Positions 1-64,000 of a stretch of DNA of 64,000 bases are shown here, piece by piece. Where the stretch lies: assembly GCA_022822005.1 (NCBI GenBank), contig JAJECO010000016.1, forward strand, positions 1 through 64,000. The letters are read 5' to 3'. Every line of letters starts with the position of its first letter. The stretch's first letter is position 1. The position numbers were made by a program, and so were the translations under genes. Source of the stretch: Candidatus Poribacteria bacterium (GTDB taxonomy: Bacteria; Poribacteria; WGA-4E; PCPOR2b). Below the pieces are notes generated by a model that was not told where the DNA came from, made no database searches, and worked only from the letters and a program-made list of their open reading frames with translations.

Positions 1-100
1 ACGTGACGAACATGAAACGTGATGTCCCGATAAATCCCCGATGAATCGGGACAGGCGGGCTGCAAGCACCTACAGAAAAACTAAATGCCCCTAACGTGGG
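1..100. repeat. Intergenic repeat remnants at left edge
   Basis: No gene is visible. A hairpin with arms GTCCCGAT (24-31) and ATCGGGAC (45-52) is followed by aggcgggc and later cctac. The same cassette recurs near 31161-31210. An aaacgtga motif at 15-23 recurs in other gaps (11245, 49161, 63637). Confidence 0.5.
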
Positions 101-400
101 CTAAAAGATACCCAATTCGTCCTTGGCCTCTTCGGTCATCATCTCTGGTGTCCAACGCGGCGTCCAAACGACATTGACGTTTACCTCTTCAACGCCCTCA
201 AGCTGTTGGGTGACATGCTGCGTGCCGTTGACAAGCTGTCCGCCCGCAGGACAACCGGGACTGGTCAGGGTCATTGTGATATTTACGGTTTCGTCTTCGA
301 TATCAACACCGTAAATCAGTCCCATATCCACGATGTTAATACCAACTTCTGGATCTATAATTTCTTTGACTGCCTCAAATACGGTATCTTCTGTTACCAT
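101..400 (-). CDS. sufT: SufT/DUF59 (MIP18-like) Fe-S assembly protein
   Basis: This 99-residue single-domain MIP18/DUF59 protein belongs to a family that helps load Fe-S clusters onto client proteins. Seen: the family opening IIDPEVGINIVDMGLIY, the TLTSPGCPAG loop with the conserved Cys, and VWTPRWTPEMM near the end, as in SufT. It is the last gene of the minus-strand suf operon, 12 bp after the Rieske gene, so it is probably translated from the same mRNA. The length is normal for the family. A phenylacetate-degradation PaaD role is unlikely because no paa genes are present. Confidence 0.88.
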   Translation of the reverse strand: MVTEDTVFEAVKEIIDPEVGINIVDMGLIYGVDIEDETVNITMTLTSPGCPAGGQLVNGTQHVTQQLEGVEEVNVNVVWTPRWTPEMMTEEAKDELGIF

Positions 401-412
401 GGGTGGCCTCCA

Positions 413-727
413 TCAATAATCCGCGCGGACGAGAATCTCATCGCCCTCAACTTTAACTTCGTAACACTCAACCGGCTCGGTTGCCGGCATACAGAGCACT
501 GCACCGGTACAGACGTTAAAGCGTGCGCCGTGTCGTGGGCATTCGATTTCCTCACCATCGAGTTCGCCTTCAGCGAGGGGACCTCCATCGTGGGTGCAGA
601 CATCTTCGATAGCGAAAAACTCGCCGTTCACGTTAAATAGTGCAACGGGTATGTCGTCCACTTCAACCAGTTTTTTTCCTCCCGGCGGTAGCTCACTGAC
701 TTTTGCGACCTCAAAAAAATCGCTCAT
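413..727 (-). CDS. Rieske [2Fe-2S] ferredoxin-like protein
   Basis: This 104-residue stand-alone Rieske protein resembles the ferredoxin subunits of non-heme iron oxygenases. The cluster ligands are C44-T-H46 and C63-P-R-H66, in the usual CxH...CxxH arrangement. The ATG at 727 overlaps the end of the sufU gene by 4 bp (ATGA), which fixes the start and implies translational coupling; a longer upstream reading would lie inside sufU. There is no oxygenase partner nearby. From context it probably supplies electrons during Fe-S assembly rather than serving a dioxygenase. That role is inferred. Confidence 0.87.
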   Translation of the reverse strand: MSDFFEVAKVSELPPGGKKLVEVDDIPVALFNVNGEFFAIEDVCTHDGGPLAEGELDGEEIECPRHGARFNVCTGAVLCMPATEPVECYEVKVEGDEILVRADY

Positions 728-1122
728 TCGGTCTCCTCGTCTTCTTCCCCGGGCCAACATTTGAGGCCATAAGCTCCTGCCTTTAGCACTTTCAGCGCTA
801 AAAGTCCACACTTGAGACGGACGGGACCTAAGGGGATACCGAGCATATCCAACATGTCATCTTTGTTTAACTGCTTGACCTCATCCAGATGTTTGCCTTT
901 AACCTCTTCCGTCAACATTGAAGCGGCTGCTAGGCTGATAGTACAACCGTGACCGCAGAACCGCAGTTTGGTTATAATACCGTCCTCAACCTGGAGATCC
1001 ATCCGAATCTGATCGCCGCACAGGGGATTGTCTTCCTCATAGGAGATGTCAGGGTCCTCAAGGGTCCCGTAATTACTTGGGTTTTCGTAATGATCGAGAA
1101 TGTCTTCTTCGTAAATATTCAT
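724..1122 (-). CDS. sufU: SufU-type Fe-S scaffold / sulfur relay protein
   Basis: This 132-residue NifU-N/IscU-like protein takes sulfur from SufS in systems that lack SufE. Conserved cysteines are C35 (PLCGD), C60 (CGHGC, with C56 also present) and C105 (RLKCGLLAL), matching the three Zn/cluster ligands of SufU. The start overlaps the sufS stop by 4 bp and the end overlaps the Rieske start by 4 bp, a tightly coupled trio. The acidic tail (GEEDEETE) is unremarkable. No sufE gene is seen, consistent with SufU filling that role. Confidence 0.93.
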   Translation of the reverse strand: MNIYEEDILDHYENPSNYGTLEDPDISYEEDNPLCGDQIRMDLQVEDGIITKLRFCGHGCTISLAAASMLTEEVKGKHLDEVKQLNKDDMLDMLGIPLGPVRLKCGLLALKVLKAGAYGLKCWPGEEDEETE

Positions 1123-2381
1123 CTTCGTCTCCGCGTCAGCATACGCTGGGCTTTCAGCAATCCGTCATGCAGGGTATCGATTTCCTCAAGTTTGTTGTAA
1201 AGGTAGAAACTTGCGCGGACTGTGGCGATAACTCCATATTTCTGCATGAGCGGTTGTGCACAATGGTGTCCGGCACGGACTGCAACGCCAACGGTATCTA
1301 AGACGCCTGCTAAATCGTGAGGGTGGATACCCTCTAAGTTAAATGTAATTGCCCCTGTTTTTTGCCGGGGCTTGGGGCCGTAAATCGTAATGTCCTCAAT
1401 TTCGTTGAGTTTCTGGTGTGCATATTCGAGCAGTTCCTGTTCATGCACGAAGATCGCTTCCAAGCCAACTTTGTTGAGATAGTCTACAGCAGCTGCAAGT
1501 CCAATTGCTTCCGCAATGGCTGGCGTTCCTGCTTCAAATTTGGCTGGCACATCGGCATAGGTCGAACTTTCGCGCTGGACAGAGCGGATCATCGAGCCAC
1601 CGCCCAAAAATGGTGGCATCTCCTCTAAGAGGTCTGACTTGCCGTACAGAATACCGATGCCGGTGGGACCGCACATTTTGTGTCCTGAAAAGGCGAGAAA
1701 GTCGCAATCTAGCCCCTGTACATCCACGTTGAAATGCGGCACACTCTGTGCGCCATCAATCAGCACTTTCGCGCCGACATCATGGGCAGCGGCTATAAGT
1801 TCCTGAACGGGATTGACAGTGCCGAGGACGTTGGAAACGTGTGTCATCGCAACTATCTTGGTGCGCTCTGTCAGCAATTCGTCCAAACCATCAAGCTGCA
1901 GCACCCCTTCGTCGGTGATTTCAATAAATCGTAGCTTCGCTCCGGTGCGTTGGGATAGCAACTGCCACGGCAGCAGGTTGCTGTGGTGTTCCATCACCGT
2001 GACAAGGATTTCATCGCCCTCTCGGAGATTGGCACTCCCCCAACTGTAGGCCACTAGGTTGATTGATTCGGTGGTGTTTCGTGTAAAGATAATCTGGCTT
2101 GGACGGCGGGCATTGATGAAGCGCCCGATCCGCTGGCGCGCCTCCTCATGCTTGGCGGTCGCTTCCTCAGAGATACGGTAGATGCCCCGATGTATATTTG
2201 AGTTGTAGGTCCGATAATACGCGTCCATCGCCTCAATCACGCAGTCTGGTGTTTGGGAGGTCGCAGCACTATCCAGATAGATCAAGGGTAGGTCGCTTTC
2301 CCCTTTTAGAATGGAAAAATCGTTTCGGATAGCTTCGCTATCAAGCGGATTGAGTGAATTATTCATAGGTTGGGCGTACAT
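1119..2381 (-). CDS. sufS: SufS cysteine desulfurase
   Basis: This 420-residue class V aminotransferase-fold PLP enzyme removes sulfur from cysteine as a persulfide for Fe-S assembly. The PLP lysine is K235 in FSGHKMCGPTG and the catalytic cysteine is C374 in RAGHHCAQP, the short-loop SufS/group II form. Starts at 2381 or 2366 are both possible; neither has a strong ribosome site and the longer is given. A 13-bp stem-loop lies about 30 bp upstream. It forms a coupled unit with sufU and the Rieske gene downstream. Confidence 0.95.
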   Translation of the reverse strand: MYAQPMNNSLNPLDSEAIRNDFSILKGESDLPLIYLDSAATSQTPDCVIEAMDAYYRTYNSNIHRGIYRISEEATAKHEEARQRIGRFINARRPSQIIFTRNTTESINLVAYSWGSANLREGDEILVTVMEHHSNLLPWQLLSQRTGAKLRFIEITDEGVLQLDGLDELLTERTKIVAMTHVSNVLGTVNPVQELIAAAHDVGAKVLIDGAQSVPHFNVDVQGLDCDFLAFSGHKMCGPTGIGILYGKSDLLEEMPPFLGGGSMIRSVQRESSTYADVPAKFEAGTPAIAEAIGLAAAVDYLNKVGLEAIFVHEQELLEYAHQKLNEIEDITIYGPKPRQKTGAITFNLEGIHPHDLAGVLDTVGVAVRAGHHCAQPLMQKYGVIATVRASFYLYNKLEEIDTLHDGLLKAQRMLTRRRR

Positions 2382-2408
2382 CAGGATTCCAATTCAAATC
2401 AGGATTTA

Positions 2409-2446
2409 AGGATTCAAGGATTAGTAAGATTATATCCTTGAATCCT
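2409..2446. other. 13-bp stem-loop upstream of sufS
   Basis: Perfect inverted repeat AGGATTCAAGGAT (2409-2421) and its complement (2434-2446) with a 12-nt loop, lying in the glutaredoxin-sufS gap. There is no T-run after it on the operon strand, so it is not a clear terminator. It may act as an mRNA processing or stability element within the operon. Confidence 0.55.
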
Positions 2447-2468
2447 GATGTTTGCTCATGTTAGGAAG

Positions 2469-2562
2469 TGTGCAACAGAAACCGAGTTTTTGTAGGGGTT
2501 GGGTTCCCAACCCGTGCTACGGGCGGGGGAACCCCGCCCCTACGGTTTCTCTTCGCGCTTTG
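2469..2562. repeat. Hairpin repeat with REP pair inserted
   Basis: The outer parts (gcaacagaaaccgagttttt on the left, ggtttctcttcgcgctttg on the right) match the 6738-6788 repeat. Its loop region is replaced here by two palindromes at 2492-2543, one beginning GTAG and the other ending CTAC. This reads as a nested insertion. Confidence 0.6.
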
Positions 2563-2609
2563 CACCTTCTTTTGACATGAGCCCTACGTTTTACACATGG
2601 GTAACTTAT

Positions 2610-2746
2610 CAGAATTTACGCAAATTTGGTACGCGGGGGTAGATTTTTGATGTTAACCCCCTACAATCCCCCAACCCCCTAAATCCCCCTTGTCAGGGGG
2701 ACTTTGGAAAATCAGGGGGACTTATGAACGCGCTGCGTAAGTCCTG
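2610..2746. repeat. MITE-like element (TAGGACTTACGCA family), copy 1
   Basis: Left end cAGAATTTACGCA and right end TGCGTAAGTCCTg are imperfect inverted repeats. Inside is the core CCCTTGTCAGGGGGACTT. TTAT flanks both sides and may be a decayed target duplication. On the minus strand the glutaredoxin stop codon TAA lies directly against the element. Confidence 0.65.
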
Positions 2747-3121
2747 TTATTTTGAAAAGAGGTTGCTTGCCCAGTTACTCAATTTGCCGCCTGAGAATGA
2801 GACATCGACTGTCTCACCGTGATCTTCACATGCCGCGTCTGTCGGCACGCCAGCATCGGCGTCACTCTGTTGGACATAGCCTTTTGCGATAAGGTATGCT
2901 TCAACTTCGTCGCCACTGACATCGGCGATAATCTCGTCGTTGATTTCGATTGTCGGTTGAAGTGGTTGTCCACTCTTCTCGACCATCTCTTGATAGTTAT
3001 CTGCGTTGTTAATAATGTCGCGATCGTCGTATTCCAATCCATACTTTTGGAAGATGGCGCGGACACCGTTGCTCCAACCGCAGACAGGTTTCATATAAGC
3101 GGTAATTTTCGGCTGACTCAT
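2747..3121 (-). CDS. Monothiol glutaredoxin-like protein
   Basis: A 124-residue glutaredoxin-fold protein. The active-site motif is C14-G-W-S17 (KPVCGWSNG), close to the CGFS motif of monothiol glutaredoxins that carry [2Fe-2S] clusters. PLQPTIEINDEIIADVSGDEVEAYL supplies the cis-Pro and the GSH-binding GDE region. A roughly 30-residue tail after the fold (DADAGVPTDAACEDHGETVDV) is not typical of the family. It sits between sufD and sufS, consistent with Fe-S carriage or transfer. A MITE-like element abuts its stop codon. Confidence 0.85.
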   Translation of the reverse strand: MSQPKITAYMKPVCGWSNGVRAIFQKYGLEYDDRDIINNADNYQEMVEKSGQPLQPTIEINDEIIADVSGDEVEAYLIAKGYVQQSDADAGVPTDAACEDHGETVDVSFSGGKLSNWASNLFSK

Positions 3122-3213
3122 TATTGGGTTCCTTTCAATTTTGAAATGTCTCCGACAGGTTCGGAGGGTTGGATATAGCGGACTAGATTTAGTCTATTCG
3201 CCGCTGTTAATGG

Positions 3214-4623
3214 TTACATCGTCAATTTGTGATCGATCGACTGCTGCAGCTGCGATCGAACCGATTCTAACGAAATCCGTTGCATCACCGGTTCAAAGAA
3301 GCCGTCAACAATTAACCGTTCCGCTGCGTCGTGGGACAATCCACGACTCATGAGGTAAAACACCTGATCTTTATCAATAGGACCTGCTGTGGCACCGTGC
3401 GTACAGCGAATGCCTTCACTGGCTAAGATTTCAAGTCCGGGCAGGGGGTCTGCGCGGGCATGGTCACTTAACATCAGGTTATCGTTTTTCTGATAGGCGT
3501 CGGTATGTTGACCGCCGGGGTGGACATGGATCATCCCCGCCCACACACTCCGCGAGCGATCCTTGAGGACTGTTCGATAGAGTAGGTCACTGGTGGTGTG
3601 GGGTGCTTTGTGGTCTTGATAGGTATGGATATCGAGATGCTGACGGGCGTGGGTAAAGGTCAATCCGAGCATCTCGACATGACTTCCTGACGCTTCAAGC
3701 ACCGACTCTTGGTTGAGCTTGCTGACACGACTCCCTAATGCGCTCGACACCCAACGCAACTGTGCATCTCTCCCTATAATCGCGCGTTGTGTCGAGAAAT
3801 TCCAGACCCGGAGGTTCCACCTTTGAACCCCGACATAGTTGACATGGGCGTTATCTGCGACGAGAATTTCGACAGCACCGCAGTGCAACCCGGGCGTATC
3901 TGTATCCCCCGAAAGGTGTTCCTCCAACACGGTGACTTGGCTACCTTCATCGGCAACAATCAGCGTGTGTGACAGGTCTGTATGTCCGGCTTCGGACAGT
4001 GCGACAAACACGCGCAACGGGACTTCAAGGACGACACCTTTGGGAACGTGCAGCAGATAACCGCCCTGCCAGAACGCGCCGTGGAGGGCGTCGAACTTAT
4101 TCCAATCTACTGGGACGGCTTTGGTCATAAAGTGGGACTCGACCAGTTCGGGACGTTCCTTCAACGCGGTATTCATATCCGCGAAGTAGACGCCTTTGCG
4201 TTCAAGGTCTTCCCCCAGTGCGACATTGCGGACGATTCCGTCCTGTTGGACTATCTGTCCTGTATCTCCGTTTAGCGACGCCAATCGATCTTTCAGTGTA
4301 TCGGATAGCGGCGCACTTTCAGCGGATTCGGAAGGCGAAAGCGCGACCGGATGATACCGATCCAGTTTGAAGGGACGTAGGTCTGTGCGACGCCAATAGT
4401 CTTGCACGTGCATATCCGTCGTCCGCTTCCACGTATCCTCATTGGGTGTCTTGGGGATTGGCAACCGGTCGTAAACATCGTAGGCTGCCAGCCGCCGCTC
4501 GCGCATCCAACGGGGTTCGTCTTGCGTTTTGGATATATGCTCTACAAATTCTCGTGAAAAATCCCCCGTTTGAACCTCGTAAGGGGGATTGGGGTTTAAC
4601 TCTGAAGGCAATTCGTTCTCCAT
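3214..4623 (-). CDS. sufD: SufD, Fe-S cluster assembly scaffold subunit
   Basis: This beta-helix protein partners SufB and SufC in the SufBCD scaffold. The C-terminal SufB/D signature is clear: [26 protein letters not shown], with the conserved His that helps form the nascent cluster site. I chose the ATG at 4623 (469 residues); a TTG at 4638 is possible but has no better ribosome site. Residues about 9-21 (NPNPPYEVQTGDF) are encoded by C-rich/G-rich DNA that resembles the intergenic MITE core, so the N-terminus may have been altered by a repeat. It is separated from sufB by an antitoxin-like gene. Confidence 0.93.
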   Translation of the reverse strand: MENELPSELNPNPPYEVQTGDFSREFVEHISKTQDEPRWMRERRLAAYDVYDRLPIPKTPNEDTWKRTTDMHVQDYWRRTDLRPFKLDRYHPVALSPSESAESAPLSDTLKDRLASLNGDTGQIVQQDGIVRNVALGEDLERKGVYFADMNTALKERPELVESHFMTKAVPVDWNKFDALHGAFWQGGYLLHVPKGVVLEVPLRVFVALSEAGHTDLSHTLIVADEGSQVTVLEEHLSGDTDTPGLHCGAVEILVADNAHVNYVGVQRWNLRVWNFSTQRAIIGRDAQLRWVSSALGSRVSKLNQESVLEASGSHVEMLGLTFTHARQHLDIHTYQDHKAPHTTSDLLYRTVLKDRSRSVWAGMIHVHPGGQHTDAYQKNDNLMLSDHARADPLPGLEILASEGIRCTHGATAGPIDKDQVFYLMSRGLSHDAAERLIVDGFFEPVMQRISLESVRSQLQQSIDHKLTM

Positions 4624-4819
4624 CTTTCTCTTGAACAATAAGGAAAATGTGTGTATCCAGCAAACGTTTTATTAAGGGCTAGGAGTCGCGCGCTACTACG
4701 CACCACCAAGATAAAAGGCGAATCAACAGAGCTATTTGTAGTTCGGCGATTCATCGCCGCAGAACACGACTTCCAACACCCGTTTCTTAATCCCGATTTA
4801 TCGGGGATTCATCGGGCAA
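4624..4819. repeat. Gap downstream of the antitoxin-like gene, with REP palindromes
   Basis: This is the upstream part of the 4624-4984 gap. A GTAG-bordered palindrome with arms TTCGGCGAT and ATCGCCGCAGAA spans 4738-4766, and a cccgatttatcggggattcatcgggcaactac cassette covers roughly 4791-4823. The same modules recur at 42060-42120. No gene is seen. Confidence 0.5.
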
Positions 4820-4930
4820 CTACAGTAGGGTCTTAGGTTCATAGTCGGGCGATTTATCGAATATCCGTTGCGTCGCACGGTAGTGTTTGGTGAATTGAGC
4901 CAGATACTTTAGCGCGATGTCGTTGGTATC
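4820..4930 (-). pseudogene. Unrecognised coding remnant (3' end)
   Basis: Read on the minus strand, 4930 to 4820 encodes an uninterrupted protein-like stretch beginning DTNDIALKYLAQFTKHYRA and ending KSPDYEPKT-LL-stop. It has no start: a palindromic repeat (4935-4953) and a TGCGTAAATCCTA end lie directly upstream. The last two codons and the stop fall in repeat DNA. This looks like the tail of a gene cut by repeat insertion, lying where a toxin partner of the antitoxin gene might be expected. I do not recognise the family. Confidence 0.25.
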
Positions 4931-4934
4931 TGAC

Positions 4935-4977
4935 GCGCAATGAATTGCGCTACTACAAACCGCACTGCGTAAATCCT
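4935..4977. repeat. GCGCAA REP palindrome plus MITE end
   Basis: The stem GCGCAA-tgaa-TTGCGC followed by CTAC (4935-4953) recurs at 31767 and 42003. It is followed by TGCGTAAATCCTA (4965-4977), a diverged right end of the TAGGACTTACGCA element family. No matching left end is seen. Confidence 0.6.
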
Positions 4978-4984
4978 ATGCAGA

Positions 4985-5248
4985 TTAGGAAACCTGCGTC
5001 CCAATTCGCTTGCCCTCAAATTGCTCGATAATTTCTTCTGGCAACGGATCATCAAAGTCATCAGGAACTCGAAATTCACCCGCACATAAGCCAAAAGGGC
5101 GAAGTTCCCGCGTATGATTTGTCTCAATCGGTTTGATTGCCGCTATAGGCTTGTCAACTTGTACAATAACAAGCGTTTCGCCGGCTTGAACGCGATGGAG
5201 ATAGCCCAAGAAATCACGCTGAATTTCGTCAAGGGTGACTGTTGCCAT
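4985..5248 (-). CDS. Phd/YefM-like antitoxin (orphan)
   Basis: An 87-residue protein. Its N-terminal half, VTLDEIQRDFLGYLHRVQAGETLVIV then PIAAIKPI, matches the DNA-binding fold of Phd/YefM-type type II antitoxins. The C-terminal part, RPFGLCAGEFRVPDDFDDPLPEEIIEQFEG, resembles the toxin-binding tail found in antitoxins paired with PIN toxins. No toxin gene follows; only a short coding remnant (4820-4930) and repeats do. It lies inside the suf operon between sufB and sufD, in the same orientation, so it is probably co-transcribed with them. Confidence 0.75.
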   Translation of the reverse strand: MATVTLDEIQRDFLGYLHRVQAGETLVIVQVDKPIAAIKPIETNHTRELRPFGLCAGEFRVPDDFDDPLPEEIIEQFEGKRIGTQVS

Positions 5249-5290
5249 GTCATTTCCTCGAAATTGAGTGAGCCCTCTAGTTGTTCCTCT

Positions 5291-6712
5291 CTATCCCACC
5301 GAACCTTCCATCTGGAGTTGGATCAGGCGGTTCATTTCGACTGCGTACTCCATTGGGAGTTCTTTTACGAGCGGTTCAATGAATCCGTTGACGATCATCG
5401 TCGAGGCTTCCTCTTCGGACAATCCACGGCTCATCAGATAGAAAAGTTGCTCCTCGCCGATCTTACTGACGCGCGCTTCGTGACCGACGTTCACATCGTC
5501 TGCGTCAATCTGGATAACCGGATAGGTATCGGACCGCGAGTCTTCGTCAAGGATTAGTGCATCACATTCGACGTTGGACTTGCACCCTTTCGCACCGTTG
5601 AGCACTTTGAGTTCGCCGCGGTAACTGGAACGTCCTCCGTCTTTGCTAATGGACTTGGAGGTGATGCGGGAACTGGTGTTCGGTGCACAGTGGATGACCT
5701 TACCGCCAGCGTCCTGATGCTGTCCCTTGGTGGCAAATGCGATTGAGAGGATCTCTCCGTGTGCGCCCGGTTCCATCATGTAGATGCTTGGGTACTTCAT
5801 CGTAAGTTTTGAGCCGAGGTTACCGTCGATCCATTCCATGTGGGCATCTTCGTAAGCGGTCGCTCGCTTGGTTACGAGATTATATACGTTGTTCGCCCAG
5901 TTTTGGATGGTGGTGTAGCGCACCCGCGATCCCTTCTTGCAAATAATCTCAACGACAGCACTATGCAACGATTCACTGGAAAAGGTTGGTGCCGTGCAGC
6001 CTTCGACGTAATGGACTTCCGCGCCTTCGTCGGCAATAATCAGGGTCCGCTCAAACTGACCCATGTTTTCGCTGTTGATACGGAAATACGCCTGTAGCGG
6101 GTAGTCTACTTTTACGCCGGGCGGGACATAGATGAAAGAGCCACCCGACCAGACCGCTGAGTTGAGCGCGGCCAGTTTGTTATCCGCGGACGGAATCACC
6201 GTACCGAAATACTCTTTGACCAGATCCGGATATTCACGGATGGCTGTATCGGTATCGACGAAGATAACGCCAATCTTCTCCAACTCTTCTTCGATGTTAT
6301 GGTAGACAACTTCCGAATCGTATTGGGCACCGACGCCGGCGAGGAATTTTCGTTCGGCTTCTGGGATACCGAGTCGATCAAAGGTTTTCTTGATGTCGTC
6401 GGGAACATCGTCCCAGCTGCGTTCGACCCGATCAGACGCTTTGACATAGTAGTAGATGTCGTCGTAGTCGAGTCCAGAGAGGTCACCGCCCCATTTCAGA
6501 TCCGGCTTCTGTTTGAAGATTTCATAGGCTTTCAGCCGGTATTCACGCATCCAATCGGGTTCACCCTTGACATCACACATCTCGTTGATGACTTCGGTGT
6601 CCAAGCCCTTTCGCGATTTGAAAACAGGCTTAACATCATCGTGAAACCCGTATTTATATTCGTCGCTTACGCCAATGTCTACTGTCTCATTTGGCTTTTC
6701 TTGTTCTGCCAT
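5291..6712 (-). CDS. sufB: SufB, Fe-S cluster assembly scaffold subunit
   Basis: A 473-residue SufB. The SufB core is intact: [17 protein letters not shown], then VEC383DAL carrying the conserved cysteine, [28 protein letters not shown], and an IVNGFIEPL tail. SufB accepts persulfide sulfur and builds the cluster with SufC and SufD. An AAGGAA ribosome site precedes the ATG at 6712. Upstream sufC is separated by a strong hairpin; downstream, an antitoxin-like gene separates it from sufD. Length and motifs are normal for the family. Confidence 0.96.
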
Positions 6713-6744
6713 TTTCTGTATTTCCTTTCCGCTCTCAGTGCAAC

Positions 6745-6777
6745 AGAAACCGAGTTTTCAAGAAAAACTCGGTTTCT
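6745..6777. other. 14-bp stem-loop between sufC and sufB
   Basis: AGAAACCGAGTTTT (6745-6758) pairs perfectly with AAAACTCGGTTTCT (6764-6777) across a 5-nt loop. It lies in the 101-bp sufC-sufB gap, and a second copy interrupted by other repeats lies at 2469-2562. No T-run follows on the operon strand. It could attenuate, process or protect the transcript. Confidence 0.6.
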
Positions 6778-6813
6778 CTTCGTGCTTTGTAGTTTTTTCT
6801 ATGAGCCTTGTTG

Positions 6814-7644
6814 TTATGCTCTTAACGAAGGCAATGTATCTTCAACTTCAGTCTCAACAACGGTCTCCGTGAGACCGTGTGCCTCACGAATGGGGTCGTA
6901 GCCTTTCTCCTCCAGTAGTTCAGCAAGCTCCCATCCGCCAGATTCGACCACTCTTCCGTCAAGGAGAATGTGTATGAACTGTGGGCGGATGTAGTTGAGC
7001 AGGCGCGGGTAGTGGGTAATAATCAGCACACCGAGGTTCGGACCGATCAGTTGATTGACACTTTCGCCAACAATACGGACGGCGTCAATATCCAACCCCG
7101 AATCGGTTTCGTCGAGGATAGCGATCTTGGGTTCAAGCATCGCCAGTTGTAGGACTTCGGCTCGCTTCTTCTCGCCGCCGGAGAACCCATCGTTGAGGTA
7201 ACGCCGTGCAAAAGACTCATCAACGCCAAGTTGTTTCATCTTTGCACGCAGCTCTCGGCGAAACTCGCGCATCGGGAGGAGTTCGGTTGCATCTGACCCG
7301 TTTGAATTTTCAGAACGCACGGCACTTACTGCCATACGGAGGAAGTTCGCCATGCTGACCCCGGGGATTGCGGTTGGGTATTGAAACGCAAGGAACAGTC
7401 CTAGTTTTGCACGCTCGTTCGGCTCGAGGTCAAGGATATCTACTCCGCCAATGGAGATTTCCCCAGAATCAATACTGTAGAACGGATTCCCCATTAGTGC
7501 ATTGGCGAGGGTACTTTTGCCGGATCCATTCGGTCCCATAAGTGCGTGGATTTCACCCTGTTTGACACTCAGGTTTAATCCTTTGATGATGGGCTGTTCT
7601 TCCACGCTGACATGTAAATCTTTGATGACTAGTTCGGTACTCAT
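6814..7644 (-). CDS. sufC: SufC, Fe-S assembly ATPase
   Basis: A 276-residue ABC-type ATPase without membrane segments; it binds SufB and SufD and powers the scaffold. Walker A is GPNGSGKST (37-45), the signature is FSGGEKKR (154-161) and Walker B is AILDETDSGLD (175-185). The protein is slightly longer than the usual 250 residues because of a C-terminal tail (GLTETVVETEVEDTLPSLRA). An AAGGAG lies about 12 bp before the ATG. It is the first gene of the suf operon here; any promoter must lie in 7645-7845, which is otherwise full of repeats. Confidence 0.96.
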   Translation of the reverse strand: MSTELVIKDLHVSVEEQPIIKGLNLSVKQGEIHALMGPNGSGKSTLANALMGNPFYSIDSGEISIGGVDILDLEPNERAKLGLFLAFQYPTAIPGVSMANFLRMAVSAVRSENSNGSDATELLPMREFRRELRAKMKQLGVDESFARRYLNDGFSGGEKKRAEVLQLAMLEPKIAILDETDSGLDIDAVRIVGESVNQLIGPNLGVLIITHYPRLLNYIRPQFIHILLDGRVVESGGWELAELLEEKGYDPIREAHGLTETVVETEVEDTLPSLRA

Positions 7645-7705
7645 TAATTCTTGTTCGACTCCTTCTGTATATTAACGCAGTTGCTAGATTCTGTTGATTG
7701 TTATC

Positions 7706-7778
7706 CACATTGCGCTCCTCTGGAGCGCGGATCTTAGAGGTTTCGGCATTCTATAGACATATCGCTCCTCTGGAGCGA
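7706..7778. repeat. Paired-hairpin repeat, CGCTCC version
   Basis: Two hairpins, GCGCTCC-tct-GGAGCGC (7712-7728) and CGCTCC-tct-GGAGCG (7763-7777), are introduced by ccacat and ctatagacatat. The same layout recurs at 15629, 29811 and 34173, and with a CGCCCC stem at 12216, 15923, 32891 and 46063. Confidence 0.75.
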
Positions 7779-7809
7779 GGGTTACCATATGCTGCCGTAA
7801 TGGTCGGGT

Positions 7810-7833
7810 GTCGAGATGTAAATCTCGACCTAC
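7810..7833. repeat. GTCGAGAT REP palindrome
   Basis: GTCGAGAT-gtaa-ATCTCGAC followed by CTAC. Related copies are at 9190-9213, 31823-31846 and, truncated, 34399-34420. It lies between moaA and sufC. Confidence 0.7.
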
Positions 7834-7845
7834 AGGATAATGTGA

Positions 7846-8844
7846 TTAACCGCCGATCATGGACATATTTCGTTTTGGTTTGACAAAGTTGGCTGCGTTG
7901 ATCTGATGACCCGGCTCTTTCTGCTTCACAGCTTCAATAATAAGATCCTCAATCGTTTGGTCAGGAGCACCTGCGCGTAACGGGCTCAGCAGATCGGTTT
8001 CTGTGATAGAGAACAGGCATGTCCGCAATTGACCGTCAGCGGTGAGGCGGATCCGATTGCATTTTTCGCAGAACGGTTCGGTTACTGACGAGATAAATCC
8101 AACGTCCCCTTTACCGTCAGTAAACCGATAAAGTTTCGCGGGATCATGTTTCGCATCGCCGTTCATGTTGACCGGATTCAGGGGATAGACCTCATCAATT
8201 CTGTTTATGATTTCCTTACCGGGAACGAACATATTCCGTCCCCAAATATCATCAGCATCCAAGGGCATGAATTCAATGAAACGGAGTTGGTAAGAGTTGT
8301 CACGGGCAAATTTTGCGAGGTCAACAATCTCATCGTCGGTAAAGCCCTTCATTGCCACGGCATTCACTTTGATTGGATCAAACCCACAGCGTTGCGCTTC
8401 TTCCAATCCCTCTAACACCTTTGAAAGCACCTTACGCCGCGTCATCTGCTCAAATTTCGCTTCATTTAACGTATCAAGGCTTACATTGATTCGACGAAGC
8501 CCTGCATCGTAAAGGTCTTTTGCCTGTTTGATTAAACCGATGCCGTTTGTGGTCAAGCTGATGTCTTTTAACCCTTTTATTTCTCCGAGCCGTTTGATCA
8601 GCTCTGGCACACCCCGGCGGACTAACGGCTCTCCCCCCGTAAGTCGAATCTTATTGATCCCCACATCGACGAAGATACGTGCGAGATGGACAATTTCGTC
8701 AAACGTCATGATTGCATCATCTTCCATGAACTGCATGTCTTCCGGCATACAGTAGATGCAGCGGAAGTTGCACTGATCTGTCACGGAGATGCGCAGGTTC
8801 GTATGTTCTCGATTGAAGGTATCAATGAGTCGTGTGTTCGTCAT
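7846..8844 (-). CDS. moaA: GTP 3',8-cyclase MoaA (molybdenum cofactor)
   Basis: This radical-SAM enzyme carries out the first step of molybdopterin synthesis with MoaC. The SAM cluster motif is C25-NFR-C29-IY-C32. The C-terminal cluster motif is EPFCEKCNRIRLTADGQLRTCLFS, and the chain ends with the conserved Gly-Gly (SMIGG). The ATG at 8844 is given; a GTG at 8859 would add five residues and neither has a clear ribosome site. No other moa genes are in the window, so it is either isolated or the rest lie elsewhere. It may also need the Fe-S machinery next door. Confidence 0.95.
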   Translation of the reverse strand: MTNTRLIDTFNREHTNLRISVTDQCNFRCIYCMPEDMQFMEDDAIMTFDEIVHLARIFVDVGINKIRLTGGEPLVRRGVPELIKRLGEIKGLKDISLTTNGIGLIKQAKDLYDAGLRRINVSLDTLNEAKFEQMTRRKVLSKVLEGLEEAQRCGFDPIKVNAVAMKGFTDDEIVDLAKFARDNSYQLRFIEFMPLDADDIWGRNMFVPGKEIINRIDEVYPLNPVNMNGDAKHDPAKLYRFTDGKGDVGFISSVTEPFCEKCNRIRLTADGQLRTCLFSITETDLLSPLRAGAPDQTIEDLIIEAVKQKEPGHQINAANFVKPKRNMSMIGG

Positions 8845-9213
8845 TTTGTGGGTGGGCACACAGGGTTATTAGTTGGGTTTAAAATCTTCATTCCGGGCGA
8901 TAATAATAACACAAGCAACGCAGTTTTGCAAATGTTTTTATATGTTTTTTATGTAAAATACCGTAAAAAAGTTAAAAGGGCAAGTTTAGGAGTCGGTTAT
9001 TTTATGAACACCTTCGTTCATTTATTGAACATTCGCATGGTCGATATCGCTGCGAAGCCGAATAGACACGGTATGGGAGATTGGCACGGTTCTTGTATAT
9101 TGCCTTCTTGTATATGAGCTAGGCGTTTTGTTTACAAAACGTTCCGGGCTGATTGAGCCAAGGTTGTAGTGCAACATGCTGGGAGTTTTGTCGAGATATG
9201 AATCTCGACCTAC
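8845..9213. other. Gap between moaA and the TolB-like genes
   Basis: AT-rich DNA upstream of moaA (8870-9000) probably holds its promoter, but I cannot place -35/-10 boxes with confidence. A hairpin CGTTTTG-ttta-CAAAACG lies at 9124-9141. A GTCGAGAT/ATCTCGAC palindrome with CTAC is at 9190-9213. No molybdenum-cofactor riboswitch fold was evident. Confidence 0.4.
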
Positions 9214-9261
9214 AATTTACTAACCCCAACATCTTGGGGAGAGATAAAGACGATCAAGTAG
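9214..9261 (+). pseudogene. 3' remnant of a third TolB-like gene
   Basis: Read in frame, 9214-9261 encodes NLLTPTSWGEIKTIK-stop. This matches the ends of the next two genes ([14 protein letters not shown] and [14 protein letters not shown]). The rest of the gene is missing, and the coding tail begins directly after a REP palindrome (9190-9213). This is a truncated tandem paralog. Confidence 0.65.
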
Positions 9262-9278
9262 AAATAGGAGGACATCGG

Positions 9279-10253
9279 ATGCGACGCTACATAATACTCG
9301 TGGCTTGTTTTTGGCTTGCCACAGGTTCCCTTTGGGGCAAAATTGTCTTTCACTCCGATAGAGATGGAAATACCGAAATCTACACGATGAGCTCGGACGG
9401 GACTAACCAGAAACGGCTGACATTCAATGATGTAGGCGGAGCCCATCCTGCTTGGTCTCCCAACGGACGACAGATTGCGTTCCATAGCTATCATGACGAG
9501 ACCGGTGGTATTTATGTGATGGACGTCGATGGTAATAATCAACGGCGACTGACACATTCGTTCTATGATCAGTCGCCCAGTTGGTCTCCTGACGGAAATC
9601 AGATTGCGTTTCAGAGGTATCGGGAGGACGATCAAAGCCATGTTTATAACATTTTCATGATGGAAGCCGATGGCAGCAATGTCAGGCAGGTGACAGACTT
9701 TTGGGGTGCTGGAAGACCGAAGTGGTCTCCCGATGGCGAATGGATACTCTTTAAGGGGTCAGAACTCCATCCCATTCGTCCTGATGGCACGGAGACGGGA
9801 GACGTTTTTGCCATTCGTCCCGATGGCACGGACCTGTGGCAGGTTACTGAAACGAAGCCGGACACATGGCGACTTTTGGGCGGATGGTCGCCCGATGGGA
9901 AACAGATTCTATATAAAGAAGTGGTAAATGATCCAGCAATTGCTCCCACCCCAGTCATTGCCACCCTACACCCGTCAAAACCGCAACGGGTTTTCAAGCG
10001 GGTGCCGGTTAAGATGCCACCGATGCGTTTTTATACGCCTTGCTTTTCTGCTGATGGCAAGTCTATCCTTTTTAGTGGTAAACGGGATGGTAGGCGGAAT
10101 ATTTACCGCTTCGGATTGGTCGATAAACAACTGATACAGTTGACTGACAGTCCGGGCGATGACGCTGCGCCGCAGGAATGGGATCCGCGTCTGCCTGTTT
10201 CGCCACGGGAACTGACCCTAACACGTTGGGGAGAAATTAAGGCAACTCAATAG
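9279..10253 (+). CDS. Secreted TolB-like (WD40-like PD40) beta-propeller
   Basis: A 324-residue protein starting at the ATG at 9279 behind a perfect AGGAGG (9267-9272). It has a signal peptide ([20 protein letters not shown]), then about six PD40 blades typified by [30 protein letters not shown] and [11 protein letters not shown]. Such propellers are structural or binding modules; no enzyme motif is seen. It ends WGEIKATQ, a tail shared with three other propellers in this window. A short internal repeat (IRPDGTE/IRPDGTD) suggests slippage. The next gene, a close paralog, starts 7 bp after the stop, so the pair is an operon formed by tandem duplication. Confidence 0.85.
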
Positions 10254-10260
10254 AGGTGTT

Positions 10261-11211
10261 ATGATGCGTATCACAATACTCGTGGCTTGCCTTTGGCTGG
10301 TCACAAGTCCCCTTTTTGGCAAAATTGTATTTCATTCCACGCGGGATGGGAACAACGAAATCTATAAGATGAAATCAGATGGCAGTAATCAGACGCGGCT
10401 GACATTCAATGAGGTCAGCGATGCCTATCCTGTTTGGTCTCCTGATGGACGACAGATTGCGTTCCAGAGCGATCGGGACGGCAATGATGAGATTTATGTG
10501 ATGGACGCCGATGGCAATAATCAACGCAATCTGACCAATCATCCTGCGTCTGATTCCTTTGCTGACTGGTCGCCCGATGGCTCACGGATTATCTTTTACA
10601 GCGGGCGCGAGGTTGACGGGAGGATTCGTCCAAACAGGCTCTTCGTGATGGATAGCGATGGCACCGATGTGAAACCGCTTAAACAGGAGAGGGGTGCCCT
10701 TAGACCCAAGTGGTCGCCCGACGGGACAAAAATCGCTTTTGGCGGTATTTATATTGTCAACGCCGAGGGCAGAGCCGCGCGGCGGATGCCAAAACGCCCA
10801 AACGTGGATAAGGTGATGTGTCTCGAAGGGTGGTCGCCGGACGGGACGCAGATTCTGTATTCGGAAAGGGATCATGTGTCGGACAAGGACACGCTCGTTA
10901 TCGCCACGCTACCGACTAATGGACTGACATCGGGTTACAAATGGAGGCGGGTGGCAGTGCCAAGTAAGCTAGAGATGGTTTATCATTCGGCTGCGTTTTC
11001 TGCTGATGGCAAGGCTATCCTCTTTGCTGGCAGGCAGGCTGGTGCCGATAACTGGAATATTTACCGGTTCCGACTGGTTGATAGGAAGTTGACACAGTTG
11101 ACTGATAGCCCGGGCAATGATCTTGCCCCACAAGAATCGAATCCGCACCTATCGGTCTCGCCACAGGGACTGATCCCAAGGCATTGGGGAGAGATAAAGG
11201 TAACAAAGTAG
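10261..11211 (+). CDS. Secreted TolB-like beta-propeller (tandem paralog)
   Basis: This 316-residue protein is closely related to the gene 7 bp upstream. The signal peptide is [20 protein letters not shown], followed by PD40 blades: [77 protein letters not shown]. It ends [12 protein letters not shown], the same tail motif. GAGG precedes the double ATG. Predicted periplasmic or extracellular; the ligand is unknown. It lacks the N-terminal domain of true TolB, and no tol-pal genes are near, so it is not TolB itself. Confidence 0.85.
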
Positions 11212-11244
11212 GACAGCCGCTGAACGATCAAGACAAATAAACAT

Positions 11245-11282
11245 GAAACGTGATAAACCAAGCCTCTCACGCATCACGTTTC
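11245..11282. repeat. GAAACGTGAT inverted repeat
   Basis: GAAACGTGAT (11245-11254) and ATCACGTTTC (11273-11282) form an 18-nt-loop hairpin 34 bp after the propeller stop. The aaacgtga motif recurs at 15, 49161, 52327 and 63637. There is no T-run, so a terminator role is uncertain. Confidence 0.45.
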
Positions 11283-11341
11283 GCACCTCATTCATAGAAT
11301 CCTGACAAAATTGAGGTTAAAGCGTGTAACTCCTATCAGTA

Positions 11342-11446
11342 TAGGACTTACGCAAATTGAACAGATGAAAGGTCGTTATTAGGTTGCATTTACCCCCCTA
11401 AATCCCCCTTGTCAGGGGGACTTTAAGAGGAAATGCGTAAGTCCTA
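11342..11446. repeat. MITE-like element (TAGGACTTACGCA family), copy 2
   Basis: A complete 105-bp element with perfect 13-bp ends TAGGACTTACGCA (11342-11354) and TGCGTAAGTCCTA (11434-11446). Both sides carry CAGTA, a 5-bp target duplication. The interior holds the CCCTTGTCAGGGGGACTT core. It has no coding capacity. Confidence 0.85.
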
Positions 11447-11457
11447 CAGTATTAAGT

Positions 11458-12012
11458 TTAACCTCCGATGTCCTTAATCATTTCAATGAGATCCGAATAA
11501 ACGAGGTTGCCATCGTCATCTTTCATGCTGTACCATTCGGGCACGCGTCCTACCTCTCGGTATCCGATTTTCTGATACAGGCTGATGGCAGCCTCGTTCC
11601 GATGCCAGACATGCAGGTAGATTCGTCGCAAGCCGAATTTTCGGCCTTCCTCCTCCAACAGCAGCATCATTTCCTTTCCGAGCCCGCGTCTGCGACACCT
11701 ACCGATAATTTTTATCCCCAGCGTTCCCATCCGATGTGCGGTGTCGAGCTGTAGGCTTCCTTCGCCAACGATCTCCCCATCTATTTCTATTAGAAGGTGG
11801 GAGCGTTTTCCGGTTTCCAGATCGACGAGGATCCCGCTTAATCTTTCGCAGCCTTTGGCGAAACTGGTCTCTGCGTGGTATGCCATGACCTTCTCTTGGT
11901 GTAGGATATTGCACATATCGACGTAGGCGGGAACATCACCCCATCGGGGGTAGCGGAAGACAACGGTTTCGCTGTTGTTTTGGATTGTTCTGATGATTTG
12001 GCCTTCTTTCAT
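11458..12012 (-). CDS. GNAT-family N-acetyltransferase
   Basis: A 184-residue GNAT fold. The acetyl-CoA pyrophosphate loop is RCRRRGLGKEMM (R/Q-x-x-G-x-G/A type), followed by LRRIYLHVWHRNEAAISLYQKIGYREVGRVPEW, the classic motif B region of RimJ/RimL- and PhnO-like enzymes. It probably acetylates a protein N-terminus, an amine or a small molecule; the substrate cannot be told. It stands alone on the minus strand, with a MITE-like element 11 bp after its stop codon. The start at 12012 has a modest GGAG upstream. Confidence 0.85.
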   Translation of the reverse strand: MKEGQIIRTIQNNSETVVFRYPRWGDVPAYVDMCNILHQEKVMAYHAETSFAKGCERLSGILVDLETGKRSHLLIEIDGEIVGEGSLQLDTAHRMGTLGIKIIGRCRRRGLGKEMMLLLEEEGRKFGLRRIYLHVWHRNEAAISLYQKIGYREVGRVPEWYSMKDDDGNLVYSDLIEMIKDIGG

Positions 12013-12469
12013 GGGGACGGCTCCGTCAGATTTTGGTCATACGAACGAAATGAAGCGTGAAGAAGATTAGGCGTTCTATTCGAGTTTAGGAAGCATATTA
12101 ACTTGATGTAAGCCTATGGCAGGGCAACCACAAGGGTTGCCCCTACAATGTGTAGGTGGCGTTGGGATATTTGATTATCAAAAAAACAACCAAATCGATT
12201 AGGATGGCACAGTTGCACATGTCGCCCCGCTGGGGCTTGGGGGTTGGGACATACCGCGCCGCTATAAACATGCCGCCCCTCCGGGGCTAAAAACGCATTA
12301 TTCCATTTCCTCGTGTTTTCGCGTCTCTTTAGTGTGGAGGGTAACCACAAGGGTTACTACAGGTCTGCCCTATGCCCGTTGTGTGTTGGAATGGGCGGAA
12401 ACACCCACCGCGCAATCCAACTGAAGCGAGAAACGGTAGAAGATTACGGCATACGGAGTATGCCTACTA
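12013..12469. repeat. Repeat-filled gap: REPs and a paired hairpin
   Basis: No gene seen. It holds GGGCAACC-acaag-GGTTGCCC-CTAC (12122-12146), a paired-hairpin repeat with GCCCC stems (12216-12290), a shorter GTAACC-type palindrome with CTAC (12340-12360) and GGCATAC-ggaG-TATGCC-CTACTAC (12448-12470). The last provides the TAG stop of the minus-strand Gfo/Idh gene that ends at 12470. Confidence 0.65.
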
Positions 12470-13516
12470 CTATCCCACATCACCGAAGTTTTCGATGCTG
12501 GGAGGTAGGTTGCCGTCGGGCAGGTAGAATTCTTCTTTGATGTTCACAGGCACCGGCTGATGTGTCCGCATCGATTCAATCGCTTTTTCAAAGATGAGCG
12601 TCGGTATGCAGGCTTCCCACGCGTCCATCGGGCATGGACCGCCTTCAAGGCAGAGTTTGGCGAACATGCTCATCTCCTCGTCGAAGCCGTTATGGTATTC
12701 GTTATGCTCGATGCCGGGCTCGTCAGTTCCTTGGAATGTGAGGTTGCCAAATCGAACTGTTGCGGCACTTACGGATCCAGCCAAGACCTCGGCATAGTGT
12801 TTGGGGAGCGCGCCGCCGCTGCCGACCGTACTGAAGACGGAGGTCCCGATCCCGCCGTTGGCGAATCGGATGATGATTGTGCTGGTGTTTGTGGGTTGGC
12901 CGTCGTAACCCATGGCAAGAATTTCTACCGGTTGGGAACGCATAACGTGCCAGATCCAGTGGAGATTGTAGCCGGAGTTATCGAGGATACCGTCGCGGCC
13001 GTAGGGACCTTCGGGGTCGTTCGGTTTGTCGTAGGAGACGCGGCAGGTGAAGAGGGTGTAGTATGGCTGGGGGATAACTTCGCGCAGCCGTTTGGTTACT
13101 GGCGAATGTTTGAACCACCAACCGCTCATCAATTGTACGCCTGACTCATGGACAGCTTTCTGTACCTGTCGTGCTTCGTCGAGTGTCATCGCCAGCGGTT
13201 TCTCGGCAAAGATGTGTTTACCTGCTGCACAGGCTTTGATGGCGATGTCCGCATGGGTGTCGTGGGTTGAGCAGATGAGCAGGGCATCTATGTCGGGATC
13301 GGAAAGAATACGGTCGAGATCGGTTGTGTAGTAGTCCGCATTTCCTTCTTCAGCGCGTACCCGTGCCCCGACCCGTCGTCCGCTTCTGCTTACCCCTTCC
13401 TCAATAACATCCATCGTAGCAACGAGATGGATTTCCGGTGTTTTCAGGATGTTCGGTATATGGGCGCCGCTGATTCCACCGCAGCCGATAATTGCAACGT
13501 TCAGTTGTTTCGCCAT
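12470..13516 (-). CDS. Gfo/Idh/MocA-family oxidoreductase
   Basis: A 348-residue NAD(P)-dependent sugar or polyol dehydrogenase-like protein. The Rossmann start is VAIIGCGGISGAH and the EKPLAMTLDEA motif carries the family catalytic Lys; a C-terminal alpha/beta domain holds substrate. AAGGAG precedes the ATG at 13516. It is the downstream member of a minus-strand cluster with a TIM-barrel isomerase (10 bp upstream) and an amidohydrolase, which suggests oxidation of a sugar or inositol-like compound. Its TAG stop lies at the edge of a REP palindrome. The substrate is unknown. Confidence 0.88.
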   Translation of the reverse strand: MAKQLNVAIIGCGGISGAHIPNILKTPEIHLVATMDVIEEGVSRSGRRVGARVRAEEGNADYYTTDLDRILSDPDIDALLICSTHDTHADIAIKACAAGKHIFAEKPLAMTLDEARQVQKAVHESGVQLMSGWWFKHSPVTKRLREVIPQPYYTLFTCRVSYDKPNDPEGPYGRDGILDNSGYNLHWIWHVMRSQPVEILAMGYDGQPTNTSTIIIRFANGGIGTSVFSTVGSGGALPKHYAEVLAGSVSAATVRFGNLTFQGTDEPGIEHNEYHNGFDEEMSMFAKLCLEGGPCPMDAWEACIPTLIFEKAIESMRTHQPVPVNIKEEFYLPDGNLPPSIENFGDVG

Positions 13517-13526
13517 GGTACACTCC

Positions 13527-14456
13527 TTATCCGCCCGCCTCCACCTGTTCGATCATTGGTCTGATCTTGGCAAAGTTGATCCGCATCGCGTCCGCGCCGG
13601 AACCGCTCGGTGGCTGAAAATGGGTGGCGACAGCGAAAACCGCATCGCAGCGGTGGTCACGTAGGTTTCGCAGCACGGTCGGGTAGTCAACATCGCCTTC
13701 ACCGAGTGGGCAGTACTCGAAATTGAGTTTCAGTCCGTCAAGGACTTCCAGATCCTTTACGTGGAGCGAATGGAGGTAGGGACGCACGTTAATGAAGCCC
13801 GCGGTCGCTGAATCGGATTCACCGGCGGTATGGTTATCGGACGGGTGCCACATAATTTTGAGTCGGTTGGAGCCGACTCGTTCAATCAGTTCTCGGCAGT
13901 GGCCGGTAGTGTTGGTATAGTGCCAAGGGAGGTTACCGAGCACAACGTCAATATCGTGCTGTTCCGCCTGCGCTGCCACGAGTGAGAAGGCTTTGACCAA
14001 CTTCTCCATGTCAACGTCGGCGATGACGCCGCCCCGCGTTAGCCAGCGCATGGGCCAGGTCGGTTTTTGGGCGGAGTATTCGCCGGGCCATGCGAAGGTA
14101 TATGATAGCACTGAACCCACGCCGATCCGGTTGGCGATACCCATTGTCTGGATTAGGTGGTCAAAATCAGCCTGAAATTCTGGGTGGTCTTGCATTGTTT
14201 CCAGTTCCAGATCTTCAAGGTGCAGTTTGCTGAAGGAGCCCGCAGCACCGATCATAAATAGCTCGACCCCGCGCCGGGCTGCCTGTTCACCCATCTCATC
14301 GACAGCGGCATCGGTTATTTCACCATCAATTGCCCAATCGAGGAAGCCGAACCAGCCATACTTTGCGCCGAGTTCTTCGGCGAGGGCGAGCGCCTCGACG
14401 TAAGGCAAGCCTGTCATCTGAAGGTCCATTCCAACTTTGAAGCGATAGTCTGTCAT
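13527..14456 (-). CDS. Xylose-isomerase-like TIM barrel (sugar epimerase/isomerase)
   Basis: A 309-residue AP-endonuclease-2/xylose isomerase-like barrel. Seen: KVGMDLQMTGLPYVEALALAEELGAKYGWFGF at the N-terminus, VLGNLPWHYTN, KIMWHPSDNH and LHVKDLE, strands that carry the metal-binding Glu/Asp/His of the family. CAGGAG lies before the ATG. The gene is 10 bp upstream of the Gfo/Idh gene, an arrangement typical of sugar or inositol catabolism cassettes. Isomerase or epimerase activity is inferred from the family; dehydratase activity (IolE-like) is an alternative. Confidence 0.82.
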   Translation of the reverse strand: MTDYRFKVGMDLQMTGLPYVEALALAEELGAKYGWFGFLDWAIDGEITDAAVDEMGEQAARRGVELFMIGAAGSFSKLHLEDLELETMQDHPEFQADFDHLIQTMGIANRIGVGSVLSYTFAWPGEYSAQKPTWPMRWLTRGGVIADVDMEKLVKAFSLVAAQAEQHDIDVVLGNLPWHYTNTTGHCRELIERVGSNRLKIMWHPSDNHTAGESDSATAGFINVRPYLHSLHVKDLEVLDGLKLNFEYCPLGEGDVDYPTVLRNLRDHRCDAVFAVATHFQPPSGSGADAMRINFAKIRPMIEQVEAGG

Positions 14457-14748
14457 CGGTTATTGTCTCCTGTAGAAACCGCCTGTTCATTGGTCCATTA
14501 GTTCATCAGTTCATTGGCATAGTTGAGTTTGAAAGGCCAGCTTGGGGGGTTCATAGAAAAGGGGAGTCAAAATGTGCTGACTGAAGACAGGATAACCGAT
14601 TTTGGGTTATTGGGCAAGGGTTTTCGTTTGGATTGATAGGGTCATTTAATTCTCCCGTACTTCGATCTCCCGGTCAAGGCTACGGCGGGGCAAGATGCCC
14701 CGCCTACGGAGATGGGTGCAGGTTACGGCATACGGAGTATGCCTACTA
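14457..14748. repeat. Gap with two REP palindromes
   Basis: GTTCATTA-like short repeats occur at 14487-14516. Near the amidohydrolase stop are GCGGGGC-aaga-TGCCCCGC-CTAC (14685-14706) and GGCATAC-ggaG-TATGCC-CTAC (14728-14746). The CTACTA tail of the latter supplies the TAG stop of the minus-strand gene ending at 14749. Confidence 0.65.
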
Positions 14749-15582
14749 CTATACCGGGAAGAAGAAATCTTCTGCGGTTTTTCGGAGGATCTGGTCTTTA
14801 TCTGCGTCGGAGAGGAAATTGAGTCTGTCCCGGATTAGGGCGATGCTGTCCTCATAGGTGTGGTCGGCGACTTGGAAGGGACAATCGCTCGCCCACATCA
14901 GTCGGTTAGCTCCAAACGCGTCATAGACGCGGCGAATGAGCGGTGCAAGGTCATCGTAGGGAGGCGCTTTTTCACCGAGCGCGTAGAATGCGGAAACCTT
15001 TACCATTACCTTTGGGTGCTTCGCCATGGCACAGAGTTGGTCGATATGTTCATCACACACGGGTTGGTCGGCACCGATCCGAGAGAGATGGTCTATGATG
15101 ACGGGGGTTTCGGGGAATCGGTCACAGTGTCTACTAAGAGCGGGCAGGGCGTTTGGATTTATCAGTGGGCAGATGGCGAGGTTGTGTGCCGCGCCGGCGG
15201 CAAACATGCGTTCAAATCCGGGTCCATCTAACCAGTTTCCGATGGGGGCATCTTTCGGATAGATACGGAACCCACGGACCCCTTGATCGGCAAGCTGGAG
15301 CATCGTTTCGTCCGGTCTTTCTGCCTCCCAATCAACGATGGCGATGCCTGAAAAAACGCCCGGATACGCTTCCATTACATCGAGCATGTAGGTGTTATCG
15401 AATTGGTAGTAACTCATCTGGATCAGGACGATGCGATTAACGCCTGACGGTTCGGCGTGGGCAAGGAGTTCGTCGGGGTAGAAGGTTTTTGGGTTCATAT
15501 CGCTCTCCTGATGCGGAGGGCTGAGCGGGTAGCGATCGAATTCGTTTGTCCAGACGTGCACGTGTGCGTCGATGTATGTCAT
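14749..15582 (-). CDS. Amidohydrolase-family metal-dependent hydrolase
   Basis: A 277-residue amidohydrolase_2 (TIM-barrel) protein. It begins TYIDAHVHVWTNE, the conserved HxH metal motif, contains PVIIDHLSRIG, and ends with LMWASDCPFQ, the metal-binding Asp motif. The family includes lactonases, decarboxylases and hydratases. As first gene of a cluster with a sugar isomerase-like and a Gfo/Idh enzyme, a sugar-lactone hydrolase is the most natural guess. GGGAG precedes the ATG. The last residues (FFFPV-stop) run up to a REP palindrome that provides the stop. Confidence 0.87.
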   Translation of the reverse strand: MTYIDAHVHVWTNEFDRYPLSPPHQESDMNPKTFYPDELLAHAEPSGVNRIVLIQMSYYQFDNTYMLDVMEAYPGVFSGIAIVDWEAERPDETMLQLADQGVRGFRIYPKDAPIGNWLDGPGFERMFAAGAAHNLAICPLINPNALPALSRHCDRFPETPVIIDHLSRIGADQPVCDEHIDQLCAMAKHPKVMVKVSAFYALGEKAPPYDDLAPLIRRVYDAFGANRLMWASDCPFQVADHTYEDSIALIRDRLNFLSDADKDQILRKTAEDFFFPV

Positions 15583-15628
15583 ATCTCTCTCCCTTCGTGG
15601 GAACGATAGAGTTTATTAGTTTATTGAT

Positions 15629-15702
15629 ATACACATTGCGCTCCTCTGGAGCGCGGGTATCAGCCCATCGTCTTCTATAGACATATCGCTCCTCTGGAGC
15701 GA
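15629..15702. repeat. Paired-hairpin repeat, CGCTCC version
   Basis: GCGCTCC-tct-GGAGCGC and CGCTCC-tct-GGAGCG hairpins introduced by tacacatt and ctatagacatat. It lies just upstream of the amidohydrolase gene. Confidence 0.75.
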
Positions 15703-15716
15703 AAGACTTGCTTGAT

Positions 15717-15803
15717 GGGCGAGGAGCCTTCGCCCCTACGAGAAAATCGATAGCTATTCAATAGATAGTAAGTGGGGTTATAGGATGAAAGGATAACCGA
15801 TTG
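15717..15803. repeat. REP palindrome with conserved flank, copy 1
   Basis: GGGCGAggagcctTCGCCC-CTAC (15717-15739) continues into a 65-bp flank (gagaaaatcgatag...ggataaccgat). That flank is nearly repeated at 16126-16191 after another GGGCGAGG palindrome, so the unit is longer than the hairpin alone. Confidence 0.6.
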
Positions 15804-15922
15804 GGCGGGTCTGGACAAGGGATTTCCGACATTGGTTCGCTAATTCATTGTTGTACACATAATGCATACAACATAACGGAAACGGAATCTAATCGGCGGA
15901 TATTGATCTCAGATAATACTAC

Positions 15923-15998
15923 ACACATGTCGCCCCTCTGGGGCTTGAGGATTTGGACATACCGCCCGGCTATAAACATATCGCCCCTCTGGGGCTAA
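15923..15998. repeat. Paired-hairpin repeat, GCCCC version
   Basis: Two GCCCC-tct-GGGGC hairpins, led by cacacatgtc and ctataaacatatc. Same layout as the CGCTCC version but with C-G replacing T-A pairs in the stem. Confidence 0.75.
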
Positions 15999-16050
15999 AG
16001 ACGCGTTATTCCATTTTCAAGTTTTTCCGCGACTTTTTAGTGCGTATGAA

Positions 16051-16191
16051 GGGCAACCACAAGGGTTGCCCCTACAGGTTAGCGGTCATAATCCATTGGG
16101 TTAAGGGCGAGGGGACCTCGCCCCTACGAGAAAACCGATAGATATCCAATAGATAGTAAGTGGGGTTATAGGACGAAAGGATAACCGATAT
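16051..16191. repeat. REP palindromes and flank, copy 2
   Basis: GGGCAACC-acaag-GGTTGCCC-CTAC (16051-16075) and GGGCGAGG-gga-CCTCGCCC-CTAC (16105-16126). The latter is followed by the 65-bp flank shared with 15739-15803. Confidence 0.6.
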
Positions 16192-16274
16192 CGGGGTTGT
16201 GGACAAGAGATTCTCGATTCAGAATTTATAGGGTTCACGTACATATGGGTTTCCATATGGATAGATTTTGGACA

Positions 16275-16303
16275 CAAAAAAGCCCGACGATTCAACGCCG
16301 GGC
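16275..16303 (-). terminator. Rho-independent terminator
   Basis: On the minus strand GCCCGGCG-ttgaat-CGTCGGGC is followed by TTTTTT, about 120 bp after the stop of the lipoprotein gene (16423). There is one mismatch in the stem. It is the likely 3' end of that transcript. Confidence 0.75.
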
Positions 16304-16422
16304 ATAGAAGTGCAATACAAGCTCAAATCACGCTATAGAGTTTGTTGACAGCCAAGATCTTGCTTGCCTAGAAATACCTAACATTGGACAAAAGGCAGAT
16401 GAAGGCATCCCCGATTTCATCA

Positions 16423-17631
16423 TTATTTGAGAATATCAGTGACGAAGACAATTCTTATTTCGTTTTGATTGCCAACAGCATCCTGGACATCAATTTCAAT
16501 GAAGTAAGTTGACTCAGGCAGGAGTTTTTGTCCTACACCCCAAATCAGCGTTGCTGTTTGTCCGGCTACAGTCGCAACCCAATTTAACGCAACACCAGAA
16601 CCATCAAGTAACCGAATATTTCCTGTGACAGTTTCATCAAAATCATACCTGAAACCACCCGCATTTATCCGCAGGGAATCCACCTTAATCTCTCCATTTG
16701 CTACTGTACCACTGACAATATTCGGCGGTGTTCTGTCCGGCTCCCTCACCGAGTAAGGGCCAACTGCTTTAGAGCCGACAGAGCCGTCCTGGTTTGTCCA
16801 CTCGATATTAAGGAATGCAGATCCTGCTATTAAAGTAGGAAACGCCCTCCAGCTTTGTCCAAATCCTGTTGCAGGGAATCTATTAACCGTTGCCGCAATA
16901 ATGTTCTGATCAAAAGTCAGTACCAGTCGTGGATTTGGCAGAATTGTAGTACCGGGTGCCGGAGAAACTTGAACATCTGTTGCAGGAGGCGGTCCCACAG
17001 GTGGAGGAGGTGGCGCCACCTCTTCCCTGACAGGTGGAGGGGAAGGCACATCCGGCGGAGACGGATCAGTGGGTTGAGGAGTGGGTTGAGGAAGAGAAAC
17101 AGGAGCAATACAGTCATCACATAAGATCTGTGAGGGATTGCCGACATCATACAGAGGAAAATCAAAATCCCTCGGTACATGATGCCCTCCGTATGTATCG
17201 GTAGGCAAACCTTTTCGAAGTTTTTCAACATCAACTACCAAACCCTCACCGACAATAGAAAGCATAGGTAAAGCAACAATTTCAATAGCACCACCGTATA
17301 TGGTATTAGTGAAGGCCTCTGAAGTAGGCTTAAACTTAGGAATCAATACCCAAATGTCTACACTCTGGTTATTAGCACTTGGAATACTTATTTGAATTAC
17401 CACGTCAGTAATAGGAGCAGGGTTTGCATCAAGTCGCCATGTAATTTTCTCTCCCCTTACCGTAGGACGCTCTTCTATCTTCTCACCTTCTATCTTTTTA
17501 ATAGTGATAGTCGGAACGCGGTACTCTTCACTCGGATCAGTAGTGGGTCTAACATCATCATCGCCATCAAAAATATTCCCATCACAACCTAAGAAGCAGA
17601 GAGGAATCAAAAACCATAACAGTAACCGCAT
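16423..17631 (-). CDS. Lipoprotein with proline-rich linker and Ig-like (SbsA/Big_5-type) domains
   Basis: A 402-residue lipoprotein: signal MRLLLWFLIPLCFLGC with lipidated Cys16, an acidic stretch (DGDDDVR), a globular N-terminal region of unknown fold, a proline-rich spacer (PQPTPQPTDPSPP..., PPPPPVGPPP) and a C-terminal half with Ig-like features (GTTILPNPRLVLTFDQNI, GTVANGEIKVDSLRINAGGF, LPESTYFIEIDVQDAVGNQNE). SbsA/Big_5 domains commonly read like this last part. The ATG at 17631 has GAGG just upstream; a GTG at 17637 is an alternative. Probably a surface protein whose linker spans the envelope. A terminator follows. Confidence 0.72.
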   Translation of the reverse strand: MRLLLWFLIPLCFLGCDGNIFDGDDDVRPTTDPSEEYRVPTITIKKIEGEKIEERPTVRGEKITWRLDANPAPITDVVIQISIPSANNQSVDIWVLIPKFKPTSEAFTNTIYGGAIEIVALPMLSIVGEGLVVDVEKLRKGLPTDTYGGHHVPRDFDFPLYDVGNPSQILCDDCIAPVSLPQPTPQPTDPSPPDVPSPPPVREEVAPPPPPVGPPPATDVQVSPAPGTTILPNPRLVLTFDQNIIAATVNRFPATGFGQSWRAFPTLIAGSAFLNIEWTNQDGSVGSKAVGPYSVREPDRTPPNIVSGTVANGEIKVDSLRINAGGFRYDFDETVTGNIRLLDGSGVALNWVATVAGQTATLIWGVGQKLLPESTYFIEIDVQDAVGNQNEIRIVFVTDILK

Positions 17632-17680
17632 AACCACCTCAGATATTCATATCTTTTTATAAATTATCCTAAATCTGATA

Positions 17681-17820
17681 CTATAGTGAATTATAGGAAT
17701 AAGTGGACCTTTACCAATAGCTCCGATCTTCGAGAAGGTTCCAAAGTCCCCCTGACAAGGGGGATTTAGGGGGTTTGTTGTGCATCGAAGGTGTATAAGT
17801 AATTGTAGATTTCACCATAA
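17681..17820. repeat. CTATGGTgAATT-family MITE-like element
   Basis: Starts ctatagtgaattatagg and ends gtagatttcaccataa, imperfect inverted ends. The interior carries the TAGGGGG/CCCCTGACAAGGGGG core in reverse orientation to most copies. The rest of the 17632-18115 gap (17821-18115) shows no convincing gene. Confidence 0.5.
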
Positions 17821-18115
17821 TATGTGTAAAAATTGGCATGGTGTGTAATCCAAGAAGTCGGCACCTCCAGCTCCTCAACTATTGAGTATTTATTTTATCA
17901 AGCTTCAGAAGGGATTACAACACAAATGAAGAAAAGCATCGTAGAATTTTTCTCGCAAGAAAGGTGCGCAAAGAGACTCAGATCTATACGTTCTGAATTT
18001 CCAGATCTTGATTTTTGCTTGACATTTTGCCTCCGATACCCTAATGTTAGATTTTGAGGAAAGCGTGGATCTGAGAGAAAGAATCGAGCGGTGATTCTGA
18101 AGAGGGGATTGGGGT

Positions 18116-19483
18116 GTGACGAGTATAAGTTCAGAGATTGTCATTTGCGGTGCGGGGATGGCTGGGATTGCGGCGGCGTATCACTTGGCGGTGCGGGGGG
18201 GGGTCAAGGGTATCGTTCTCGTCGATGAGAGGGAACCGCTGACGCTGACGAGCAACAAAGGGACGGAGGCGTATCGGAATTGGTGGCCCGGTCCCGGCAA
18301 TACGATGGTGCGTTTCGTGAACCGTTCTATTGACTTATTAGAGGAGTTGGCGCGAGAGACGGATAACTGTTTCCAGATGAACCGCCGCGGTTATGTTTTC
18401 TTAACGGCGGACGAGCGTCAAATCCGCGTCATGAAAGAGAGTGCCGCGGAGACCTCTGCGCTCGGTGCGGGACCGATTCGGGAGCATCCGGGTTCCAGAC
18501 CTTACACACCCTCACCCGCCGAAGGCTTTGAGGGCTTACCTACCGGGGTGGATCTGTTGCTATCTCCGGAGCTCGTCCGAGAACAATTTCCGTTTGTGGC
18601 GGAAGATGCGGTATCGGCGTTGCATGTCCGCCGGGCAGGTTGGTTAGACGCTCAAAGGTTAGGTAAATGGTTGTTGGCCGAGGCGCAACACGCCGGTGTT
18701 CGTCTCGTCCAAGATCGCGTAACTGATGTTACCCTTAGTGACAATCGGGTCGGACAGGTTCACCTTCGTTCCGGGGATTGTATCAACACCGATACCTTTG
18801 TCATCGCTGCGGGACCGTATCTCAAGGAGGTTGGCGCGATGTTGGGGGTGGACATCCCTGTTTTTAATGAGCTGCACGGCAAGATTGCCCTTCGCGATGA
18901 GTTGGGAGTTGTACCGACGGACACGCCGCTGCTATTTTGGAGCGATCCGATTCAGTTACCGTGGACTGATGTAGAGCGCGAAAAATTAGCGGCGGATGAC
19001 GAGAGGCGCTGGCTGCTCGATGAATTCCCGGCTGGCGTTCATTTCCGATCACGCATGGACAGCGATACCCACCTGCTTCTCGCTATCTGGACGTATGATA
19101 TTGAGCCTTGCCCGCCCGCTTGGCCCCCGACGTTCGATCCAGATTATCCAGAAATCCTGATACGCGGACTCGCTCGGATGATTCCCGGACTGTCGGCGTA
19201 TTTTGGTCACGGGGATCGCGCGTACGCCGACGGTGGATATTACTGTAAGACGCGGGAGAATCGCCCGTTGATTGGTCCCTTGCCGGTCGAGGGTGCGTAT
19301 GTGATCGGGGGACTTTCTGGTTACGGTATTATGACATCTCAGGCGGCGGGCGATTTATTGGCGGCTCATATTACGGGCGGTGAACTTCCCGAATACGCGC
19401 CGGCGTTCCTGCTTTCGCGTTATGAGAACCCGGTTTATCAAGCTCTGCTGGAGAACTGGGATGTGACATCGGGGCAACTATAA
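18116..19483 (+). CDS. FAD-dependent amine/amino-acid oxidoreductase (DAO family)
   Basis: A 455-residue DAO-fold flavoprotein starting at GTG 18116 with GAGGGG 8 bp upstream. The FAD-binding Rossmann motif is IVICGAGMAGIAAAYHLA, ending VLVDE. ENRPLIGPLPVEGAYVIGGLSGYGIMTSQAAGDLLAAHI is the C-terminal FAD contact seen in sarcosine, glycine and dimethylglycine oxidases. No folate domain follows, so it is a single-domain oxidase or dehydrogenase. The nearby SHMT-like gene (19841) hints at one-carbon or N-methyl amino-acid catabolism, but a MITE-like element separates them. The substrate is unknown. Confidence 0.85.
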   Translation: MTSISSEIVICGAGMAGIAAAYHLAVRGGVKGIVLVDEREPLTLTSNKGTEAYRNWWPGPGNTMVRFVNRSIDLLEELARETDNCFQMNRRGYVFLTADERQIRVMKESAAETSALGAGPIREHPGSRPYTPSPAEGFEGLPTGVDLLLSPELVREQFPFVAEDAVSALHVRRAGWLDAQRLGKWLLAEAQHAGVRLVQDRVTDVTLSDNRVGQVHLRSGDCINTDTFVIAAGPYLKEVGAMLGVDIPVFNELHGKIALRDELGVVPTDTPLLFWSDPIQLPWTDVEREKLAADDERRWLLDEFPAGVHFRSRMDSDTHLLLAIWTYDIEPCPPAWPPTFDPDYPEILIRGLARMIPGLSAYFGHGDRAYADGGYYCKTRENRPLIGPLPVEGAYVIGGLSGYGIMTSQAAGDLLAAHITGGELPEYAPAFLLSRYENPVYQALLENWDVTSGQL

Positions 19484-19636
19484 TTGGTTCATTTGTTCAT
19501 TCAGTTCATTAGTTCATTAATAAACGAATAAGCTCTTGAACTCAATATCCTCACCAACTCGCACCGCAGATTATAGAAGTGATTTTTCAAGGATATGAGC
19601 AGATTGGCTACGGAGCGAAGTGAAAAACTGGTCTAT
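19484..19636. repeat. Gap with GTTCATT-type short repeats
   Basis: About four copies of a GTTCATTn unit between 19486 and 19525, ending attaataaac. The same unit lies after other genes (14490, 22178, 43210, 49195, 52350). The remainder has no visible feature. Confidence 0.45.
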
Positions 19637-19823
19637 CAGGACTTACACAAATTTAGCACGCGGCGCGAGATTTTTTGATTTTTAACCCCCTAAATCCTAC
19701 CCCCCCTAGCCCCTCCCCCGATTTTATCGGGATGTACCACTTGTCAGGGGGAAAGATGGATCGAGACTTATCAGGGGGAAAACCCTTGTCAGGAGGACTT
19801 ATGAATCAACTGCGTAAGTCCTA
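19637..19823. repeat. MITE-like element (TAGGACTTACGCA family), copy 3
   Basis: Ends cAGGACTTACACA and TGCGTAAGTCCTA, with TCTAT duplicated on both sides (19632-19636, 19824-19828). The interior has agcacgcggcgcgagatttt, then tandem AATCC/GGGGGA cores. It ends 17 bp before the SHMT-like start codon, so it forms part of that gene's leader. Confidence 0.82.
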
Positions 19824-19840
19824 TCTATAATGAGGTTTCT

Positions 19841-21085
19841 ATGGATTTCAGTGAGAAAGTTAAAGAGATTAACTCCTTATTGGAGCAGCACAACACATTC
19901 CGCGGAGATTGTCTGAATCTTATCGCGTCTGAGAATGTTCCGAGCCCGTTGGTGGAGGGGCTGCTTGTCGAAGATTTGGATCAGCGCTACGGGAACTACA
20001 GCGGTATTGACCTACAAGCACGGCTTTACCAAGGGAATCGGTTCATCGTTGAGATTGAGGAATTGGCACAGGAACTCGCGAAACAGCTTTTCGGCGCGGC
20101 GTATGTCGATCTTCGCCCACTCTCCGGCAACATTGCGGGCATCGCAACTACTTTTGCGTTGGGGAGTCCCGGCGATATCGCGTTGGAGGTTCATAACGGG
20201 CACCAGTACGCACTCAAGTTAGCGACCTCTCCGTTGAAGATCTCGCTCAAATCTATTGAGATTCCGTGGGATGGGGTTCGGTCTAACATCAATCTGGATC
20301 AGACGGTTGCGCTTATTCGGGAGCATCGTCCTAAACTGGTGACGATTGGGTCGGGGGTGTTTCTTTTTCCGCAGCCTGTCCGTGAACTGAAGGAGGCGAT
20401 GAACCGATACGCTCCCGATTCTTACCTGATCTATGATGCGGCCCATGTGATGGGGCTTATCGCTGGCGGACGGTTTCAGTCACCGTTGGCGGAAGGCGCG
20501 GATGTGCTTATTTCCAGCACACATAAAACGCTCGCCGGACCGCAGGGTGGGATAGTCTTGACGAACGATAGATCGCTTGCGGAACGAATTGGTCCTGCGG
20601 TTGCGCCGCTGCTTGAGAGTAACCATCATTTGGGGCGCTTACCGGCGTTGGCGGGAACATTTCTGGAGTGGCTGGCTTGCGGTGGGGAACATGCAGACGC
20701 AATTATCAGTAACGCAAAGGCGTTGGGGCAGGCGTTGCACGAGCGAGGGATCCCCTTTGTTGGGGAGGAGCTTGGTTTCACGGAATCGCATACGTTGATA
20801 CCGATTGTTGACCAATTTGGTGAGAGCAAAGCGATGGCAGATCAGCTTGAGGCGTGCAATATTATCGCCGGTGGGGCGAGTGTTCCGCCGGAGTTAGGGA
20901 CGCACGGTTTGCGGATCGGGGTGCAAGAGGTGACCCGACGCGGTATGACAGGGACAGATGTGCCGGAGGTTGCGGATTGTATCGTCGATGCGTTGAAGGG
21001 GGATGATCTCGAATCGGTTAAGGGTCGGGCGGCTGCGTTGGCGGGCCGGTTTAATGGGATGCGGTTTACGTTGAAGGAAGTTTAA
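19841..21085 (+). CDS. Divergent serine hydroxymethyltransferase-like PLP enzyme
   Basis: 414 residues, fold-type I, clearly related to GlyA. NLIASEN (27-32), YDAAHVMGLIAGG (198-210, with D199 and H202) and STHK229TLAGPQGG with the PLP lysine are seen. It differs from housekeeping SHMT: the EGYPGKRYYGG segment is replaced by RYGNYSGIDLQARLYQGNRF, and the usual SGS is S95-G-N. A specialised aldolase or transferase acting on another beta-hydroxy amino acid is more likely than canonical GlyA. No tight ribosome site is apparent (tgaggtttct). The Gfo/Idh gene begins 28 bp downstream, so the two are probably co-transcribed. Confidence 0.82.
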   Translation: MDFSEKVKEINSLLEQHNTFRGDCLNLIASENVPSPLVEGLLVEDLDQRYGNYSGIDLQARLYQGNRFIVEIEELAQELAKQLFGAAYVDLRPLSGNIAGIATTFALGSPGDIALEVHNGHQYALKLATSPLKISLKSIEIPWDGVRSNINLDQTVALIREHRPKLVTIGSGVFLFPQPVRELKEAMNRYAPDSYLIYDAAHVMGLIAGGRFQSPLAEGADVLISSTHKTLAGPQGGIVLTNDRSLAERIGPAVAPLLESNHHLGRLPALAGTFLEWLACGGEHADAIISNAKALGQALHERGIPFVGEELGFTESHTLIPIVDQFGESKAMADQLEACNIIAGGASVPPELGTHGLRIGVQEVTRRGMTGTDVPEVADCIVDALKGDDLESVKGRAAALAGRFNGMRFTLKEV

Positions 21086-21113
21086 TAGAGAAAGTTAACG
21101 GAGGATTTTTTTT

Positions 21114-22130
21114 ATGGCTTCAACGGATAGCAAGGTTCGTATCGGGATTTATGGGTGCGGGTCTTGGGCGAACAGAACTCACATCCCGAACCTGCTGCAG
21201 CTCGATGGCGTCGAGATTGTCGCGGTCTGCGATAGCAACTTAGAATCGCTCAAATCGACGGCTGAGGCGTTCGATATTCCCAAAACCTACTCCGACGCAC
21301 ACGAGATGGTGGGGAACGAAAATATGGACGCGCTTTACTCCGTCGTCCCGGCTTATGCACGCACAGATGTCGAAGCGACCGCCGCCGCCAAAGGGATTCA
21401 TATCTTCAGCGAGAAGCCGCAGGCGTTGACGATGGAGGTTGCACACAGAATTGATGCTGCGATCCGGGGGGCTGGCGTGATTAGTACTGTCTGTTTTCGG
21501 GAACGGTATCGCCCCATATTTCAGGAAGCGCGTAAACGGTTGGAAGGACAGAAAATTGTCCACGTCCGATTCCAAAGTGTCAGCGGACTCCCCGCCGCCC
21601 CATCTGGATCGCAGAAGGATTCTTGGTGGTCTGATATGGACAAATCGGGTGGTCAGGCGTTGGATTGGGGTGTCCACGCGACGGACTACTCCCGTTTCAT
21701 GACAGGCTTGAACGTCGACCGAGCGCAAGCGTTCTACTGCCAGCGTCCCTCGTATCACAACCCGCTGACCTCCTCTTTCAACTATTGCTTTTCCAACGGA
21801 GCGACGATGACGTTGACCTTTGTCTCAGCGGCTCCCAGTTTTCGGGCAGAGCCGTGGTTCACCGTCTTCTACGAAGGCGGGCATCTGGCGGTGTATGGCT
21901 ATAACTCCATCGAAGTCAACGGTGAAATGGTCTATCAAGCGGAAGAGTTTGATCCGTGGTTCGAGCAGGACAGAATTTTCGTTGAAGCGGTGCGAACCAG
22001 TGACGCCAGCCTCTTGTTGAACGACTATCACGATGGGCTTTTCTCTTTAGCCCTGGTGCTTGCAGGTTGGGAGTCCGCTCGTCGAAATGGGGAATGTATC
22101 TATGTTCCGGCGTTTATGGAGAAGAGGTAA
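21114..22130 (+). CDS. Gfo/Idh/MocA-family oxidoreductase
   Basis: 338 residues. The Rossmann start is IGIYGCGSWANRTHIPNL and the catalytic-Lys motif is SEKPQALTMEVAH. The middle of the protein (DKSGGQALDWGVHATDYSRFM) fits the C-terminal domain where a conserved Asp/His pair binds substrate. A GGAGG precedes the ATG. It follows the SHMT-like gene by 28 bp, so both likely serve one pathway. It is only distantly similar to the 12.5 kb member. The substrate is unknown. Confidence 0.87.
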   Translation: MASTDSKVRIGIYGCGSWANRTHIPNLLQLDGVEIVAVCDSNLESLKSTAEAFDIPKTYSDAHEMVGNENMDALYSVVPAYARTDVEATAAAKGIHIFSEKPQALTMEVAHRIDAAIRGAGVISTVCFRERYRPIFQEARKRLEGQKIVHVRFQSVSGLPAAPSGSQKDSWWSDMDKSGGQALDWGVHATDYSRFMTGLNVDRAQAFYCQRPSYHNPLTSSFNYCFSNGATMTLTFVSAAPSFRAEPWFTVFYEGGHLAVYGYNSIEVNGEMVYQAEEFDPWFEQDRIFVEAVRTSDASLLLNDYHDGLFSLALVLAGWESARRNGECIYVPAFMEKR

Positions 22131-22208
22131 TACCAACTCTGATAAAGTGTAACGTATTGTTGAAACGTGAAGGTCATTGGTTCATTAGTACATCGGTTCA
22201 TTAATGAA

Positions 22209-22369
22209 CTATGGTAGATTTTAGAATTATGGTGAATTCTACAATTACTTATACACCTTCGATGTACAACTAACCCCCTAAATCCCCCTTGTCAGGGGGA
22301 CTTCATGAGGCTTCGATAAGGGGCATTATTGGTGAACGTCTACATATTTATATTGTTCACTATAATTAG
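22209..22369. repeat. CTATGGTAGATTTTAG-family MITE-like element
   Basis: Starts ctatggtagattttagaatta with a second partial copy of the end nested beside it (atggtgaattctaca), has the core CCCTTGTCAGGGGGACTT, and ends ttgttcactataatta. Its right half (gaggcttcgataaggggcat...) is almost identical to 56850-56904. Confidence 0.6.
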
Positions 22370-22381
22370 ACACTGCCAATC

Positions 22382-22445
22382 GGCGCAGTTGGAAACAGCG
22401 CCTACCAAACGGGAGAATGGACGGCGCAGTTGGAAACAGCGCCTA
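22382..22445. repeat. Tandem GGCGC-agttggaaaca-GCGCC REPs
   Basis: Two direct copies (22382-22404, 22423-22445) of GGCGC-n11-GCGCC ending CTACC. Inverted copies lie at 52918-52982. Confidence 0.65.
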
Positions 22446-22520
22446 CCAAACATGGGGAGCGAAAGTGTTGCGCGATTTCTTAACACGAGCCAAAATCAGA
22501 TCTAAGTGGGGGAGCCAAGT

Positions 22521-24308
22521 ATGAGAAAACTGACAGATCATCTCTTTTTTGTTCAAGACACATGCAGCGTTTACGGGGTAACGGCAAACGGAAAAACCCT
22601 GCTGATAGACTGTGGAACATCTCCAGCGCGACTTGAGACAAACGGTGTTCGAGGGGTCGATCAGGTATTACTCACCCATTTTCATCGGGACACGTGCTCC
22701 GCTGCAGCTCACTGGAGAAGGGGGGGTGCACAGATTGTATTTCCGTTTGCGGAGAAGCGTTTTTTTGAGGAGACGGATCTTCTCAAGGCGTCCTATGATA
22801 TCTACGACAACTACACCTCCTACTACCCCTGCTCTGGTCCTTTGGAAGATCTCGCGCCGGACCGATACGCTTACGACTACGAAAGTTTTTTATGGGAGGG
22901 GATTTCTTTCAATGTGATTCCGCTGCCGGGTCACACCTTCGGTTCGGTGGGCTACCTTTTCGAGTTAGATGGACAGCGGATACTTGCCTGCGGGGATCTG
23001 ATGTCGGGTAGCGGGAAAATTCGGGACTATTACTGGAGCCAGTGGAACTATATGGACTTCCAGGGGCATATCAATCATTTGGAGAGCCTAAAGACCGCTG
23101 CGGGGCTCAACGTGGATCTCATTCTACCGGGACACGGCGAACCGTTTGAACCGACCGAGGAAGCGTTTTCCGATCTACAAGCAGCACTGGGGGAATTGTA
23201 TAAACTGTTCCATGCGGAACCGTACGAACAGTATCGTCCTGAATTCCGTCAAATCACGCAGCACGTCTACGAGATCACGAACTCCAGTGCTAATACTTAT
23301 ATCATCCGGGACGACGATGGACACGCGCTTTTTATCGACTGTGGATACACATCGAACGCGGCGATCAGCGCGAATCCGCACCGTTATATCGACCATCTGT
23401 CGCCCTACCTCGAAAAGGAGTTAGGGATCCACACCGTCGAGTGGTTTCTGCCAACCCACTATCACGACGATCACCTCGCCGGCTACCCGATGTTGCAGGC
23501 ACGTTACGGGACGCGGGTGGTGTCTTCTCCTGAACTGAAGGATCTTTTGGAGCATCCAGAAAATTATGATATGCCTTGCGCGGTGCCTCACGGAATGACG
23601 GTTGACCATGTTGTTGAACGGGGAGAGGCTTTCCGGTGGCGCGGGATTGACTTTTTCGTAGAACAGCATCCGGGTCAGACCTTATACCACCATCTTATCT
23701 GGTTCACGGTGGATGGGCAGAAATTCTTGTGCGTTGGGGATAATATCTCCGGGATGTCATTCCGGGAACAGCGGGATTTTATTCACTCATTCATCCCGAA
23801 GAACCGGACCCCGGTTTCGAGTTACCGGGACATGCCCCAGCAGATTCTCAATGCCGATCCAGATTATCTTTTTACCGGTCATGGTGGTTGTATCTCATTC
23901 GATCAGGGTAAAGCAGAACGGTGGGTTGGCTGGATGGATAGGTGGACGGATATCTTCACGCAGATCCTTGACCAACCGCACCCGAATATGGGGATGGATC
24001 CGCATTGGGTGGAATTTTATCCGTACAAGGTTCGGATCCAACCGGGTGCGACGGTGACGTTCACCGTTAATATCACCAATCATGAGCAGGAAGCGCGAGA
24101 ATGTAATCTTCGTTTCCGCTCGGTGGACGGTGTGGAGTTCTCTCAGGACGCGATAGACCTCCAAGCACCGGGAGGGACGAATACTACCTGTGAGGTGGAG
24201 ATCACCTTCCCGGAACAGTTCACCACCCACGCGCTTCCCATTCTGGCGGATGTCACATGGAATGGGAGTCATCTCGGTGAGATTGCCGAGGCTGTCGCTT
24301 ACTGGTAA
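22521..24308 (+). CDS. Double metallo-beta-lactamase-fold hydrolase with Ig-like tail
   Basis: 595 residues from the ATG at 22521 (GGGGGAG upstream; a GTG at 22506 is less likely). Domain 1 (about 1-230) has LTH53FH55RD57T with the last His of HxHxDH changed to Thr, then PGHTFGSVGYLF, CGDLMSG and LPGHGEPF. Domain 2 (about 245-480) has a complete motif H313YH315DD317H318, HPGQTLYHH, VGDNISG and FTGHGG. Residues 500-595 read as an Ig-like beta-sandwich (GATVTFTVNITNHEQEARECNLRF). Two active-site copies in one chain, one degenerate, suggests domain 1 is regulatory or structural. No signal peptide is seen. Confidence 0.83.
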   Translation: MRKLTDHLFFVQDTCSVYGVTANGKTLLIDCGTSPARLETNGVRGVDQVLLTHFHRDTCSAAAHWRRGGAQIVFPFAEKRFFEETDLLKASYDIYDNYTSYYPCSGPLEDLAPDRYAYDYESFLWEGISFNVIPLPGHTFGSVGYLFELDGQRILACGDLMSGSGKIRDYYWSQWNYMDFQGHINHLESLKTAAGLNVDLILPGHGEPFEPTEEAFSDLQAALGELYKLFHAEPYEQYRPEFRQITQHVYEITNSSANTYIIRDDDGHALFIDCGYTSNAAISANPHRYIDHLSPYLEKELGIHTVEWFLPTHYHDDHLAGYPMLQARYGTRVVSSPELKDLLEHPENYDMPCAVPHGMTVDHVVERGEAFRWRGIDFFVEQHPGQTLYHHLIWFTVDGQKFLCVGDNISGMSFREQRDFIHSFIPKNRTPVSSYRDMPQQILNADPDYLFTGHGGCISFDQGKAERWVGWMDRWTDIFTQILDQPHPNMGMDPHWVEFYPYKVRIQPGATVTFTVNITNHEQEARECNLRFRSVDGVEFSQDAIDLQAPGGTNTTCEVEITFPEQFTTHALPILADVTWNGSHLGEIAEAVAYW

Positions 24309-24315
24309 AATCGAT

Positions 24316-24463
24316 TACGGTAGATTTTAGAATTGCTTGCACTCACCAAAGGTCTCCAAATGTATAGTCAACCCCCTAAATCCCCTAACCCCCTAAATCC
24401 CCCTTGTCAGGGGGACTTGGGAAACTCAGGGGGACTTGGGAAACTGCACGAAGGAACCGTATC
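24316..24463. repeat. MITE-like repeat upstream of the GH-like gene
   Basis: Begins acggtagattttagaattgc and contains tandem CCCCCTAAATCCCC and GGGGGACTTGGGAAACT units. The GH-like start (24464) follows with AAGGA at 24451-24455, so the repeat forms its upstream leader. Confidence 0.5.
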
Positions 24464-25993
24464 ATGACAGCCCCACACATTAATCCGGCGCAACACAAAC
24501 AGCTATTCCTCGACGACCACGCGATTGAGCGCACCTCTAATGTGAACCGGACGCTGCATCAGCCAGATAAACATGGACCAATCTTGAAGGCTGATCGTTC
24601 TCGTGAGCAGGTGTATGTCCAGAGTGGAAACGCACCGCAGTGGAACTCTGAAAAAGGGATCTGGGAATGGTGGTACGATGCACACTACGCCATTCCACCC
24701 GGCGAGATAGCAGGCACGGAGAGTAGTCGTAAGCATTACGCAACATCAACGGATGGGGTTCACTGGGAAACGCCTTCACTGGGGCTTTATCAACGGCGGG
24801 GATCGAAAGACAACAACATCGCCTACGATTCTAAGTTAGAGTTTCTGACCCGTCGAGGCGTTTACAACCCACCGGAAATCACTGAGAAATACCTGTATCA
24901 CGTGATTCGTGATGAACGCGATGATGATCCCCAACGTCGCTATAAGGGACTGTTCAGCGATACACGCAATATGGGACGATTGCCGGGCATTTCGCCGGAC
25001 GGTTTCCGTTGGACCTTGCTCGATGTGCCTCCGATCCCCAGCGAAGACACCTCCAACTTTATCTATGACGAAATTAGTAATCAGTATGTCGCCACTGTGA
25101 AACAGCGCACGGTATGGGGCCGGTCGCTTTGGGTCTCAACGAGCGCCGACTTTGCGAACTGGACTGAACCGAAATTGGCGCTGCATACGGATGAAATTGA
25201 TAGAGAAAATCGGAAGCGTCGGATTCGCGAGGTTGTGGAAAATCCCGTATATCTCACACCGCCGGTCCTGGAAGACGTCGATTATATCGCACAACTCTAT
25301 ATGATGCCGGTGATGCCTTATGAGGGGATGTATATCGGTTTCCCGTTACTGTTTAATCCCGCGGGCCCCGACCTACCACAAATGAACCACTGCGGTATCA
25401 ATCAGGTGGAACTAGCGACCTCTCGTGATCTGTATAACTGGGAACGTGTGGCAGATAGGGAAGTGTTTATCGGGGTCGAGCCGTGGGATGGAGTGAATTA
25501 CGGCACCACGCAGGTCGCTGTGTGCAGTCGTCCGATTGTGCACGACAACCGAGAGATACGGATTTACCACAACGCCCATCGCTTTCGTGGTCACCATAGC
25601 ATCTACAGCGAAGAGTACGCTGAGTTCTTTAACGATGCGGGGGCGATCTATCTGGCGAAACTTCGACTCGATGGGTTCGTTTCTCTGGACGCCGAAACGG
25701 AGGGGACGGTTATTACAAAGCAGTTCACGCTAAACGGAGAGGCCCTGTATGTCAACGCAGATGCTTCCGGCGGTGAACTCCGCGCTGAAGTTATAGATGC
25801 GGAGACAATGCAACCGCTTCCGGGGTTATCCGAGGGAGAATGCGTTCCCCTTAACGGAGATCACTTGGGTGGAAAATTGATGTGGCAGGATTCGCCGCGT
25901 TTGGTCAGCGAAAAGGCGGTGCGTCTCCGCTTCATATTGCGGGGTGCGAAGCTGTATGCGTTCTGGCTGGAACAGGACGGCACGCGGGGGTAG
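24464..25993 (+). CDS. GH32/GH43-like five-bladed propeller protein
   Basis: About 509 residues; the ATG at 24464 with AAGGA upstream is preferred over the ATG at 24404, which lies in repeat DNA. The fold is suggested by KQLFLDDHAIERTSNVNRTLHQP, HYATSTDGVHWETPSLGL, NQVELATSRDLYNWERV and YHNAHRFRGHH, patterns common in glycosidase-like beta-propellers of Planctomycetes and Poribacteria; the last third looks like a beta-sandwich. Catalytic residues cannot be assigned. Its last codons and stop (GTRG-stop) overlap the start of a MITE-like element, so the 3' end was probably changed by insertion. No signal peptide. Confidence 0.7.
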   Translation: MTAPHINPAQHKQLFLDDHAIERTSNVNRTLHQPDKHGPILKADRSREQVYVQSGNAPQWNSEKGIWEWWYDAHYAIPPGEIAGTESSRKHYATSTDGVHWETPSLGLYQRRGSKDNNIAYDSKLEFLTRRGVYNPPEITEKYLYHVIRDERDDDPQRRYKGLFSDTRNMGRLPGISPDGFRWTLLDVPPIPSEDTSNFIYDEISNQYVATVKQRTVWGRSLWVSTSADFANWTEPKLALHTDEIDRENRKRRIREVVENPVYLTPPVLEDVDYIAQLYMMPVMPYEGMYIGFPLLFNPAGPDLPQMNHCGINQVELATSRDLYNWERVADREVFIGVEPWDGVNYGTTQVAVCSRPIVHDNREIRIYHNAHRFRGHHSIYSEEYAEFFNDAGAIYLAKLRLDGFVSLDAETEGTVITKQFTLNGEALYVNADASGGELRAEVIDAETMQPLPGLSEGECVPLNGDHLGGKLMWQDSPRLVSEKAVRLRFILRGAKLYAFWLEQDGTRG

Positions 25994-26110
25994 ATTTTTG
26001 ATTTTTAACCCCCCAAATCCCCAATCCCTAACCCCCCTGACCCCCCCTGCGAAGGGGGGTCGGGGGAAACCTTTGTCAGGGGGACTTATGAACCAACTGC
26101 GTAAGTCCTA
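25983..26110. repeat. MITE-like element (TAGGACTTACGCA family), left-truncated copy
   Basis: Right end TGCGTAAGTCCTA at 26098-26110 is intact; the left end has gcacgcgggggtagattttt, matching internal sequence of other copies, but no 13-bp end. The TAG stop of the GH-like gene lies inside it. Confidence 0.65.
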
Positions 26111-26127
26111 AAAAAATAAAGGTAGGC

Positions 26128-27678
26128 TCAATTTTCCGCGTTAGACCAATCTGAGAGAATAACGGCGGCGGCGTTATGTCCGGGTGCTCCGGTGACTTCG
26201 CCGCCGGGGTGTGTGCCTGCACCACAGAGGTAGAGATTGGTGATAGGCGTCCGGTAGTGCGCCCAACCGGAGAACGGACGTTGGGCGAGGAATTGGCTCG
26301 CAACGATATCGAGGTGGCGGATGTTTCCGTCGGTGAGGCCGACCCGCCGTTCCAGGTCAAGAGGTGTGAACAACGACCAGTCTATGATAACGTCGTGGAT
26401 ATTCGGCGCGTAGGTGGAGAGGGTATCAATTAGATCTTCACCGACCTCCTCCCGGCGCTCGTCCCACGTTCCCTCGCGCAGATGGACGGGGGCGTAGAGT
26501 ACCCAGATAGACATGACATGGTGCCCCTCCGGTGCCATCGTTGGGTCGTGGACAGACGGGATTTGTACCTCCATCACAGGCGCCCTTGACGGTTCGCCAC
26601 GTTTGGCATCTTCCCAGCTGCGCTCATAGTATTCGATGGACGGGCAGATCTTGATCTCTGACAGGTAGCGCGGATCGAAGTCGCCGTTGAAGTAGGCGGT
26701 GAAATCAGGAAGGTCATTGAGGGCGGCATGAAATTTCAGATAAGCGGCATTGGTTTTCAGCCGCGTCGTACTTTTCACAAAGTTAGGACTGAGATGTTCG
26801 TGTGGAACGAGTTTGAGGAAGGTGCGTTTGGGGTCGGCGTTGGAGACAACGATATGGCTGCGAATCTCCGTGCCGTCTTCAAGCACAACCCCACAAGCCC
26901 TCCCGCTCTCAATCATGATGTGGTCGATTGTCGCCCCGGTTTTCAGTGTGGCTCCGCGCTCCCGTGCGGACGCAGCCATCGCCTGTGTGATACCGCCCAT
27001 CCCGCCCTTGACGATGCCGTTATTTTCGGGTTTGGTGAAGTTGCCGCATTTGATAAAGGTATAAGCCCACGCGCTCCCCGGTGCGCTGAGGTCGCCGGCG
27101 TCTTGGGCTTGGGCATATGCGCCCTGCATCGTCTCTGACTCAAAAAACTCGGTCAGTATGTCTTTAACGCTTACGGTGAGCAGCCGGTCAAGAAATACTT
27201 CATCATCGGTGCCGCGCACCCGTTCAGCGATTTCGCTGATCGTTGGCGGTGTCGTCAGGAAGTATGGGTAGATAATGCTTGCTGCGCGCTTCCAAAAGTC
27301 CAGCCATTTTGGAAAGTTTTCTGCATCGCGGCGTGAGAAGCGGGCGATCTCCTCTTGAGTGCGTTCCAGATCGTCCCAGACCAGTAGCCGTGAGCCGTCG
27401 GGATAGGGTTGGAAGCGTGAGGGATCGAGGTGATAGACTTCAAAGCCGTATTTACGCAGCTCCAGTTCTTCGATGACCTTGTTCTGTAGCAGGTGGCAGA
27501 TGTAGGAACAGGCGGAAAAACGGTAGCCGGGGAACAGTTCTTCGGTCACACATGCCCCGCCGAAAAAATTGCGCCGCTCCAAGAGGAGGACATCTAACCC
27601 CGCCTCCGCTAGATAGCCAGCGGTAACTAAGCCGTTATGCCCGCCGCCGATAATTATGACATCGTGGTCTGGTGTCAT
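26128..27678 (-). CDS. Phytoene-desaturase-like FAD-dependent oxidoreductase
   Basis: A 516-residue NAD(P)/FAD flavoprotein of the CrtI/PYROXD2 type. Dinucleotide-binding motif: DVIIIGGGHNGLVTAGYLAEAG, ending LLLERRNFFGGACVTEE. The end, NLYLCGAGTHPGGEVTGAPGHNAA, is the usual C-terminal FAD motif. The domain between fits the substrate-binding region of amine-oxidase-superfamily enzymes. A carotenoid role cannot be inferred; no crtB or other carotenoid genes are present. AAGGAGAG precedes the ATG. It is convergent with the GH-like gene. Confidence 0.85.
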   Translation of the reverse strand: MTPDHDVIIIGGGHNGLVTAGYLAEAGLDVLLLERRNFFGGACVTEELFPGYRFSACSYICHLLQNKVIEELELRKYGFEVYHLDPSRFQPYPDGSRLLVWDDLERTQEEIARFSRRDAENFPKWLDFWKRAASIIYPYFLTTPPTISEIAERVRGTDDEVFLDRLLTVSVKDILTEFFESETMQGAYAQAQDAGDLSAPGSAWAYTFIKCGNFTKPENNGIVKGGMGGITQAMAASARERGATLKTGATIDHIMIESGRACGVVLEDGTEIRSHIVVSNADPKRTFLKLVPHEHLSPNFVKSTTRLKTNAAYLKFHAALNDLPDFTAYFNGDFDPRYLSEIKICPSIEYYERSWEDAKRGEPSRAPVMEVQIPSVHDPTMAPEGHHVMSIWVLYAPVHLREGTWDERREEVGEDLIDTLSTYAPNIHDVIIDWSLFTPLDLERRVGLTDGNIRHLDIVASQFLAQRPFSGWAHYRTPITNLYLCGAGTHPGGEVTGAPGHNAAAVILSDWSNAEN

Positions 27679-27731
27679 CCATGCTCTCCTTCAAAAATTC
27701 ATTAACAAGAGGTACGAATTTCTTGTCCCCG

Positions 27732-28109
27732 TCAGTGTGTAGGATTTTGTCCGCTCAAGACTTTCTCGACTAGTTCGGGGCTATGAGCGATAATTCGGAG
27801 CAATGCTTTAGCTGCTGGGTCTGGCTCAAGTCGGCCTGTCTCCCAATCCTGGAGCATCCTTAGCGAGAGTTGAAAGCGAAAGGCAAACTCTTTCCGAGTG
27901 AGGTTCATTCCCTCACGAATCGCCTTCGCATCGGGAACAGGCTTAAATTCTTCTAGCTCTTCTGGTGTTACAGGCTGCGCGTCTGGATCTGACAATGCCG
28001 CAGCGTGGATCTCCTCCTCCGTCATTGCGTCCACTTCTTCCCAGTCAGTTTTTCCCTTTGATGGATTATTTGGGTCAAGCATAACTCTCGTGATATTTTC
28101 TTCTCTCAT
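27732..28109 (-). CDS. XRE/HTH antitoxin partner of BrnT
   Basis: 126 residues from the ATG at 28109, with AAGGAG upstream. The N-terminal half is acidic and Pro/Glu-rich (MTEEEIHAAALSDPDAQPVTPEELEEF). The C-terminal half has a clear helix-turn-helix (NLTRKEFAFRFQLSLRMLQDWETGRLEPDPAAKALL). This is not the usual ribbon-helix-helix BrnA, but it follows the toxin gene and overlaps its end by 35 bp, which supports a toxin-antitoxin pair. Probably represses the operon. Confidence 0.78.
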   Translation of the reverse strand: MREENITRVMLDPNNPSKGKTDWEEVDAMTEEEIHAAALSDPDAQPVTPEELEEFKPVPDAKAIREGMNLTRKEFAFRFQLSLRMLQDWETGRLEPDPAAKALLRIIAHSPELVEKVLSGQNPTH

Positions 28110-28350
28110 GACGTTCTGCTCTCCTTGCTGAAATAATTCGTGCGTTTTCATCCCGATAGGTATAAGCAACGAATAGTAGCCTTCCTTCAACCATGCCAAT
28201 TGTTTGAAAACGAATTTCGCCATAGTCTTGACGACTCTCAACTCGCTCAATACGATGAGGATCGAGGAATACGTTCTTGGCATCATTAAAGTCAATACCA
28301 TGCTTCGCTATATTTGTTTGATTTTTGTGCTCATCCCACTCAAACAGCAT
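28075..28350 (-). CDS. brnT: BrnT-family toxin (DUF497)
   Basis: 91 residues: FEWDEHKNQTNIAKHGIDFNDAKNVFLDP, then RFQTIGMVEGRLLFVAYTYRDENARIISARRAERHERRKYH, the BrnT ribonuclease-like fold. Conserved features include the KN..K.G...F.DA opening and the ISAR.A...E...Y end. Upstream of the XRE antitoxin, with which it overlaps by 35 bp, in the normal toxin-first order for BrnT. The pair is flanked by unrelated genes, as expected of a mobile addiction module. Confidence 0.88.
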   Translation of the reverse strand: MLFEWDEHKNQTNIAKHGIDFNDAKNVFLDPHRIERVESRQDYGEIRFQTIGMVEGRLLFVAYTYRDENARIISARRAERHERRKYHESYA

Positions 28351-28517
28351 AAGTTAATAAAGGATAGTTCATGATTCAAGGTGTGTCAGTATCGTAGGTT
28401 GGGTTGAACGGTTAAAACCGAAGCTCTATCAAGAACAGAACTTCCACTTTCAACAACAACGTTTTGTAGATAGCCAGAGTGAAACCCAACATCTCAATCT
28501 GACGCCGATCGAGCGTT

Positions 28518-28542
28518 GGGCAGGCACAAGACCTGCCCCTAC
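28518..28542. repeat. GGGCAGG REP palindrome
   Basis: GGGCAGG-cacaaga-CCTGCCC followed by CTAC. Same layout as the GGGCAACC repeats but with a different stem; it lies downstream of the propeller gene ending at 28586. Confidence 0.6.
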
Positions 28543-28585
28543 AGTAGTCCACCCCTTCAGTCCAGACCCATTGTGATTTCAGCCC

Positions 28586-29623
28586 TCATTGCCTTTCTGA
28601 TTTCAGCTGCCCCCACAATGTGGCACGGTTGTCTCGTGTATCAACAGAAAGTGACCGATCAGGAATCACCCAAGTCGGGCTAGAGTCTAACCCCGGATGA
28701 TCTGTCACCCGTATCTCATTCTCCCCGTTGGCCTCCATGACGTAAATATTCCAGTTGGAATTTTGAATCGTGCCATCTCGAAGGGACATGAAAGCAATCC
28801 ACCTTCCATCCGGGGACCATGCCGGCAATCGATCTGCCGACAGATGATGGGTCAGTCGAGCAACATTGGAACCATCGGCGTTCATCACGTAGATATCGTC
28901 TTCTATCCCGCGTCTGGGCTCTTGTGCGTCTCGATTGGGGTAGAACGCTATCTTTGTCCCGTCGGGAGACCAAGCTGGTCTCAGATCACCTATTACCCCT
29001 TCCTCTGGTCCGGTCAATCTGACCCGGTTTCTACCGTTGCGATCCATCACAAAGATTTCAACGTCTCTTTCAAACGCGATTTTATCGCCGCGGGGCGCCC
29101 AAGAGGGCAAACCACTAAAGATTCCCTGCGCCTCCTGCGTCAGATTCTGCAACTGATCTCCATCGGCGGTCATGCGACACACATCCTCACGTTCCACATC
29201 CGGTTGAGAACAGCTTACGGCTAGCCACTTGCCGTCAGGAGCCCAGGACGGCCTGTGAAAATTCATCTGCCACGCCACCCATTGGGCGGTAATATTCTTC
29301 TGCTGACCAGTACGAAGATCTTTGACAAAAATGTGGCTGCGCCCATTGGCATCATACTGAGCCAAGGCAACCGATTTGCCATCGGGAGACCACGCCATGC
29401 CGGAAAAACCTTCAGGGTTTTCAAGCCAAAGGCGTTCGTCCGTACCATCGGCGTTAATCAGATAAATGGCTGTGTACAGTCCCGGTTCATCAGGGTTGTT
29501 ACGATTCGATAAGAATGCGATAGTTCCTTTCGGATTGGCGTATGCCGGTGGAAAGCCAAATGGAATCCACACGCACATCAAAAGAGGCAACAACAGAACC
29601 CTAAGGCCAAAATTGAGTCTCAT
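28586..29623 (-). CDS. Secreted TolB-like beta-propeller
   Basis: 345 residues with a signal peptide (MRLNFGLRVLLLPLLMCVWI...AYA) and PD40 blades: [97 protein letters not shown]. It ends NRATLWGQLKSERQ, carrying the WG-x-[IL]-K tail of the other propellers. GGAGGGG precedes the ATG. Likely a periplasmic or surface binding protein of unknown ligand. Confidence 0.84.
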   Translation of the reverse strand: MRLNFGLRVLLLPLLMCVWIPFGFPPAYANPKGTIAFLSNRNNPDEPGLYTAIYLINADGTDERLWLENPEGFSGMAWSPDGKSVALAQYDANGRSHIFVKDLRTGQQKNITAQWVAWQMNFHRPSWAPDGKWLAVSCSQPDVEREDVCRMTADGDQLQNLTQEAQGIFSGLPSWAPRGDKIAFERDVEIFVMDRNGRNRVRLTGPEEGVIGDLRPAWSPDGTKIAFYPNRDAQEPRRGIEDDIYVMNADGSNVARLTHHLSADRLPAWSPDGRWIAFMSLRDGTIQNSNWNIYVMEANGENEIRVTDHPGLDSSPTWVIPDRSLSVDTRDNRATLWGQLKSERQ

Positions 29624-30132
29624 TTGGCCCCTCCACCTCTCTTTGAATCATTTTGGCAGAAATTGAGCCACAATAGTATAACACAACGGTGTGGGCCATA
29701 TTGGAACGTCATTTTCACCAACCACCGGGAGGCTTGACGTTCTCTGCACCCAACGCTTGCCGAGCAAGGATCTAGCAGCAATCTTAGTAGATTAACTCTA
29801 TTGCTGTGCATACACATTGCGCTCCGCTGGAGCGCAGGCATTGATCTTATCGCTGTTCTATAGACATATCGCTCCGCTGGAGCGAAGATTTCTGTCGGAT
29901 CATCGGGCCTTTTGTGTATTCGGTTTGCTAAAGGAACGTGAGGCAGGTAGCCGTTTTGTTTGCTTATTGATGTTTTCTGCGTAATCAGCGGGCTCCGTAA
30001 ATCGTCACGTGGGTTGTGTTAGGTGTTGGGTTTCGCTGTATTTATCTACGAAAAAGACGTTATTGAAATGCCCCGTTCTATTGTGGTTGAAATAGCTTCG
30101 GTTTTATCCGTTCAACCCAACCTACGTGCCTG
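29624..30132. other. Gap with one paired-hairpin repeat
   Basis: The paired-hairpin repeat (29811-29885) has GCGCTCC-gct-GGAGCGC and CGCTCC-gct-GGAGCG stems; its loop differs by one base from the 7706 copy. The rest (29886-30132) shows no gene; it includes gtgggttgtgttaggtgttggg and aacccaacctacg sequences that match other intergenic DNA. Confidence 0.65.
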
Positions 30133-31098
30133 CTACCTCCACTTCAAGCCTCCCCACGTTGTGAACTGTTTATCAAGTGGTGTCACCGCTTGAGGGGGAC
30201 TTTTCCAAATCCAATATGGACTCCAACCTTTATCGTCTTGTAGCGTCTTTTTGACCTTTCCATCCAGACTGGCAAGATAAATCCTCGGTATAATGCCTGC
30301 CTCATTGAATGCAAAAACAAGATGAGTCCCGTCCGGTGACCAAGTGGGTGGGCAGGCAAGTTGACCAAATTCAAAGAACTGCCAAACCGTTCGGTGAACT
30401 CTAACAACGTTTCTGCCTTTAGGCGTAAATGGCACAATCTTTATTTTATTTTCTCTCCAATCATAGAAAGCGACCTGTTCTCCATCAGGTGACCAACGCG
30501 GGAAAGTGTGTGCGCCTTCAGTCAGTTTGCGGACCCGGATAAGTTGAAAATCAGGGGTGATTTCGCCCACATGGAGGTTCCCGTCAACGTTAAAAACGAG
30601 ATGCTTGCCATCCGGTGACCAGTCCGGCTCCCAACCTTTTAAATCGTCCAGATCAAAAACAGCCCCTGTCTGCACATCAAGAATTCGATACGGTGTATCA
30701 TCTCGATGCCCAGCACCATCGAAAATAAGATAACGGCTATCCGGCGACCAAGTCATGGAGGTGGCACCAACTTCTATCGGCAGTTTTTGCAATCGATTGT
30801 CAATCAGATGTAATAGATGAAGCACTGCCCCTTCGTTATCCTGTATAGCAATTAGCTTTCCATCAGGAGACCAGGTTGGGTAGACATCACTAATCCGCGT
30901 TCGTCTCAACAGTTCAACATTGCGTCCGTCGGGGTCCATCAGATAGATGTCCATCCAGCCAAATTCTCGGCTATTCACTCCAGCACTCGCTACGAAACCG
31001 ATTTTGCCCTCCAAATCGGCGGAAGCCGATAGCGTCGGTGCCGCCAAAAAGAGCAAAGTAGAGACAGAAAAAAAGAGAGTGCGCCATTGGGTATACAT
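30133..31098 (-). CDS. Secreted TolB-like beta-propeller
   Basis: 321 residues from the ATG at 31098 (GAAGGG upstream; a TTG at 31119 is less likely). Signal peptide MYTQWRTLFFSVSTLLFLAAPTLSASA, then blades TWSPDGKLIAIQDN, TWSPDSRYLIFDG, DWSPDGKHLVFNVDG, RWSPDGEQVAFYDW, TWSPDGTHLVFAFN. It ends PLDKQFTTWGGLKWR, again the WGxLK tail. Less similar to the others, so not a recent duplicate. Predicted periplasmic or extracellular. Confidence 0.83.
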   Translation of the reverse strand: MYTQWRTLFFSVSTLLFLAAPTLSASADLEGKIGFVASAGVNSREFGWMDIYLMDPDGRNVELLRRTRISDVYPTWSPDGKLIAIQDNEGAVLHLLHLIDNRLQKLPIEVGATSMTWSPDSRYLIFDGAGHRDDTPYRILDVQTGAVFDLDDLKGWEPDWSPDGKHLVFNVDGNLHVGEITPDFQLIRVRKLTEGAHTFPRWSPDGEQVAFYDWRENKIKIVPFTPKGRNVVRVHRTVWQFFEFGQLACPPTWSPDGTHLVFAFNEAGIIPRIYLASLDGKVKKTLQDDKGWSPYWIWKSPPQAVTPLDKQFTTWGGLKWR

Positions 31099-31143
31099 CT
31101 CATAAACCCTTCGAGCCAAATAGATGGCACCTTGTGTGTGGAG

Positions 31144-31222
31144 TTACGGCACACGGCGCCCCGATAGATCCCCGATAAATCGGGACAGGCGGGCTTCAAA
31201 ACAATGTGCCTACTACTATTAA
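31144..31222. repeat. Nested REP: GGCACAC palindrome split by another cassette
   Basis: ttacggcacac at the left and gtgcctactac at the right are the arms of the GGCACAC palindrome seen uninterrupted at 33285-33304. Between them lies a gatagatccccgataaatcggg cassette shared with 24-60. Confidence 0.5.
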
Positions 31223-31292
31223 GGAGGATGCACATAATGTGCCAAGCTTGATAAAGGTTGGATTTGGCGTCAGTCAGCGCATTTCTCACCAT

Positions 31293-31605
31293 TTATGGCG
31301 AGATGGGTTCCTCTATATCGTTCATTTTTTGGACACTTCCGTTCATAAAGTCGATAATTTCCGTTCCTTTCGGGGCAAACTCTGTTTTTCCGCTTCAAAC
31401 TTCAATACGCTTTGTCACCGAATGCGTCGGACCACCCCATCGTAGGAATAGCAACCGTCCATTGCCCCGCGGGACCACCGGCGACGATGCTAATAACATT
31501 TTCAGGAGGCCGCTGTGTCTGTTCGTGAATATACGCCTGTATGTCGCTCTTGCTAAAAACATCACCGGCGATTGTCTTCATGTGCTCATCAGATAAAATT
31601 GACAA
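31293..31605 (-). pseudogene. Broken small gene, unknown function
   Basis: A 67-residue reading frame (31605-31402; TTG start, or ATG at 31581) is protein-like: MKTIAGDVFSKSDIQAYIH, then VAGGPAGQWTVAIPTMGWSDAFGDKAY-stop. Just beyond, in another frame, is TEFAPKGTEIIDFMNGSVQ, then EEPISP-stop at 31293. The two parts read like one gene broken by at least one frameshift and a stop. I recognise neither family. It lies between repeats and may simply be a decaying gene. Confidence 0.3.
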
Positions 31606-31869
31606 GCATTGATAGTTGAAGCAAAATCACACCAAGCACCAAAAAGTAGATAGGTTAGGACTTACGCGGTTGAACGATGAGATGTTGTAATTCAAAGGTT
31701 CATCCACCAATGCGGGGCAAGATGCCCCGCCTACGATGGGGGTGGAGTCTAAACATATCCTTTGACGCGCAATGAATTGCGCTACTACAAACTAAAGTGC
31801 GTACTTCGATTAACATTTGGGTGTCGAGATGTTAATCTCGATCTACAGGATGCTGAATAGGCGGCTAGA
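31606..31869. repeat. Cluster of REP palindromes
   Basis: GCGGGGC-aaga-TGCCCCGC-CTAC (31712-31734), GCGCAA-tgaa-TTGCGC-CTAC (31767-31785) and GTCGAGAT-gtta-ATCTCGATCTAC (31823-31846) lie within 135 bp of one another. A diverged taggacttacgcgg MITE left end is at 31665. No gene. Confidence 0.6.
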
Positions 31870-32859
31870 TTAGTGGGTGCGTCGGGCTAGGAAGTAATCT
31901 GCATTCGCGCCGAGTTTCTGTAGCAGCGGCGTTGTTATCTCATCCAGTTTTGCGATAGTCTCAGAGGATAGGGAGAGCGATGCGACGTGTAGATTCTGTT
32001 CAAGTTCCGATAGATTGCGGGTGCCGACCAACTCACAGGTGATGCCGGGCTTGGCAATGGTCCAAGCGATTGCGAGTCGACTCATGGGAACCCCCTCTGC
32101 CTCGGCAACTTTTCTGATGCCTTCGACAGCAGCGAACATCTCCTCCTCTGCCCCTTCTTCACCGTGACCTGCTTTTTCCCGATCTCCGCGAAACTGCCGG
32201 AACCGTGCATGGACAGGTGGAAGTTCCTCGGCGGTTTTATACATACCGGTCAGGAGCCCTTGCAGCAGCGGCATGTACCCCAGAATCCCCACCCCGTGTT
32301 GCTGGCACAGCGGTAGAATCTCCAACTCAATCGCCCGTGATAAGAGATTGTAGCAGAGCTGGTTCACATCAATTTGAACGCCGGTGGCAAGGGCTTCGGA
32401 CAGTTGTTCTACGCCGAAGTTGCTGACGCCAATTGAACGGATCTTGCCCTCCTCCTTCAACGCGTTCAGGGTTGTAAACGCATCCTCAACGGAGTGTTCT
32501 GTGATGGGCCAATGAACGATATAGATATCGATATAATCCGTTTGCAATCGGCGGAGGCTGGCATCGCAATGCTCGCGCAGCACTGTGGGTTCGGTATTGT
32601 TTGGACTGATCTTGGTGGCAATTATTGCTTCACTTCGCCGCCCTTTTAATGCCCTACCTACCGCCTCCTCGCTCCGTCCCTCGTTGTATCCCTCGGCAGT
32701 GTCAAAGAAGTTGATGCCGTTGTCGAGTGCGGCGTGTGCGACTGCATCCACATCCTCTTGTGCTTGGGGTCCCCAGTAATCTCCGCCGCCGTAAGACCAG
32801 CCACCGATCCCCATCACGGAGATTTCGATACCGGATTTGCCGACTATTCGCTTTTCCAT
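31870..32859 (-). CDS. Aldo/keto reductase
   Basis: 329-residue AKR. The catalytic tetrad fits: INFFDTAEGYNEGR (Asp and Tyr), AIIATKISP (Lys) and DIYIVHWPI (His). It opens with MEKRIVGKSGIEISVMGIGGWSYGGG and ends with an AKR-type NADPH-site region (CELVGTRNLSELEQNL). AAAGGAAA precedes the ATG. Stands alone between repeat clusters. The physiological substrate is unknown; carbonyl or sugar-aldehyde reduction is the family default. Confidence 0.9.
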   Translation of the reverse strand: MEKRIVGKSGIEISVMGIGGWSYGGGDYWGPQAQEDVDAVAHAALDNGINFFDTAEGYNEGRSEEAVGRALKGRRSEAIIATKISPNNTEPTVLREHCDASLRRLQTDYIDIYIVHWPITEHSVEDAFTTLNALKEEGKIRSIGVSNFGVEQLSEALATGVQIDVNQLCYNLLSRAIELEILPLCQQHGVGILGYMPLLQGLLTGMYKTAEELPPVHARFRQFRGDREKAGHGEEGAEEEMFAAVEGIRKVAEAEGVPMSRLAIAWTIAKPGITCELVGTRNLSELEQNLHVASLSLSSETIAKLDEITTPLLQKLGANADYFLARRTH

Positions 32860-32890
32860 TTGTCGTTTCCTTTTTTAGATGACATTCTAT

Positions 32891-32968
32891 ACACATGTCG
32901 CCCCGCTGGGGCTTTGACTGTTTGGGGTGTTGCGTGTGCTATAAACATGCCGCCCCGCTGGGGCTAAT
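32891..32968. repeat. Paired-hairpin repeat, GCCCC version
   Basis: Two GCCCC-gct-GGGGC hairpins led by acacatgtc and ataaacatgc, upstream of the aldo/keto reductase. A MITE-like element begins five bases after it. Confidence 0.75.
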
Positions 32969-32972
32969 AAAG

Positions 32973-33200
32973 TAGGAGTTACGCACTTCAGTTCTAAGAG
33001 CAGATAGGAACGCAGATTTCGCTGATTGTCGCTGATAAAAAGAGAAAAATAAGGATAGAAATCTGTGTGCAACTACCCTTATCAGATCCATTTGAATCTA
33101 GGGCTTACGCACAATCAGCACGCGGCGCGAGATTTTTTGATTTTTAACCCCCTAAATCCCCCTTGTCAGGGGGACTTATGAACCAACTGCGTAAGTCCTA
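32973..33200. repeat. Composite MITE-like element
   Basis: Outer ends TAGGAGTTACGCA (32973-32985) and TGCGTAAGTCCTA (33188-33200), with TAAAG on both sides (32968-32972 and 33201-33205), a 5-bp target duplication. An internal TAGGGCTTACGCA (about 33102) marks a second element. The left part (gcagatttcgctgattg...) recurs at 55355 and 60832. Confidence 0.8.
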
Positions 33201-33302
33201 TAAAGTATAATACGTAATCCGTGATGCGTAAGAAGATATGGAACGTAGATCTGCGTTCCCTACGAAGAGTCGGGCAAGGTTACGGCACACGGAGTGTGCC
33301 TA
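33201..33302. repeat. Gap with two REP palindromes
   Basis: GGAACGtagatctGCGTTCC-CTAC (33240-33263) and GGCACAC-ggaG-TGTGCC-CTACTA (33285-33304). The TAG stop of the PhyH gene is at 33303-33305, inside the second palindrome's CTACTA border. Confidence 0.65.
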
Positions 33303-34139
33303 CTACCATTGATCCAAGCCGAGCAATTTTCGACCCAGTGGAGATAGTTCTGCTGTCTGACCTGTTTCATGCTCCTTCTCGTTTCGGAGCTTCCATGTCG
33401 TTATGCCGGTGACCTCTATGACCAAGCCTGCCAAGCGGTCGTGCCACGCTTTAACGCGATGGTTTCGTGCCTCCTCGTCATATCCCTGCGATGGGAACAT
33501 GGTGATATATTGCACCACTCGTGGGTCTGTCGCTGTGTTGGCGCTGCTTCCGTGGGGCAGGGCGCTGTGCCAGATAATGAGATCGCCTGCTGACCCGGGA
33601 ACCGGTTGCGCGCCAAGGCTTTCCAGATCTTGCTCGCGTGGATTCGCATCCGGGGGCAGGTCTTTCAACCACTCTTCAAGCTGATGATGGAACCCCGGAA
33701 CACAGGTGAACGCGCCCTGATCCGCTGCGGTGTCCGTTAGGTATAACACACCCTGAACCCAGAATTCAATCGGCGGTTCCAGTTGGGTATCCCAGTGGAG
33801 TTTGCCGGGATGTTTCCAGTCCGGCAGCTCTGGCGGGTTCATGCTGGCACGATCGATGCTGACCCACAGTTTCTCGGTTTCCCAGATCTCCGCAAACGCT
33901 TGATGGACACGAGGATATTGCCGGTTATCCCAGAGTGCCTGATGCTGATACATCTCGGTCATGATGGTGGTACGAGACGGGTCGGGATACCAACTCTTTG
34001 GATTGTCGGACTGCATCTCCAAGAAATCCCAAACAGCCCGCTCGGCAGCTTTGAGGTTCTCTGGTGGAACGGCGTTGTGAACGACCACGTAACCGTTTTC
34101 TTCCCAGAACTTTTGATCTTCTGCTGTCAAAACAGGCAT
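33303..34139 (-). CDS. PhyH-family (phytanoyl-CoA dioxygenase-like) oxygenase
   Basis: 278 residues; AAGGAGG seven bases before the ATG at 34139 selects this start over one 13 codons further out. The metal ligands are HWD in KLHWDTQLEPP and the distal His in IIWHSALPHGSSANTATDPRVVQYI, with an Arg nearby for 2-oxoglutarate. A Fe(II)/2-oxoglutarate dioxygenase by family. Not near any lipid genes, so phytanoyl-CoA is unlikely as substrate. The TAG stop comes from a REP border. Confidence 0.87.
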   Translation of the reverse strand: MPVLTAEDQKFWEENGYVVVHNAVPPENLKAAERAVWDFLEMQSDNPKSWYPDPSRTTIMTEMYQHQALWDNRQYPRVHQAFAEIWETEKLWVSIDRASMNPPELPDWKHPGKLHWDTQLEPPIEFWVQGVLYLTDTAADQGAFTCVPGFHHQLEEWLKDLPPDANPREQDLESLGAQPVPGSAGDLIIWHSALPHGSSANTATDPRVVQYITMFPSQGYDEEARNHRVKAWHDRLAGLVIEVTGITTWKLRNEKEHETGQTAELSPLGRKLLGLDQW

Positions 34140-34172
34140 TTTTTTATCCTCCTTGGCTCCGTACTCGGTGCT

Positions 34173-34242
34173 ATACACATTGCGCTCCTCTGGAGCGCAG
34201 GACGTATCGCCCTTCTATAGATATATCGCTCCTCTGGAGCGA
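34173..34242. repeat. Paired-hairpin repeat, CGCTCC version
   Basis: GCGCTCC-tct-GGAGCGC and CGCTCC-tct-GGAGCG hairpins led by atacacat and ctatagatatat, upstream of the PhyH gene. A partial second copy (ttctatagacatatcgctcc) is at 34580-34600. Confidence 0.72.
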
Positions 34243-34371
34243 AAACCCCCTCTCGTTTCCCCGCCTTCTCGTTTTCTCCCCCAGTGTCCTTGCACCTTTG
34301 CGCCTTTGCGTTAAATTGTCTTTTCATTCGTGTAGATTCGCGGATGGCTTATTAATGAACTCCTGGATTAC

Positions 34372-34609
34372 GGCATACGGAGTATGCCTACTACTATTGA
34401 GGATGTGAATCTCGACCTACATGAACTCATGGTAGATTTCAGAATTGCTTAAACAACCCCAATGCACAGCCAACCCCCTAAATCCCCCAACCCCCCTAGC
34501 CCCCCTTGTCAGGGGGGGGAAAGATGGATCGGGACTTATCAGGGGGAAACCCTTGTCAGGGGGACTTTGGACGAATCACCCTTCTATAGACATATCGCTC
34601 CATTTGCCC
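34372..34609. repeat. REPs and a CTATGGTAGATTT-type element
   Basis: GGCATAC-ggaG-TATGCC-CTAC (34372-34391) and a truncated ATCTCGACCTAC palindrome (34399-34420). Then about 34428-34575 begins catggtagatttcagaattg and repeats AATCCCCC/GGGGGA cores several times. No gene. Confidence 0.55.
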
Positions 34610-36415
34610 CTATTTTACAATGACGAGGCGCCGCATTTGATGGTAAGAGGGTGTTGTCAGTTCGTAAAAATAGATGCCACTGGCAACCTGTTCCCCCAAG
34701 GCATTACGCCCGTCCCAATACGCAGCACGTCCCCGACTATGATAGAAGCCTGCCGACTGATAACCGAGCGGAAGGGCGCGAATCAGCTTGCCCGTTGTAT
34801 CATAAATGGATAATGAGACAAGACTATCTTCCGAAAGTTGATATGGAATCCACGTTTCCGGGTTGAATGGATTGGGGAAGTTCTGCAATAACTGGGTCAT
34901 CTTCGGTTGACCGATACTATCAAGCCTGATAGACAGAGCCGCGTTTGCAAGGTCCTCAGGGGTAACTATAGCAGTGAAGGCGTCTGATTCAACGTTTTCA
35001 CCCGGACCGGTAACTCGTACTTCAATTACATCTCCAGCTTGGACAACACTCCGTCGTGCTAGGTCGGCGGTCGCAGCGGCGAAGTAATTATCACGCACCT
35101 GGGCTTCCATGACGGTGTTGGTCCGAAGGTTTCGGACTGTGACCAGATAATCGTTGAACTGCTGGCTACCTTCTAGATGCCCACTAACAACGAATGCCCA
35201 TGTCTGATAGGGTGTTGTGGCAAGGGGTGCTGCGGGGACTTGCATCTGATTTGTCCACGCCGTCCCTGTGAAGACAATGTCGCGTGCCTTTGGTAGATTG
35301 ACGATGTACCCTTTTCCCCCTTCGATGGAAAATCCATCGTCCGGTGCATCTGGGGTCCACCCGACGAATTGGTGGTTTACGACATCAAGTGTAATGACTG
35401 TGGTCGCGCCTGTCTTTACTGCAAGCGAGCGTGCTGTCATGTGGACAGTCGGTTTCAGAGGCACAGACAGCATGTTCAGACCTTCAGAGAGGTGCATAGA
35501 GAAAATATTGCCGAAACCTTCTCCGGTTGGTCTACCGAGGAAACCGTGTCTACGTCCATCTGCTAAGTCATAATACCCGACAATACTTCCATCCTGATTA
35601 ACATTTCGGACGACAGTGATAACACTACCTGGGATCCGTACTTCATAGAGGGTGCCATCTGGCATGAGGATATAGGACCGCAGAATATCGTTTGCAGCTT
35701 TGGCTCTAAAACCGACAGCCCCAAAATCGGTGATAGTGTTTACAAATAGGAATTGAAGATTCGGCATTTCTGGGAGGTCTATAGTGGTGAAATTGCCATC
35801 GGGGTCCCGCATGAACCCATGAAACATTCCATCGGCATCAATGTAGCTGCCGACGACGGCCCCTGCGGCATTGACAAAGTCTCCATAAGTGTTGACTGCA
35901 CCAGGGAATGTAATTATCAGCTCCCCTGAGAAAGCGTGGGTGCTTCCTGCTTCATCGACGATGTTACCGCTCAGAGCCCCCGTTTCATCACTAATACCGT
36001 AGATGTGGGTTTCGGCTGCGCCGGGAAAATCGTATTGTCGCAGTTCGCCACCTTCTAAGATAACGCCGTGGTAGACTCCATCTATATCTTTGTAGTGTCC
36101 GGCTGCTTTTCCGGTGTTGTCGAGTGCATAGAAAAAGGTATTGACGGAACCCGGAAAGTCGTACGTTGTAAAAATGCCGTCTATCAATGTGAAGCCGATG
36201 GTTTTCTCGCCATCAGGACTCCGCGTGTTCCCTGCGTAATCCCCGAAATCGTTACTTGCAGCCACTTCCAAAAAATCGACCCCAGGGACCTCGATCGTCT
36301 CAAAGATATAATCTGCAATCGGTATTTCGGCATCAATTTGGGCAACGGCATATCCTATGAAACAGATAATTAGACATATAAACAAGGGAAATTTCGTTTT
36401 TGTAGAGTAATTCAT
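34610..36415 (-). CDS. Secreted HAF-repeat protein with C-terminal FlgD-like domain
   Basis: 601 residues from the ATG at 36415 (AAGGA upstream). Signal peptide (MNYSTKTKFPLFICLIICFIGYAVAQ). N-terminal half: HAF-type propeller repeats such as GFTLIDGIFTTYDFPGSVNTFFYALDNTGKAAGHYKD. Then a middle region (SEGLNMLSVPLKPT, VGWTPDAPDDGFSIEGGKGYIVN) and a carbohydrate- or Ig-like stretch. It ends with QNFPNPFNPETWIPYQL and a FlgD-like Ig domain (LSIYDTTGKLIRALPLG, YWDGRNALGEQVASGIYFYEL), a common C-terminal domain of secreted proteins in these lineages. It lies downstream of a frameshifted paralog, in the same orientation. Confidence 0.83.
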   Translation of the reverse strand: MNYSTKTKFPLFICLIICFIGYAVAQIDAEIPIADYIFETIEVPGVDFLEVAASNDFGDYAGNTRSPDGEKTIGFTLIDGIFTTYDFPGSVNTFFYALDNTGKAAGHYKDIDGVYHGVILEGGELRQYDFPGAAETHIYGISDETGALSGNIVDEAGSTHAFSGELIITFPGAVNTYGDFVNAAGAVVGSYIDADGMFHGFMRDPDGNFTTIDLPEMPNLQFLFVNTITDFGAVGFRAKAANDILRSYILMPDGTLYEVRIPGSVITVVRNVNQDGSIVGYYDLADGRRHGFLGRPTGEGFGNIFSMHLSEGLNMLSVPLKPTVHMTARSLAVKTGATTVITLDVVNHQFVGWTPDAPDDGFSIEGGKGYIVNLPKARDIVFTGTAWTNQMQVPAAPLATTPYQTWAFVVSGHLEGSQQFNDYLVTVRNLRTNTVMEAQVRDNYFAAATADLARRSVVQAGDVIEVRVTGPGENVESDAFTAIVTPEDLANAALSIRLDSIGQPKMTQLLQNFPNPFNPETWIPYQLSEDSLVSLSIYDTTGKLIRALPLGYQSAGFYHSRGRAAYWDGRNALGEQVASGIYFYELTTPSYHQMRRLVIVK

Positions 36416-36482
36416 AGCTATCCTTAGTTGATGTAAAAAGGTTGATGTAAAAAGAAAGAGCATCGGTTGATCTTCGTGCTTT

Positions 36483-39157
36483 CTATTTTAAAATCAGCAT
36501 CTTCCGCGTTGCTGAAAACTTAGGGGTATGCAAACTGTAGAAGTAAACTCCAGAGGCAACCTGCTCACCCAAGTTATTGCGTCCATCCCAGTACGCCGCC
36601 GTAGAGCGCGTCATATAGAACCCCTGTCCCTTGAAACCGAGATCCAATGTCCGCACCAGATCGCCAGACGTGTCGTAAATCTGGAGGGTCACATCTGCCG
36701 ATGTTTCAAGCTGGTATGGAATCCATGTTTCAGGGTTGAACGGATTGGGGAAGTTTTGTAACAACTGCGTCAACTTCGGTTGACCGATACTATCAAGCCT
36801 GATAGACAGAACCGCGTTCGCTAGGTCCTCAGGGGTTACTATAGAGGTAAAGGTGTCTGATTCCACATTTCCCCCCGGACTGATCACTCGGATTTCAATC
36901 ACGTCTCCCGCTTGGACAACGCTCCGGCGTGTCAGGTCGGCGGTTGCAGCCGCAAAGTAATCGCCTTGCACCGAGGTAGTTATCACGCTGTTTGTTCTCG
37001 TGTTACGGACGATTACTTGGTAGTCGTCAAACACTGATTTACCTTCCAAATGTCCACTTACAACGAACGCCCACGCTTCTTGAATCGGTTCCACGGAGAC
37101 GGAAGGTGCTGCCGCAGCGTCTTCCGTCTGGTTTGTCCACCGCGATCCGACGTAGGCAAATTGACGAGTTTCTGGGACATTGACGATATAGCCTTTCCCA
37201 CCTTCAATCGGAAAACCGTCGTCCGGTGCGCTTGGCGTCCACCCGACGAATTGCTGCTTTGCTGTATCCAGGGTGATGACGGTTGTAGCACCTGTCAGCC
37301 CCGCAAGTGACTTGGCGGTCATCGGTTTTGGCGGTGCCAACGGGACAGAAATCATGTTCAAACCTTTAGCGAGCGTGACGTTGAAGACGTTGCCCAAATA
37401 ATCGCTCACTGCCTTAGGGCCGAGTCTGGCAATAAACCCGTGTCTGCGCCCATCCGCTGAGTCATAGTGTCCGACGACGGAACCGTCCTGATTAATATTC
37501 CAGCCTTCTGTGCTAACGCTGCCCGGAAAGTGCAATTCCTGTAGGTTGAGGGGGCTGCCGACATAGGTGCGTGGGACATCGCCCGCTGCTTTGGCTCGCC
37601 CAACAACAGCCCTCGCATTGTTGAGACCGTGCAGAAAAAAGTAGTCGAGATGTGTTCGTTTGGAAGGTCAATAGATAGAAATCTACCGAAAGAACTACGC
37701 ATGTATGCATGATATACACCTTCAGCATCCACGTAGCTGCCCACGATATGGCCTGTCCAGCTCACAAAATCGGCGTATGTTGCCAATGCCCCGGGACGCT
37801 CGACTATTGTGTCCCCTGAGAACCCACGGCGAACACCAGAGGCATCTATATAATTGCCCGTCAGTGCCCCCGTCGCATCGCTAAGACCGTATATCTCCGT
37901 TTGGACGGCGCCCGGAAAATCGTATTGCCGCATTTCGCCATTCTCTAAGATAACACCGTGGTAAAGACCACCGCTATCTTGGTAGTGACCCGCAGCTGTT
38001 CCATCATTGCCGAGTGCATAGAAATAGGTGCCCTGTGAGTCAGGGAAATCATAGGTCGTAAAAACGCCGTCAATAAGTGTAAAGCCGACATCTTTTTCAC
38101 TATCAGCACGCCGCATATTGCCGGCGTAATCCTCAAAGTCGCTGCTGGCAGTTACCGCTAAAAAATCTACACCCGGAACATCAATACTCTCAAAAGTATA
38201 GTTGAGTTCAGGAGGCACAACACCGGGTCGTGATTGTGGAGTACCCTCTTTCGGTTTAGCGATAAACCCGTGTCTACGTCCATCCGCAGCGTCATAGTGT
38301 CCGACGATAGAGTTGTCCTGATTAACATTCCAGCCTTCCGTGCTGACGCTGCCCGGAACCTTCAATTCTTGTAAGCCTACGGGGTTGCCGGCATAGGTGC
38401 GCGGGACATCGTCCACCGCTTTGGCTCGACCAACGGCAATCAGGGCGTTGTTGATACCGTGCAGAAAAAAGTATTCGAGATTTGATGCTACTGGCAGATC
38501 CAGCGTTGCAAAACTACCCCCAGGACCACGCAGGTACGCATGATATGTGCCTTCAGCACCTACGTAGCTGCCCACGATATTGTCTAGCCCGCTCACAAAA
38601 TCGGCATAAGTTTCCGTTGCCCCGGGATACTCAATTATTTGATCTCCTGAGAATCCACGGCGAACGCCGGAAGCATCGATAAAATTACCCGTCAGTGCGC
38701 CCGTCGAATCGCTATACCCGTATATCTCCGTTTGGACGGCGCCCGGAAAATCGTATTGTCGCATTTCGCCGTTCTCCAAGATAACGCCATGATACAGACC
38801 GTCGCTATCTTGGTAGTGACCGGCAGCTAGCCCATTATTACCAAGCGCATAGAAATGCGTTTTCTGCGAGCCGGGGAAATCATAGGTCGTAAAAACGCCA
38901 TCAATAAGTGTAAAGCCGACTTCCTTTTCACCGTCAGCACCCCGCGTGTAGCCGGCGTAATCCTCAAAGTCGCTACTCGCAGCCAACGCTAAAAAATCTA
39001 CACCCGGAACATCAATCGTTTCAAAGGTATAGTTGGCAGATATGCCAACGGGTTGTCCATCAACCTGTGCATCAGCGTCTCCTAGGAGAAAGGAATTGAG
39101 GCATACAAACAACGTAAAGGTGTAAAACAAAAAACTGGGCTTAATCTGGATTTGCAT
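36483..39157 (-). pseudogene. Frameshifted HAF-repeat/FlgD-like secreted protein
   Basis: The gene starts at the ATG at 39157 (ACGGAG upstream) with a signal peptide (MQIQIKPSFLFYTFTLFVCLNSFLLGDADA). The first frame encodes two HAF modules (YTFETIDVPGVDFLALAASSDFEDYAG and a near copy from about 38215). At 37650/37651 a one-base deletion shifts the frame; comparison with the first module (NLEYFFLHG versus LDYFFLHG) locates it. The second frame continues through PGSVSTEGW to QNFPNPFNPETWIPYQL and the FlgD-like end at 36483. Total length would be about 891 residues. Either a true pseudogene or a sequence error; the site is not a homopolymer. Confidence 0.85.
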
Positions 39158-39353
39158 AGAGAAAATCTCCGTTAAGGTTTTTTGTACTAAAGTTTGTACA
39201 ATTGAAGCGAAACGGGTCACGCCCCGGAGGGTACGTCCCCGCCCGTATATTTTGCATAACGTAGGAGGGACTTCCAATTCCCGACTATTGGACCGGTTTC
39301 TAACGTTTGGTTTATCGACTAACAACTTGGGTAAGTAAAGATGATTGTTGGGC
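39158..39353. repeat. Gap upstream of the HAF gene with a REP
   Basis: GTAGGAGGGACTTCCAATTCCCGAC at 39261-39285 has a short stem and starts GTAG. The rest is AT-rich leader of the HAF gene; a promoter cannot be placed. Confidence 0.4.
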
Positions 39354-40211
39354 TTATTGCGATGGCCTCCAGTTTTTGATGTGTTTTTGCCAAACGCGGT
39401 CTACCTCGCCTCGGATGGCTTGCACATCCTTCCATCGGTCTGGAAATACGGATAGCGTATAGCCCATCGCGCCTTGTTCGGGACATACGAACATCTCTCG
39501 CCCCGGCGTCGCGGCTTGTAGCCAGACTTCGATGAGCCGATCAGCGAACTCAAGCCAATCCTGGAACTCCGGTGTGAATTCGCCGTCGTGACCGAGCGCG
39601 GGGATCTGGCAGTGGTGGCCGTTGAATGGGCGGAAATGGAACTGCTGGGCGAGTTGGATAAGATCGACCCGTTCCGCCAATCGATCCCAGTAGGGTGGCG
39701 AGAGGTGTTTGATAATAGCGGGGTGTGAGAAATCCCACGTCATCTTTAGGGGACGCCCCTCTGCCTTCTCAAAGCCCTCTGCGAGCGCGTAAGCCTTCTC
39801 CGGCGTCTCGGTGCAGGTGTCGCGGTGAACCTCAATGGCGACATCCATCTCCAGTCTGCCTGCGGTCTCCATGACTTGGCGTGCCCGTGTTATCGCTTCG
39901 GCTGTCGGGGTATCGTGATCGAGCATCTGCACGTTGACACAGACTGCACCTGCTTCTTTAATCGCCTGCAGCTTCGGTTCAACCTCTTCTGCATCGCCAA
40001 TATCTACGGTTGCTGCGAACAACAATCCGTGTCGTTGGACATGCTCGGCGGTGACGACCGGCACTCGACCGAGAAAACCGTCGAACCCAGCATTTTTTAT
40101 CTCTACTAACTTCTGATCGATAGACCATTCTCCGTCCGCATCGCCATAGTCTGTTAGAGTCCAGAGCGTTGCCATGTGTCGGATCTGCGGTGGGTTGATT
40201 GTGTTTGGCAT
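39354..40211 (-). CDS. Xylose-isomerase-like TIM barrel
   Basis: 285 residues, AP-endonuclease-2 superfamily. Metal-ligand strands VAIEVHRDTC, MTWDFSHPAI and MFVCPEQGA are recognisable. AGGAGG precedes the ATG. No isomerase or oxidoreductase partner lies next to it; its neighbours are a secreted HAF gene and a PhyH gene on the other strand. Sugar epimerase or isomerase activity is a family inference. The sequence is distant from those at 13.5 and 61 kb. Confidence 0.8.
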   Translation of the reverse strand: MPNTINPPQIRHMATLWTLTDYGDADGEWSIDQKLVEIKNAGFDGFLGRVPVVTAEHVQRHGLLFAATVDIGDAEEVEPKLQAIKEAGAVCVNVQMLDHDTPTAEAITRARQVMETAGRLEMDVAIEVHRDTCTETPEKAYALAEGFEKAEGRPLKMTWDFSHPAIIKHLSPPYWDRLAERVDLIQLAQQFHFRPFNGHHCQIPALGHDGEFTPEFQDWLEFADRLIEVWLQAATPGREMFVCPEQGAMGYTLSVFPDRWKDVQAIRGEVDRVWQKHIKNWRPSQ

Positions 40212-40631
40212 GTTATTTATTGATACCTCCTGCGTCCTATATTAACAGTTCTACGAAACGGTAGAATTGGTAACAGGTGTTCAGATCCAGCCCCCTTCGT
40301 TGGATCGCAATTCACAAGGGATTTTTCGATTGAATTGTAAGTCTCGAAAGGATATACTAAAGCAAATTTTCTGTCAAGGGATAAAGTATTCTGTCTAGGA
40401 TCATTTAATTCTTCGGGCGGGGCAAGTCGCTTTGGATCCCGATTTATCGGGGATGCCCCTTCTACGATGTAGGAGGGCAATCAAAGTCGGTCAAAAAACG
40501 GAAAACTATGGTAGATTTTAGAATTAATTAGACACTGCCAATCGGCGAGGTTAGGACTTTGTGCGCGGAGTTACGGCACACTCTGTGTGCCTACTACTTT
40601 TTAGGTGATGCGGAGAGGGAGGAGTTACGCA
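40212..40631. repeat. Gap with REPs
   Basis: A cccgatttatcgggg cassette with CTAC is at 40437-40465. A ctatggtagattttagaattaa fragment (40506-40528) is a stray end of the second MITE-like family. GGCACAC-tct-GTGTGCC-CTAC is at 40575-40594. No gene. Confidence 0.5.
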
Positions 40632-41378
40632 ATGCTCACACAAGAACAGATCAACCACTTTCAAACGTTCGGATTTCTGATTTTTCGGCAGCTGTTCAGT
40701 CAGGACGAACTGAAGACCATCCATACGGAGTTTGAAGCAGCGATGGCAGAGGCGTTTCGGGATGACCCATTCGATGGTACACGCCGACATTGGCTGATAA
40801 CGATGGGATCCGATACACCTTTCCTTGCGTCATTACTGGAAGATCCACGATTCTGCGATACGGCGGAACAGCTTTACGGGGAGGACGTCTTCGGTATTGC
40901 CTCCGACATCAACCGTTACGTCGGGGATACGCGATGGCATCCCGATACAGGAAGCCTCCATCAGTACGGCGTCAAGTTCGCATATTATCTGCAACCGGTG
41001 GCTGCGGAAAGCGGTGCGTTGCGATTGATACCGGGATCGCACGAGTCGTCCTTCCACGGGGAATTACGGCAAAAGATGGACGAATTAGAACTCGACATCC
41101 CCGATGTGCCCGCGTATGTCTTTGAATCGGAGCCGGGGGATGTGGTGGCTTTCGATGTGCGATGTTGGCATGCGAGCTGGGGCGGTGCGGTGGATCGGCG
41201 GATGTGCGTCTTGGTGTACTACAACAACCCAAAGACACCAGAGGAAGCAGAAGCCACGAAGAAACAGATCATCGGCAATGGGGTTGACTACGGACCGTGG
41301 GTTACCAATGCCGAGGGGAATTCCAAGCGTCAACGGTGGATAAATCAAATGCGAGCGTTGGCGCCCGATGCGCTTTGA
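40632..41378 (+). CDS. PhyH-family oxygenase
   Basis: 248 residues; GGGAGGAG seven bases before the ATG at 40632. Ligands: H103-P-D105 in RWHPDTGSLHQYG, distal H180 in FDVRCWHASWGG, and R190 for 2-oxoglutarate. It resembles PhyH proteins of unknown substrate (LTQEQINHFQTFGFLIFRQLFSQDELKTI at the N-terminus is the usual opening). No signal peptide. It is divergent from the TIM-barrel gene. Confidence 0.88.
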   Translation: MLTQEQINHFQTFGFLIFRQLFSQDELKTIHTEFEAAMAEAFRDDPFDGTRRHWLITMGSDTPFLASLLEDPRFCDTAEQLYGEDVFGIASDINRYVGDTRWHPDTGSLHQYGVKFAYYLQPVAAESGALRLIPGSHESSFHGELRQKMDELELDIPDVPAYVFESEPGDVVAFDVRCWHASWGGAVDRRMCVLVYYNNPKTPEEAEATKKQIIGNGVDYGPWVTNAEGNSKRQRWINQMRALAPDAL

Positions 41379-41980
41379 TGACAGTTGAGTTATAGGTTCT
41401 GTTGAGATTTGAGGGGAGTGTAGGTTGGGTTGAAATCCAACTACGGTAGATTTGCGGCTGCGCAGAAACTACCCAACACACAGCAAACCCCCTAAATCCC
41501 GCCCCCGATAAACCGGGATGTACCCCTTGTCAGGGGGACTTGATACGCAACGCCCAATTAAAGGTAACCCCCTAAATCCCCATTGTCAGGGGGACTTTGG
41601 CAGCTTCGCACATTCCGCAAGCCAATGCCGATACGTCGGAACGCTACTTATGCCAGATTACCTGATGATTACAGCGTTTGCCAATTAGCAACATCAAGAG
41701 GTCAACACGCCCTAGCCCATAGGTCATGTTTCCATTCTGGGTAGATTGTTTAGAAATAGCCGACTTGATGACACACATGTCGCCCCGCTGGGGCTAGGAA
41801 AACTTGAAAATTTCCGGATTATAGAGATTGGCTTTGATAAAATCGGGATTCGCAGCCACTGGAACAAAGGGGTGGACAAGCGGCTTCCGTAAGGAACGCA
41901 GATCTCCGTTCCCTACCAAATAGCCCTTCGAAGGATAGATGGGTTTAAGGCAGGCATGGCAGTTGAAATTTAGATATTCT
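41379..41980. repeat. Repeat-rich gap
   Basis: A ctacggtagatttgcggctg-type element with CCCCTAAATCCC cores spans 41446-41600. A single GCCCC-gct-GGGGC hairpin is at 41773-41796. GGAACGcagatctCCGTTCC-CTAC is at 41893-41916. Nothing looks coding. Confidence 0.5.
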
Positions 41981-42141
41981 TAGGAGTTACGCAGTTCAGT
42001 TTGTAGTAGCGCAATAAATTGCGCTACTACAAACCTAAGACCTTACTGTAGTTGACCGATTCATCGGGCGTTGGAAATGGCGTGCTGCGGTGATGAATCG
42101 CCGAACTACAAAGCTTTGAGTGTTCAAGTGCGTAAGTCCTA
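41981..42141. repeat. MITE-like element (TAGGACTTACGCA family) with REP cargo
   Basis: Ends TAGGAGTTACGCA and TGCGTAAGTCCTA, with TATTCT on both sides (41975-41980, 42142-42147). The cargo is not the CCCTTGTCAGGGGG core. It holds GTAGTAGCGCAA-taaa-TTGCGCTACTAC (42003-42030) and a GTAGTT...GAACTAC palindrome (42053-42110). Confidence 0.8.
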
Positions 42142-42190
42142 TATTCTATTAATCGTGGTATAATCTGTCACAAAAAGAGGAGATGGATAG

Positions 42191-43159
42191 ATGCACGCAA
42201 TTTGTATTCATGAACACGGCGGGCCGGAGGCGCTCCGTTACGAAGAGGTTGCAAGGAGTGAGCCCGGTGCGGGAGAAGCGCGGGTACGCATCGAAGCAGC
42301 AGGATTAAACTATATCGATATTTATCACAGGACAGGACTCTATCCGAGTACTGAAATGCCCTTCACGCCGGGGATGGAAGGTGCCGGGGTGGTCGAAGCA
42401 ATCGGTCCCGACGTCACGGAAGTGAATGTGGGGGATCGTGTCGGTTATGCAATGCACCAAGGTTCCTATACCGAAGAAGCAATTGTGCCATCGGGAGTGC
42501 TGGTTCCTCTACCTGATTCTATTGATACACAGTCGGCAGCGGCAGCGATGCTGCAAGGAATGACAGCACATTACCTGACCCGTAGCACCTATCCGCTCAG
42601 TACGAGTGATATCGCATTGGTTCATGCGGCCGCGGGTGGGGTCGGGCTGTTGCTTATTCAGATGGCGAAGATGCTGGGAGCACGTGTATTGGGCACAGTC
42701 TCCACGCCGGAGAAAGCGGAACTTGCTAAGGGTGCTGGCGCAGACGAGGTCATCCTCTATACGGAGACGGATTTTGAAGCAGAGGTTAAACGTTTGACCG
42801 ATGGCGGTGGGGTTGATGTGGTCTACGATTCGGTCGCCAAAACCACCTTTGACAAGAGCCTTAACTGTCTACGTCCTCGCGGTTATTTGGTGCTATTTGG
42901 GCAGTCGAGTGGGCCTGTTCCGCCGTTCGATTTGAGCCGTCTGTCGCGTGGTTCGATGTTCATCACACGACCGGGGTTGGGGCATTATGCTGCGGATCGG
43001 GAAGAGCTGATGGGGCGTGCGGGTGATCTTTTTGAATGGATTGGTTCTGGTGCGTTGAAGTTGCGTATTGATCGGACGTTTCCGCTCCAAGATGCCGCCG
43101 ATGCGCACCGTGCGCTGGAGGGCAGACAGACAACAGGGAAAGTCCTGTTGGTTCCTTAG
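42191..43159 (+). CDS. Quinone-oxidoreductase-like MDR protein
   Basis: 322 residues, medium-chain dehydrogenase/reductase without the structural zinc site. Seen: ALRYEEVARSEPGAGEARVRIEAAGLNYIDIYHRTGLY, and the NADPH motif VHAAAGGVGLLLIQMAKMLGARVLGT. It ends with the typical GRQTTGKVLLVP. Quinone oxidoreductase (QorA) or a related enoyl or aldehyde reductase. GAGGAG precedes the ATG. The next gene begins 199 bp downstream. Confidence 0.88.
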   Translation: MHAICIHEHGGPEALRYEEVARSEPGAGEARVRIEAAGLNYIDIYHRTGLYPSTEMPFTPGMEGAGVVEAIGPDVTEVNVGDRVGYAMHQGSYTEEAIVPSGVLVPLPDSIDTQSAAAAMLQGMTAHYLTRSTYPLSTSDIALVHAAAGGVGLLLIQMAKMLGARVLGTVSTPEKAELAKGAGADEVILYTETDFEAEVKRLTDGGGVDVVYDSVAKTTFDKSLNCLRPRGYLVLFGQSSGPVPPFDLSRLSRGSMFITRPGLGHYAADREELMGRAGDLFEWIGSGALKLRIDRTFPLQDAADAHRALEGRQTTGKVLLVP

Positions 43160-43358
43160 GATTGACTCTGATGCCGTTGTTGCCCCCTGTCGGCCGCTGG
43201 GGTTGTGTTGGTTCATTAGTTCATTGGTTCATTGAATCGATTACGAACACGCCTCCTATAAACGTCAGTACGCTCTAGCAACCTGAGCAATCTCAATTAT
43301 TTACACTGTTCGTACAAGTCTACATACCAACTGAATTTTAAAAGATAGGAGTTCTGAT
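43160..43358. other. Short gap
   Basis: GTTCATTA-like short repeats are at 43208-43236. AGGAG lies before the peptidase ATG. Confidence 0.4.
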
Positions 43359-44741
43359 ATGGCAGCCGATACATTAAGCTCACTTGAGGGTTTGCAAGAC
43401 GGGACGCTGTCCCCACACCGCATCGCAAAATTGCGCAACGATTTTGATGGCAACTCGGTCTATCGGATGGCGCAGAATGCTGTCTGCAAGATTGCTATCG
43501 ATGAGGTCGCTCTCAACCGTCAGGTAGTCACCAATAGTGACTTTACGTTCAGTCATGTTTTAGATGACTGGAGCGTTACGAATCAGAAGAGTAGTGGTAG
43601 ATGTTGGATGTTTGCTGGGCTGAATCTGTTCCGCGTCGGCGCGATGAAGAAGATGAATCTGAAAGAGTTTGAGTTCAGCCAGAACTATACGTTTTTCTGG
43701 GATAAGCTTGAACGCTCCAACTATTTCCTGCAACGGATGATTGAGATGGTAGATCGTCCTGTGGATGATCGGTGTGTGGCATGGCTACTTGACAGCCCTT
43801 TGGAGGATGGCGGACAGTGGAATATGTTCGTCAATCTGATTAAGAAACATGGGCTTGTGCCCCAAGCGTTTATGCCTGAGACGGAGAGCTCCTCAAGTTC
43901 AAATCGGATGAATCGAATTCTGCTGAACAAGTTACGGGAGGGCGCGAAGACGCTTCGTGATATGGCATCAAAAGATGCGAGTTTTGATGAGCTGTTAGAT
44001 ACCAAGGATGAGATTATCACGGTCATCCACCGCATCTTGTCCATCCATCTCGGCACACCGCCGACCGATTTCGATTGGCAGTGGAACGATGCGGACAAGA
44101 AGTTCCACCGTGATGGTGAGATGACACCACAACAGTTCGCGGAAAAATATATTACTGTTCCGATTGATGATTACGTCTGTCTCGTCCACGATCCGCGTCC
44201 AACAAGTCCTATCGGTAAAACCTTCACAGTTGAGTGCCTCGGCAATGTTGAGGGTGGCGCGATTGTCAAATACCTGAATATCGATATTGACCTCATGAAG
44301 CAGATAGCGATGAAGACGATTATGGATGGCGAACCGGTCTGGATGGGGTGCGATGTTGGGAAGATGATGCAAACCGATCTGGGTCTCTGGGACGCGAAGC
44401 TGTATGACTATGAAGGTATCTATGATACACCATTCGCGCTTGATAAGGCGGGACGACTTCAGTACCATCAGACCCTGATGACCCACGCGATGCTATTTAC
44501 GGGTGTGGATGTGGTACAGGAGAACGGCAGAGAGGTCCCGCGGCGGTGGCGGGTCGAGAACAGTTGGGGTGCCGATAGCGGTCGCAAGGGGTTCTACCTG
44601 ATGAATGACAATTGGTTTGATCAGTATATGTTTGAGATCGCTGCGCGCAAAGAATATCTACCTGTCGAGTTGCAGGATGCCCTTGACAGTGAACCGATTG
44701 TGCTTCCCGCGTGGGATCCGATGGGTGCGTTGGCGAGATAG
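43359..44741 (+). CDS. pepC: Aminopeptidase C / bleomycin hydrolase (C1B peptidase)
   Basis: 460 residues, papain-like. Catalytic C82 in QKSSGRC82WMFAGLNLFR, H376 in TLMTH376AMLF and N401 in VEN401SWG. Family enzymes are cytosolic hexameric aminopeptidases that trim peptides; bleomycin inactivation is the namesake activity. There is no signal peptide, consistent with a cytosolic role. AGGAG precedes the ATG. It stands alone, with a different gene after a REP-bearing gap. Confidence 0.95.
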   Translation: MAADTLSSLEGLQDGTLSPHRIAKLRNDFDGNSVYRMAQNAVCKIAIDEVALNRQVVTNSDFTFSHVLDDWSVTNQKSSGRCWMFAGLNLFRVGAMKKMNLKEFEFSQNYTFFWDKLERSNYFLQRMIEMVDRPVDDRCVAWLLDSPLEDGGQWNMFVNLIKKHGLVPQAFMPETESSSSSNRMNRILLNKLREGAKTLRDMASKDASFDELLDTKDEIITVIHRILSIHLGTPPTDFDWQWNDADKKFHRDGEMTPQQFAEKYITVPIDDYVCLVHDPRPTSPIGKTFTVECLGNVEGGAIVKYLNIDIDLMKQIAMKTIMDGEPVWMGCDVGKMMQTDLGLWDAKLYDYEGIYDTPFALDKAGRLQYHQTLMTHAMLFTGVDVVQENGREVPRRWRVENSWGADSGRKGFYLMNDNWFDQYMFEIAARKEYLPVELQDALDSEPIVLPAWDPMGALAR

Positions 44742-44774
44742 GGTGCCGTCGTTATTTAGGAACGCATTGAACAG

Positions 44775-44798
44775 AGCAACCACAAGGGTTGCCCCTAC
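44775..44798. repeat. GCAACC REP palindrome
   Basis: GCAACC-acaag-GGTTGC-CCCTAC, 33 bp after the peptidase stop. Same family as 12122, 16051 and 50547. Confidence 0.7.
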
Positions 44799-44927
44799 AG
44801 AAACAGGTCCAGTGTAGGGACCGTTTTGTGACTGCAAAAAAATAGTCAAGTGCATGAGGTCAACGATTCTCGATCGGAGATTGGTTCAATTTATCAGTTG
44901 TCAATAGAGTTTAGGAGGAGAGATAAA

Positions 44928-45800
44928 ATGGCATTTAGTGAAAGTTGGTCGGTACTGGAACCCGACTTGGAAACTGTCTTTTCCCATGAGTCAGATCCAC
45001 TTCAAGCGCTTGCGGACGCTCGTATCGCGGGGATTGCCTTGCGTGGGGCGTATAGTCCAGAACAGTGTAGCGGACTTATGCGGCGATTTGTTGAGCGGGG
45101 CCTGCTCCATGATCCGGAACGCCTTAATCCAGCAGAGAAGGTACAGAGCCGAATCGATATTGGTTCGAGTCTCGTCAACCGTGCACGTGGCGGCTTGGCA
45201 GTATCAGATGATCCAGCCGAGAACAGGGAGGCGTTTCTTGAGCACTCGGCGGAGACACATCAACTTTTTAGCCACCTATTCGACGGGCTTGACAATCCGG
45301 TAGACACCCTCTACGATTGCCTCTCTTCGCTTGCGGTGGATAAGGAGGTAAAAGTTGCGCGTGAACCGGACGGACGTCTTTACGGGCCCGCTATCTTCCG
45401 GGTCCACTATGAGGGTCACGCGTACGCGCCCCACATCAATCACGTTGCTATAGATGATAAACTTTTCCAATTTGATGTTTCGCGCTTTACTCACCAGTTT
45501 GCGGGTCTCATCTGTATACAGAATTCGGTGTATGAAGGGGACAGTCCTCACGCGGTTATAGATCGATGCGTTTGGAGTCCAGAGGTCCAAGAACATCTCT
45601 CCAACGGCACCTACCACGAATATGCCGCACAGAACAAGATTGAGCAGCAGCAGATAGAGGTTCAGCCGGGTGATTTTTATCTGTTCAACAGCGGTTGCAT
45701 CCACCAAGTGGCTGCGGTGGAAGGAGACATTCCGAGAACGGTTTTGGCGACTTTTATTGGCTATTCGGAAGATGATGACGAAATCTTTGTCTGGGCGTGA
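44928..45800 (+). CDS. 2-oxoglutarate/Fe(II)-oxygenase-like protein with altered metal site
   Basis: 290 residues from the ATG at 44928 (AGGAGGAG upstream; an earlier ATG at 44850 is unlikely). The double-stranded beta-helix is suggested by GPAIFRVHYEGHAYAPH169INHVAID, VQPGDFYLFNSGCIH259QVAAVEGDIPR270TVLATFIGYS. The distal His and the Arg that holds 2-oxoglutarate are present, but where HxD is expected the sequence is H169-I-N171, so the acidic ligand is missing. It may be an inactive or modified member, or I may have misaligned the motif. Confidence 0.6.
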   Translation: MAFSESWSVLEPDLETVFSHESDPLQALADARIAGIALRGAYSPEQCSGLMRRFVERGLLHDPERLNPAEKVQSRIDIGSSLVNRARGGLAVSDDPAENREAFLEHSAETHQLFSHLFDGLDNPVDTLYDCLSSLAVDKEVKVAREPDGRLYGPAIFRVHYEGHAYAPHINHVAIDDKLFQFDVSRFTHQFAGLICIQNSVYEGDSPHAVIDRCVWSPEVQEHLSNGTYHEYAAQNKIEQQQIEVQPGDFYLFNSGCIHQVAAVEGDIPRTVLATFIGYSEDDDEIFVWA

Positions 45801-46350
45801 GACCTGACTCAATCATATTAACCAATGGTGCTAACTTGCAACTGTTGGTACGCTTTCCGGGCAAAGATCCAGAGTGAAATGTGATGTGTGAAACGTAAGA
45901 AATGTAGTAGATCGTAGAATCACTCAGACAGGCCTAACGTACAGGCAACCCCCTAAATCCCCTTTGTCAGAGGGACTTGGGAAATGTCGCTAATGTCGAG
46001 GTTATTGGTAAGCGCCTACTCATCTCTCTAATTCGCCATAATTGGATTGACTGCCTTTTCAATACACATGTCGCCCCGCTGGGGCTTCAGAATAGGGATT
46101 CCGTTTTCTATAAACATGTCGCCCCGCTGGGGCTAAAAAACTTGGGATATTCGTGGGCTATGCACATTGTGCTTTTCTGGGGTGAAAGAAAAAACGGAAC
46201 GGAGGTCTCCGTTCCCTACGCATACATCTCAACGCACCGATCGCTGGAGCGATGTTAGATTTTGGATGGCGGGGTGACCACACCCCTGCGGTAGCAGACA
46301 GCATCACATAAATATCAACACGTCCTATTCATACTAAGGAGGAGAGGAAG
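45801..46350. repeat. Repeat-filled gap
   Basis: A gtagtagatcgtagaatcac...attcgccata element (about 45901-46041) contains CCCCTTTGTCAGAGGG. A paired-hairpin repeat with GCCCC stems lies at 46063-46136, and ACGGAACGGAGgtCTCCGTTCC-CTAC at 46194-46219. No gene. Confidence 0.6.
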
Positions 46351-47355
46351 ATGAGTGAAATTGTAAGTCGTGAAATCCGTCTGAAGCAGCGTCCCGTCGG
46401 CATCCCAAAGGAGAACGATTTTGAAATTGTTGAAGTAACGATTGCTGACCCTAAAGCGAGAGAGGTCCTTGTAAGGAATATCTACATGTCGGTCGATCCG
46501 TATATGCGCGGGGTCGTCAGAAATGTCGCGCTCGGTGTGCCGTTGGAGGGTGGGTGTGTTGGACAGGTCGTTCAGTCGGGGAGCGAATCGCTTCAGGTTG
46601 GGGATTACGTCGTGGGGGGACTCGGTTGGCGGGAATACTACATTGATCGGGCAGCGAGCCTGAGCAAGATTGATCCAACGCTTGCTCCGATCCAATCTTT
46701 TATCGGTGCTGTCGGTATGCCGGGACGGACCGCCTATTTTGGACTGTTAGATGTCGGCGAACCCAAAGCGGGAGAAACGGTGTTTGTTTCTGCGGCCTCC
46801 GGCGCGGTTGGCGCGATTGTCTGTCAGATCGCGAAGATCAAAGGGTGCCGCGTGGTTGCCAGCGCAGGATCGGATCAGAAGGTGGCGTGGCTTTTGGAGA
46901 AAGCGGGTGTCGATGCAGCCTTTAACTATAAACGGGTGGATAACCTGATAGATGAGTTGGGCAAGCATTGTCCAGACGGAATTGATATTTACTTTGAGAA
47001 TGTGGGTGGCGCACACCTTGAAGCAGCCCTTTCGCTGATGAACATGCACGGACGGATCCCTTTGTGCGGTATGATTGCACACTACAACGATGTTGAACCG
47101 ACCCCCGGACCCAAAAATCTCAGTACGGCAATTGGTAAGCGGTTGAAAATACAGGGTTTTATTGTTACTGATTATGCGGATCGCACCTCTGAATTTTACG
47201 CCGATATGCGTCAGTGGATCGGTGAGGGCAAAATGCATTGGGAGGAGACAATCGTAGACGGCTTGGAAAACGCGCCGCAGGCATTTATCGGTCTATTCAG
47301 AGGCGAGAATATGGGCAAGATGATTGTCAAGATTGGACTGGAGGCGGCGGTATGA
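46351..47355 (+). CDS. CurA/leukotriene-B4-dehydrogenase-like NADP reductase
   Basis: 334-residue MDR protein of the prostaglandin/alkenal reductase clade. It opens with VSREIRLKQRPVGIPKENDFEIVEV, has YMSVDPYMRG, and VFVSAASGAVGAIVCQIAKIKGCRVVASAGSDQK for NADPH. It ends NAPQAFIGLFRGENMGKMIVKI, typical of the clade. It probably reduces alpha,beta-unsaturated carbonyls. AAGGAGGAG precedes the ATG. Confidence 0.9.
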   Translation: MSEIVSREIRLKQRPVGIPKENDFEIVEVTIADPKAREVLVRNIYMSVDPYMRGVVRNVALGVPLEGGCVGQVVQSGSESLQVGDYVVGGLGWREYYIDRAASLSKIDPTLAPIQSFIGAVGMPGRTAYFGLLDVGEPKAGETVFVSAASGAVGAIVCQIAKIKGCRVVASAGSDQKVAWLLEKAGVDAAFNYKRVDNLIDELGKHCPDGIDIYFENVGGAHLEAALSLMNMHGRIPLCGMIAHYNDVEPTPGPKNLSTAIGKRLKIQGFIVTDYADRTSEFYADMRQWIGEGKMHWEETIVDGLENAPQAFIGLFRGENMGKMIVKIGLEAAV

Positions 47356-47405
47356 TCTAACAAGTTGGCATTTTTTACGATAGGCAGCAACTTAAGGTTA
47401 GTATA

Positions 47406-47545
47406 CTATGGTAGATTTTAGAATTACTGATACACTTTCAATGCACAACCAACCCCCTAAATCCCCCTTGTCAGGGGGACTTCAGAAACTTCTCGAAGGT
47501 CGAAGTCGTCGGCAAATGTCCACTTATTTGTCTAATTCACCATAA
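47406..47545. repeat. CTATGGTAGATTTTAG-family MITE-like element
   Basis: Starts ctatggtagattttagaatta, holds the CCCTTGTCAGGGGGACTT core and ends ctaattcaccata, inverted ends. It ends about 22 bp past the stop of the membrane protein that is read from the minus strand. Confidence 0.6.
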
Positions 47546-47566
47546 AAGGAAAGTAAGGTTAATCCA

Positions 47567-48193
47567 TCAGAAACGAAACGATAGCATTGCCCCGTAATCA
47601 CTGCGCGCAGGAAGTAGGTTAAGGGTAAGCACAACCTCATCAGATTCCAAAAGAGTAATGCGATTTTCGAGCTGCTTATTTATATCTTGAGCAGTAATCG
47701 CAGCATCAATCATAGAACAAATAGAAGCGGTAAGCATACCCACTAACCCCAGAGTTGCGGTAGTCCTATTATTATCAGGAATATACCAACCAAAGACATC
47801 CTCCTCTAAGGAACTAAAGAACACGATTGAACTAAGCATAAAAGATCCAAAAAATAATCCCGCACCACCAAAGTCTTCGTTGTAAAGTTGACCAGCACCG
47901 GGAACAAGAAAAGATAAAAGGCAACCAACTACAGGTTCTTTTCTTCCAATCTGATAGCCATGCGTTTGCACAGATTTAAGGGTTCGGTTGATCTTCAGAA
48001 CATCCTCCATCTTGAAAACGAAAACACTACCACCCTGTATCCGTATCTTCAATGTATCATCTGGAATCTGTTCAATAATGATCCCTTGAACAATTGAACC
48101 ATCTTTGAGATAAACAACATCAACAGGAATTTGTTGAGCGTAACCAGTAGTAGCAAAGACAAAGAAACATACGATGAAGATAAAGCGTTTCAT
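47567..48193 (-). CDS. Small envelope protein with signal peptide and TM2-like segment
   Basis: 208 residues from the ATG at 48193. Signal peptide MKRFIFIVCFFVFATTGYA. A beta-rich N-terminal segment follows (VVYLKDGSIVQGIIIEQIPDDTLKIRI, ending VFKMEDVLKI), then GCLLSFLVPGAGQLYNEDFGGAGLFFGSFML with two probable membrane helices. The SFLVPGAGQ turn resembles DUF5683/TM2 membrane proteins. It ends SFRF with a terminal Phe. The function is unknown. Confidence 0.6.
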   Translation of the reverse strand: MKRFIFIVCFFVFATTGYAQQIPVDVVYLKDGSIVQGIIIEQIPDDTLKIRIQGGSVFVFKMEDVLKINRTLKSVQTHGYQIGRKEPVVGCLLSFLVPGAGQLYNEDFGGAGLFFGSFMLSSIVFFSSLEEDVFGWYIPDNNRTTATLGLVGMLTASICSMIDAAITAQDINKQLENRITLLESDEVVLTLNLLPARSDYGAMLSFRF

Positions 48194-48370
48194 GTTTAAG
48201 TTCCTCTCGTGCACAAAGGTAAATACAAACATAAAAAGTATACCTAATTGTTTGGCACAATAGCAAACTTATCCAAATCATATTTGACTGAATAAGCCGT
48301 GCACAGTGAAAATGGCACGCACAACTTAGAAGAGGGAGACAGACTCGTGTGGGTCTGACTTATTCTGATT

Positions 48371-49159
48371 ATGGACTTAGGGTTGAAGGGAAAGCGGACA
48401 ATCGTAACGGGCGGGAGTCGTGGGATCGGTCGGTGCTGTGCGTTGGCACTCGCGAGTGAAGGAGCGCGGGTCTGTGTTACTGCTCGCAGCCAAGAACTCC
48501 TGGACGCGGTTGTTAGCGAGATTAACGAGGTTGGCGGAGAGGGATACAGCGTTGCAGTAGACTTGACGAGCCTGGAAGGCTGCCAGAAGGTTGTGAGCGC
48601 GACAGTGGAACACTTCGGCGGCGTTGATATTTTGGTCAACAATGCAGGCGCGGCAAGGGGAGGCGACATTTTAGACTTGCCCACCGAGTTGATTGATGAC
48701 GCACTGGGTTTGAAGAGCTATAGCTACCTGCGACTGTCACAACTTGTGATACCGCACATGCGAGAGAACGGCTGGGGTCGTATTGTCAATGTTGCGGGAG
48801 GCGCGGGGACCAGTCCCACCAGTGGTAACATCCCGGTAAGCCTTGCCAACATCGCCATTCTGAATATGACACGTGCGCTTTCGGATGCGGTTTCTGGGGA
48901 TGGGATTCTGGTGAACACGATTTGTCCGGGGCTTACTAACACTCAGCGGGCACGGGATGTGCAGCAAGCGAGTGCGGATGAGGCGGGTAAGAATGTGGAG
49001 GACGTGCTTCGAGAGCTCGGCAACGAACTTCCCGCAGGACGCATCGCCGAACCGGAAGAGATCGCCAACGTGGTGGCATTTTTGGCGTCAGAGCCGTGTT
49101 CGTATGTATTCGGCAGCTCGATATATATGGACGGTGGAGGGAGACGGGGGACCCCGTAG
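48371..49159 (+). CDS. SDR-family protein lacking the catalytic Tyr-Lys
   Basis: 262 residues. TGGSRGIG (13-20) and NNAG are normal SDR motifs. At the active site the YxxxK pair is missing: the aligned stretch is V156-SLA-N160 (PVSLANIAILNMTRAL). The C-terminal AEPEEIANVVAFLASEPCSYVFGSSIYMDGG is typical of 3-oxoacyl-ACP reductase-like SDRs. It may bind NAD(P) without normal reductase chemistry, or be a regulator. The ribosome site is weak. Confidence 0.8.
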   Translation: MDLGLKGKRTIVTGGSRGIGRCCALALASEGARVCVTARSQELLDAVVSEINEVGGEGYSVAVDLTSLEGCQKVVSATVEHFGGVDILVNNAGAARGGDILDLPTELIDDALGLKSYSYLRLSQLVIPHMRENGWGRIVNVAGGAGTSPTSGNIPVSLANIAILNMTRALSDAVSGDGILVNTICPGLTNTQRARDVQQASADEAGKNVEDVLRELGNELPAGRIAEPEEIANVVAFLASEPCSYVFGSSIYMDGGGRRGTP

Positions 49160-49376
49160 TGAAACGTGATGCGTGAAACGTAAAAATAGTTTGTTCATAG
49201 GTTCATTAATAAACTTCTGAACCTATGAACTCCCCGATAAATCGGGATCTAAAACGACTTGAACGACGTGGAAATAACCTGCTCACCAACTGCTCTCACA
49301 GGCTAATACCGACCTGCTAGCCGATAGGGTGGGGACCGCCCACCTTATCGACTATACTTACACAAAACAGCTGCTA
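49160..49376. other. Gap with short repeats
   Basis: tgaaacgtgatgcgtgaaacg at 49161-49181 and GTTCAT units at 49192-49212 recur elsewhere. The rest shows no gene. Confidence 0.4.
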
Positions 49377-49489
49377 CAGGACTTATGCATTTCAGGATGG
49401 AGCAAGATGCCCCGCCTACAGACTAACCCATTTCAGCATAGGTGGTGCGGGGCAAGATGCCCCGCCTACGGTTGGCTGCGTAAGTCCTG
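49377..49489. repeat. MITE-like element (TAGGACTTACGCA family) carrying REPs
   Basis: Ends cAGGACTTATGCA and TGCGTAAGTCCTg, with TGCTA duplicated (49372-49376, 49490-49494). The cargo is two GGGGCAAGATGCCCCGC-CTAC type palindromes (the first degenerate). It ends 6 bp before the lipoprotein stop codon. Confidence 0.8.
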
Positions 49490-49495
49490 TGCTAC

Positions 49496-50263
49496 TTACC
49501 ACAGAATTGGTTGTCCGCCGGATCTTACTAACTTGCGTTCGGGCTTGTGCAGAATTTCTGGCACGGGCCGCTGATTGATTTTATCGGGCGCGAGCTGGTA
49601 ACCGATTTGGCTGAGCATATGTTTTCTAATATCGGCTTTCAGCTGGTCCGGTTCAACACGACTGGTATGTCTCGCTGGATCTTGCGTGTTGAATTCGCGG
49701 ATATACTTTGTGTATCCGACAAACCCGCCGTTATCCCAGATAACACTCCCGGACTTTGTATCAACGGCTTTCACCTGCATGTTAAGCGTTGCCCATTGAT
49801 AGACTATCACAAATTTCGTGGTTCCCGATATACCTGCCTGTGCACTCATGTCGTAGAGCGGGTTGCTATCGTATTTTTCATCAAGCTTCGGATTCTTGAT
49901 ATGACCGACGATAATTATATCGGCATTCGCGGCTTGTCCGACCTTTGCTGCGAGGGCGGGATCGAGGAAGATATCTTCCGGTGTCAAGTTCTGCTCTGTT
50001 AGCGCAGTACCAATCGGGTTGAGTGTATCGGATTGGTCATAGATCCACTCTTTGTCCTTTTTCACAAGGCTGAGTTGTGTTGCGAGATCCAAGGGGAATC
50101 TGCGTTCCATTTCAGCGGAGTCTTCTTCGGTCGAGAACGGGGCGATGGCAATCCGCTGAAAACTACTGATATCGAGCGGCTCAACTGCTCCGCCACAACC
50201 GCTTAGAAGCGCAACAGATAGTAGAAGTGTTGCACAAAGATACAGTTTCATCCATCTTTTCAT
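49496..50263 (-). CDS. Lipoprotein with CsgG/TolB-N-like fold
   Basis: 255 residues: signal MKRWMKLYLCATLLLSVALLSGC with lipidated Cys23, then FQRIAIAPFSTEED, DLATQLSLVKKDKEWIYDQ, IGTALTEQNLTPEDIF and ADIIIVGHIKNPK, the pattern of CsgG/TolB-N-like (DUF4136-type) lipoproteins that anchor in the outer membrane. The last part (VIWDNGGFVGYTKYIREF) is of unknown fold. Possibly a scaffold or secretion factor. A MITE-like element abuts the stop. Confidence 0.65.
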   Translation of the reverse strand: MKRWMKLYLCATLLLSVALLSGCGGAVEPLDISSFQRIAIAPFSTEEDSAEMERRFPLDLATQLSLVKKDKEWIYDQSDTLNPIGTALTEQNLTPEDIFLDPALAAKVGQAANADIIIVGHIKNPKLDEKYDSNPLYDMSAQAGISGTTKFVIVYQWATLNMQVKAVDTKSGSVIWDNGGFVGYTKYIREFNTQDPARHTSRVEPDQLKADIRKHMLSQIGYQLAPDKINQRPVPEILHKPERKLVRSGGQPILW

Positions 50264-50683
50264 TTTATATTTAACGCTCCTTCCTGAAAACAGGTAAAAT
50301 GTTCATACGATTCAGTTGGGGCTTCCCCGGCAAAAGGGGTTTTTGGTTTAGCTGATGCAACCTTGGAGCCCCGATTTCATTGAGATGTTCGGATAAGGTT
50401 TTCGGTTATTGCAGTCTCCCGAACTGATGAAATTATCAGTTTGGGATATAGAGATTATAGCATGGTCTCTTTTTTCTGTCAACGCTTGTCTTTAATGAAA
50501 TTTTAACAAATCAGTGAAACGCTACGAATTTCAATCAGCCTAATAAGGGCAACCACAAGGGTTGCCCCTACAGGAACACTTGTTTCGAGAGGGCAATCAC
50601 TCGCTGCTCCGAACCCCGGTAACAGCGTCGGGGCAATTTTGGGATATCAATCTATTGGGTTCTCTGTAGCTCTAAACCTCACG
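50264..50683. other. Gap with one REP
   Basis: GGGCAACC-acaag-GGTTGCCC-CTAC is at 50547-50571. A CCCC-ggcaaaa-GGGG-TTTTT hairpin (50332-50349) reads like a weak terminator on the plus strand, but no plus-strand gene lies upstream. No gene seen. Confidence 0.45.
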
Positions 50684-52255
50684 CTATGACACTCCATAGC
50701 TGTGAGGACCGAGATCTGGATCTACATAGTCGCGATGGAAATTCCTGCCCATCAAGTATTTCAGCTCCAGTTCAACGTCGCGCAGGGCAACCGCACCAAG
50801 CACATCAGGATCGCGCTCAAGCAGGGTAACCTCCAGTTCATTTTCCCCTTGCGGGGGCCAATGGGCAGGATCGAGTCGAAAGATAAACCAGTATGTAGGA
50901 CCGGATCGGTTGCGGGGTCCACTCATGCGATACATCTGGTTGATTTTACGCAGTATATTCTCCGGCAACTCGGTCCCGTTGAGACTGAAGCGGATCCGAT
51001 CCAGCTCCGTTGTGCCAGCGATTCCGACCCTCAATAACACCTCGTGCACCCGTCCTACCTTGTCCCAGCGCGGTAGATCGTCACTGACGATGAACTTGGC
51101 GGTGACAGGTCTATTTACCTCCATCTCGATCGGTAGCTGCGTGGCAGCCCAAGGATCGTTGGGGCGAGCGTTTTCGGTTGGAATATAGTAATACTTGTCC
51201 TTTGCCTCCATGATGTCGGGGTAGGGTATTTCGCGCAGCCGTTCGTAGAAATCCGCCTGATAGGGCCAGTGTGGAAACCACTGTGCCAGATAAAGCCCGT
51301 CAATCCCCTGTTCCCAGTAGTTACAGGCTGTGGCGCGGACCATGGAGATAGGTGCTTCGGCAAGTCGGTCCGAGTCCACATGGCTGTGGATGGCGGCGCT
51401 GCAACGGCAGGCGGTCCCTTTTGCTATTGCTGCGAGTGGGCGGAAATCGGTATTCGGATCTACCCGGTGCGGTGCCGAGAAGGGTTCGCCGACCAAGACA
51501 TCTACAATTCCGCGGTTCACCCACGCTTCCAGGTCCAGTCCGATAGATAGGGCATCTTCCAGATTTGTCGGGACGCGGATGACCAACTCTCGATCCGCTC
51601 CACTCCACTTGACCGCTTCATGCACCCGCCCGATCCAGTCGGTCATGACGCCGATACCTGCCTGCACCTCGTCCGGGTGAAAGTAACGGGGATAGTTGTT
51701 CAGTTGTAGTTCAAACCCGTCAACCGGGTATTCGTCCAAGGTCTCCTCGATTAGGGCAAAGCGTTCGCCTTGGACCTCCCGGTGCTTGAAGTCGAGCCCA
51801 TCGATCCACGGTAGATCGGGGTGCAGGTCGCCGCGCGCACGGATTTCGAGATGCGGGTTGTCTAAGCGGAAATTCGAGCAACGCACCGACGCTGTTTCTG
51901 GACCGAAATTCTGGACGAGCAAGGTAGGGTAGAGGAGCAGCCCTTTCTCGTGCGCCCGGTCACAGACGATTCGCAGCGGATCATGCCCCTCCTCAATAAG
52001 CCCCTTGGCGTTTTGGTAGGCGCGGTGGAAGACGAGGTGGTCCCACTTGTCTACATTGTGCCCCAACAGTTCACCCACTTTGGTGTCGTGCAGGACGGTG
52101 CGCCCCTCTCCCAAGCAGAACATTATTGCTTCGACAGGGGTGCCGACCAGTTCGTCGATGCAAGCTTGGTATTCTTCCTTCTGCATGGGCGGTTCGTAGC
52201 GGTAGATGTGAGGATGGCGTCCGTCATGGTAGAACATGATTCGTGGTTTTGGCAT
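50684..52255 (-). CDS. Glycoside-hydrolase-like TIM barrel with C-terminal beta domain
   Basis: 523 residues. N-terminal part: TIM-barrel-like strands (RIMFYHDGRHPHIYRYEPP, VEAIMFCLGEGRTV, LLLYPTLLVQNFG, YPVDGFELQLNNYPRYF, VIRVPTN). The C-terminal part (about 390-510) is beta-rich: MEVNRPVTAKFIVSDDLP, LRVGIAGTTELDRIRFSLNGTEL. It resembles family-10-type glycosyl-hydrolase-like proteins of Planctomycetes and Poribacteria. A catalytic pair cannot be assigned. AGGAGG precedes the ATG. No signal peptide is seen. Confidence 0.65.
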   Translation of the reverse strand: MPKPRIMFYHDGRHPHIYRYEPPMQKEEYQACIDELVGTPVEAIMFCLGEGRTVLHDTKVGELLGHNVDKWDHLVFHRAYQNAKGLIEEGHDPLRIVCDRAHEKGLLLYPTLLVQNFGPETASVRCSNFRLDNPHLEIRARGDLHPDLPWIDGLDFKHREVQGERFALIEETLDEYPVDGFELQLNNYPRYFHPDEVQAGIGVMTDWIGRVHEAVKWSGADRELVIRVPTNLEDALSIGLDLEAWVNRGIVDVLVGEPFSAPHRVDPNTDFRPLAAIAKGTACRCSAAIHSHVDSDRLAEAPISMVRATACNYWEQGIDGLYLAQWFPHWPYQADFYERLREIPYPDIMEAKDKYYYIPTENARPNDPWAATQLPIEMEVNRPVTAKFIVSDDLPRWDKVGRVHEVLLRVGIAGTTELDRIRFSLNGTELPENILRKINQMYRMSGPRNRSGPTYWFIFRLDPAHWPPQGENELEVTLLERDPDVLGAVALRDVELELKYLMGRNFHRDYVDPDLGPHSYGVS

Positions 52256-52458
52256 GGGCGGGTTGATACCTCCTGTTTGGAAATTGGCTCATCTAAAAAG
52301 AAAGAAAGTGCAAAACACAAAAAGCGTGAAACGTGACGTCCCTCTGCTCATTGATTCATTAATGAACGAGTGAACTATAGTGGACTTTACTATAATTAGT
52401 GAAGATTCGCGGGGATTGGTGGAAAGAAAAGCAATGGGGCTAGCATGGGGGCTGATAG
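52256..52458. repeat. Short repeat gap
   Basis: gtgaaacgtgacgtccc at 52325, GTTCATT-type units at 52343-52370, and ctatagtggactttactataatta at 52375-52398, a fragment of a MITE end. No gene. Confidence 0.4.
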
Positions 52459-52686
52459 TCAAGGTTTCGGAGTGGTGATATGATGCGCGCTAAGATGGGT
52501 GATATGGTTCTGCTGTAGCTGATCTATACGACTATCAAGACGTTTTATGTCCGCTCTTATTAGAGATATATCTTCCTTAGTGGCGAGTCCAAGTAGGAAA
52601 GTTGCCAAGCAGATAAGTAACGTGATAACGACACAAACGGCTGTTACTATCTGTGCTATGGTTGATAATGATTGCGGATTTGCCAT
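52459..52686 (-). CDS. Small membrane protein with coiled-coil tail
   Basis: 75 residues from the ATG at 52686, with AGGAG upstream. One hydrophobic segment (IAQIVTAVCVVITLLICLATFLLGLA), then KEDISLIRADIKRLDSRIDQLQQN, a heptad-like coiled coil. Resembles small XhlA/phage-holin-like proteins, but no phage genes are near. Function unknown. Confidence 0.5.
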   Translation of the reverse strand: MANPQSLSTIAQIVTAVCVVITLLICLATFLLGLATKEDISLIRADIKRLDSRIDQLQQNHITHLSAHHITTPKP

Positions 52687-53143
52687 GATAGATTCTCCTC
52701 TCAAAGATAAGGCAGCATCATTATAGCAAGTTAACACGGAGAAAGTCAAGTGGATTGGTGCAAATTTAACATGATGAAATCCTCAAGCGACTGGTTATCA
52801 GCGATGATATCGCTGGGGATAACGACGCAGGATGTACTGGATTCGGCGTCGGTGGTTGCGGGTGATTTGCTAGGCAATATCTAATTCAGTTTACTGCGCT
52901 GTCCGTTCTCCCGTTTAGTAGGCGCTGTTTTCAACTGCGCTGTCCGTTCTCCCGTTTGGTAGGCGCTGTTTCCAACTGCGCCGATGCGGTGCGGTTAGAA
53001 ACCGCACCTACCGGGGTGGATTGAAGTCGGTGCGGTGAGAAAACGCACCTACCGGGGGCGGAGTAGATTTGAACATATACCTAACTTAGGTTATAATTCT
53101 TGCTGTTTGGTGTAAGAACACCATAACCTAAGGAGGATTAACG
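52687..53143. repeat. Gap with small open reading frame and REP quartet
   Basis: A 37-codon frame at 52771-52884 (MMKSSSDWLSAMISLGI, then DVLDSASVVAGDLLGNI) is uninterrupted but lacks a ribosome site. The REPs are GTAGGCGC-n-GCGC (52918-52940, 52960-52982) and GGTGCGGTtagaAACCGCACC-CTAC (52989-53012) with a diverged copy (53029-53052). AAGGAGG precedes the LRR gene. Confidence 0.5.
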
Positions 53144-55162
53144 ATGATTCGATTTAAGACATTCAGATACAGTTTGGGGATTTTGATTATAGGTGCCGCG
53201 CTCTGCGGTTTTTGGCAGCGTGCCAACGCCCAAATTGTGGAGATACCTGACCCTAACTTGGAGCGGGCTATCCGTGAGGAATTGGGGTTGTCATCTGGAG
53301 TGCCGGTGACCCAACAAGACATGCTACTATTAGACACACTTACTGCCAGGGATGCCCAAATAGAAAATCTTACCGGATTGGAATATGCGATTCGTGTGAG
53401 AGAGATATTCCTCCAAAGAAATCAGGTCCGAGACATCACTCCATTGAGAGAGCTGGCAAACTTGAAAGTTCTATACCTTTCAAAAAACCCAATTTCCGAT
53501 TTGTCCCCCTTGTCCGGCATCATTTCACTCCGAACCCTCGCCCTTACCCACATACCGATACAGGACCTTTCAATTCTTTCAAACCTCACACAGTTAGAGC
53601 ACTTGGGGCTTCTGCTGTGTGAGATAACAGATATTACCCCGCTTGCGAACCTGACACAGCTGAGATTTCTTGATCTAGGTGAGAATCAGATTGTGGATAT
53701 AGGTCCCCTTGCCAATTTAACTGCACTAGAAGAACTCAGAATCCACAAGAATCTGATTGTCGATTTTAGTCCAATTCAAGGGATATCGTTTAACGTGCTT
53801 CGATACGATGAGGTGTGTGCGCTGCCAGATCCTCCGATTCAAGACCGCATTGAGAAGCAGACCTTTCCGTCTGTTATGACAGGTTGGCATCACTCAGTCG
53901 TTAATCTGCCTGAATTATCTTATGAAGAGCTCGTATCATATCACGATCTTTTTTGGGGCCATCTTCCTTTTGACCTCCGTTTCGACGCGCAGCCACCATG
54001 GGACCGACTGGTAGGTGAGGTAGACCGTGCAATGGCCAAACGGACCGAACTCCTTGCCAAAAACCCCAGTATGCTTTTTCTTGCTGAGATCCGCATAAGA
54101 AATGCTGGTGTAGGCGATCAATATCCCGAAGATTGGTTCGGATGGTTAAGAGACGAAGATGGAAATCTTCTGCGAGAGAAACCTCGTAGCCCTACAAACA
54201 TCGGTTACGCTATTGATTTAAGGATGGAAGAAGTCCAAGATCTCATTGTTGAACAGGCAATTTCTGTTTCAAGATGTGGATTATACGACGGCATTATGTT
54301 TGATACATGGGCAGACGGTGGAATGATTCTTATCGGTCTGGATCAGAATGGAACTATACACGTCTATGACCACGTAGACGCAAGTGTGCGTCTCTCAATA
54401 ATCGAACGAATTCGTGAGGCAGTCCCTGAAGATTTTCTGATACTGGTCAATAGTAATTGGGATAAACTTCCACTTTCAATTCCTTATATCAACGGCGGTA
54501 TGATGGAAACCCATCGGGACTCCGACAGCGGTTACACAACCAGCAGACTTGCCGGGATTGAAGATGCGCTCCTCTGGTTTGAAGAAAACGCCAGAGAACC
54601 GAAAATTAATTGTTTACAGGGCTCGGGGGTTCCCACTGAGTCGCCAGATAGCCCAACGAATCGTCGTTGGATGCGTGTGTTCACGACCATGAGCCTTACC
54701 CTTTCCGATGGATACGTGGTGTATACGACAGGACACTATTACCAAGATCACTTCTGGTATCCCTTCTGGGATGCCGATCTCGGACGACCTGTTGGACCCA
54801 CAGCGCAGCGCTATCAAGAAGATATTGAGAGTTTGTATATCAGAGAGTTCACCAACGGCTGGGCGGTCCATAATCGGAGTGGGAGTGAACAAACAATTAC
54901 ACTGCCGTCATCTGCCACCCCCGTATCTGATAGGGGAAGCACCGCTGCATCCATCACCCACTTGCTACCGGACCTCGACGGTGAAATCTACCTCAAAGCC
55001 AAAAACCCCGCTGATGTCAACGGCGACTGGGTCGTCAATATTCTGGATTTGGTTCAGGTGGCTAATGGGTTGGGTATGTCTGGACCAGATCCGAATGGCG
55101 ATGGGGTGGTCAATGTTCTGGATTTGGTGTTTGTCGTTGGATACTTTTCAGCGGAGGAATAA
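53144..55162 (+). CDS. Secreted LRR - GH-like - dockerin protein
   Basis: 672 residues with a perfect AAGGAGG. Signal peptide MIRFKTFRYSLGILIIGAALCGFWQRANAQ. Residues about 30-225 are internalin-type leucine-rich repeats (LANLKVLYLSKNPISDLSPLSG, LTQLRFLDLGENQIVDIGPLAN). The middle, about 240-600, is a GH-like barrel (MTGWHHSVVNLPELSYEEL, YDGIMFDTWADGG, FLILVNSNWD, YINGGMMETH). It ends with a type I dockerin: DVNGDWVVNILDLVQVANGLG and DPNGDGVVNVLDLVFVVGYFS. LRR plus GH-like plus dockerin in one chain is unusual. The dockerin implies a cohesin partner elsewhere. Confidence 0.82.
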   Translation: MIRFKTFRYSLGILIIGAALCGFWQRANAQIVEIPDPNLERAIREELGLSSGVPVTQQDMLLLDTLTARDAQIENLTGLEYAIRVREIFLQRNQVRDITPLRELANLKVLYLSKNPISDLSPLSGIISLRTLALTHIPIQDLSILSNLTQLEHLGLLLCEITDITPLANLTQLRFLDLGENQIVDIGPLANLTALEELRIHKNLIVDFSPIQGISFNVLRYDEVCALPDPPIQDRIEKQTFPSVMTGWHHSVVNLPELSYEELVSYHDLFWGHLPFDLRFDAQPPWDRLVGEVDRAMAKRTELLAKNPSMLFLAEIRIRNAGVGDQYPEDWFGWLRDEDGNLLREKPRSPTNIGYAIDLRMEEVQDLIVEQAISVSRCGLYDGIMFDTWADGGMILIGLDQNGTIHVYDHVDASVRLSIIERIREAVPEDFLILVNSNWDKLPLSIPYINGGMMETHRDSDSGYTTSRLAGIEDALLWFEENAREPKINCLQGSGVPTESPDSPTNRRWMRVFTTMSLTLSDGYVVYTTGHYYQDHFWYPFWDADLGRPVGPTAQRYQEDIESLYIREFTNGWAVHNRSGSEQTITLPSSATPVSDRGSTAASITHLLPDLDGEIYLKAKNPADVNGDWVVNILDLVQVANGLGMSGPDPNGDGVVNVLDLVFVVGYFSAEE

Positions 55163-55170
55163 GGATACGA

Positions 55171-55270
55171 ATGATAATCACACGGACGCCGTTACGGATC
55201 GTTTTTTTACGGCGGCACGGATTGACCCCGAAAAATATCCTACAGCTTCAGCCGTATCTGGTCACCTATG
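55171..55270 (+). pseudogene. Possible GHMP-kinase 5' remnant
   Basis: The ATG at 55171 has GGAGGAATAAGG upstream and begins MIITRTPLRIVF, the opening of heptose-7-phosphate-type GHMP kinases (family: RTPLRISF-GGGTD). Here the expected GGGTD is out of frame (tacggcggcacggattga reads YGGTD-stop), then DPEKYPTASAVSG in a third frame. So the gene was damaged by frameshifts. A heptosyltransferase gene lies 1.8 kb downstream, which fits. Weak but specific. Confidence 0.35.
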
Positions 55271-55349
55271 AAGATTTTATCGAACCTGAAACGTGGCTGG
55301 CGATGGCTGAGGGCATGATGAATTTTCTCGAAATTCCTTTTGCTAAAGC

Positions 55350-55420
55350 TGTTTTATCTGCGAAAATCAGCGAAATCTGCGTCTGTATCTGCTTTCAGAA
55401 ATTAAGGTGCGTAAGCCCTA
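55350..55420. repeat. Repeat fragment with MITE end
   Basis: Reverse complement of TAGGGCTTACGCA...gcagatttcgctgattttcgcagat, ending TGCGTAAGCCCTA at 55408-55420. Related sequence is in the composite element at 32973 and at 60807-60895. Confidence 0.5.
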
Positions 55421-55451
55421 ATTGGTCAGATGTTTTCTGAGGTGAATTAAC

Positions 55452-56543
55452 ATGCCCACACGATGGCTACTTGTGTTTTTGGGGATTTACGCGACAATTC
55501 TACTGGTCGGGTGTGAGGCCGATGAAGGTCAAACTTCGTCTCCAGTGACAGAATCAATAGAGCCGTTCTCCACTGACCCCAATGCGGATAGACCTTCTGC
55601 TAGGGTGCTTGAACGGTACGGGATATTCTTCCCCAACGGTGTGAAGCACTCGATTCCGATGAACGACATCCATGACGGGGGACCTGGTATAGATGGCATT
55701 GCTGCCCTGACCCAGCCCCGATTCATTCCGGCGGCGGCAGCGGATTACATGGAGGAGGATGATCGGGTCCTCGGTATCACACTCGGTGGGAAGAGCCGCG
55801 CCTATCCCTTGCGCATTCTGGTCAATCATGAAATAGTCAACGACACCTTGGGCGATAGACCGGCCCTTGTGACTTTCTGCCCGGAATGCGGCACCGGTAT
55901 TGCTTTTGACCCAACCGTTGATGGTAAAGCGCTTGAGTTTGGCGTGTCCGGCACCCTTTACCAACGGAATCTGTTGATGTATGACAGAGGTAGTGATACA
56001 CCGAGTTTATGGCTACAAGCGAGCGGTGAAGCGGTCGTGGGTCCGAAAACGGGCATCTCGCTCGATAGGGTACCGATAGCGCAGGCACTTTGGCGTGAGT
56101 GGAAAGTGGCCCACCCGAATACGACTGTACTGAGTAAGGAGACGGGACATAATTACAGCTACATTCCTTATCCTGACCTCCTGGACCGGATACCGAAACA
56201 GATTCTCGGCGTAATCGTGGGCGATGAACAGAAGGCGTATTTTTTTAAGGATCTGCGTCAGATGCAGGTGATCAACGATGTCATTGACGGCGTTCCAATT
56301 GTGCTGATTGCGAGTCCGGATTCAAACGCCGTTCGTGTTTACAAGCGGAAGAACGATCAATTTGAAGGGACGTTTGAACAGGTTAGGGATAGCCGTAGCC
56401 GGACGGTATGGGAACTTTCGGAGGAGATGCTCTTGAACCCGAAAACGGGTGAGTCACTTGAACGCGTCCCTGACGTATTCGTTTCCTATGCGGGTGCTTG
56501 GGCGAGGTTTTTTCCGGACACACTCATCTACCAAAAACCTTAG
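55452..56543 (+). CDS. DUF3179 lipoprotein
   Basis: 363 residues. Lipoprotein signal MPTRWLLVFLGIYATILLVGC with Cys21. DUF3179 hallmarks: RFIPAAAADYMEEDDRVLGITLGGKSRAYPLRILVNHEIVND, TFCPECGTGIAF with a CxxC pair, GVSGTLYQRNLLMYDRGSDTPSLWLQASGEAVVGP. The function of the domain is unknown. GAGG precedes the ATG. Common in Planctomycetes and Poribacteria. Confidence 0.88.
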   Translation: MPTRWLLVFLGIYATILLVGCEADEGQTSSPVTESIEPFSTDPNADRPSARVLERYGIFFPNGVKHSIPMNDIHDGGPGIDGIAALTQPRFIPAAAADYMEEDDRVLGITLGGKSRAYPLRILVNHEIVNDTLGDRPALVTFCPECGTGIAFDPTVDGKALEFGVSGTLYQRNLLMYDRGSDTPSLWLQASGEAVVGPKTGISLDRVPIAQALWREWKVAHPNTTVLSKETGHNYSYIPYPDLLDRIPKQILGVIVGDEQKAYFFKDLRQMQVINDVIDGVPIVLIASPDSNAVRVYKRKNDQFEGTFEQVRDSRSRTVWELSEEMLLNPKTGESLERVPDVFVSYAGAWARFFPDTLIYQKP

Positions 56544-57035
56544 TGCGTCAATTCGTAGGTTCGGCTTGCTGTAATCAGGGGAACCGTACCGTCTCCCAAC
56601 ACCTGCCCAATGTGCATTCTGGTAAGCTGCGGATAGGGCTATTCAGTTTTAGGCTTATTACCCGTTTTGTTTGAAAAGTCGGAGTCGGGAAGTCGCTCAT
56701 AGAGCGAGGTGTCGGGATTGGGAAATCCCTCCTACAAAAAAACTATGGTGAATTCTATAATTACTGATACACTTTCAACGCACAACCAACCCCCTAAATC
56801 CCGCCCCCGATAAATCGGGATGTACCACTTATCAGGGGGACTTGATGAGGCTTCGATAAGGGGCACTATTGGTGAACGTCTACATATTTATATCGTTCAC
56901 TATAAATGACCCTAAAAGCTGCGAAAGATCACTGTTGCTCTGAAGGTAAGAACGTGATACAATGAAGGCAGGCGCTTTTTCAGAGACTCGCCGTATGGTT
57001 ATTCAGAAATAGTTACCCTTATCCGTGGGGGCGAC
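56544..57035. repeat. Gap with REP and MITE-like element
   Basis: GTCGGGATT-ggga-AATCCCTC-CTAC (56713-56736) and a ctatggtgaattctataatta...ttcactataa element (56744-56904). The right half of the latter is nearly identical to 22300-22369. No gene. Confidence 0.55.
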
Positions 57036-58100
57036 ATGAAAAATATCCTTCTCATCCGTCTCAGTTCACTTGGCGATATTGTTTTAACCTCGCCAGCCAT
57101 CCGTGCGGTGCGACAGCATTTCCCGCAGGCACATATCGCAATGCTTGTGGGGAAGCAGTTTGCCGATCTGCTCACGGCAAATCCCCATCTGGACGAGGTT
57201 ATTACGTTTGACCGAAAGGCGGGAAACAAGGATACGGGTCAGATGCGACGGGTGATTCGCCTCCTGCGAGAGCGGCGTTTTGATCTGGTCATTGATTTTC
57301 AGCGCAAGTTTCGCACGAGCTTGCTCGGATATCTGAGCGGTGCGAAATGTCGCGTTGGGTATCATCAGCCCAATGGGATGTTGTGCACCGTCCGTGTGCC
57401 AGACCGTAGTAACAGAGCGGTCCGTGCGGGTCGAATTTCGTCGGCGCCCGCCATCGATCGCTATTTTGCGTTGCTTCATGCAATTGGTGTGGAGGCAACC
57501 GACAAGACGTTGGAGCTGTTTATTACGGACACGGATCGTGCTTTTTCACACGAACTTATGGCGACCAAAGGAATAAAGGCGGATCGACCAAAGATTGGGC
57601 TGTTTCCGGGCGCGGCGTGGAAGTTGCGGGAGTGGATGCCTGACCGCTTTGCAGCGATAGGCGATCGTGCAGCACAGGAATTTGGCGCGCAGGTGCTACT
57701 TTTTGGGGGACCTGCCGAGGGGGAGCTTGTTCAGCAGGTAGGGGATCTCATGACAACCGAGGCGATTCCGCTCGCTGGCACGCTGCACATCCGTCAGTTA
57801 GCGGGGTTGATTGAGCAGTGTGATTTATTTGTTACAAACGATACGGGACCGATGCACGTCGCCGCAGCGATGCAGACACCGACGGTGGCGCTGTTCGGAC
57901 CGGGCGACCATATCCGCTTTCAACCGCTCGATCCGATCCATACAACGATCCGGCACCATGTACCGTGTAACCCGTGCAAACAGTTCACGAACAGGTGCAA
58001 AAACAATATCTGTATGAAGTTAATCACCGTTGATGAGGTATGGGAGACGGTGCATAAGAATTTATCAAATACATGTAAGGCTGCACCATATTATCAGTAG
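57036..58100 (+). CDS. Glycosyltransferase family 9 (heptosyltransferase-like)
   Basis: 354 residues. It begins KNILLIRLSSLGDIVLTSPAIRAVRQHFPQAHI, the GT9 N-terminal domain, and has FVTNDTGPMHVAAAMQTPTVALFGPGDH in the sugar-nucleotide-binding C-terminal half. A cysteine motif (CNPCKQFTNRCKNNIC) near the end is usual in LPS heptosyltransferases. Likely adds ADP-heptose to lipopolysaccharide. A putative heptose-kinase remnant lies upstream at 55171. A GGGGG-rich stretch precedes the ATG. Confidence 0.9.
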   Translation: MKNILLIRLSSLGDIVLTSPAIRAVRQHFPQAHIAMLVGKQFADLLTANPHLDEVITFDRKAGNKDTGQMRRVIRLLRERRFDLVIDFQRKFRTSLLGYLSGAKCRVGYHQPNGMLCTVRVPDRSNRAVRAGRISSAPAIDRYFALLHAIGVEATDKTLELFITDTDRAFSHELMATKGIKADRPKIGLFPGAAWKLREWMPDRFAAIGDRAAQEFGAQVLLFGGPAEGELVQQVGDLMTTEAIPLAGTLHIRQLAGLIEQCDLFVTNDTGPMHVAAAMQTPTVALFGPGDHIRFQPLDPIHTTIRHHVPCNPCKQFTNRCKNNICMKLITVDEVWETVHKNLSNTCKAAPYYQ

Positions 58101-58122
58101 CACAGATAAGAGAGGAGAAAAA

Positions 58123-59181
58123 ATGGCTGTTCAATACAAAGAATTTCGGGTGTCCAACGATGCGATGGACGACCCTGAAGAACTTCAGCGCCGGATACAG
58201 GATGAGGGCTACCTGTTCTTTAGGAAACTACAAGATCCGGACAAGCTATTGGACCTACGGCGAGAGATGCTGACGGCCATACAGGAGGGCGGTTGGCTTG
58301 TCCCCGGAACCGACCCGATGGATGGGATCGCTGATATCTCGCGTCAATGTACGGAAGGAAATGCTGAGTACACCGATGTCTATCACGAGGTTTATAAGTT
58401 GGAATCCTTTCATCGGTCGGGCCATTGGCCTGAGGTCATCGATATGATGGAGAAGGTGATCGGCGATTCGGTGTTGCCGCATCCGCAGAAAATTGCCCGT
58501 CTATGGTTTCCAAAGTACACGGAACACACCACGCCGATACATCAAGATTTCGTGCACTTCCAAGGGAATTTTCAGACGTATACCTGCTGGGCACCTGTCG
58601 GTGATTGTCCAATCGAACTGGGTGGACTTGCGTTGATACCGGGCTCGCACAAGGTTGGCAAGGTTCTCGATCATCACTTCTCGCTCGGCGCTGGCGCTCA
58701 AAAGATCTATGCCGACGAGGTGGAGGGTGAGTGGCACACCACGGACTATGAGATCGGGGATTCCTTAATCTTTTTGGCGTTGACGATACATCAGGCGTTG
58801 CCCAATTTCACAGAGGATAGACTCCGCGTCTCATTAGATAACCGGTATCACGCGCTGGGCGATCCGATAGCGGAGCATATGCTGGAGCCGCACCTCAACA
58901 GTTCCAGTGAACTTCTTTGGGAGGATGTGTACAAGGATTGGGAATCGGACGATCTGAAGTATTATTGGGAGGATTTGGAGCACCCCATCGTTCCAAGAGA
59001 TCTCAGTTTCGGCGAAAAGGTATTTGCGGAGGCGTTGGATCTTGCGAGGGAGGGCGACTCACACGCGATTTTGCACCTGAATCGGATCATCAGACGGGAT
59101 CCAACGTCGGATGCTGCGAAGCAGGCTATGGAAGCGTTGGAGGACGCGAAGGCGGTAGATAGTGGAGCTGCTGCGGGTTAA
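58123..59181 (+). CDS. PhyH-family oxygenase
   Basis: 352 residues; AGAGGAG seven bases before the ATG at 58123. Ligands: H140-Q-D142 (TTPIHQDFVHFQG) and distal H223 (ALTIHQALPNFTEDRLR). The N-terminal half (DAMDDPEELQRRIQDEGYLFFRKLQDPDKLL) is like other PhyH proteins. Tail residues 300-350 are helical and add to the usual length. 22 bp after the heptosyltransferase gene, so probably co-transcribed; substrate unknown. Confidence 0.88.
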   Translation: MAVQYKEFRVSNDAMDDPEELQRRIQDEGYLFFRKLQDPDKLLDLRREMLTAIQEGGWLVPGTDPMDGIADISRQCTEGNAEYTDVYHEVYKLESFHRSGHWPEVIDMMEKVIGDSVLPHPQKIARLWFPKYTEHTTPIHQDFVHFQGNFQTYTCWAPVGDCPIELGGLALIPGSHKVGKVLDHHFSLGAGAQKIYADEVEGEWHTTDYEIGDSLIFLALTIHQALPNFTEDRLRVSLDNRYHALGDPIAEHMLEPHLNSSSELLWEDVYKDWESDDLKYYWEDLEHPIVPRDLSFGEKVFAEALDLAREGDSHAILHLNRIIRRDPTSDAAKQAMEALEDAKAVDSGAAAG

Positions 59182-59197
59182 TCAATGAGTTCATTTA

Positions 59198-59358
59198 TAG
59201 GACTTACGCAAATTTAGCATGCGGCGCGATATTTTTTTATTTTTAACCCCTACATCCTAACCCCCCTAGCCCCCCTTGTCAGGGGGGAAAGATGGATCGG
59301 GACTTATCAGGGGGAAACCCTTGTCAGGGGGACTTATGAACGCGCTGCGTAAGTTCTA
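59198..59358. repeat. MITE-like element (TAGGACTTACGCA family)
   Basis: Ends TAGGACTTACGCA and TGCGTAAGTTCTA, with ATTTA on both sides (59193-59197, 59359-59363). Interior: gcggcgcgatatt then tandem AACCC/GGGGGA cores. The right target duplication includes the TAA stop of the minus-strand amidase (59361-59363). Confidence 0.82.
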
Positions 59359-59360
59359 AT

Positions 59361-60770
59361 TTAATTGAGTGGGGGTCGCTTGTCCGCCCACGGTGCGAGG
59401 GCTTCAAAAGCGGCAGACGCGCGGAGGACGGTTACATCGTCGCGCCACCGCCCGACGATCTGTAGCCCAACCGGTAGTCCATTGTGGTCAAAGCCGCAAG
59501 GAACTGATGCTGCGGGCTGACCGGTGATGTTAAATGGATAGGTGAACGCTGTCCAACTCAGATAGGTGGTGGGTTGCCCGTCGATCTGTCCCGGATGATC
59601 ATCGCCAGCCGGAAACGCCGTCACAGGCAGTGTGGGGGTTAGTACCAGGTCGTATCCCTCCATAAATTCGCGCCAAGCGTGATAGTAGTCATTTCGTTTT
59701 GCGTAGGCGATGGCGACCTCAGCACCCGTAAGTTCGAGTCCCTGCTCTATCACTCTCACCAAACCCGGATCAATCTGATCCCGGACCGCATCTAAGTCGT
59801 GGAGATGTATGCCGGCGAATGCGGACGCCCAGATAACATGCACAATGCTCTCCCACGGATCTTCGAGGTTGGGATGGGCTTCCTCAACGTGACAGCCGAG
59901 CTCTTCAAAGCGCAATGCTGCTTTCGTAACGATCTCACGGACTTCCGGGTCGACCAAGGCGTAACCCAGATCGGGTGACCACGCGACCCGCAGACCGGCG
60001 AGGTCCCCCTCCAGAGCAGCCAAATAATCGGTATCAGTGGGAATCGAGAGACGGTCACGCGGATCGGCACCCGCCATGATGTTCAACATCAGCGCGGAAT
60101 CGGCGACTGTCCGCGTCATGGGACCGAGGTGAGAGAACAGTTCGACCGCACTGGCGGGATATTGTGGGATGATTCCCCACGACGGCTTGAGCCCGTAGAC
60201 ACCGCAAAAACTGGTAGGAATCCGAATCGAGCCGGCGCCATCGCTCCCTTGGGCAAGGGGTCCCAATCCCGCGGCAAGCGCTGCTGTCCCACCACCGCTG
60301 GAACCGCCAGCGGTGCGACCGTGCTGCCAGGGGTTATGGGTGGAACCGATGATACGGTTGGTTGAGTCTCCCTTCCACCCGAACTCAGGGAGATTGGTTT
60401 TTCCTATTATCACAGCGCCCGCAGCGTGAAACCGATCCATGATCGGCGCATCAAAGTCCGACACCGAATCTCTGTAACGCCAGGAACCGCGGGTTGTACG
60501 AAACCCTGTCATTGCCACGAGGTCTTTTATTGAGGTTGGAATACCTGCCAACGGGGGCGGAGATTCATCGGTTTGGTAGGCTTTTTCTGCGGCACGTGCG
60601 CCCTTGAGCGCAAGTTCCGGCGTCGTTGTGATGAAGGCGTTGAGGCTCGGATTCAGTTGATCCATGCGGCGGAGTACCGCTTCAGTCACCTCAACGGGTG
60701 ACACCTCACCTTTCTGGTATAGGTCGCGCAATTGTAGGGCTGACAAATAGCAGAGATCGGTTTCTGTCAT
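59361..60770 (-). CDS. Amidase (amidase signature family)
   Basis: 469 residues. The catalytic triad fits K82 (GIPTSIK82DLVA), S157 (TAGGS157SGGGTAA) and S181 (GSDGAGS181IRIPTSFCG); the spacing of 75 and 24 residues equals that of fatty acid amide hydrolase. It resembles GatA but no gatB or gatC is nearby, so it is probably a stand-alone amidase of unknown substrate. A MITE-like element sits at the stop codon. Confidence 0.9.
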   Translation of the reverse strand: MTETDLCYLSALQLRDLYQKGEVSPVEVTEAVLRRMDQLNPSLNAFITTTPELALKGARAAEKAYQTDESPPPLAGIPTSIKDLVAMTGFRTTRGSWRYRDSVSDFDAPIMDRFHAAGAVIIGKTNLPEFGWKGDSTNRIIGSTHNPWQHGRTAGGSSGGGTAALAAGLGPLAQGSDGAGSIRIPTSFCGVYGLKPSWGIIPQYPASAVELFSHLGPMTRTVADSALMLNIMAGADPRDRLSIPTDTDYLAALEGDLAGLRVAWSPDLGYALVDPEVREIVTKAALRFEELGCHVEEAHPNLEDPWESIVHVIWASAFAGIHLHDLDAVRDQIDPGLVRVIEQGLELTGAEVAIAYAKRNDYYHAWREFMEGYDLVLTPTLPVTAFPAGDDHPGQIDGQPTTYLSWTAFTYPFNITGQPAASVPCGFDHNGLPVGLQIVGRWRDDVTVLRASAAFEALAPWADKRPPLN

Positions 60771-60997
60771 GTCTGGACTCTTTTTGTCGAAATGGAATCG
60801 GATTTATACGCTCCAGTTCTAAAAGTAGATGTGGACGCAGATCTCGCTGATTTTCGCAGATAAAAATAGAAAAGCGGGAGAGATCTGTTGTGTGGGTTCC
60901 ATAGATAGAAAAAGAAGAAAAAGCTATTTCACGCTTCTGTAAAAAATGATACAAACAATCAGCAAGCAAGTCAACGGAAAAATAGAAGGAGATTAGG
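60771..60997. repeat. Gap with decayed repeat
   Basis: 60807-60895 is similar to the left part of the composite element at 32973 (ctccagttctaaaagtag, gcagatctcgctgatt, ttcgcagataaaaatag). AAGGAG precedes the next gene. Confidence 0.5.
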
Positions 60998-61879
60998 ATG
61001 GCTCAGTTGAGATACTCGGTGATCGTTGACACATTGACGAGTTTCGGGTTAGACATTTGGGAACAGCCGCACGAGGTGCTTGAACTGATAAAGAATGCTG
61101 GCTATGATGGCATAGATCTCACCGCGGAGCCTGACCGGATTGCGATAGGACGGTATCGGGAAATTGCTGAGATCGCCCGGTCAATGGATATGGAGATTGC
61201 GGCACTGCTTGGAGCGTGGGCGACTTGGCATGCGGGAGAGGCGCGGGATCTGGCGTCCACCGACGATGCGGCTCGGCGTTATGCGATTGGTTATGCGCAA
61301 AAATGCACTGATTTAGCGGTGGATCTGAATGTATCTGTCTATGAGATCTGCTGCTGTCCGGCTGAACCGAAGTACCCGGAACATGATGTCCCGCTCCCGA
61401 CGGTGCGACAAAATTTTGTCCAATCGGCGCGAGAGATAAGCCGTTACGCCGGCGAGCGGGGTGTGCGGGTAGCGATGGAACCGGTGAATCGGTTTGAAGG
61501 CTACGCGGGGTTCATGAACAGTGTCGTTGACGCTGTAGGTGTCGCTGATGAGATTGGTGAAGATAACTTGGGGGTGATGGTGGACTTTTTCCACGCGAAC
61601 ATTGAGGACGTCTCCGTCGCCGACGCTATCCGACGGGCGGAACGCCGACTGATGTTGATCCATCTCGCGGACAGTAACCGTCAAATGCCGGGGATGGGAC
61701 ATATAGATTTTACGGGCGTAATTAGAGAGCTCGACGAAATCGGATTTGAGGGGTATCTCTCTTTGGATTGCTTGCCGGCAAGACCTGACCCTACGACCTA
61801 TTTAGGGCATTCCATCGATTACATGAAAAGACTGGAAGAGGCGGTTGCGCTGGAGAAGCGGCTGTCTGAGATGAGCTAA
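60998..61879 (+). CDS. Xylose-isomerase-like TIM barrel (isomerase/epimerase)
   Basis: 293 residues, AP-endonuclease-2 family. Conserved strands: VRVAMEPVNRFEGYAG (Glu metal ligand), LGVMVDFFHANIEDVS (Asp and His), RLMLIHLADSNRQMPGMGHIDF (His) and EGYLSLDCLPAR. The layout fits hydroxypyruvate-isomerase or tagatose-epimerase relatives. AAGGAG precedes the ATG. A clear terminator follows, so it is probably a single-gene unit. The substrate is unknown. Confidence 0.85.
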   Translation: MAQLRYSVIVDTLTSFGLDIWEQPHEVLELIKNAGYDGIDLTAEPDRIAIGRYREIAEIARSMDMEIAALLGAWATWHAGEARDLASTDDAARRYAIGYAQKCTDLAVDLNVSVYEICCCPAEPKYPEHDVPLPTVRQNFVQSAREISRYAGERGVRVAMEPVNRFEGYAGFMNSVVDAVGVADEIGEDNLGVMVDFFHANIEDVSVADAIRRAERRLMLIHLADSNRQMPGMGHIDFTGVIRELDEIGFEGYLSLDCLPARPDPTTYLGHSIDYMKRLEEAVALEKRLSEMS

Positions 61880-61958
61880 GTTGTTCAGGATATCCACGTA
61901 AAGATAACACAAGTTGATACTTTCCCTTTTGGGTATACAGTCAAAAGGATCACATTAG

Positions 61959-61986
61959 GCGAATGGTTCCGTCCATTCGCTTTTTT
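61959..61986 (+). terminator. Rho-independent terminator
   Basis: GCGAATGG-ttccgt-CCATTCGC followed by TTTTTT, 79 bp after the TIM-barrel stop. Perfect 8-bp stem. It separates that gene from the sigma factor. Confidence 0.88.
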
Positions 61987-62066
61987 ATTGCTAACTTCGC
62001 GAAAAAAAGTGCCAAAAAAATCTCGGAACTGCATCTTGATAAGGTGTAAGGGAGAAATGAAGATCC

Positions 62067-63509
62067 ATGGCTAAGGAAAATACGCTCATCTATCGTGCCC
62101 AAACTGGGGATGAAGAGGCTTTTGCTGATCTGATGCGGGAGTACTACGCCTATGTCTATGCAATCGTAGGCGAGATCGTGGATAATGCCCATGACGCCGA
62201 AGAGGTGGTGCAAGACGCCTTCTTCAACGCCTATCAAGGATTAGGTCAGCTTGAGGATGCGACTAAATTCAAGAGCTGGTTGGCTGAGATTACGCGGAAT
62301 TGTGCACGTCAGTGGCTCCGAAAACAGAGACATGAAACTGTATCCATCAACGAAGTGAGTGAACAGATGCTTCAAACGGAGGACTCACTTGATGAGCAAT
62401 TGACGCAGCTGGAACAGAGAGAACTGATTCGCCGGACAATCGAGACACTTCCGCAGAAAGACAGGGAGCTTGTCCGTGCTTTCTATCTGGAGGGTGCGAG
62501 TTACGACGAACTGACAAACACACATGGGATGTCATATAACGCAATTGCGTCTCGGTTGTCGCGTGCGAAGCGGCAACTCTCCAAACGGTTGCAATCCCTT
62601 CTTACTGGCATCTTCGTTTCTCCCGGGTTGACACTAAAAAAGATATACTCAGGAGGACTAACTGCCATGAAAGTTGGAACGGCACCTAAGATAACAGTTG
62701 GTGTAGCAGCACTGATTGCGCTGATTTTTATCGGTTTTGTCGGTATCCGCCAGATGCGCGCGCCCATAATCGAGGAGCGGGTGTATTTGTCACCGTGGGA
62801 GGATGGCACTCCACGTCCACGAAACAACTCCGAAGGATTAGCAGCACAAACTGATTCCGCTCCAAATACAGAAAACAGGGACAATCCGTCACAAATTGCC
62901 GTCACAGACTCCGGAGAAGGGATAGAGTCGGTTGACAATTCCTTGAGTCAACCTGACGAAGCAGATATAGCACAATTCATGCTGGAGGTGGAATTTGAGC
63001 CAGAGGCGGACCAGAGTCTCTCCACCGATACCTCTACGTTATTAGACGACGAGGGTCGGTCTGCCGAAGATGTGATGAACGCCTATCTGGAGGCGTATAA
63101 GAATCTCAACTTTAAGGCAGCACTCCCACTAGTGACAGGAGCTGTCAGGGAAGATATAGAAAGTAGTATCCCAGCCTTAGAAAATGCGAGGGCAGAAATC
63201 GCTGAAGCAGGACCGGAGGCCAAGCAGTTCACTGAGGAAATATTAAGCCGAACAATTGGTAGGGCAGAAATTGTGAGCAGCGAATATGTCGGCGATGAAT
63301 GGCACTTCCGATTGAGAGAACCGGAACTACAGTTCAGAGACCTGATAGGAATGGTAATACAGAATTTATCGGAAGAACAACAAGCGGCAGCGTTAGCGGA
63401 AATTCCGAGGGCAGAAATGGAGAACACACCGGCAGCATCAGATATACTTATTAAGATGCGAAAAGAGAATGGGGCTTGGCGAATTTATGAATCTGGCAAT
63501 GCAAACTAA
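62067..63509 (+). CDS. ECF sigma factor fused to a membrane segment and exported domain
   Basis: 480 residues. Sigma region 2 (about 6-85: DEEAFADLMREYYAYVYAIVGE, DAEEVVQDAFFNAY, FKSWLAEITRNCARQWL). Sigma region 4 (about 118-175: ETLPQKDRELVRAFYLEGASYDELTN, NAIASRLSRAKRQLSKRL). A transmembrane helix at 208-227. Then about 250 acidic exported residues, with a domain at 355-475 (AEDVMNAYLEAYKNLNFKAALPLVTG). Normally an anti-sigma protein provides the membrane part. An AGGAGG (62651-62656) and ATG (62667, residue 201) sit in frame just before the transmembrane helix, so a shorter membrane product may also be made. Confidence 0.85.
   Translation: MAKENTLIYRAQTGDEEAFADLMREYYAYVYAIVGEIVDNAHDAEEVVQDAFFNAYQGLGQLEDATKFKSWLAEITRNCARQWLRKQRHETVSINEVSEQMLQTEDSLDEQLTQLEQRELIRRTIETLPQKDRELVRAFYLEGASYDELTNTHGMSYNAIASRLSRAKRQLSKRLQSLLTGIFVSPGLTLKKIYSGGLTAMKVGTAPKITVGVAALIALIFIGFVGIRQMRAPIIEERVYLSPWEDGTPRPRNNSEGLAAQTDSAPNTENRDNPSQIAVTDSGEGIESVDNSLSQPDEADIAQFMLEVEFEPEADQSLSTDTSTLLDDEGRSAEDVMNAYLEAYKNLNFKAALPLVTGAVREDIESSIPALENARAEIAEAGPEAKQFTEEILSRTIGRAEIVSSEYVGDEWHFRLREPELQFRDLIGMVIQNLSEEQQAAALAEIPRAEMENTPAASDILIKMRKENGAWRIYESGNAN
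62651..62669 (+). promoter_or_regulatory. Internal ribosome site and ATG within the sigma-factor gene
   Basis: AGGAGG lies 10 bp before an in-frame ATG (residue 201 of the fusion). Translation from here would give a 280-residue product that begins MKVGTAPKITVGVAALIALI, a membrane-anchored protein without sigma domains. Stronger than the site at the main start (GGGAG). Confidence 0.5.
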
Positions 63510-63735
63510 CTTCCACTCTTATCCTTCATGGATTGCGATCTATCAAACCTATAGCATATAACCTTGGGTGCTAGTAGTGCGTCAGGTAAATATTGATAAC
63601 CTCGCTGGCTGTTGAGCCAAATTGGAAAGGGTAAAACGTGAAACGTGAAACGTAAAAAAAACTCGTATGACGCATTACGTTCCACCCTTCGGATACACAT
63701 GTCGCCCCGCTGGGGCTAAATGATAGGAGATAAAC
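63510..63735. repeat. Gap with half of a paired-hairpin repeat
   Basis: gtgaaacgtgaaacgt repeats near 63637-63655 and one GCCCC-gct-GGGGC hairpin at 63693-63718 (the second hairpin is missing). AGGAGA follows, then the lipoprotein start. Confidence 0.55.
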
Positions 63736-64000
63736 ATGAAATTCCAACAAATCGGTGCACTTTGCTGTTGTATTTTGGTCCTCTCTGGCTGTGCTTCAAC
63801 AACCTCTTACGATTTTTTTACAACCCGGTATTCCATTGATACCGAGGAGTTTGACCGAGGTTATAAAACGGGTGTCGTCTTCGCGAAAACAGAGGGGCCC
63901 TTTAGCTCTCGACCAAAGGACGTGCCATCCGCGATGCAAAAGATAATCGAAACTGAGTCAGATTCTTACCAAAAAGGGTTCTTGGCGGGCTATCGCGATC
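63736..64000 (+). CDS. Lipoprotein, truncated at window edge
   Basis: The first 88 codons of a longer gene, starting at the ATG at 63736 with AGGAGA upstream. Signal MKFQQIGALCCCILVLSGC with Cys19 as lipid site, then ASTTSYDFFTTRYSIDTEEF, RGYKTGVVFAK and YQKGFLAGYRD. Two short G-Y-K/F-G-F-like repeats (RGYKTGVVFA, KGFLAGYRD) recall OmpA-linked or DUF-type lipoproteins but no family is assigned. The stop lies beyond the window. Confidence 0.7.
   Translation, partial: MKFQQIGALCCCILVLSGCASTTSYDFFTTRYSIDTEEFDRGYKTGVVFAKTEGPFSSRPKDVPSAMQKIIETESDSYQKGFLAGYRD

Follow-up and report, generated by a model that had tools for sequence, protein, structure and literature searches.

What does a protein do when it carries two metallo-beta-lactamase (MBL) fold domains in one chain and the first of them lacks a canonical metal ligand? 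A gene in the window, by which we mean the whole 64,000-nucleotide stretch analyzed here, raises this question (Table 1). We propose that its product is a two-headed MBL-fold hydrolase in which the second domain (D2) would be the main catalytic centre, the first (D1) an auxiliary metal-binding head and the substrate a small-molecule ester or lactone, a reading, drawn from sequence comparison, that we hold to be evenly balanced between right and wrong.

Table 1. Coordinates of the features discussed, given as positions in the window
Feature	Position	Strand	Details
Tandem MBL-fold protein gene	22521..24308	+	595 aa; ATG start at 22521, stop ends at 24308
MBL domain 1 (D1), residues 1-232	22521..23216	+	ligands H53, H55, D57, H138, D159, H205; T58 replaces His
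T58 codon ACG (position 121, MBL numbering)	22692..22694	+	Q 101, N 9, T 8, S 6, H 4, E 1, V 1 among 130 distinct D1 rows
MBL domain 2 (D2), residues 240-482	23238..23966	+	ligands H313, H315, D317, H318, D407, H454; Q386 replaces third site-1 His
Q386 codon CAG (position 196, MBL numbering)	23676..23678	+	Q 75 / H 57 of 132 distinct D2 rows
H390 codon CAC, four residues after Q386	23688..23690	+	His in 66/75 Q386 rows and 6/57 H386 rows
C-terminal Ig-like beta-sandwich domain, residues 484-595	23970..24305	+	residues 480-595 folded separately by AF2; many relatives are of NEW3/NPCBM-associated type
Gfo/Idh/MocA oxidoreductase, upstream neighbour	21114..22130	+	adjoins the gene in six genus genomes

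Architecture of the chain and its place among MBL-fold proteins

The start codon of the gene is preceded by a GGGGGAG stretch, an in-frame GTG lies 15 bases upstream of it, and full-length orthologues, 86-90% identical, were present in the other five genomes of the genus. Judged by eye, the N-terminus looks to be without a signal peptide, and the protein would reside in the cytosol. Two stretches of the chain matched Pfam Lactamase_B (PF00753; 96.5 bits against a cut-off of 22.7), which places the protein in the MBL superfamily. When compared with one another using hhalign, D1 and D2 aligned end to end (E 8.7e-40), with H138 paired with Q386, T58 with H318, D159 with D407 and H205 with H454; this comparison, like the trees, was made without the partial rows L010, L043 and L044. 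Together, the two Lactamase_B stretches and the hhalign result bear out the two MBL domains that the first-pass annotation, made from the letters alone, had proposed, and the pair probably arose when one MBL domain was duplicated within the chain. L010 (G023 contig 333, 1634-3428) consisted of two adjacent matches covering residues 2-214 and 215-595, reflecting either an assembly frame break or a split gene.

An AlphaFold2 model of the full chain, built from 15 rows, reached a pLDDT of 85.1 and a pTM of 0.85, with residues 94-101, 232-240 and 277-291 poorly modelled. Most of the matches listed for this model by VIA-align sat in D1, at Z about 20-21; D1 matches fill that list, and a full-length two-domain structure was absent from it. 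The C-terminal residues 480-595 were folded alone by AF2, using 93 of the 113 available rows, and formed a beta sandwich with a pLDDT of 93.9. Foldseek returned modest matches for this domain (best E 8e-5), including FixG-related 2r39 (E 3.0e-4, TM-scores of 0.55 and 0.58), MSP, ASH/HYDIN domains, complement C4 and sialidase 1wcq. We take MSP, the ASH/HYDIN domains and the matched part of the sialidase to be Ig-like, and the beta sandwich together with these matches confirms the Ig-like C-terminal domain suggested earlier. PF10633 (NEW3/NPCBM-associated) matched 50 of the 93 C-terminal rows at E <= 0.01, the best at 6.9e-08, and did not match the window copy.

We then compared the 595-aa protein with curated families. 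None of 25 NCBIfam models, the best of 33 matches, reached its cut-off; the highest scores were those of bla_class_B_core (54.6 of 100 bits) and of the glyoxalase II equivalog GloB (45.7 of 200.8), and the latter does not support a glyoxalase II identity. An RNase Z identity likewise found no support, its two profiles falling well short of their cut-offs (18.3 bits of 292.95; 19 of 252), and neither did membership of the B1 or B3 subclass (26.9 against 200 and 44.2 against 240, respectively). Nor does D1 have the HRH/DQK ligand set of the B3-RQK enzymes: its set is HHH/D-T-H, and that of most relatives HHH/D-Q-H. Glyoxalase II shares the MBL fold and a C-terminal extension with the window protein, which instead has two MBL domains. 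The earlier likening to RNase Z or Glx2-type fusions is thus not supported, both profiles lying far below cut-off. The first-pass annotation had added that the three parts occur together in no familiar family; it was right in that no curated Pfam or NCBIfam model spans the chain, but the combination itself is widespread (see below). The three-part chain is a family without a name in Pfam and NCBIfam, annotated plasmid copies being called only "MBL fold metallo-hydrolase," and our searches of the open-licence PMC literature found no description of a tandem-MBL/Ig-like family.

Metal ligands of the two domains across the family

To compare the two sites, a ligand census of 139 rows was compiled, giving 133 distinct rows after removal of six duplicates, of which 130 had D1 and 132 had D2. 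The DNA patterns used for fetching relatives contained HRD (D1) and HDDH (D2), so that these letters were favoured in the fetched rows; the phylum-wide, Paenibacillus-order and planctomycete-phylum rows came from protein search instead. The last two of these samples, searched by protein profile, contributed 24 rows, four of them repeating proteins already found with the DNA motifs.

The D1 motif reads H53-F-H55-R-D57-T58 (HFHRDT), with T58 in the place of the last His of HxHxDH, just as had been claimed from the sequence. A sequencing error at T58, which would have undone that claim, was ruled out because Thr is encoded in 6/6 genus genomes, by ACG in the window genome and by ACC in the other five. 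Since position 58 is mostly Gln in the wider relatives, T58 is, on this comparison, the local form of a change that runs through the family, and no fresh lesion. The other six D1 ligands were kept in 116/130 distinct rows and changed in 14/130, D57 being kept in nearly all, and a full canonical D1 site was found in 0/130. His occurred at position 58 only in L012, L013, L093 and L138, all with other D1 ligands lost. This sub-clade, with a broken D1 (HF, E, L/M) and a fully canonical D2, is by its ligand pattern the clearest pseudo-domain form of the family. Among the rows from the protein-profile search, 7/23 had D1 changed at one or more of the six other ligands, and six of these seven remained after duplicate removal; one of the changed rows, L135, differed solely by Glu for D57. 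We also considered C157 as a substitute D1 ligand, by comparison with B1 Cys221, and rejected it; it lies two residues before D159, and relatives have Cys or S, T, V or I at this position.

The claim that the first site is degenerate therefore holds only in part: the last His is absent, but H53, H55, D57, H138, D159 and H205 are kept, Gln is common at position 58 and in B1 lactamases the residue at this position is not a ligand, so that "degenerate" is too strong a word. According to a passage of PMC7785958, position 121 of the B1 lactamases is not a zinc ligand. In our reading, D1 has the same ligand set as the BcII mutant C221D, in which site 1 consists of three His, site 2 of Asp, Asp and His, and position 121 is a non-ligand; BcII, however, is a single-domain enzyme, and the window protein falls short of the B1 profile. 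A passage of PMC4212336 describes C221D as keeping its catalytic efficiency while its Zn affinity is lower and the MIC drastically reduced. The analogy with this mutant and with the B1 enzymes suggests that D1 could still work, and a D1-like ligand set may fail when zinc is scarce, as the MIC of C221D would indicate. The B3-RQK lactamases (CSR-1, SPR-1 and SER-1; HARLDQ motif) have Gln at position 121, as do most D1 relatives, and HARLDQ structures matched D1 of the model at Z about 20 (VIA-align); they differ in carrying R118 and K263 where D1 has His, and in being single-domain proteins. CSR-1 has low metal affinity, as stated in a section of PMC10318434. Judged by its ligands, the D1 site is altered but not necessarily dead.

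D2 carries H313-Y-H315-D-D317-H318 (HYHDDH), and the motif reported earlier is indeed present; D2 is nevertheless not canonical, as it has PGQT where PGHT is expected, with Q386 replacing the third His of site 1. Its other six ligands were kept in 132/132 distinct rows, from both bacteria and archaea, and in 24/24 rows from the protein-profile search. The position four residues further along is usually His in rows with Q386 and seldom in rows with H386 (Table 1), and these counts, although strong, correspond to three state changes at position 386 in a tree of 112 rows and to two to three independent pairs. The third site-1 ligand of D2 may have moved four residues along the chain, Q386 and H390 being a candidate compensating pair. 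The motif variants are PGQTxYH in the window branch versus PGHTEYQ in the Bryobacterales-type clade, and PGH(A/C)DYH occurs in the intermediate rows L053, L063, L067, L071, L104 and L140.

In six close pairs, dN/dS was 0.03-0.05 for D2, 0.08-0.12 for D1 and 0.12-0.18 for the C-terminal domain; the pairs include L008, whose dS of 1.3 to 2.7 is near saturation, and the L009 pair was left out. By this measure, both D1 and D2 are under purifying selection, and it is stronger on D2. The earlier view of D2 as the better-kept site is consequently upheld, both by the ligand counts (132/132 versus 116/130 for D1) and by the lower dN/dS. Mean column conservation over the family was 0.50 for D1, slightly above the 0.43 of D2, which fits poorly with a purely passive D1.

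Distribution and gene neighbourhood

A match at 1e-20 was found in 79/84 Candidatus Poribacteria genomes, a few of the matches being partial and most falling in a second branch, 23-31% identical; copies sharing 65% identity or more with the window protein were present in 9/84, and the window's genome has both branches. The protein of row L037, also from Candidatus Poribacteria, was identical to that of the same-genus row L003. A scan of the genome collection confirmed at least 322 relatives, and the 79 loci kept came from Acidobacteriota, Bacillota, Chloroflexota, Planctomycetota, Actinomycetota, rhizobia, archaea and others. At E 1e-40, relatives were found in 8/149 genomes of the sampled order of a Paenibacillus and in 12/199 of the sampled phylum of a planctomycete, the seed genome included in each case. 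On these counts the family is widespread but, in the samples, sporadic outside Candidatus Poribacteria.

The genes upstream code for a DAO-type oxidoreductase, an SHMT-like protein and a Gfo/Idh/MocA dehydrogenase, and Gfo/Idh/MocA genes also occur next to or near L038, L041 and L042 within the part of the clade's loci that was scanned. The window genome (6.0 Mb) holds at least 150 Gfo/Idh/MocA matches (150 scored of 177 candidates), a very large expansion that includes window 12470-13516 as well as the adjoining gene. Because this family is so common in the genome, its adjacency to the tandem-MBL gene may be due to chance.

We scanned the neighbours of 14/19 Paenibacillus-type loci and 17/18 rhizobial/planctomycete loci, using longest-ORF calls, not curated genes; for the Bryobacterales-type clade, 19/23 loci were listed only. 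The 79 neighbours in the Paenibacillus-type clade included seven binding-protein-type permeases, three DeoR regulators and several glycosidases, sugar kinases and aldolases, which point to carbohydrate use. A Deinococcus relative sits beside alpha-mannosidase, aldolase and sugar-kinase genes, a Haladaptatus relative near gluconolactonase and mandelate-racemase genes, and a Sinorhizobium relative near genes for 3-hydroxyacid/CoA and amino-acid transport functions, which together are reminiscent of carnitine breakdown. The Mesorhizobium relative had no clear neighbour theme, and the pooled rhizobial/planctomycete neighbours had no shared theme among the 25 of 78 families listed. Given that neighbours differ between clades and that this genome is so rich in Gfo/Idh/MocA genes, context is a weak guide to the substrate, and the neighbour genes make an ester or lactone hydrolase a reasonable guess and no more.

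Other elements around the gene were also recorded. The downstream gene (window 24464-25990) had no Pfam match at E 0.001, and its relatives appeared as 14, 15, 20 and 27 matched pieces in four related genomes, some with an internal stop, so that the genes themselves may be fewer. A 28-base intergenic repeat, paired 41 bases apart, is found upstream of the tandem-MBL gene at window 22383-22451 and again at 52913-52981; its 24-base core had 38 genomic copies at up to one mismatch and none in the reversed control. A second repeat, of 30 bases with C-run and G-run arms, has nine window copies at up to three mismatches (positions 2675, 11394, 17744, 22274, 24389, 33148, 41568, 45949 and 47453), two of which flank the tandem-MBL gene.

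Probable roles of the two heads

The retention of six D2 ligands in every D2 row argues that D2 is likely the catalytic centre, which would act through an intact site 2 (D317, H318, D407 and H454) and a site 1 in which H313 and H315 are joined by a third ligand that is weaker or has moved (Q386 or, perhaps, H390). D1 would bind metal as a second head, its site 1 being complete (H53, H55 and H138) and its site 2 consisting of D57, D159 and H205, in which the usual His is missing and Gln stands in most relatives. As D1 decays in several lineages and D2 does not, D1 is probably auxiliary, and could serve in substrate binding, regulation or slow catalysis. The substrate is probably an ester, a lactone or a similar small molecule of carbohydrate or organic-acid breakdown.

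The same contrast between the domains would also be expected along the lines of the first-pass annotation, if D1 were a pseudo-domain with a structural role and no catalysis and D2 an ordinary dinuclear enzyme. The parallel would be long-form RNase Z (tRNase ZL: ELAC2 and Trz1), which likewise has two MBL domains per chain, one better kept. D2 holds its six ligands in all rows while D1 is changed in 14/130, purifying selection is stronger on D2, and a precedent exists: Trz1 is presented in a passage of PMC7785958 as a two-MBL protein in which one domain has lost metal binding, and tRNase ZL is thought, according to PMC2942849, to derive from tandem duplication. The window protein differs, however, in its largely preserved D1 ligands, in the Q386 of D2 and in the Ig-like domain after it. 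Six of the seven D1 ligands kept in 116/130 rows are unlike a dead domain, the Q386 of D2 is at odds with a normal dinuclear site, and the RNase Z profile scores far below cut-off; we consider this account rather unlikely, if the most serious of the competitors. At the opposite extreme, both heads might be catalytic, working one after the other or attacking two bonds of a single substrate. Most rows conserve the ligands of both domains, purifying selection acts on both domains, and lactamases with altered ligand sets are active (as described in parts of PMC4212336 and PMC10318434); yet D1 ligands were lost in several lineages and D2 ligands were not, and no two-step pathway was seen among the neighbours examined, which leaves two catalytic heads improbable.

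A sensor or scaffold, in which both sites bind metal or ligand and neither catalyses, would suit the window branch, where each domain is without one canonical ligand. The presence of D317 and the other five D2 ligands in 132/132 rows, across bacteria and archaea, and of D57 in nearly all D1 rows, tells against it, and we regard such a role as very improbable. It is doubtful, though conceivable from the ligand patterns, that the window branch has complementary half-sites, with a full site 1 and a reduced site 2 in D1, and a full site 2 and a reduced site 1 in D2, whose third site-1 ligand has perhaps moved. If so, this would be a two-headed enzyme holding its metals at different positions in each domain.

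For the proposed two-headed hydrolase, the result is an improved account of an enzyme of ordinary type and does not reveal a novel sort of system. Many of the numerous MBL-fold proteins lack an assigned function, and naming the tandem-MBL family would improve annotation. The separate ligand changes in the two sites, moreover, provide natural variation with which to ask how complete an MBL metal site must be for catalysis.

Follow-up and report, generated by a model that had tools for sequence, protein, structure and literature searches.

A poribacterial ECF sigma factor joined to a membrane helix and an exported NTF2-like domain, with a conserved internal ribosome site that may give a second protein

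The 64-kb stretch of DNA analysed here (the window) comes from a sponge-associated Candidatus Poribacteria bacterium and carries on its forward strand, as are all window features given below, an open reading frame (62067..63509, ATG to TAA) whose 480-aa product combines regions 2 and 4 of an ECF sigma factor with a single membrane helix, then a probably disordered segment and lastly an exported NTF2-like domain, as judged from sequence, Pfam and structural models. A likely ribosome site for the full-length start, AAGGGAG (62048..62054), can be read 12 bases before the ATG at 62067, and a similar GGGAGGA occupies this position in most other family members of the genome. The main start is overlapped by a five-codon out-of-frame ORF (62057-62074, ATG AAG ATC CAT GGC TAA), similar to one in the paralogue L002 and possibly due to chance. 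Sigma-70 region 2 (residues 22-88, 62130..62330; Pfam PF04542 Sigma70_r2, E 2.8e-13) and region 4 (residues 119-171, 62421..62579; PF08281 Sigma70_r4_2, E 6.8e-10) are separated by 30 residues, and with these two regions only, and no region 1.1 or 3, the protein classifies as an ECF (group 4) sigma factor. The best fold matches of the sigma part are sigmaE, AlgU and SigW, with E. coli sigmaE ranking top structurally. The ORF adjoins one gene resembling a sugar isomerase and another for a small lipoprotein-like product; we recognised no anti-sigma gene next to it.

Pfam gives no match C-terminal of the sigma regions in the 480-aa protein. A membrane helix is predicted at residues about 209-227 (62691..62747), where the most hydrophobic 19-residue window begins at about residue 209 (Kyte-Doolittle mean 2.73) and where the low-confidence full-length model places a helix at 208-229. 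The approximately 95 residues that follow have low model confidence and are probably disordered. The full-length model is weak (pLDDT 59.9), and the exported fold was judged from a model of the domain alone (residues 325-480, 63039..63506; pLDDT 86.9), which matches mostly NTF2-like folds, if weakly (best E 2.9e-3); some relatives also touch DUF3828 and NTF2-like Pfam models. Its placement outside the cytoplasm is supported by a sister genus, in which the same domain (L238:7112-7726) sits behind a lipoprotein-type signal, LLITGCSLG. It also ends another long fusion ORF (L238:10127-10621), and its occurrence both as a lipoprotein and in a further fusion marks it as a mobile module. The ORF, Pfam, the hydrophobicity profile and the domain model thus bear out the sequence-only reading in its claim that sigma regions 2 and 4, a transmembrane helix and an exported domain are joined in one chain.

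Equally borne out is the presence, just before the helix, of an internal AGGAGG (62651..62656) and, ten bases further on, an in-frame ATG at codon 201 (62667..62669). When scored by its pairing with the anti-Shine-Dalgarno sequence, this site reaches -10.3 kcal/mol, and we considered sites of -9 kcal/mol or better as strong. Within the window, 3.6% of the 276 internal in-frame ATGs of long ORFs have a strong site and 2.2% reach the value found at 62667, compared to 26% of the first ATGs of long ORFs at the -9 kcal/mol level. The site and ATG at 62667 are thus more than chance.

To establish how far this arrangement is shared, we compared 144 distinct Poribacteria sigma ORFs, from mostly metagenome-assembled genomes, of which 118 have a helix after the sigma part. 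Two families were assigned without use of the site: the relatives of ORF 62067-63509 (the window family, 31 distinct genes) and a second family of sigma-TM-WD40 proteins (56 genes). All 31 genes of the window family have the ATG, and 23 of them have a strong site, against an expectation of 12.0 and a maximum of 20 in 1000 trials of synonymous codon resampling; in the second family, 53 of 56 members have a strong site against an expected 8.6 (maximum 19), although shared ancestry of sequences and paralogues remains in both counts. Equal-length segments elsewhere in the same ORFs, grouped according to our first, motif-based family definitions, reach the strong-site level in 2-5% of cases (11% in one small family). 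The lone second-family member that lacks the start codon (ATC for ATG) is one of the three with a weak site. The proposed check on relatives, for loss of AGGAGG or ATG, gives a mixed picture, with the ATG kept throughout, a strong site in 23/31, GGAGG in 21/31 and exact AGGAGG in 13/31. Counting against the internal start, 8 of the 31 window-family sites are weak, and the internal start is therefore weakened in some copies. Three of four families have less RNA folding around the internal start than at control positions; the exception, the C branch, where folding is not reduced, also counts against it.

The close named relatives of the 480-aa protein are all Candidatus Poribacteria. The genome itself holds eight family members: ORF 62067-63509, a cluster of four on a single contig, two more that share another contig, and one located elsewhere; other genomes of the genus hold from none to about ten each; a likely orthologue, L042, has 82% identity. 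The phylum as a whole abounds in sigma factors with long fused C-terminal parts, often in arrays; such fusions are almost absent (3 long tails) from the sigma loci examined from other phyla. In the window's genome, other sigma-TM fusions end in DUF4159 or in repeated carboxypeptidase-regulatory-like domains (L011:1232-3394 and L033:9874-13647). In a 799-aa ORF (L098:7813-10209), sigma regions 2 and 4 are fused to thioredoxin-like, TPR and WD40-like propeller domains, and a strong site with an ATG lies directly after sigma. Two wider-clade relatives of the 480-aa protein, L101:10012-11646, joined directly to WD40 repeats, and L175 (minus strand), have no membrane helix, and here the internal site is weaker (-6.6 and -7.9 kcal/mol, respectively).

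Two natural experiments bear on the internal start. The sister genus (G002) has a sigma-less membrane protein of 269 aa (L238:5532-6341) that begins exactly at the homologous methionine, preceded by TCAGGAGAAATT-ATGAAATTTGGAACG, where 62067-63509 has TCAGGAGGACTAACTGCC-ATGAAAGTTGGAACG; the two sites are similar. The corresponding product in the window would be a 280-aa membrane part (62667..63509). Secondly, PurC (SAICAR synthetase) takes the place of the helix and exported domain at one conserved locus, just after the internal start, in G000 (L008/L041, G000:C58:210148-211653) and G004 (L054/L247, G004:C6), while G007 retains the membrane version (L061). From the internal ATG of the G000 fusion to its PurC core, no further ATG, GTG or TTG occurs, and in G004 (an 88% complete assembly) the fusion is the only purC found. 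A different sigma is joined in frame to PurC in G005 (L250:886-2343, G005:C24), so that two different sigma types are involved. These swaps support internal initiation, as far as gene layout can, but fall short of proof, because PurC could be produced solely as a fusion. Two further candidates were not counted: the broken copies L241 and L242 (G005), considered as a natural two-gene version, look like frame disruption, and L211, potentially a stand-alone membrane gene from the WD40 family, is truncated at the end of its locus and shows no clear site.

The main competing explanation is that the Shine-Dalgarno-like stretch pauses the elongating ribosome for targeting of the membrane helix, with no second protein being made. 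Such elements do slow the translation of membrane proteins in E. coli and aid their folding (PMC4359368), and the site here precedes the only helix. A start codon would, however, be superfluous for pausing, but all main branches retain an in-frame ATG or GTG at 5-10 bases; the published pauses (PMC4359368) occur within codons 16-60 or ahead of a second helix, whereas the site here lies at codon 200 and ahead of a first one; and sigma-PurC and sigma-thioredoxin fusions retain the site with no helix behind it. Pausing thus fits less well than an internal start, and we regard it as improbable.

One could also speculate that the site is a by-product of a functional peptide motif (SGGLTAMK or KKEEPM), with incidental codon choice. 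Met-Lys-x-Gly is indeed invariant in the aligned window family, and since Gly-Gly is always encoded by GGNGGN, strong sites would be expected in 12 of 31 anyway. Observed strong sites nevertheless exceed the synonymous expectation about twofold in the window family and sixfold in the second family. In the second family, the first codon of the site, which encodes Lys, Glu or Gln, nonetheless has G as its third base in 59/59 rows, and the next Glu codon is GAG in 55/59 rows compared to 38% overall in these genes, while most codons flanking the site vary freely. Among the window-family rows of the first, motif-based set, 27/29 have GGA at the Gly codon where the site requires it, and the following Gly codon, whose last base falls outside the site, is unconstrained. 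Between branches the peptide changes while site and start persist: three further branches keep a site with ATG or GTG at different peptides and spacings, and where the start residue is Val, it is encoded by GTG in 4/4 cases. In these alignments, the pattern of constraint has the shape of a ribosome site, and an in-frame site and start codon are conserved beyond the needs of the protein; we consider a pure peptide motif slightly less probable than pausing. The least probable alternative is a relic, in which two once separate, overlapping cistrons lost the intervening stop codon and left a disused ribosome site: of 66 stand-alone sigma ORFs from other phyla, 26 have, close to their stop, a downstream start with a site, which in 20 of these 26 lies at or inside the sigma end and offers a plausible ancestor, and some window-family sites are weak, but a relic should drift at synonymous positions, where the flanking ones have drifted and those of the site have not, and the second family keeps a strong site in 53/56.

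We return to internal initiation, as part of a model to which we assign a probability of roughly 0.7 on the present comparisons: two proteins from one frame, with a tethered sigma that would be freed by proteolysis and a short form that would set the response. The start at 62067 would give an ECF sigma tethered by its own helix and carrying the exported NTF2-like domain as a sensor, and the start at 62667, via AGGAGG and ATG, the membrane-sensor part alone. That the latter is used appears quite likely, and both proteins would then accumulate; the suggestion that the membrane part is also made on its own gains here from the DNA-level selection that the internal start is under across relatives. 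The tethered sigma would most likely be kept inactive and released by signal-driven proteolysis, modelled by analogy on IutY (see below), although for this component we put the odds a little short of even. The sigma-less copy may pair or compete with the full-length form and so set the amount of tethered sigma able to respond. This is the simplest role for the short form, but as a ratio-setting device it is rather doubtful, and the cell may instead simply require sensor in excess of sigma. The original proposal of a ratio control between free and membrane-held sigma finds no support in that form: what the internal start gives is a membrane part lacking sigma, so by itself it yields no free sigma. 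The ratio that the short form could set is that of tethered sigma to sigma-less membrane part.

If both products are made, annotation as a single fused protein overlooks a second product of many genes per genome, and a fused sigma could be tuned by a sigma-less copy of its own sensor, without a separate anti-sigma gene. It would also suggest an origin for sigma-membrane fusions, by loss of a stop codon with retention of the second gene's ribosome site. The layout of a fused sigma with an internal start recurs in dozens of related genes, and the odds seem to us evenly balanced that it represents a phylum-wide two-product architecture, in which sigma is in frame with exchangeable modules (NTF2-like or WD40 membrane sensors, thioredoxin-TPR-propeller, PurC) swapped at an internal start behind a selected ribosome site.

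Sigma-membrane fusions and internal starts are each known separately; for their combination, we found no report in the open-access papers searched. In IutY (ECF243) of Pseudomonas putida, sigma is fused to a membrane anti-sigma and released by proteolysis, and deletion of most of the extension activates sigma (PMC8999054). The 480-aa protein likewise carries its membrane part on the sigma chain, and the C-terminal part is periplasmic in IutY and exported here. Unlike IutY, whose membrane part is the anti-sigma of iron cell-surface signalling, it has an NTF2-like domain, no recognised anti-sigma domain and a conserved internal start; by Pfam, its C-terminal part shows no homology to the anti-sigma of cell-surface signalling. 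The actinobacterial ECF48, ECF52 and ECF53 also have a C-terminal helix and exported extension after sigma, but with a zinc-finger anti-sigma domain before the helix (PMC8999054), whereas residues 172-208 here contain neither Cys nor His. ECF57, with its WD40-like C-terminal extensions (PMC8999054), resembles the second Poribacteria family (WD40 match in L221) rather than the 480-aa protein, which has no WD40 match in Pfam; that review mentions no internal start for ECF57. ECF41 and ECF56 share an NTF2-type fold on the sigma chain, but in them a fused SnoaL_2 domain follows sigma directly with no membrane helix (PMC3426412, PMC7730460); here, the helix at about 209-227 intervenes, the domain is predicted to lie outside, and it is NTF2-like by structure only, with no SnoaL_2 match. 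The closest parallel for the internal start is Cas11, an internal-start product within cas8 that in relatives is also a separate gene or a fusion; the internal start for Cas11 of Thermotoga is silent in E. coli (PMC13199841). The proteins are unrelated, and the short Cas11 product has been reported for related CRISPR subtypes whereas ours is predicted from sequence, but in both cases a C-terminal part would be available separately by way of an in-frame internal start.
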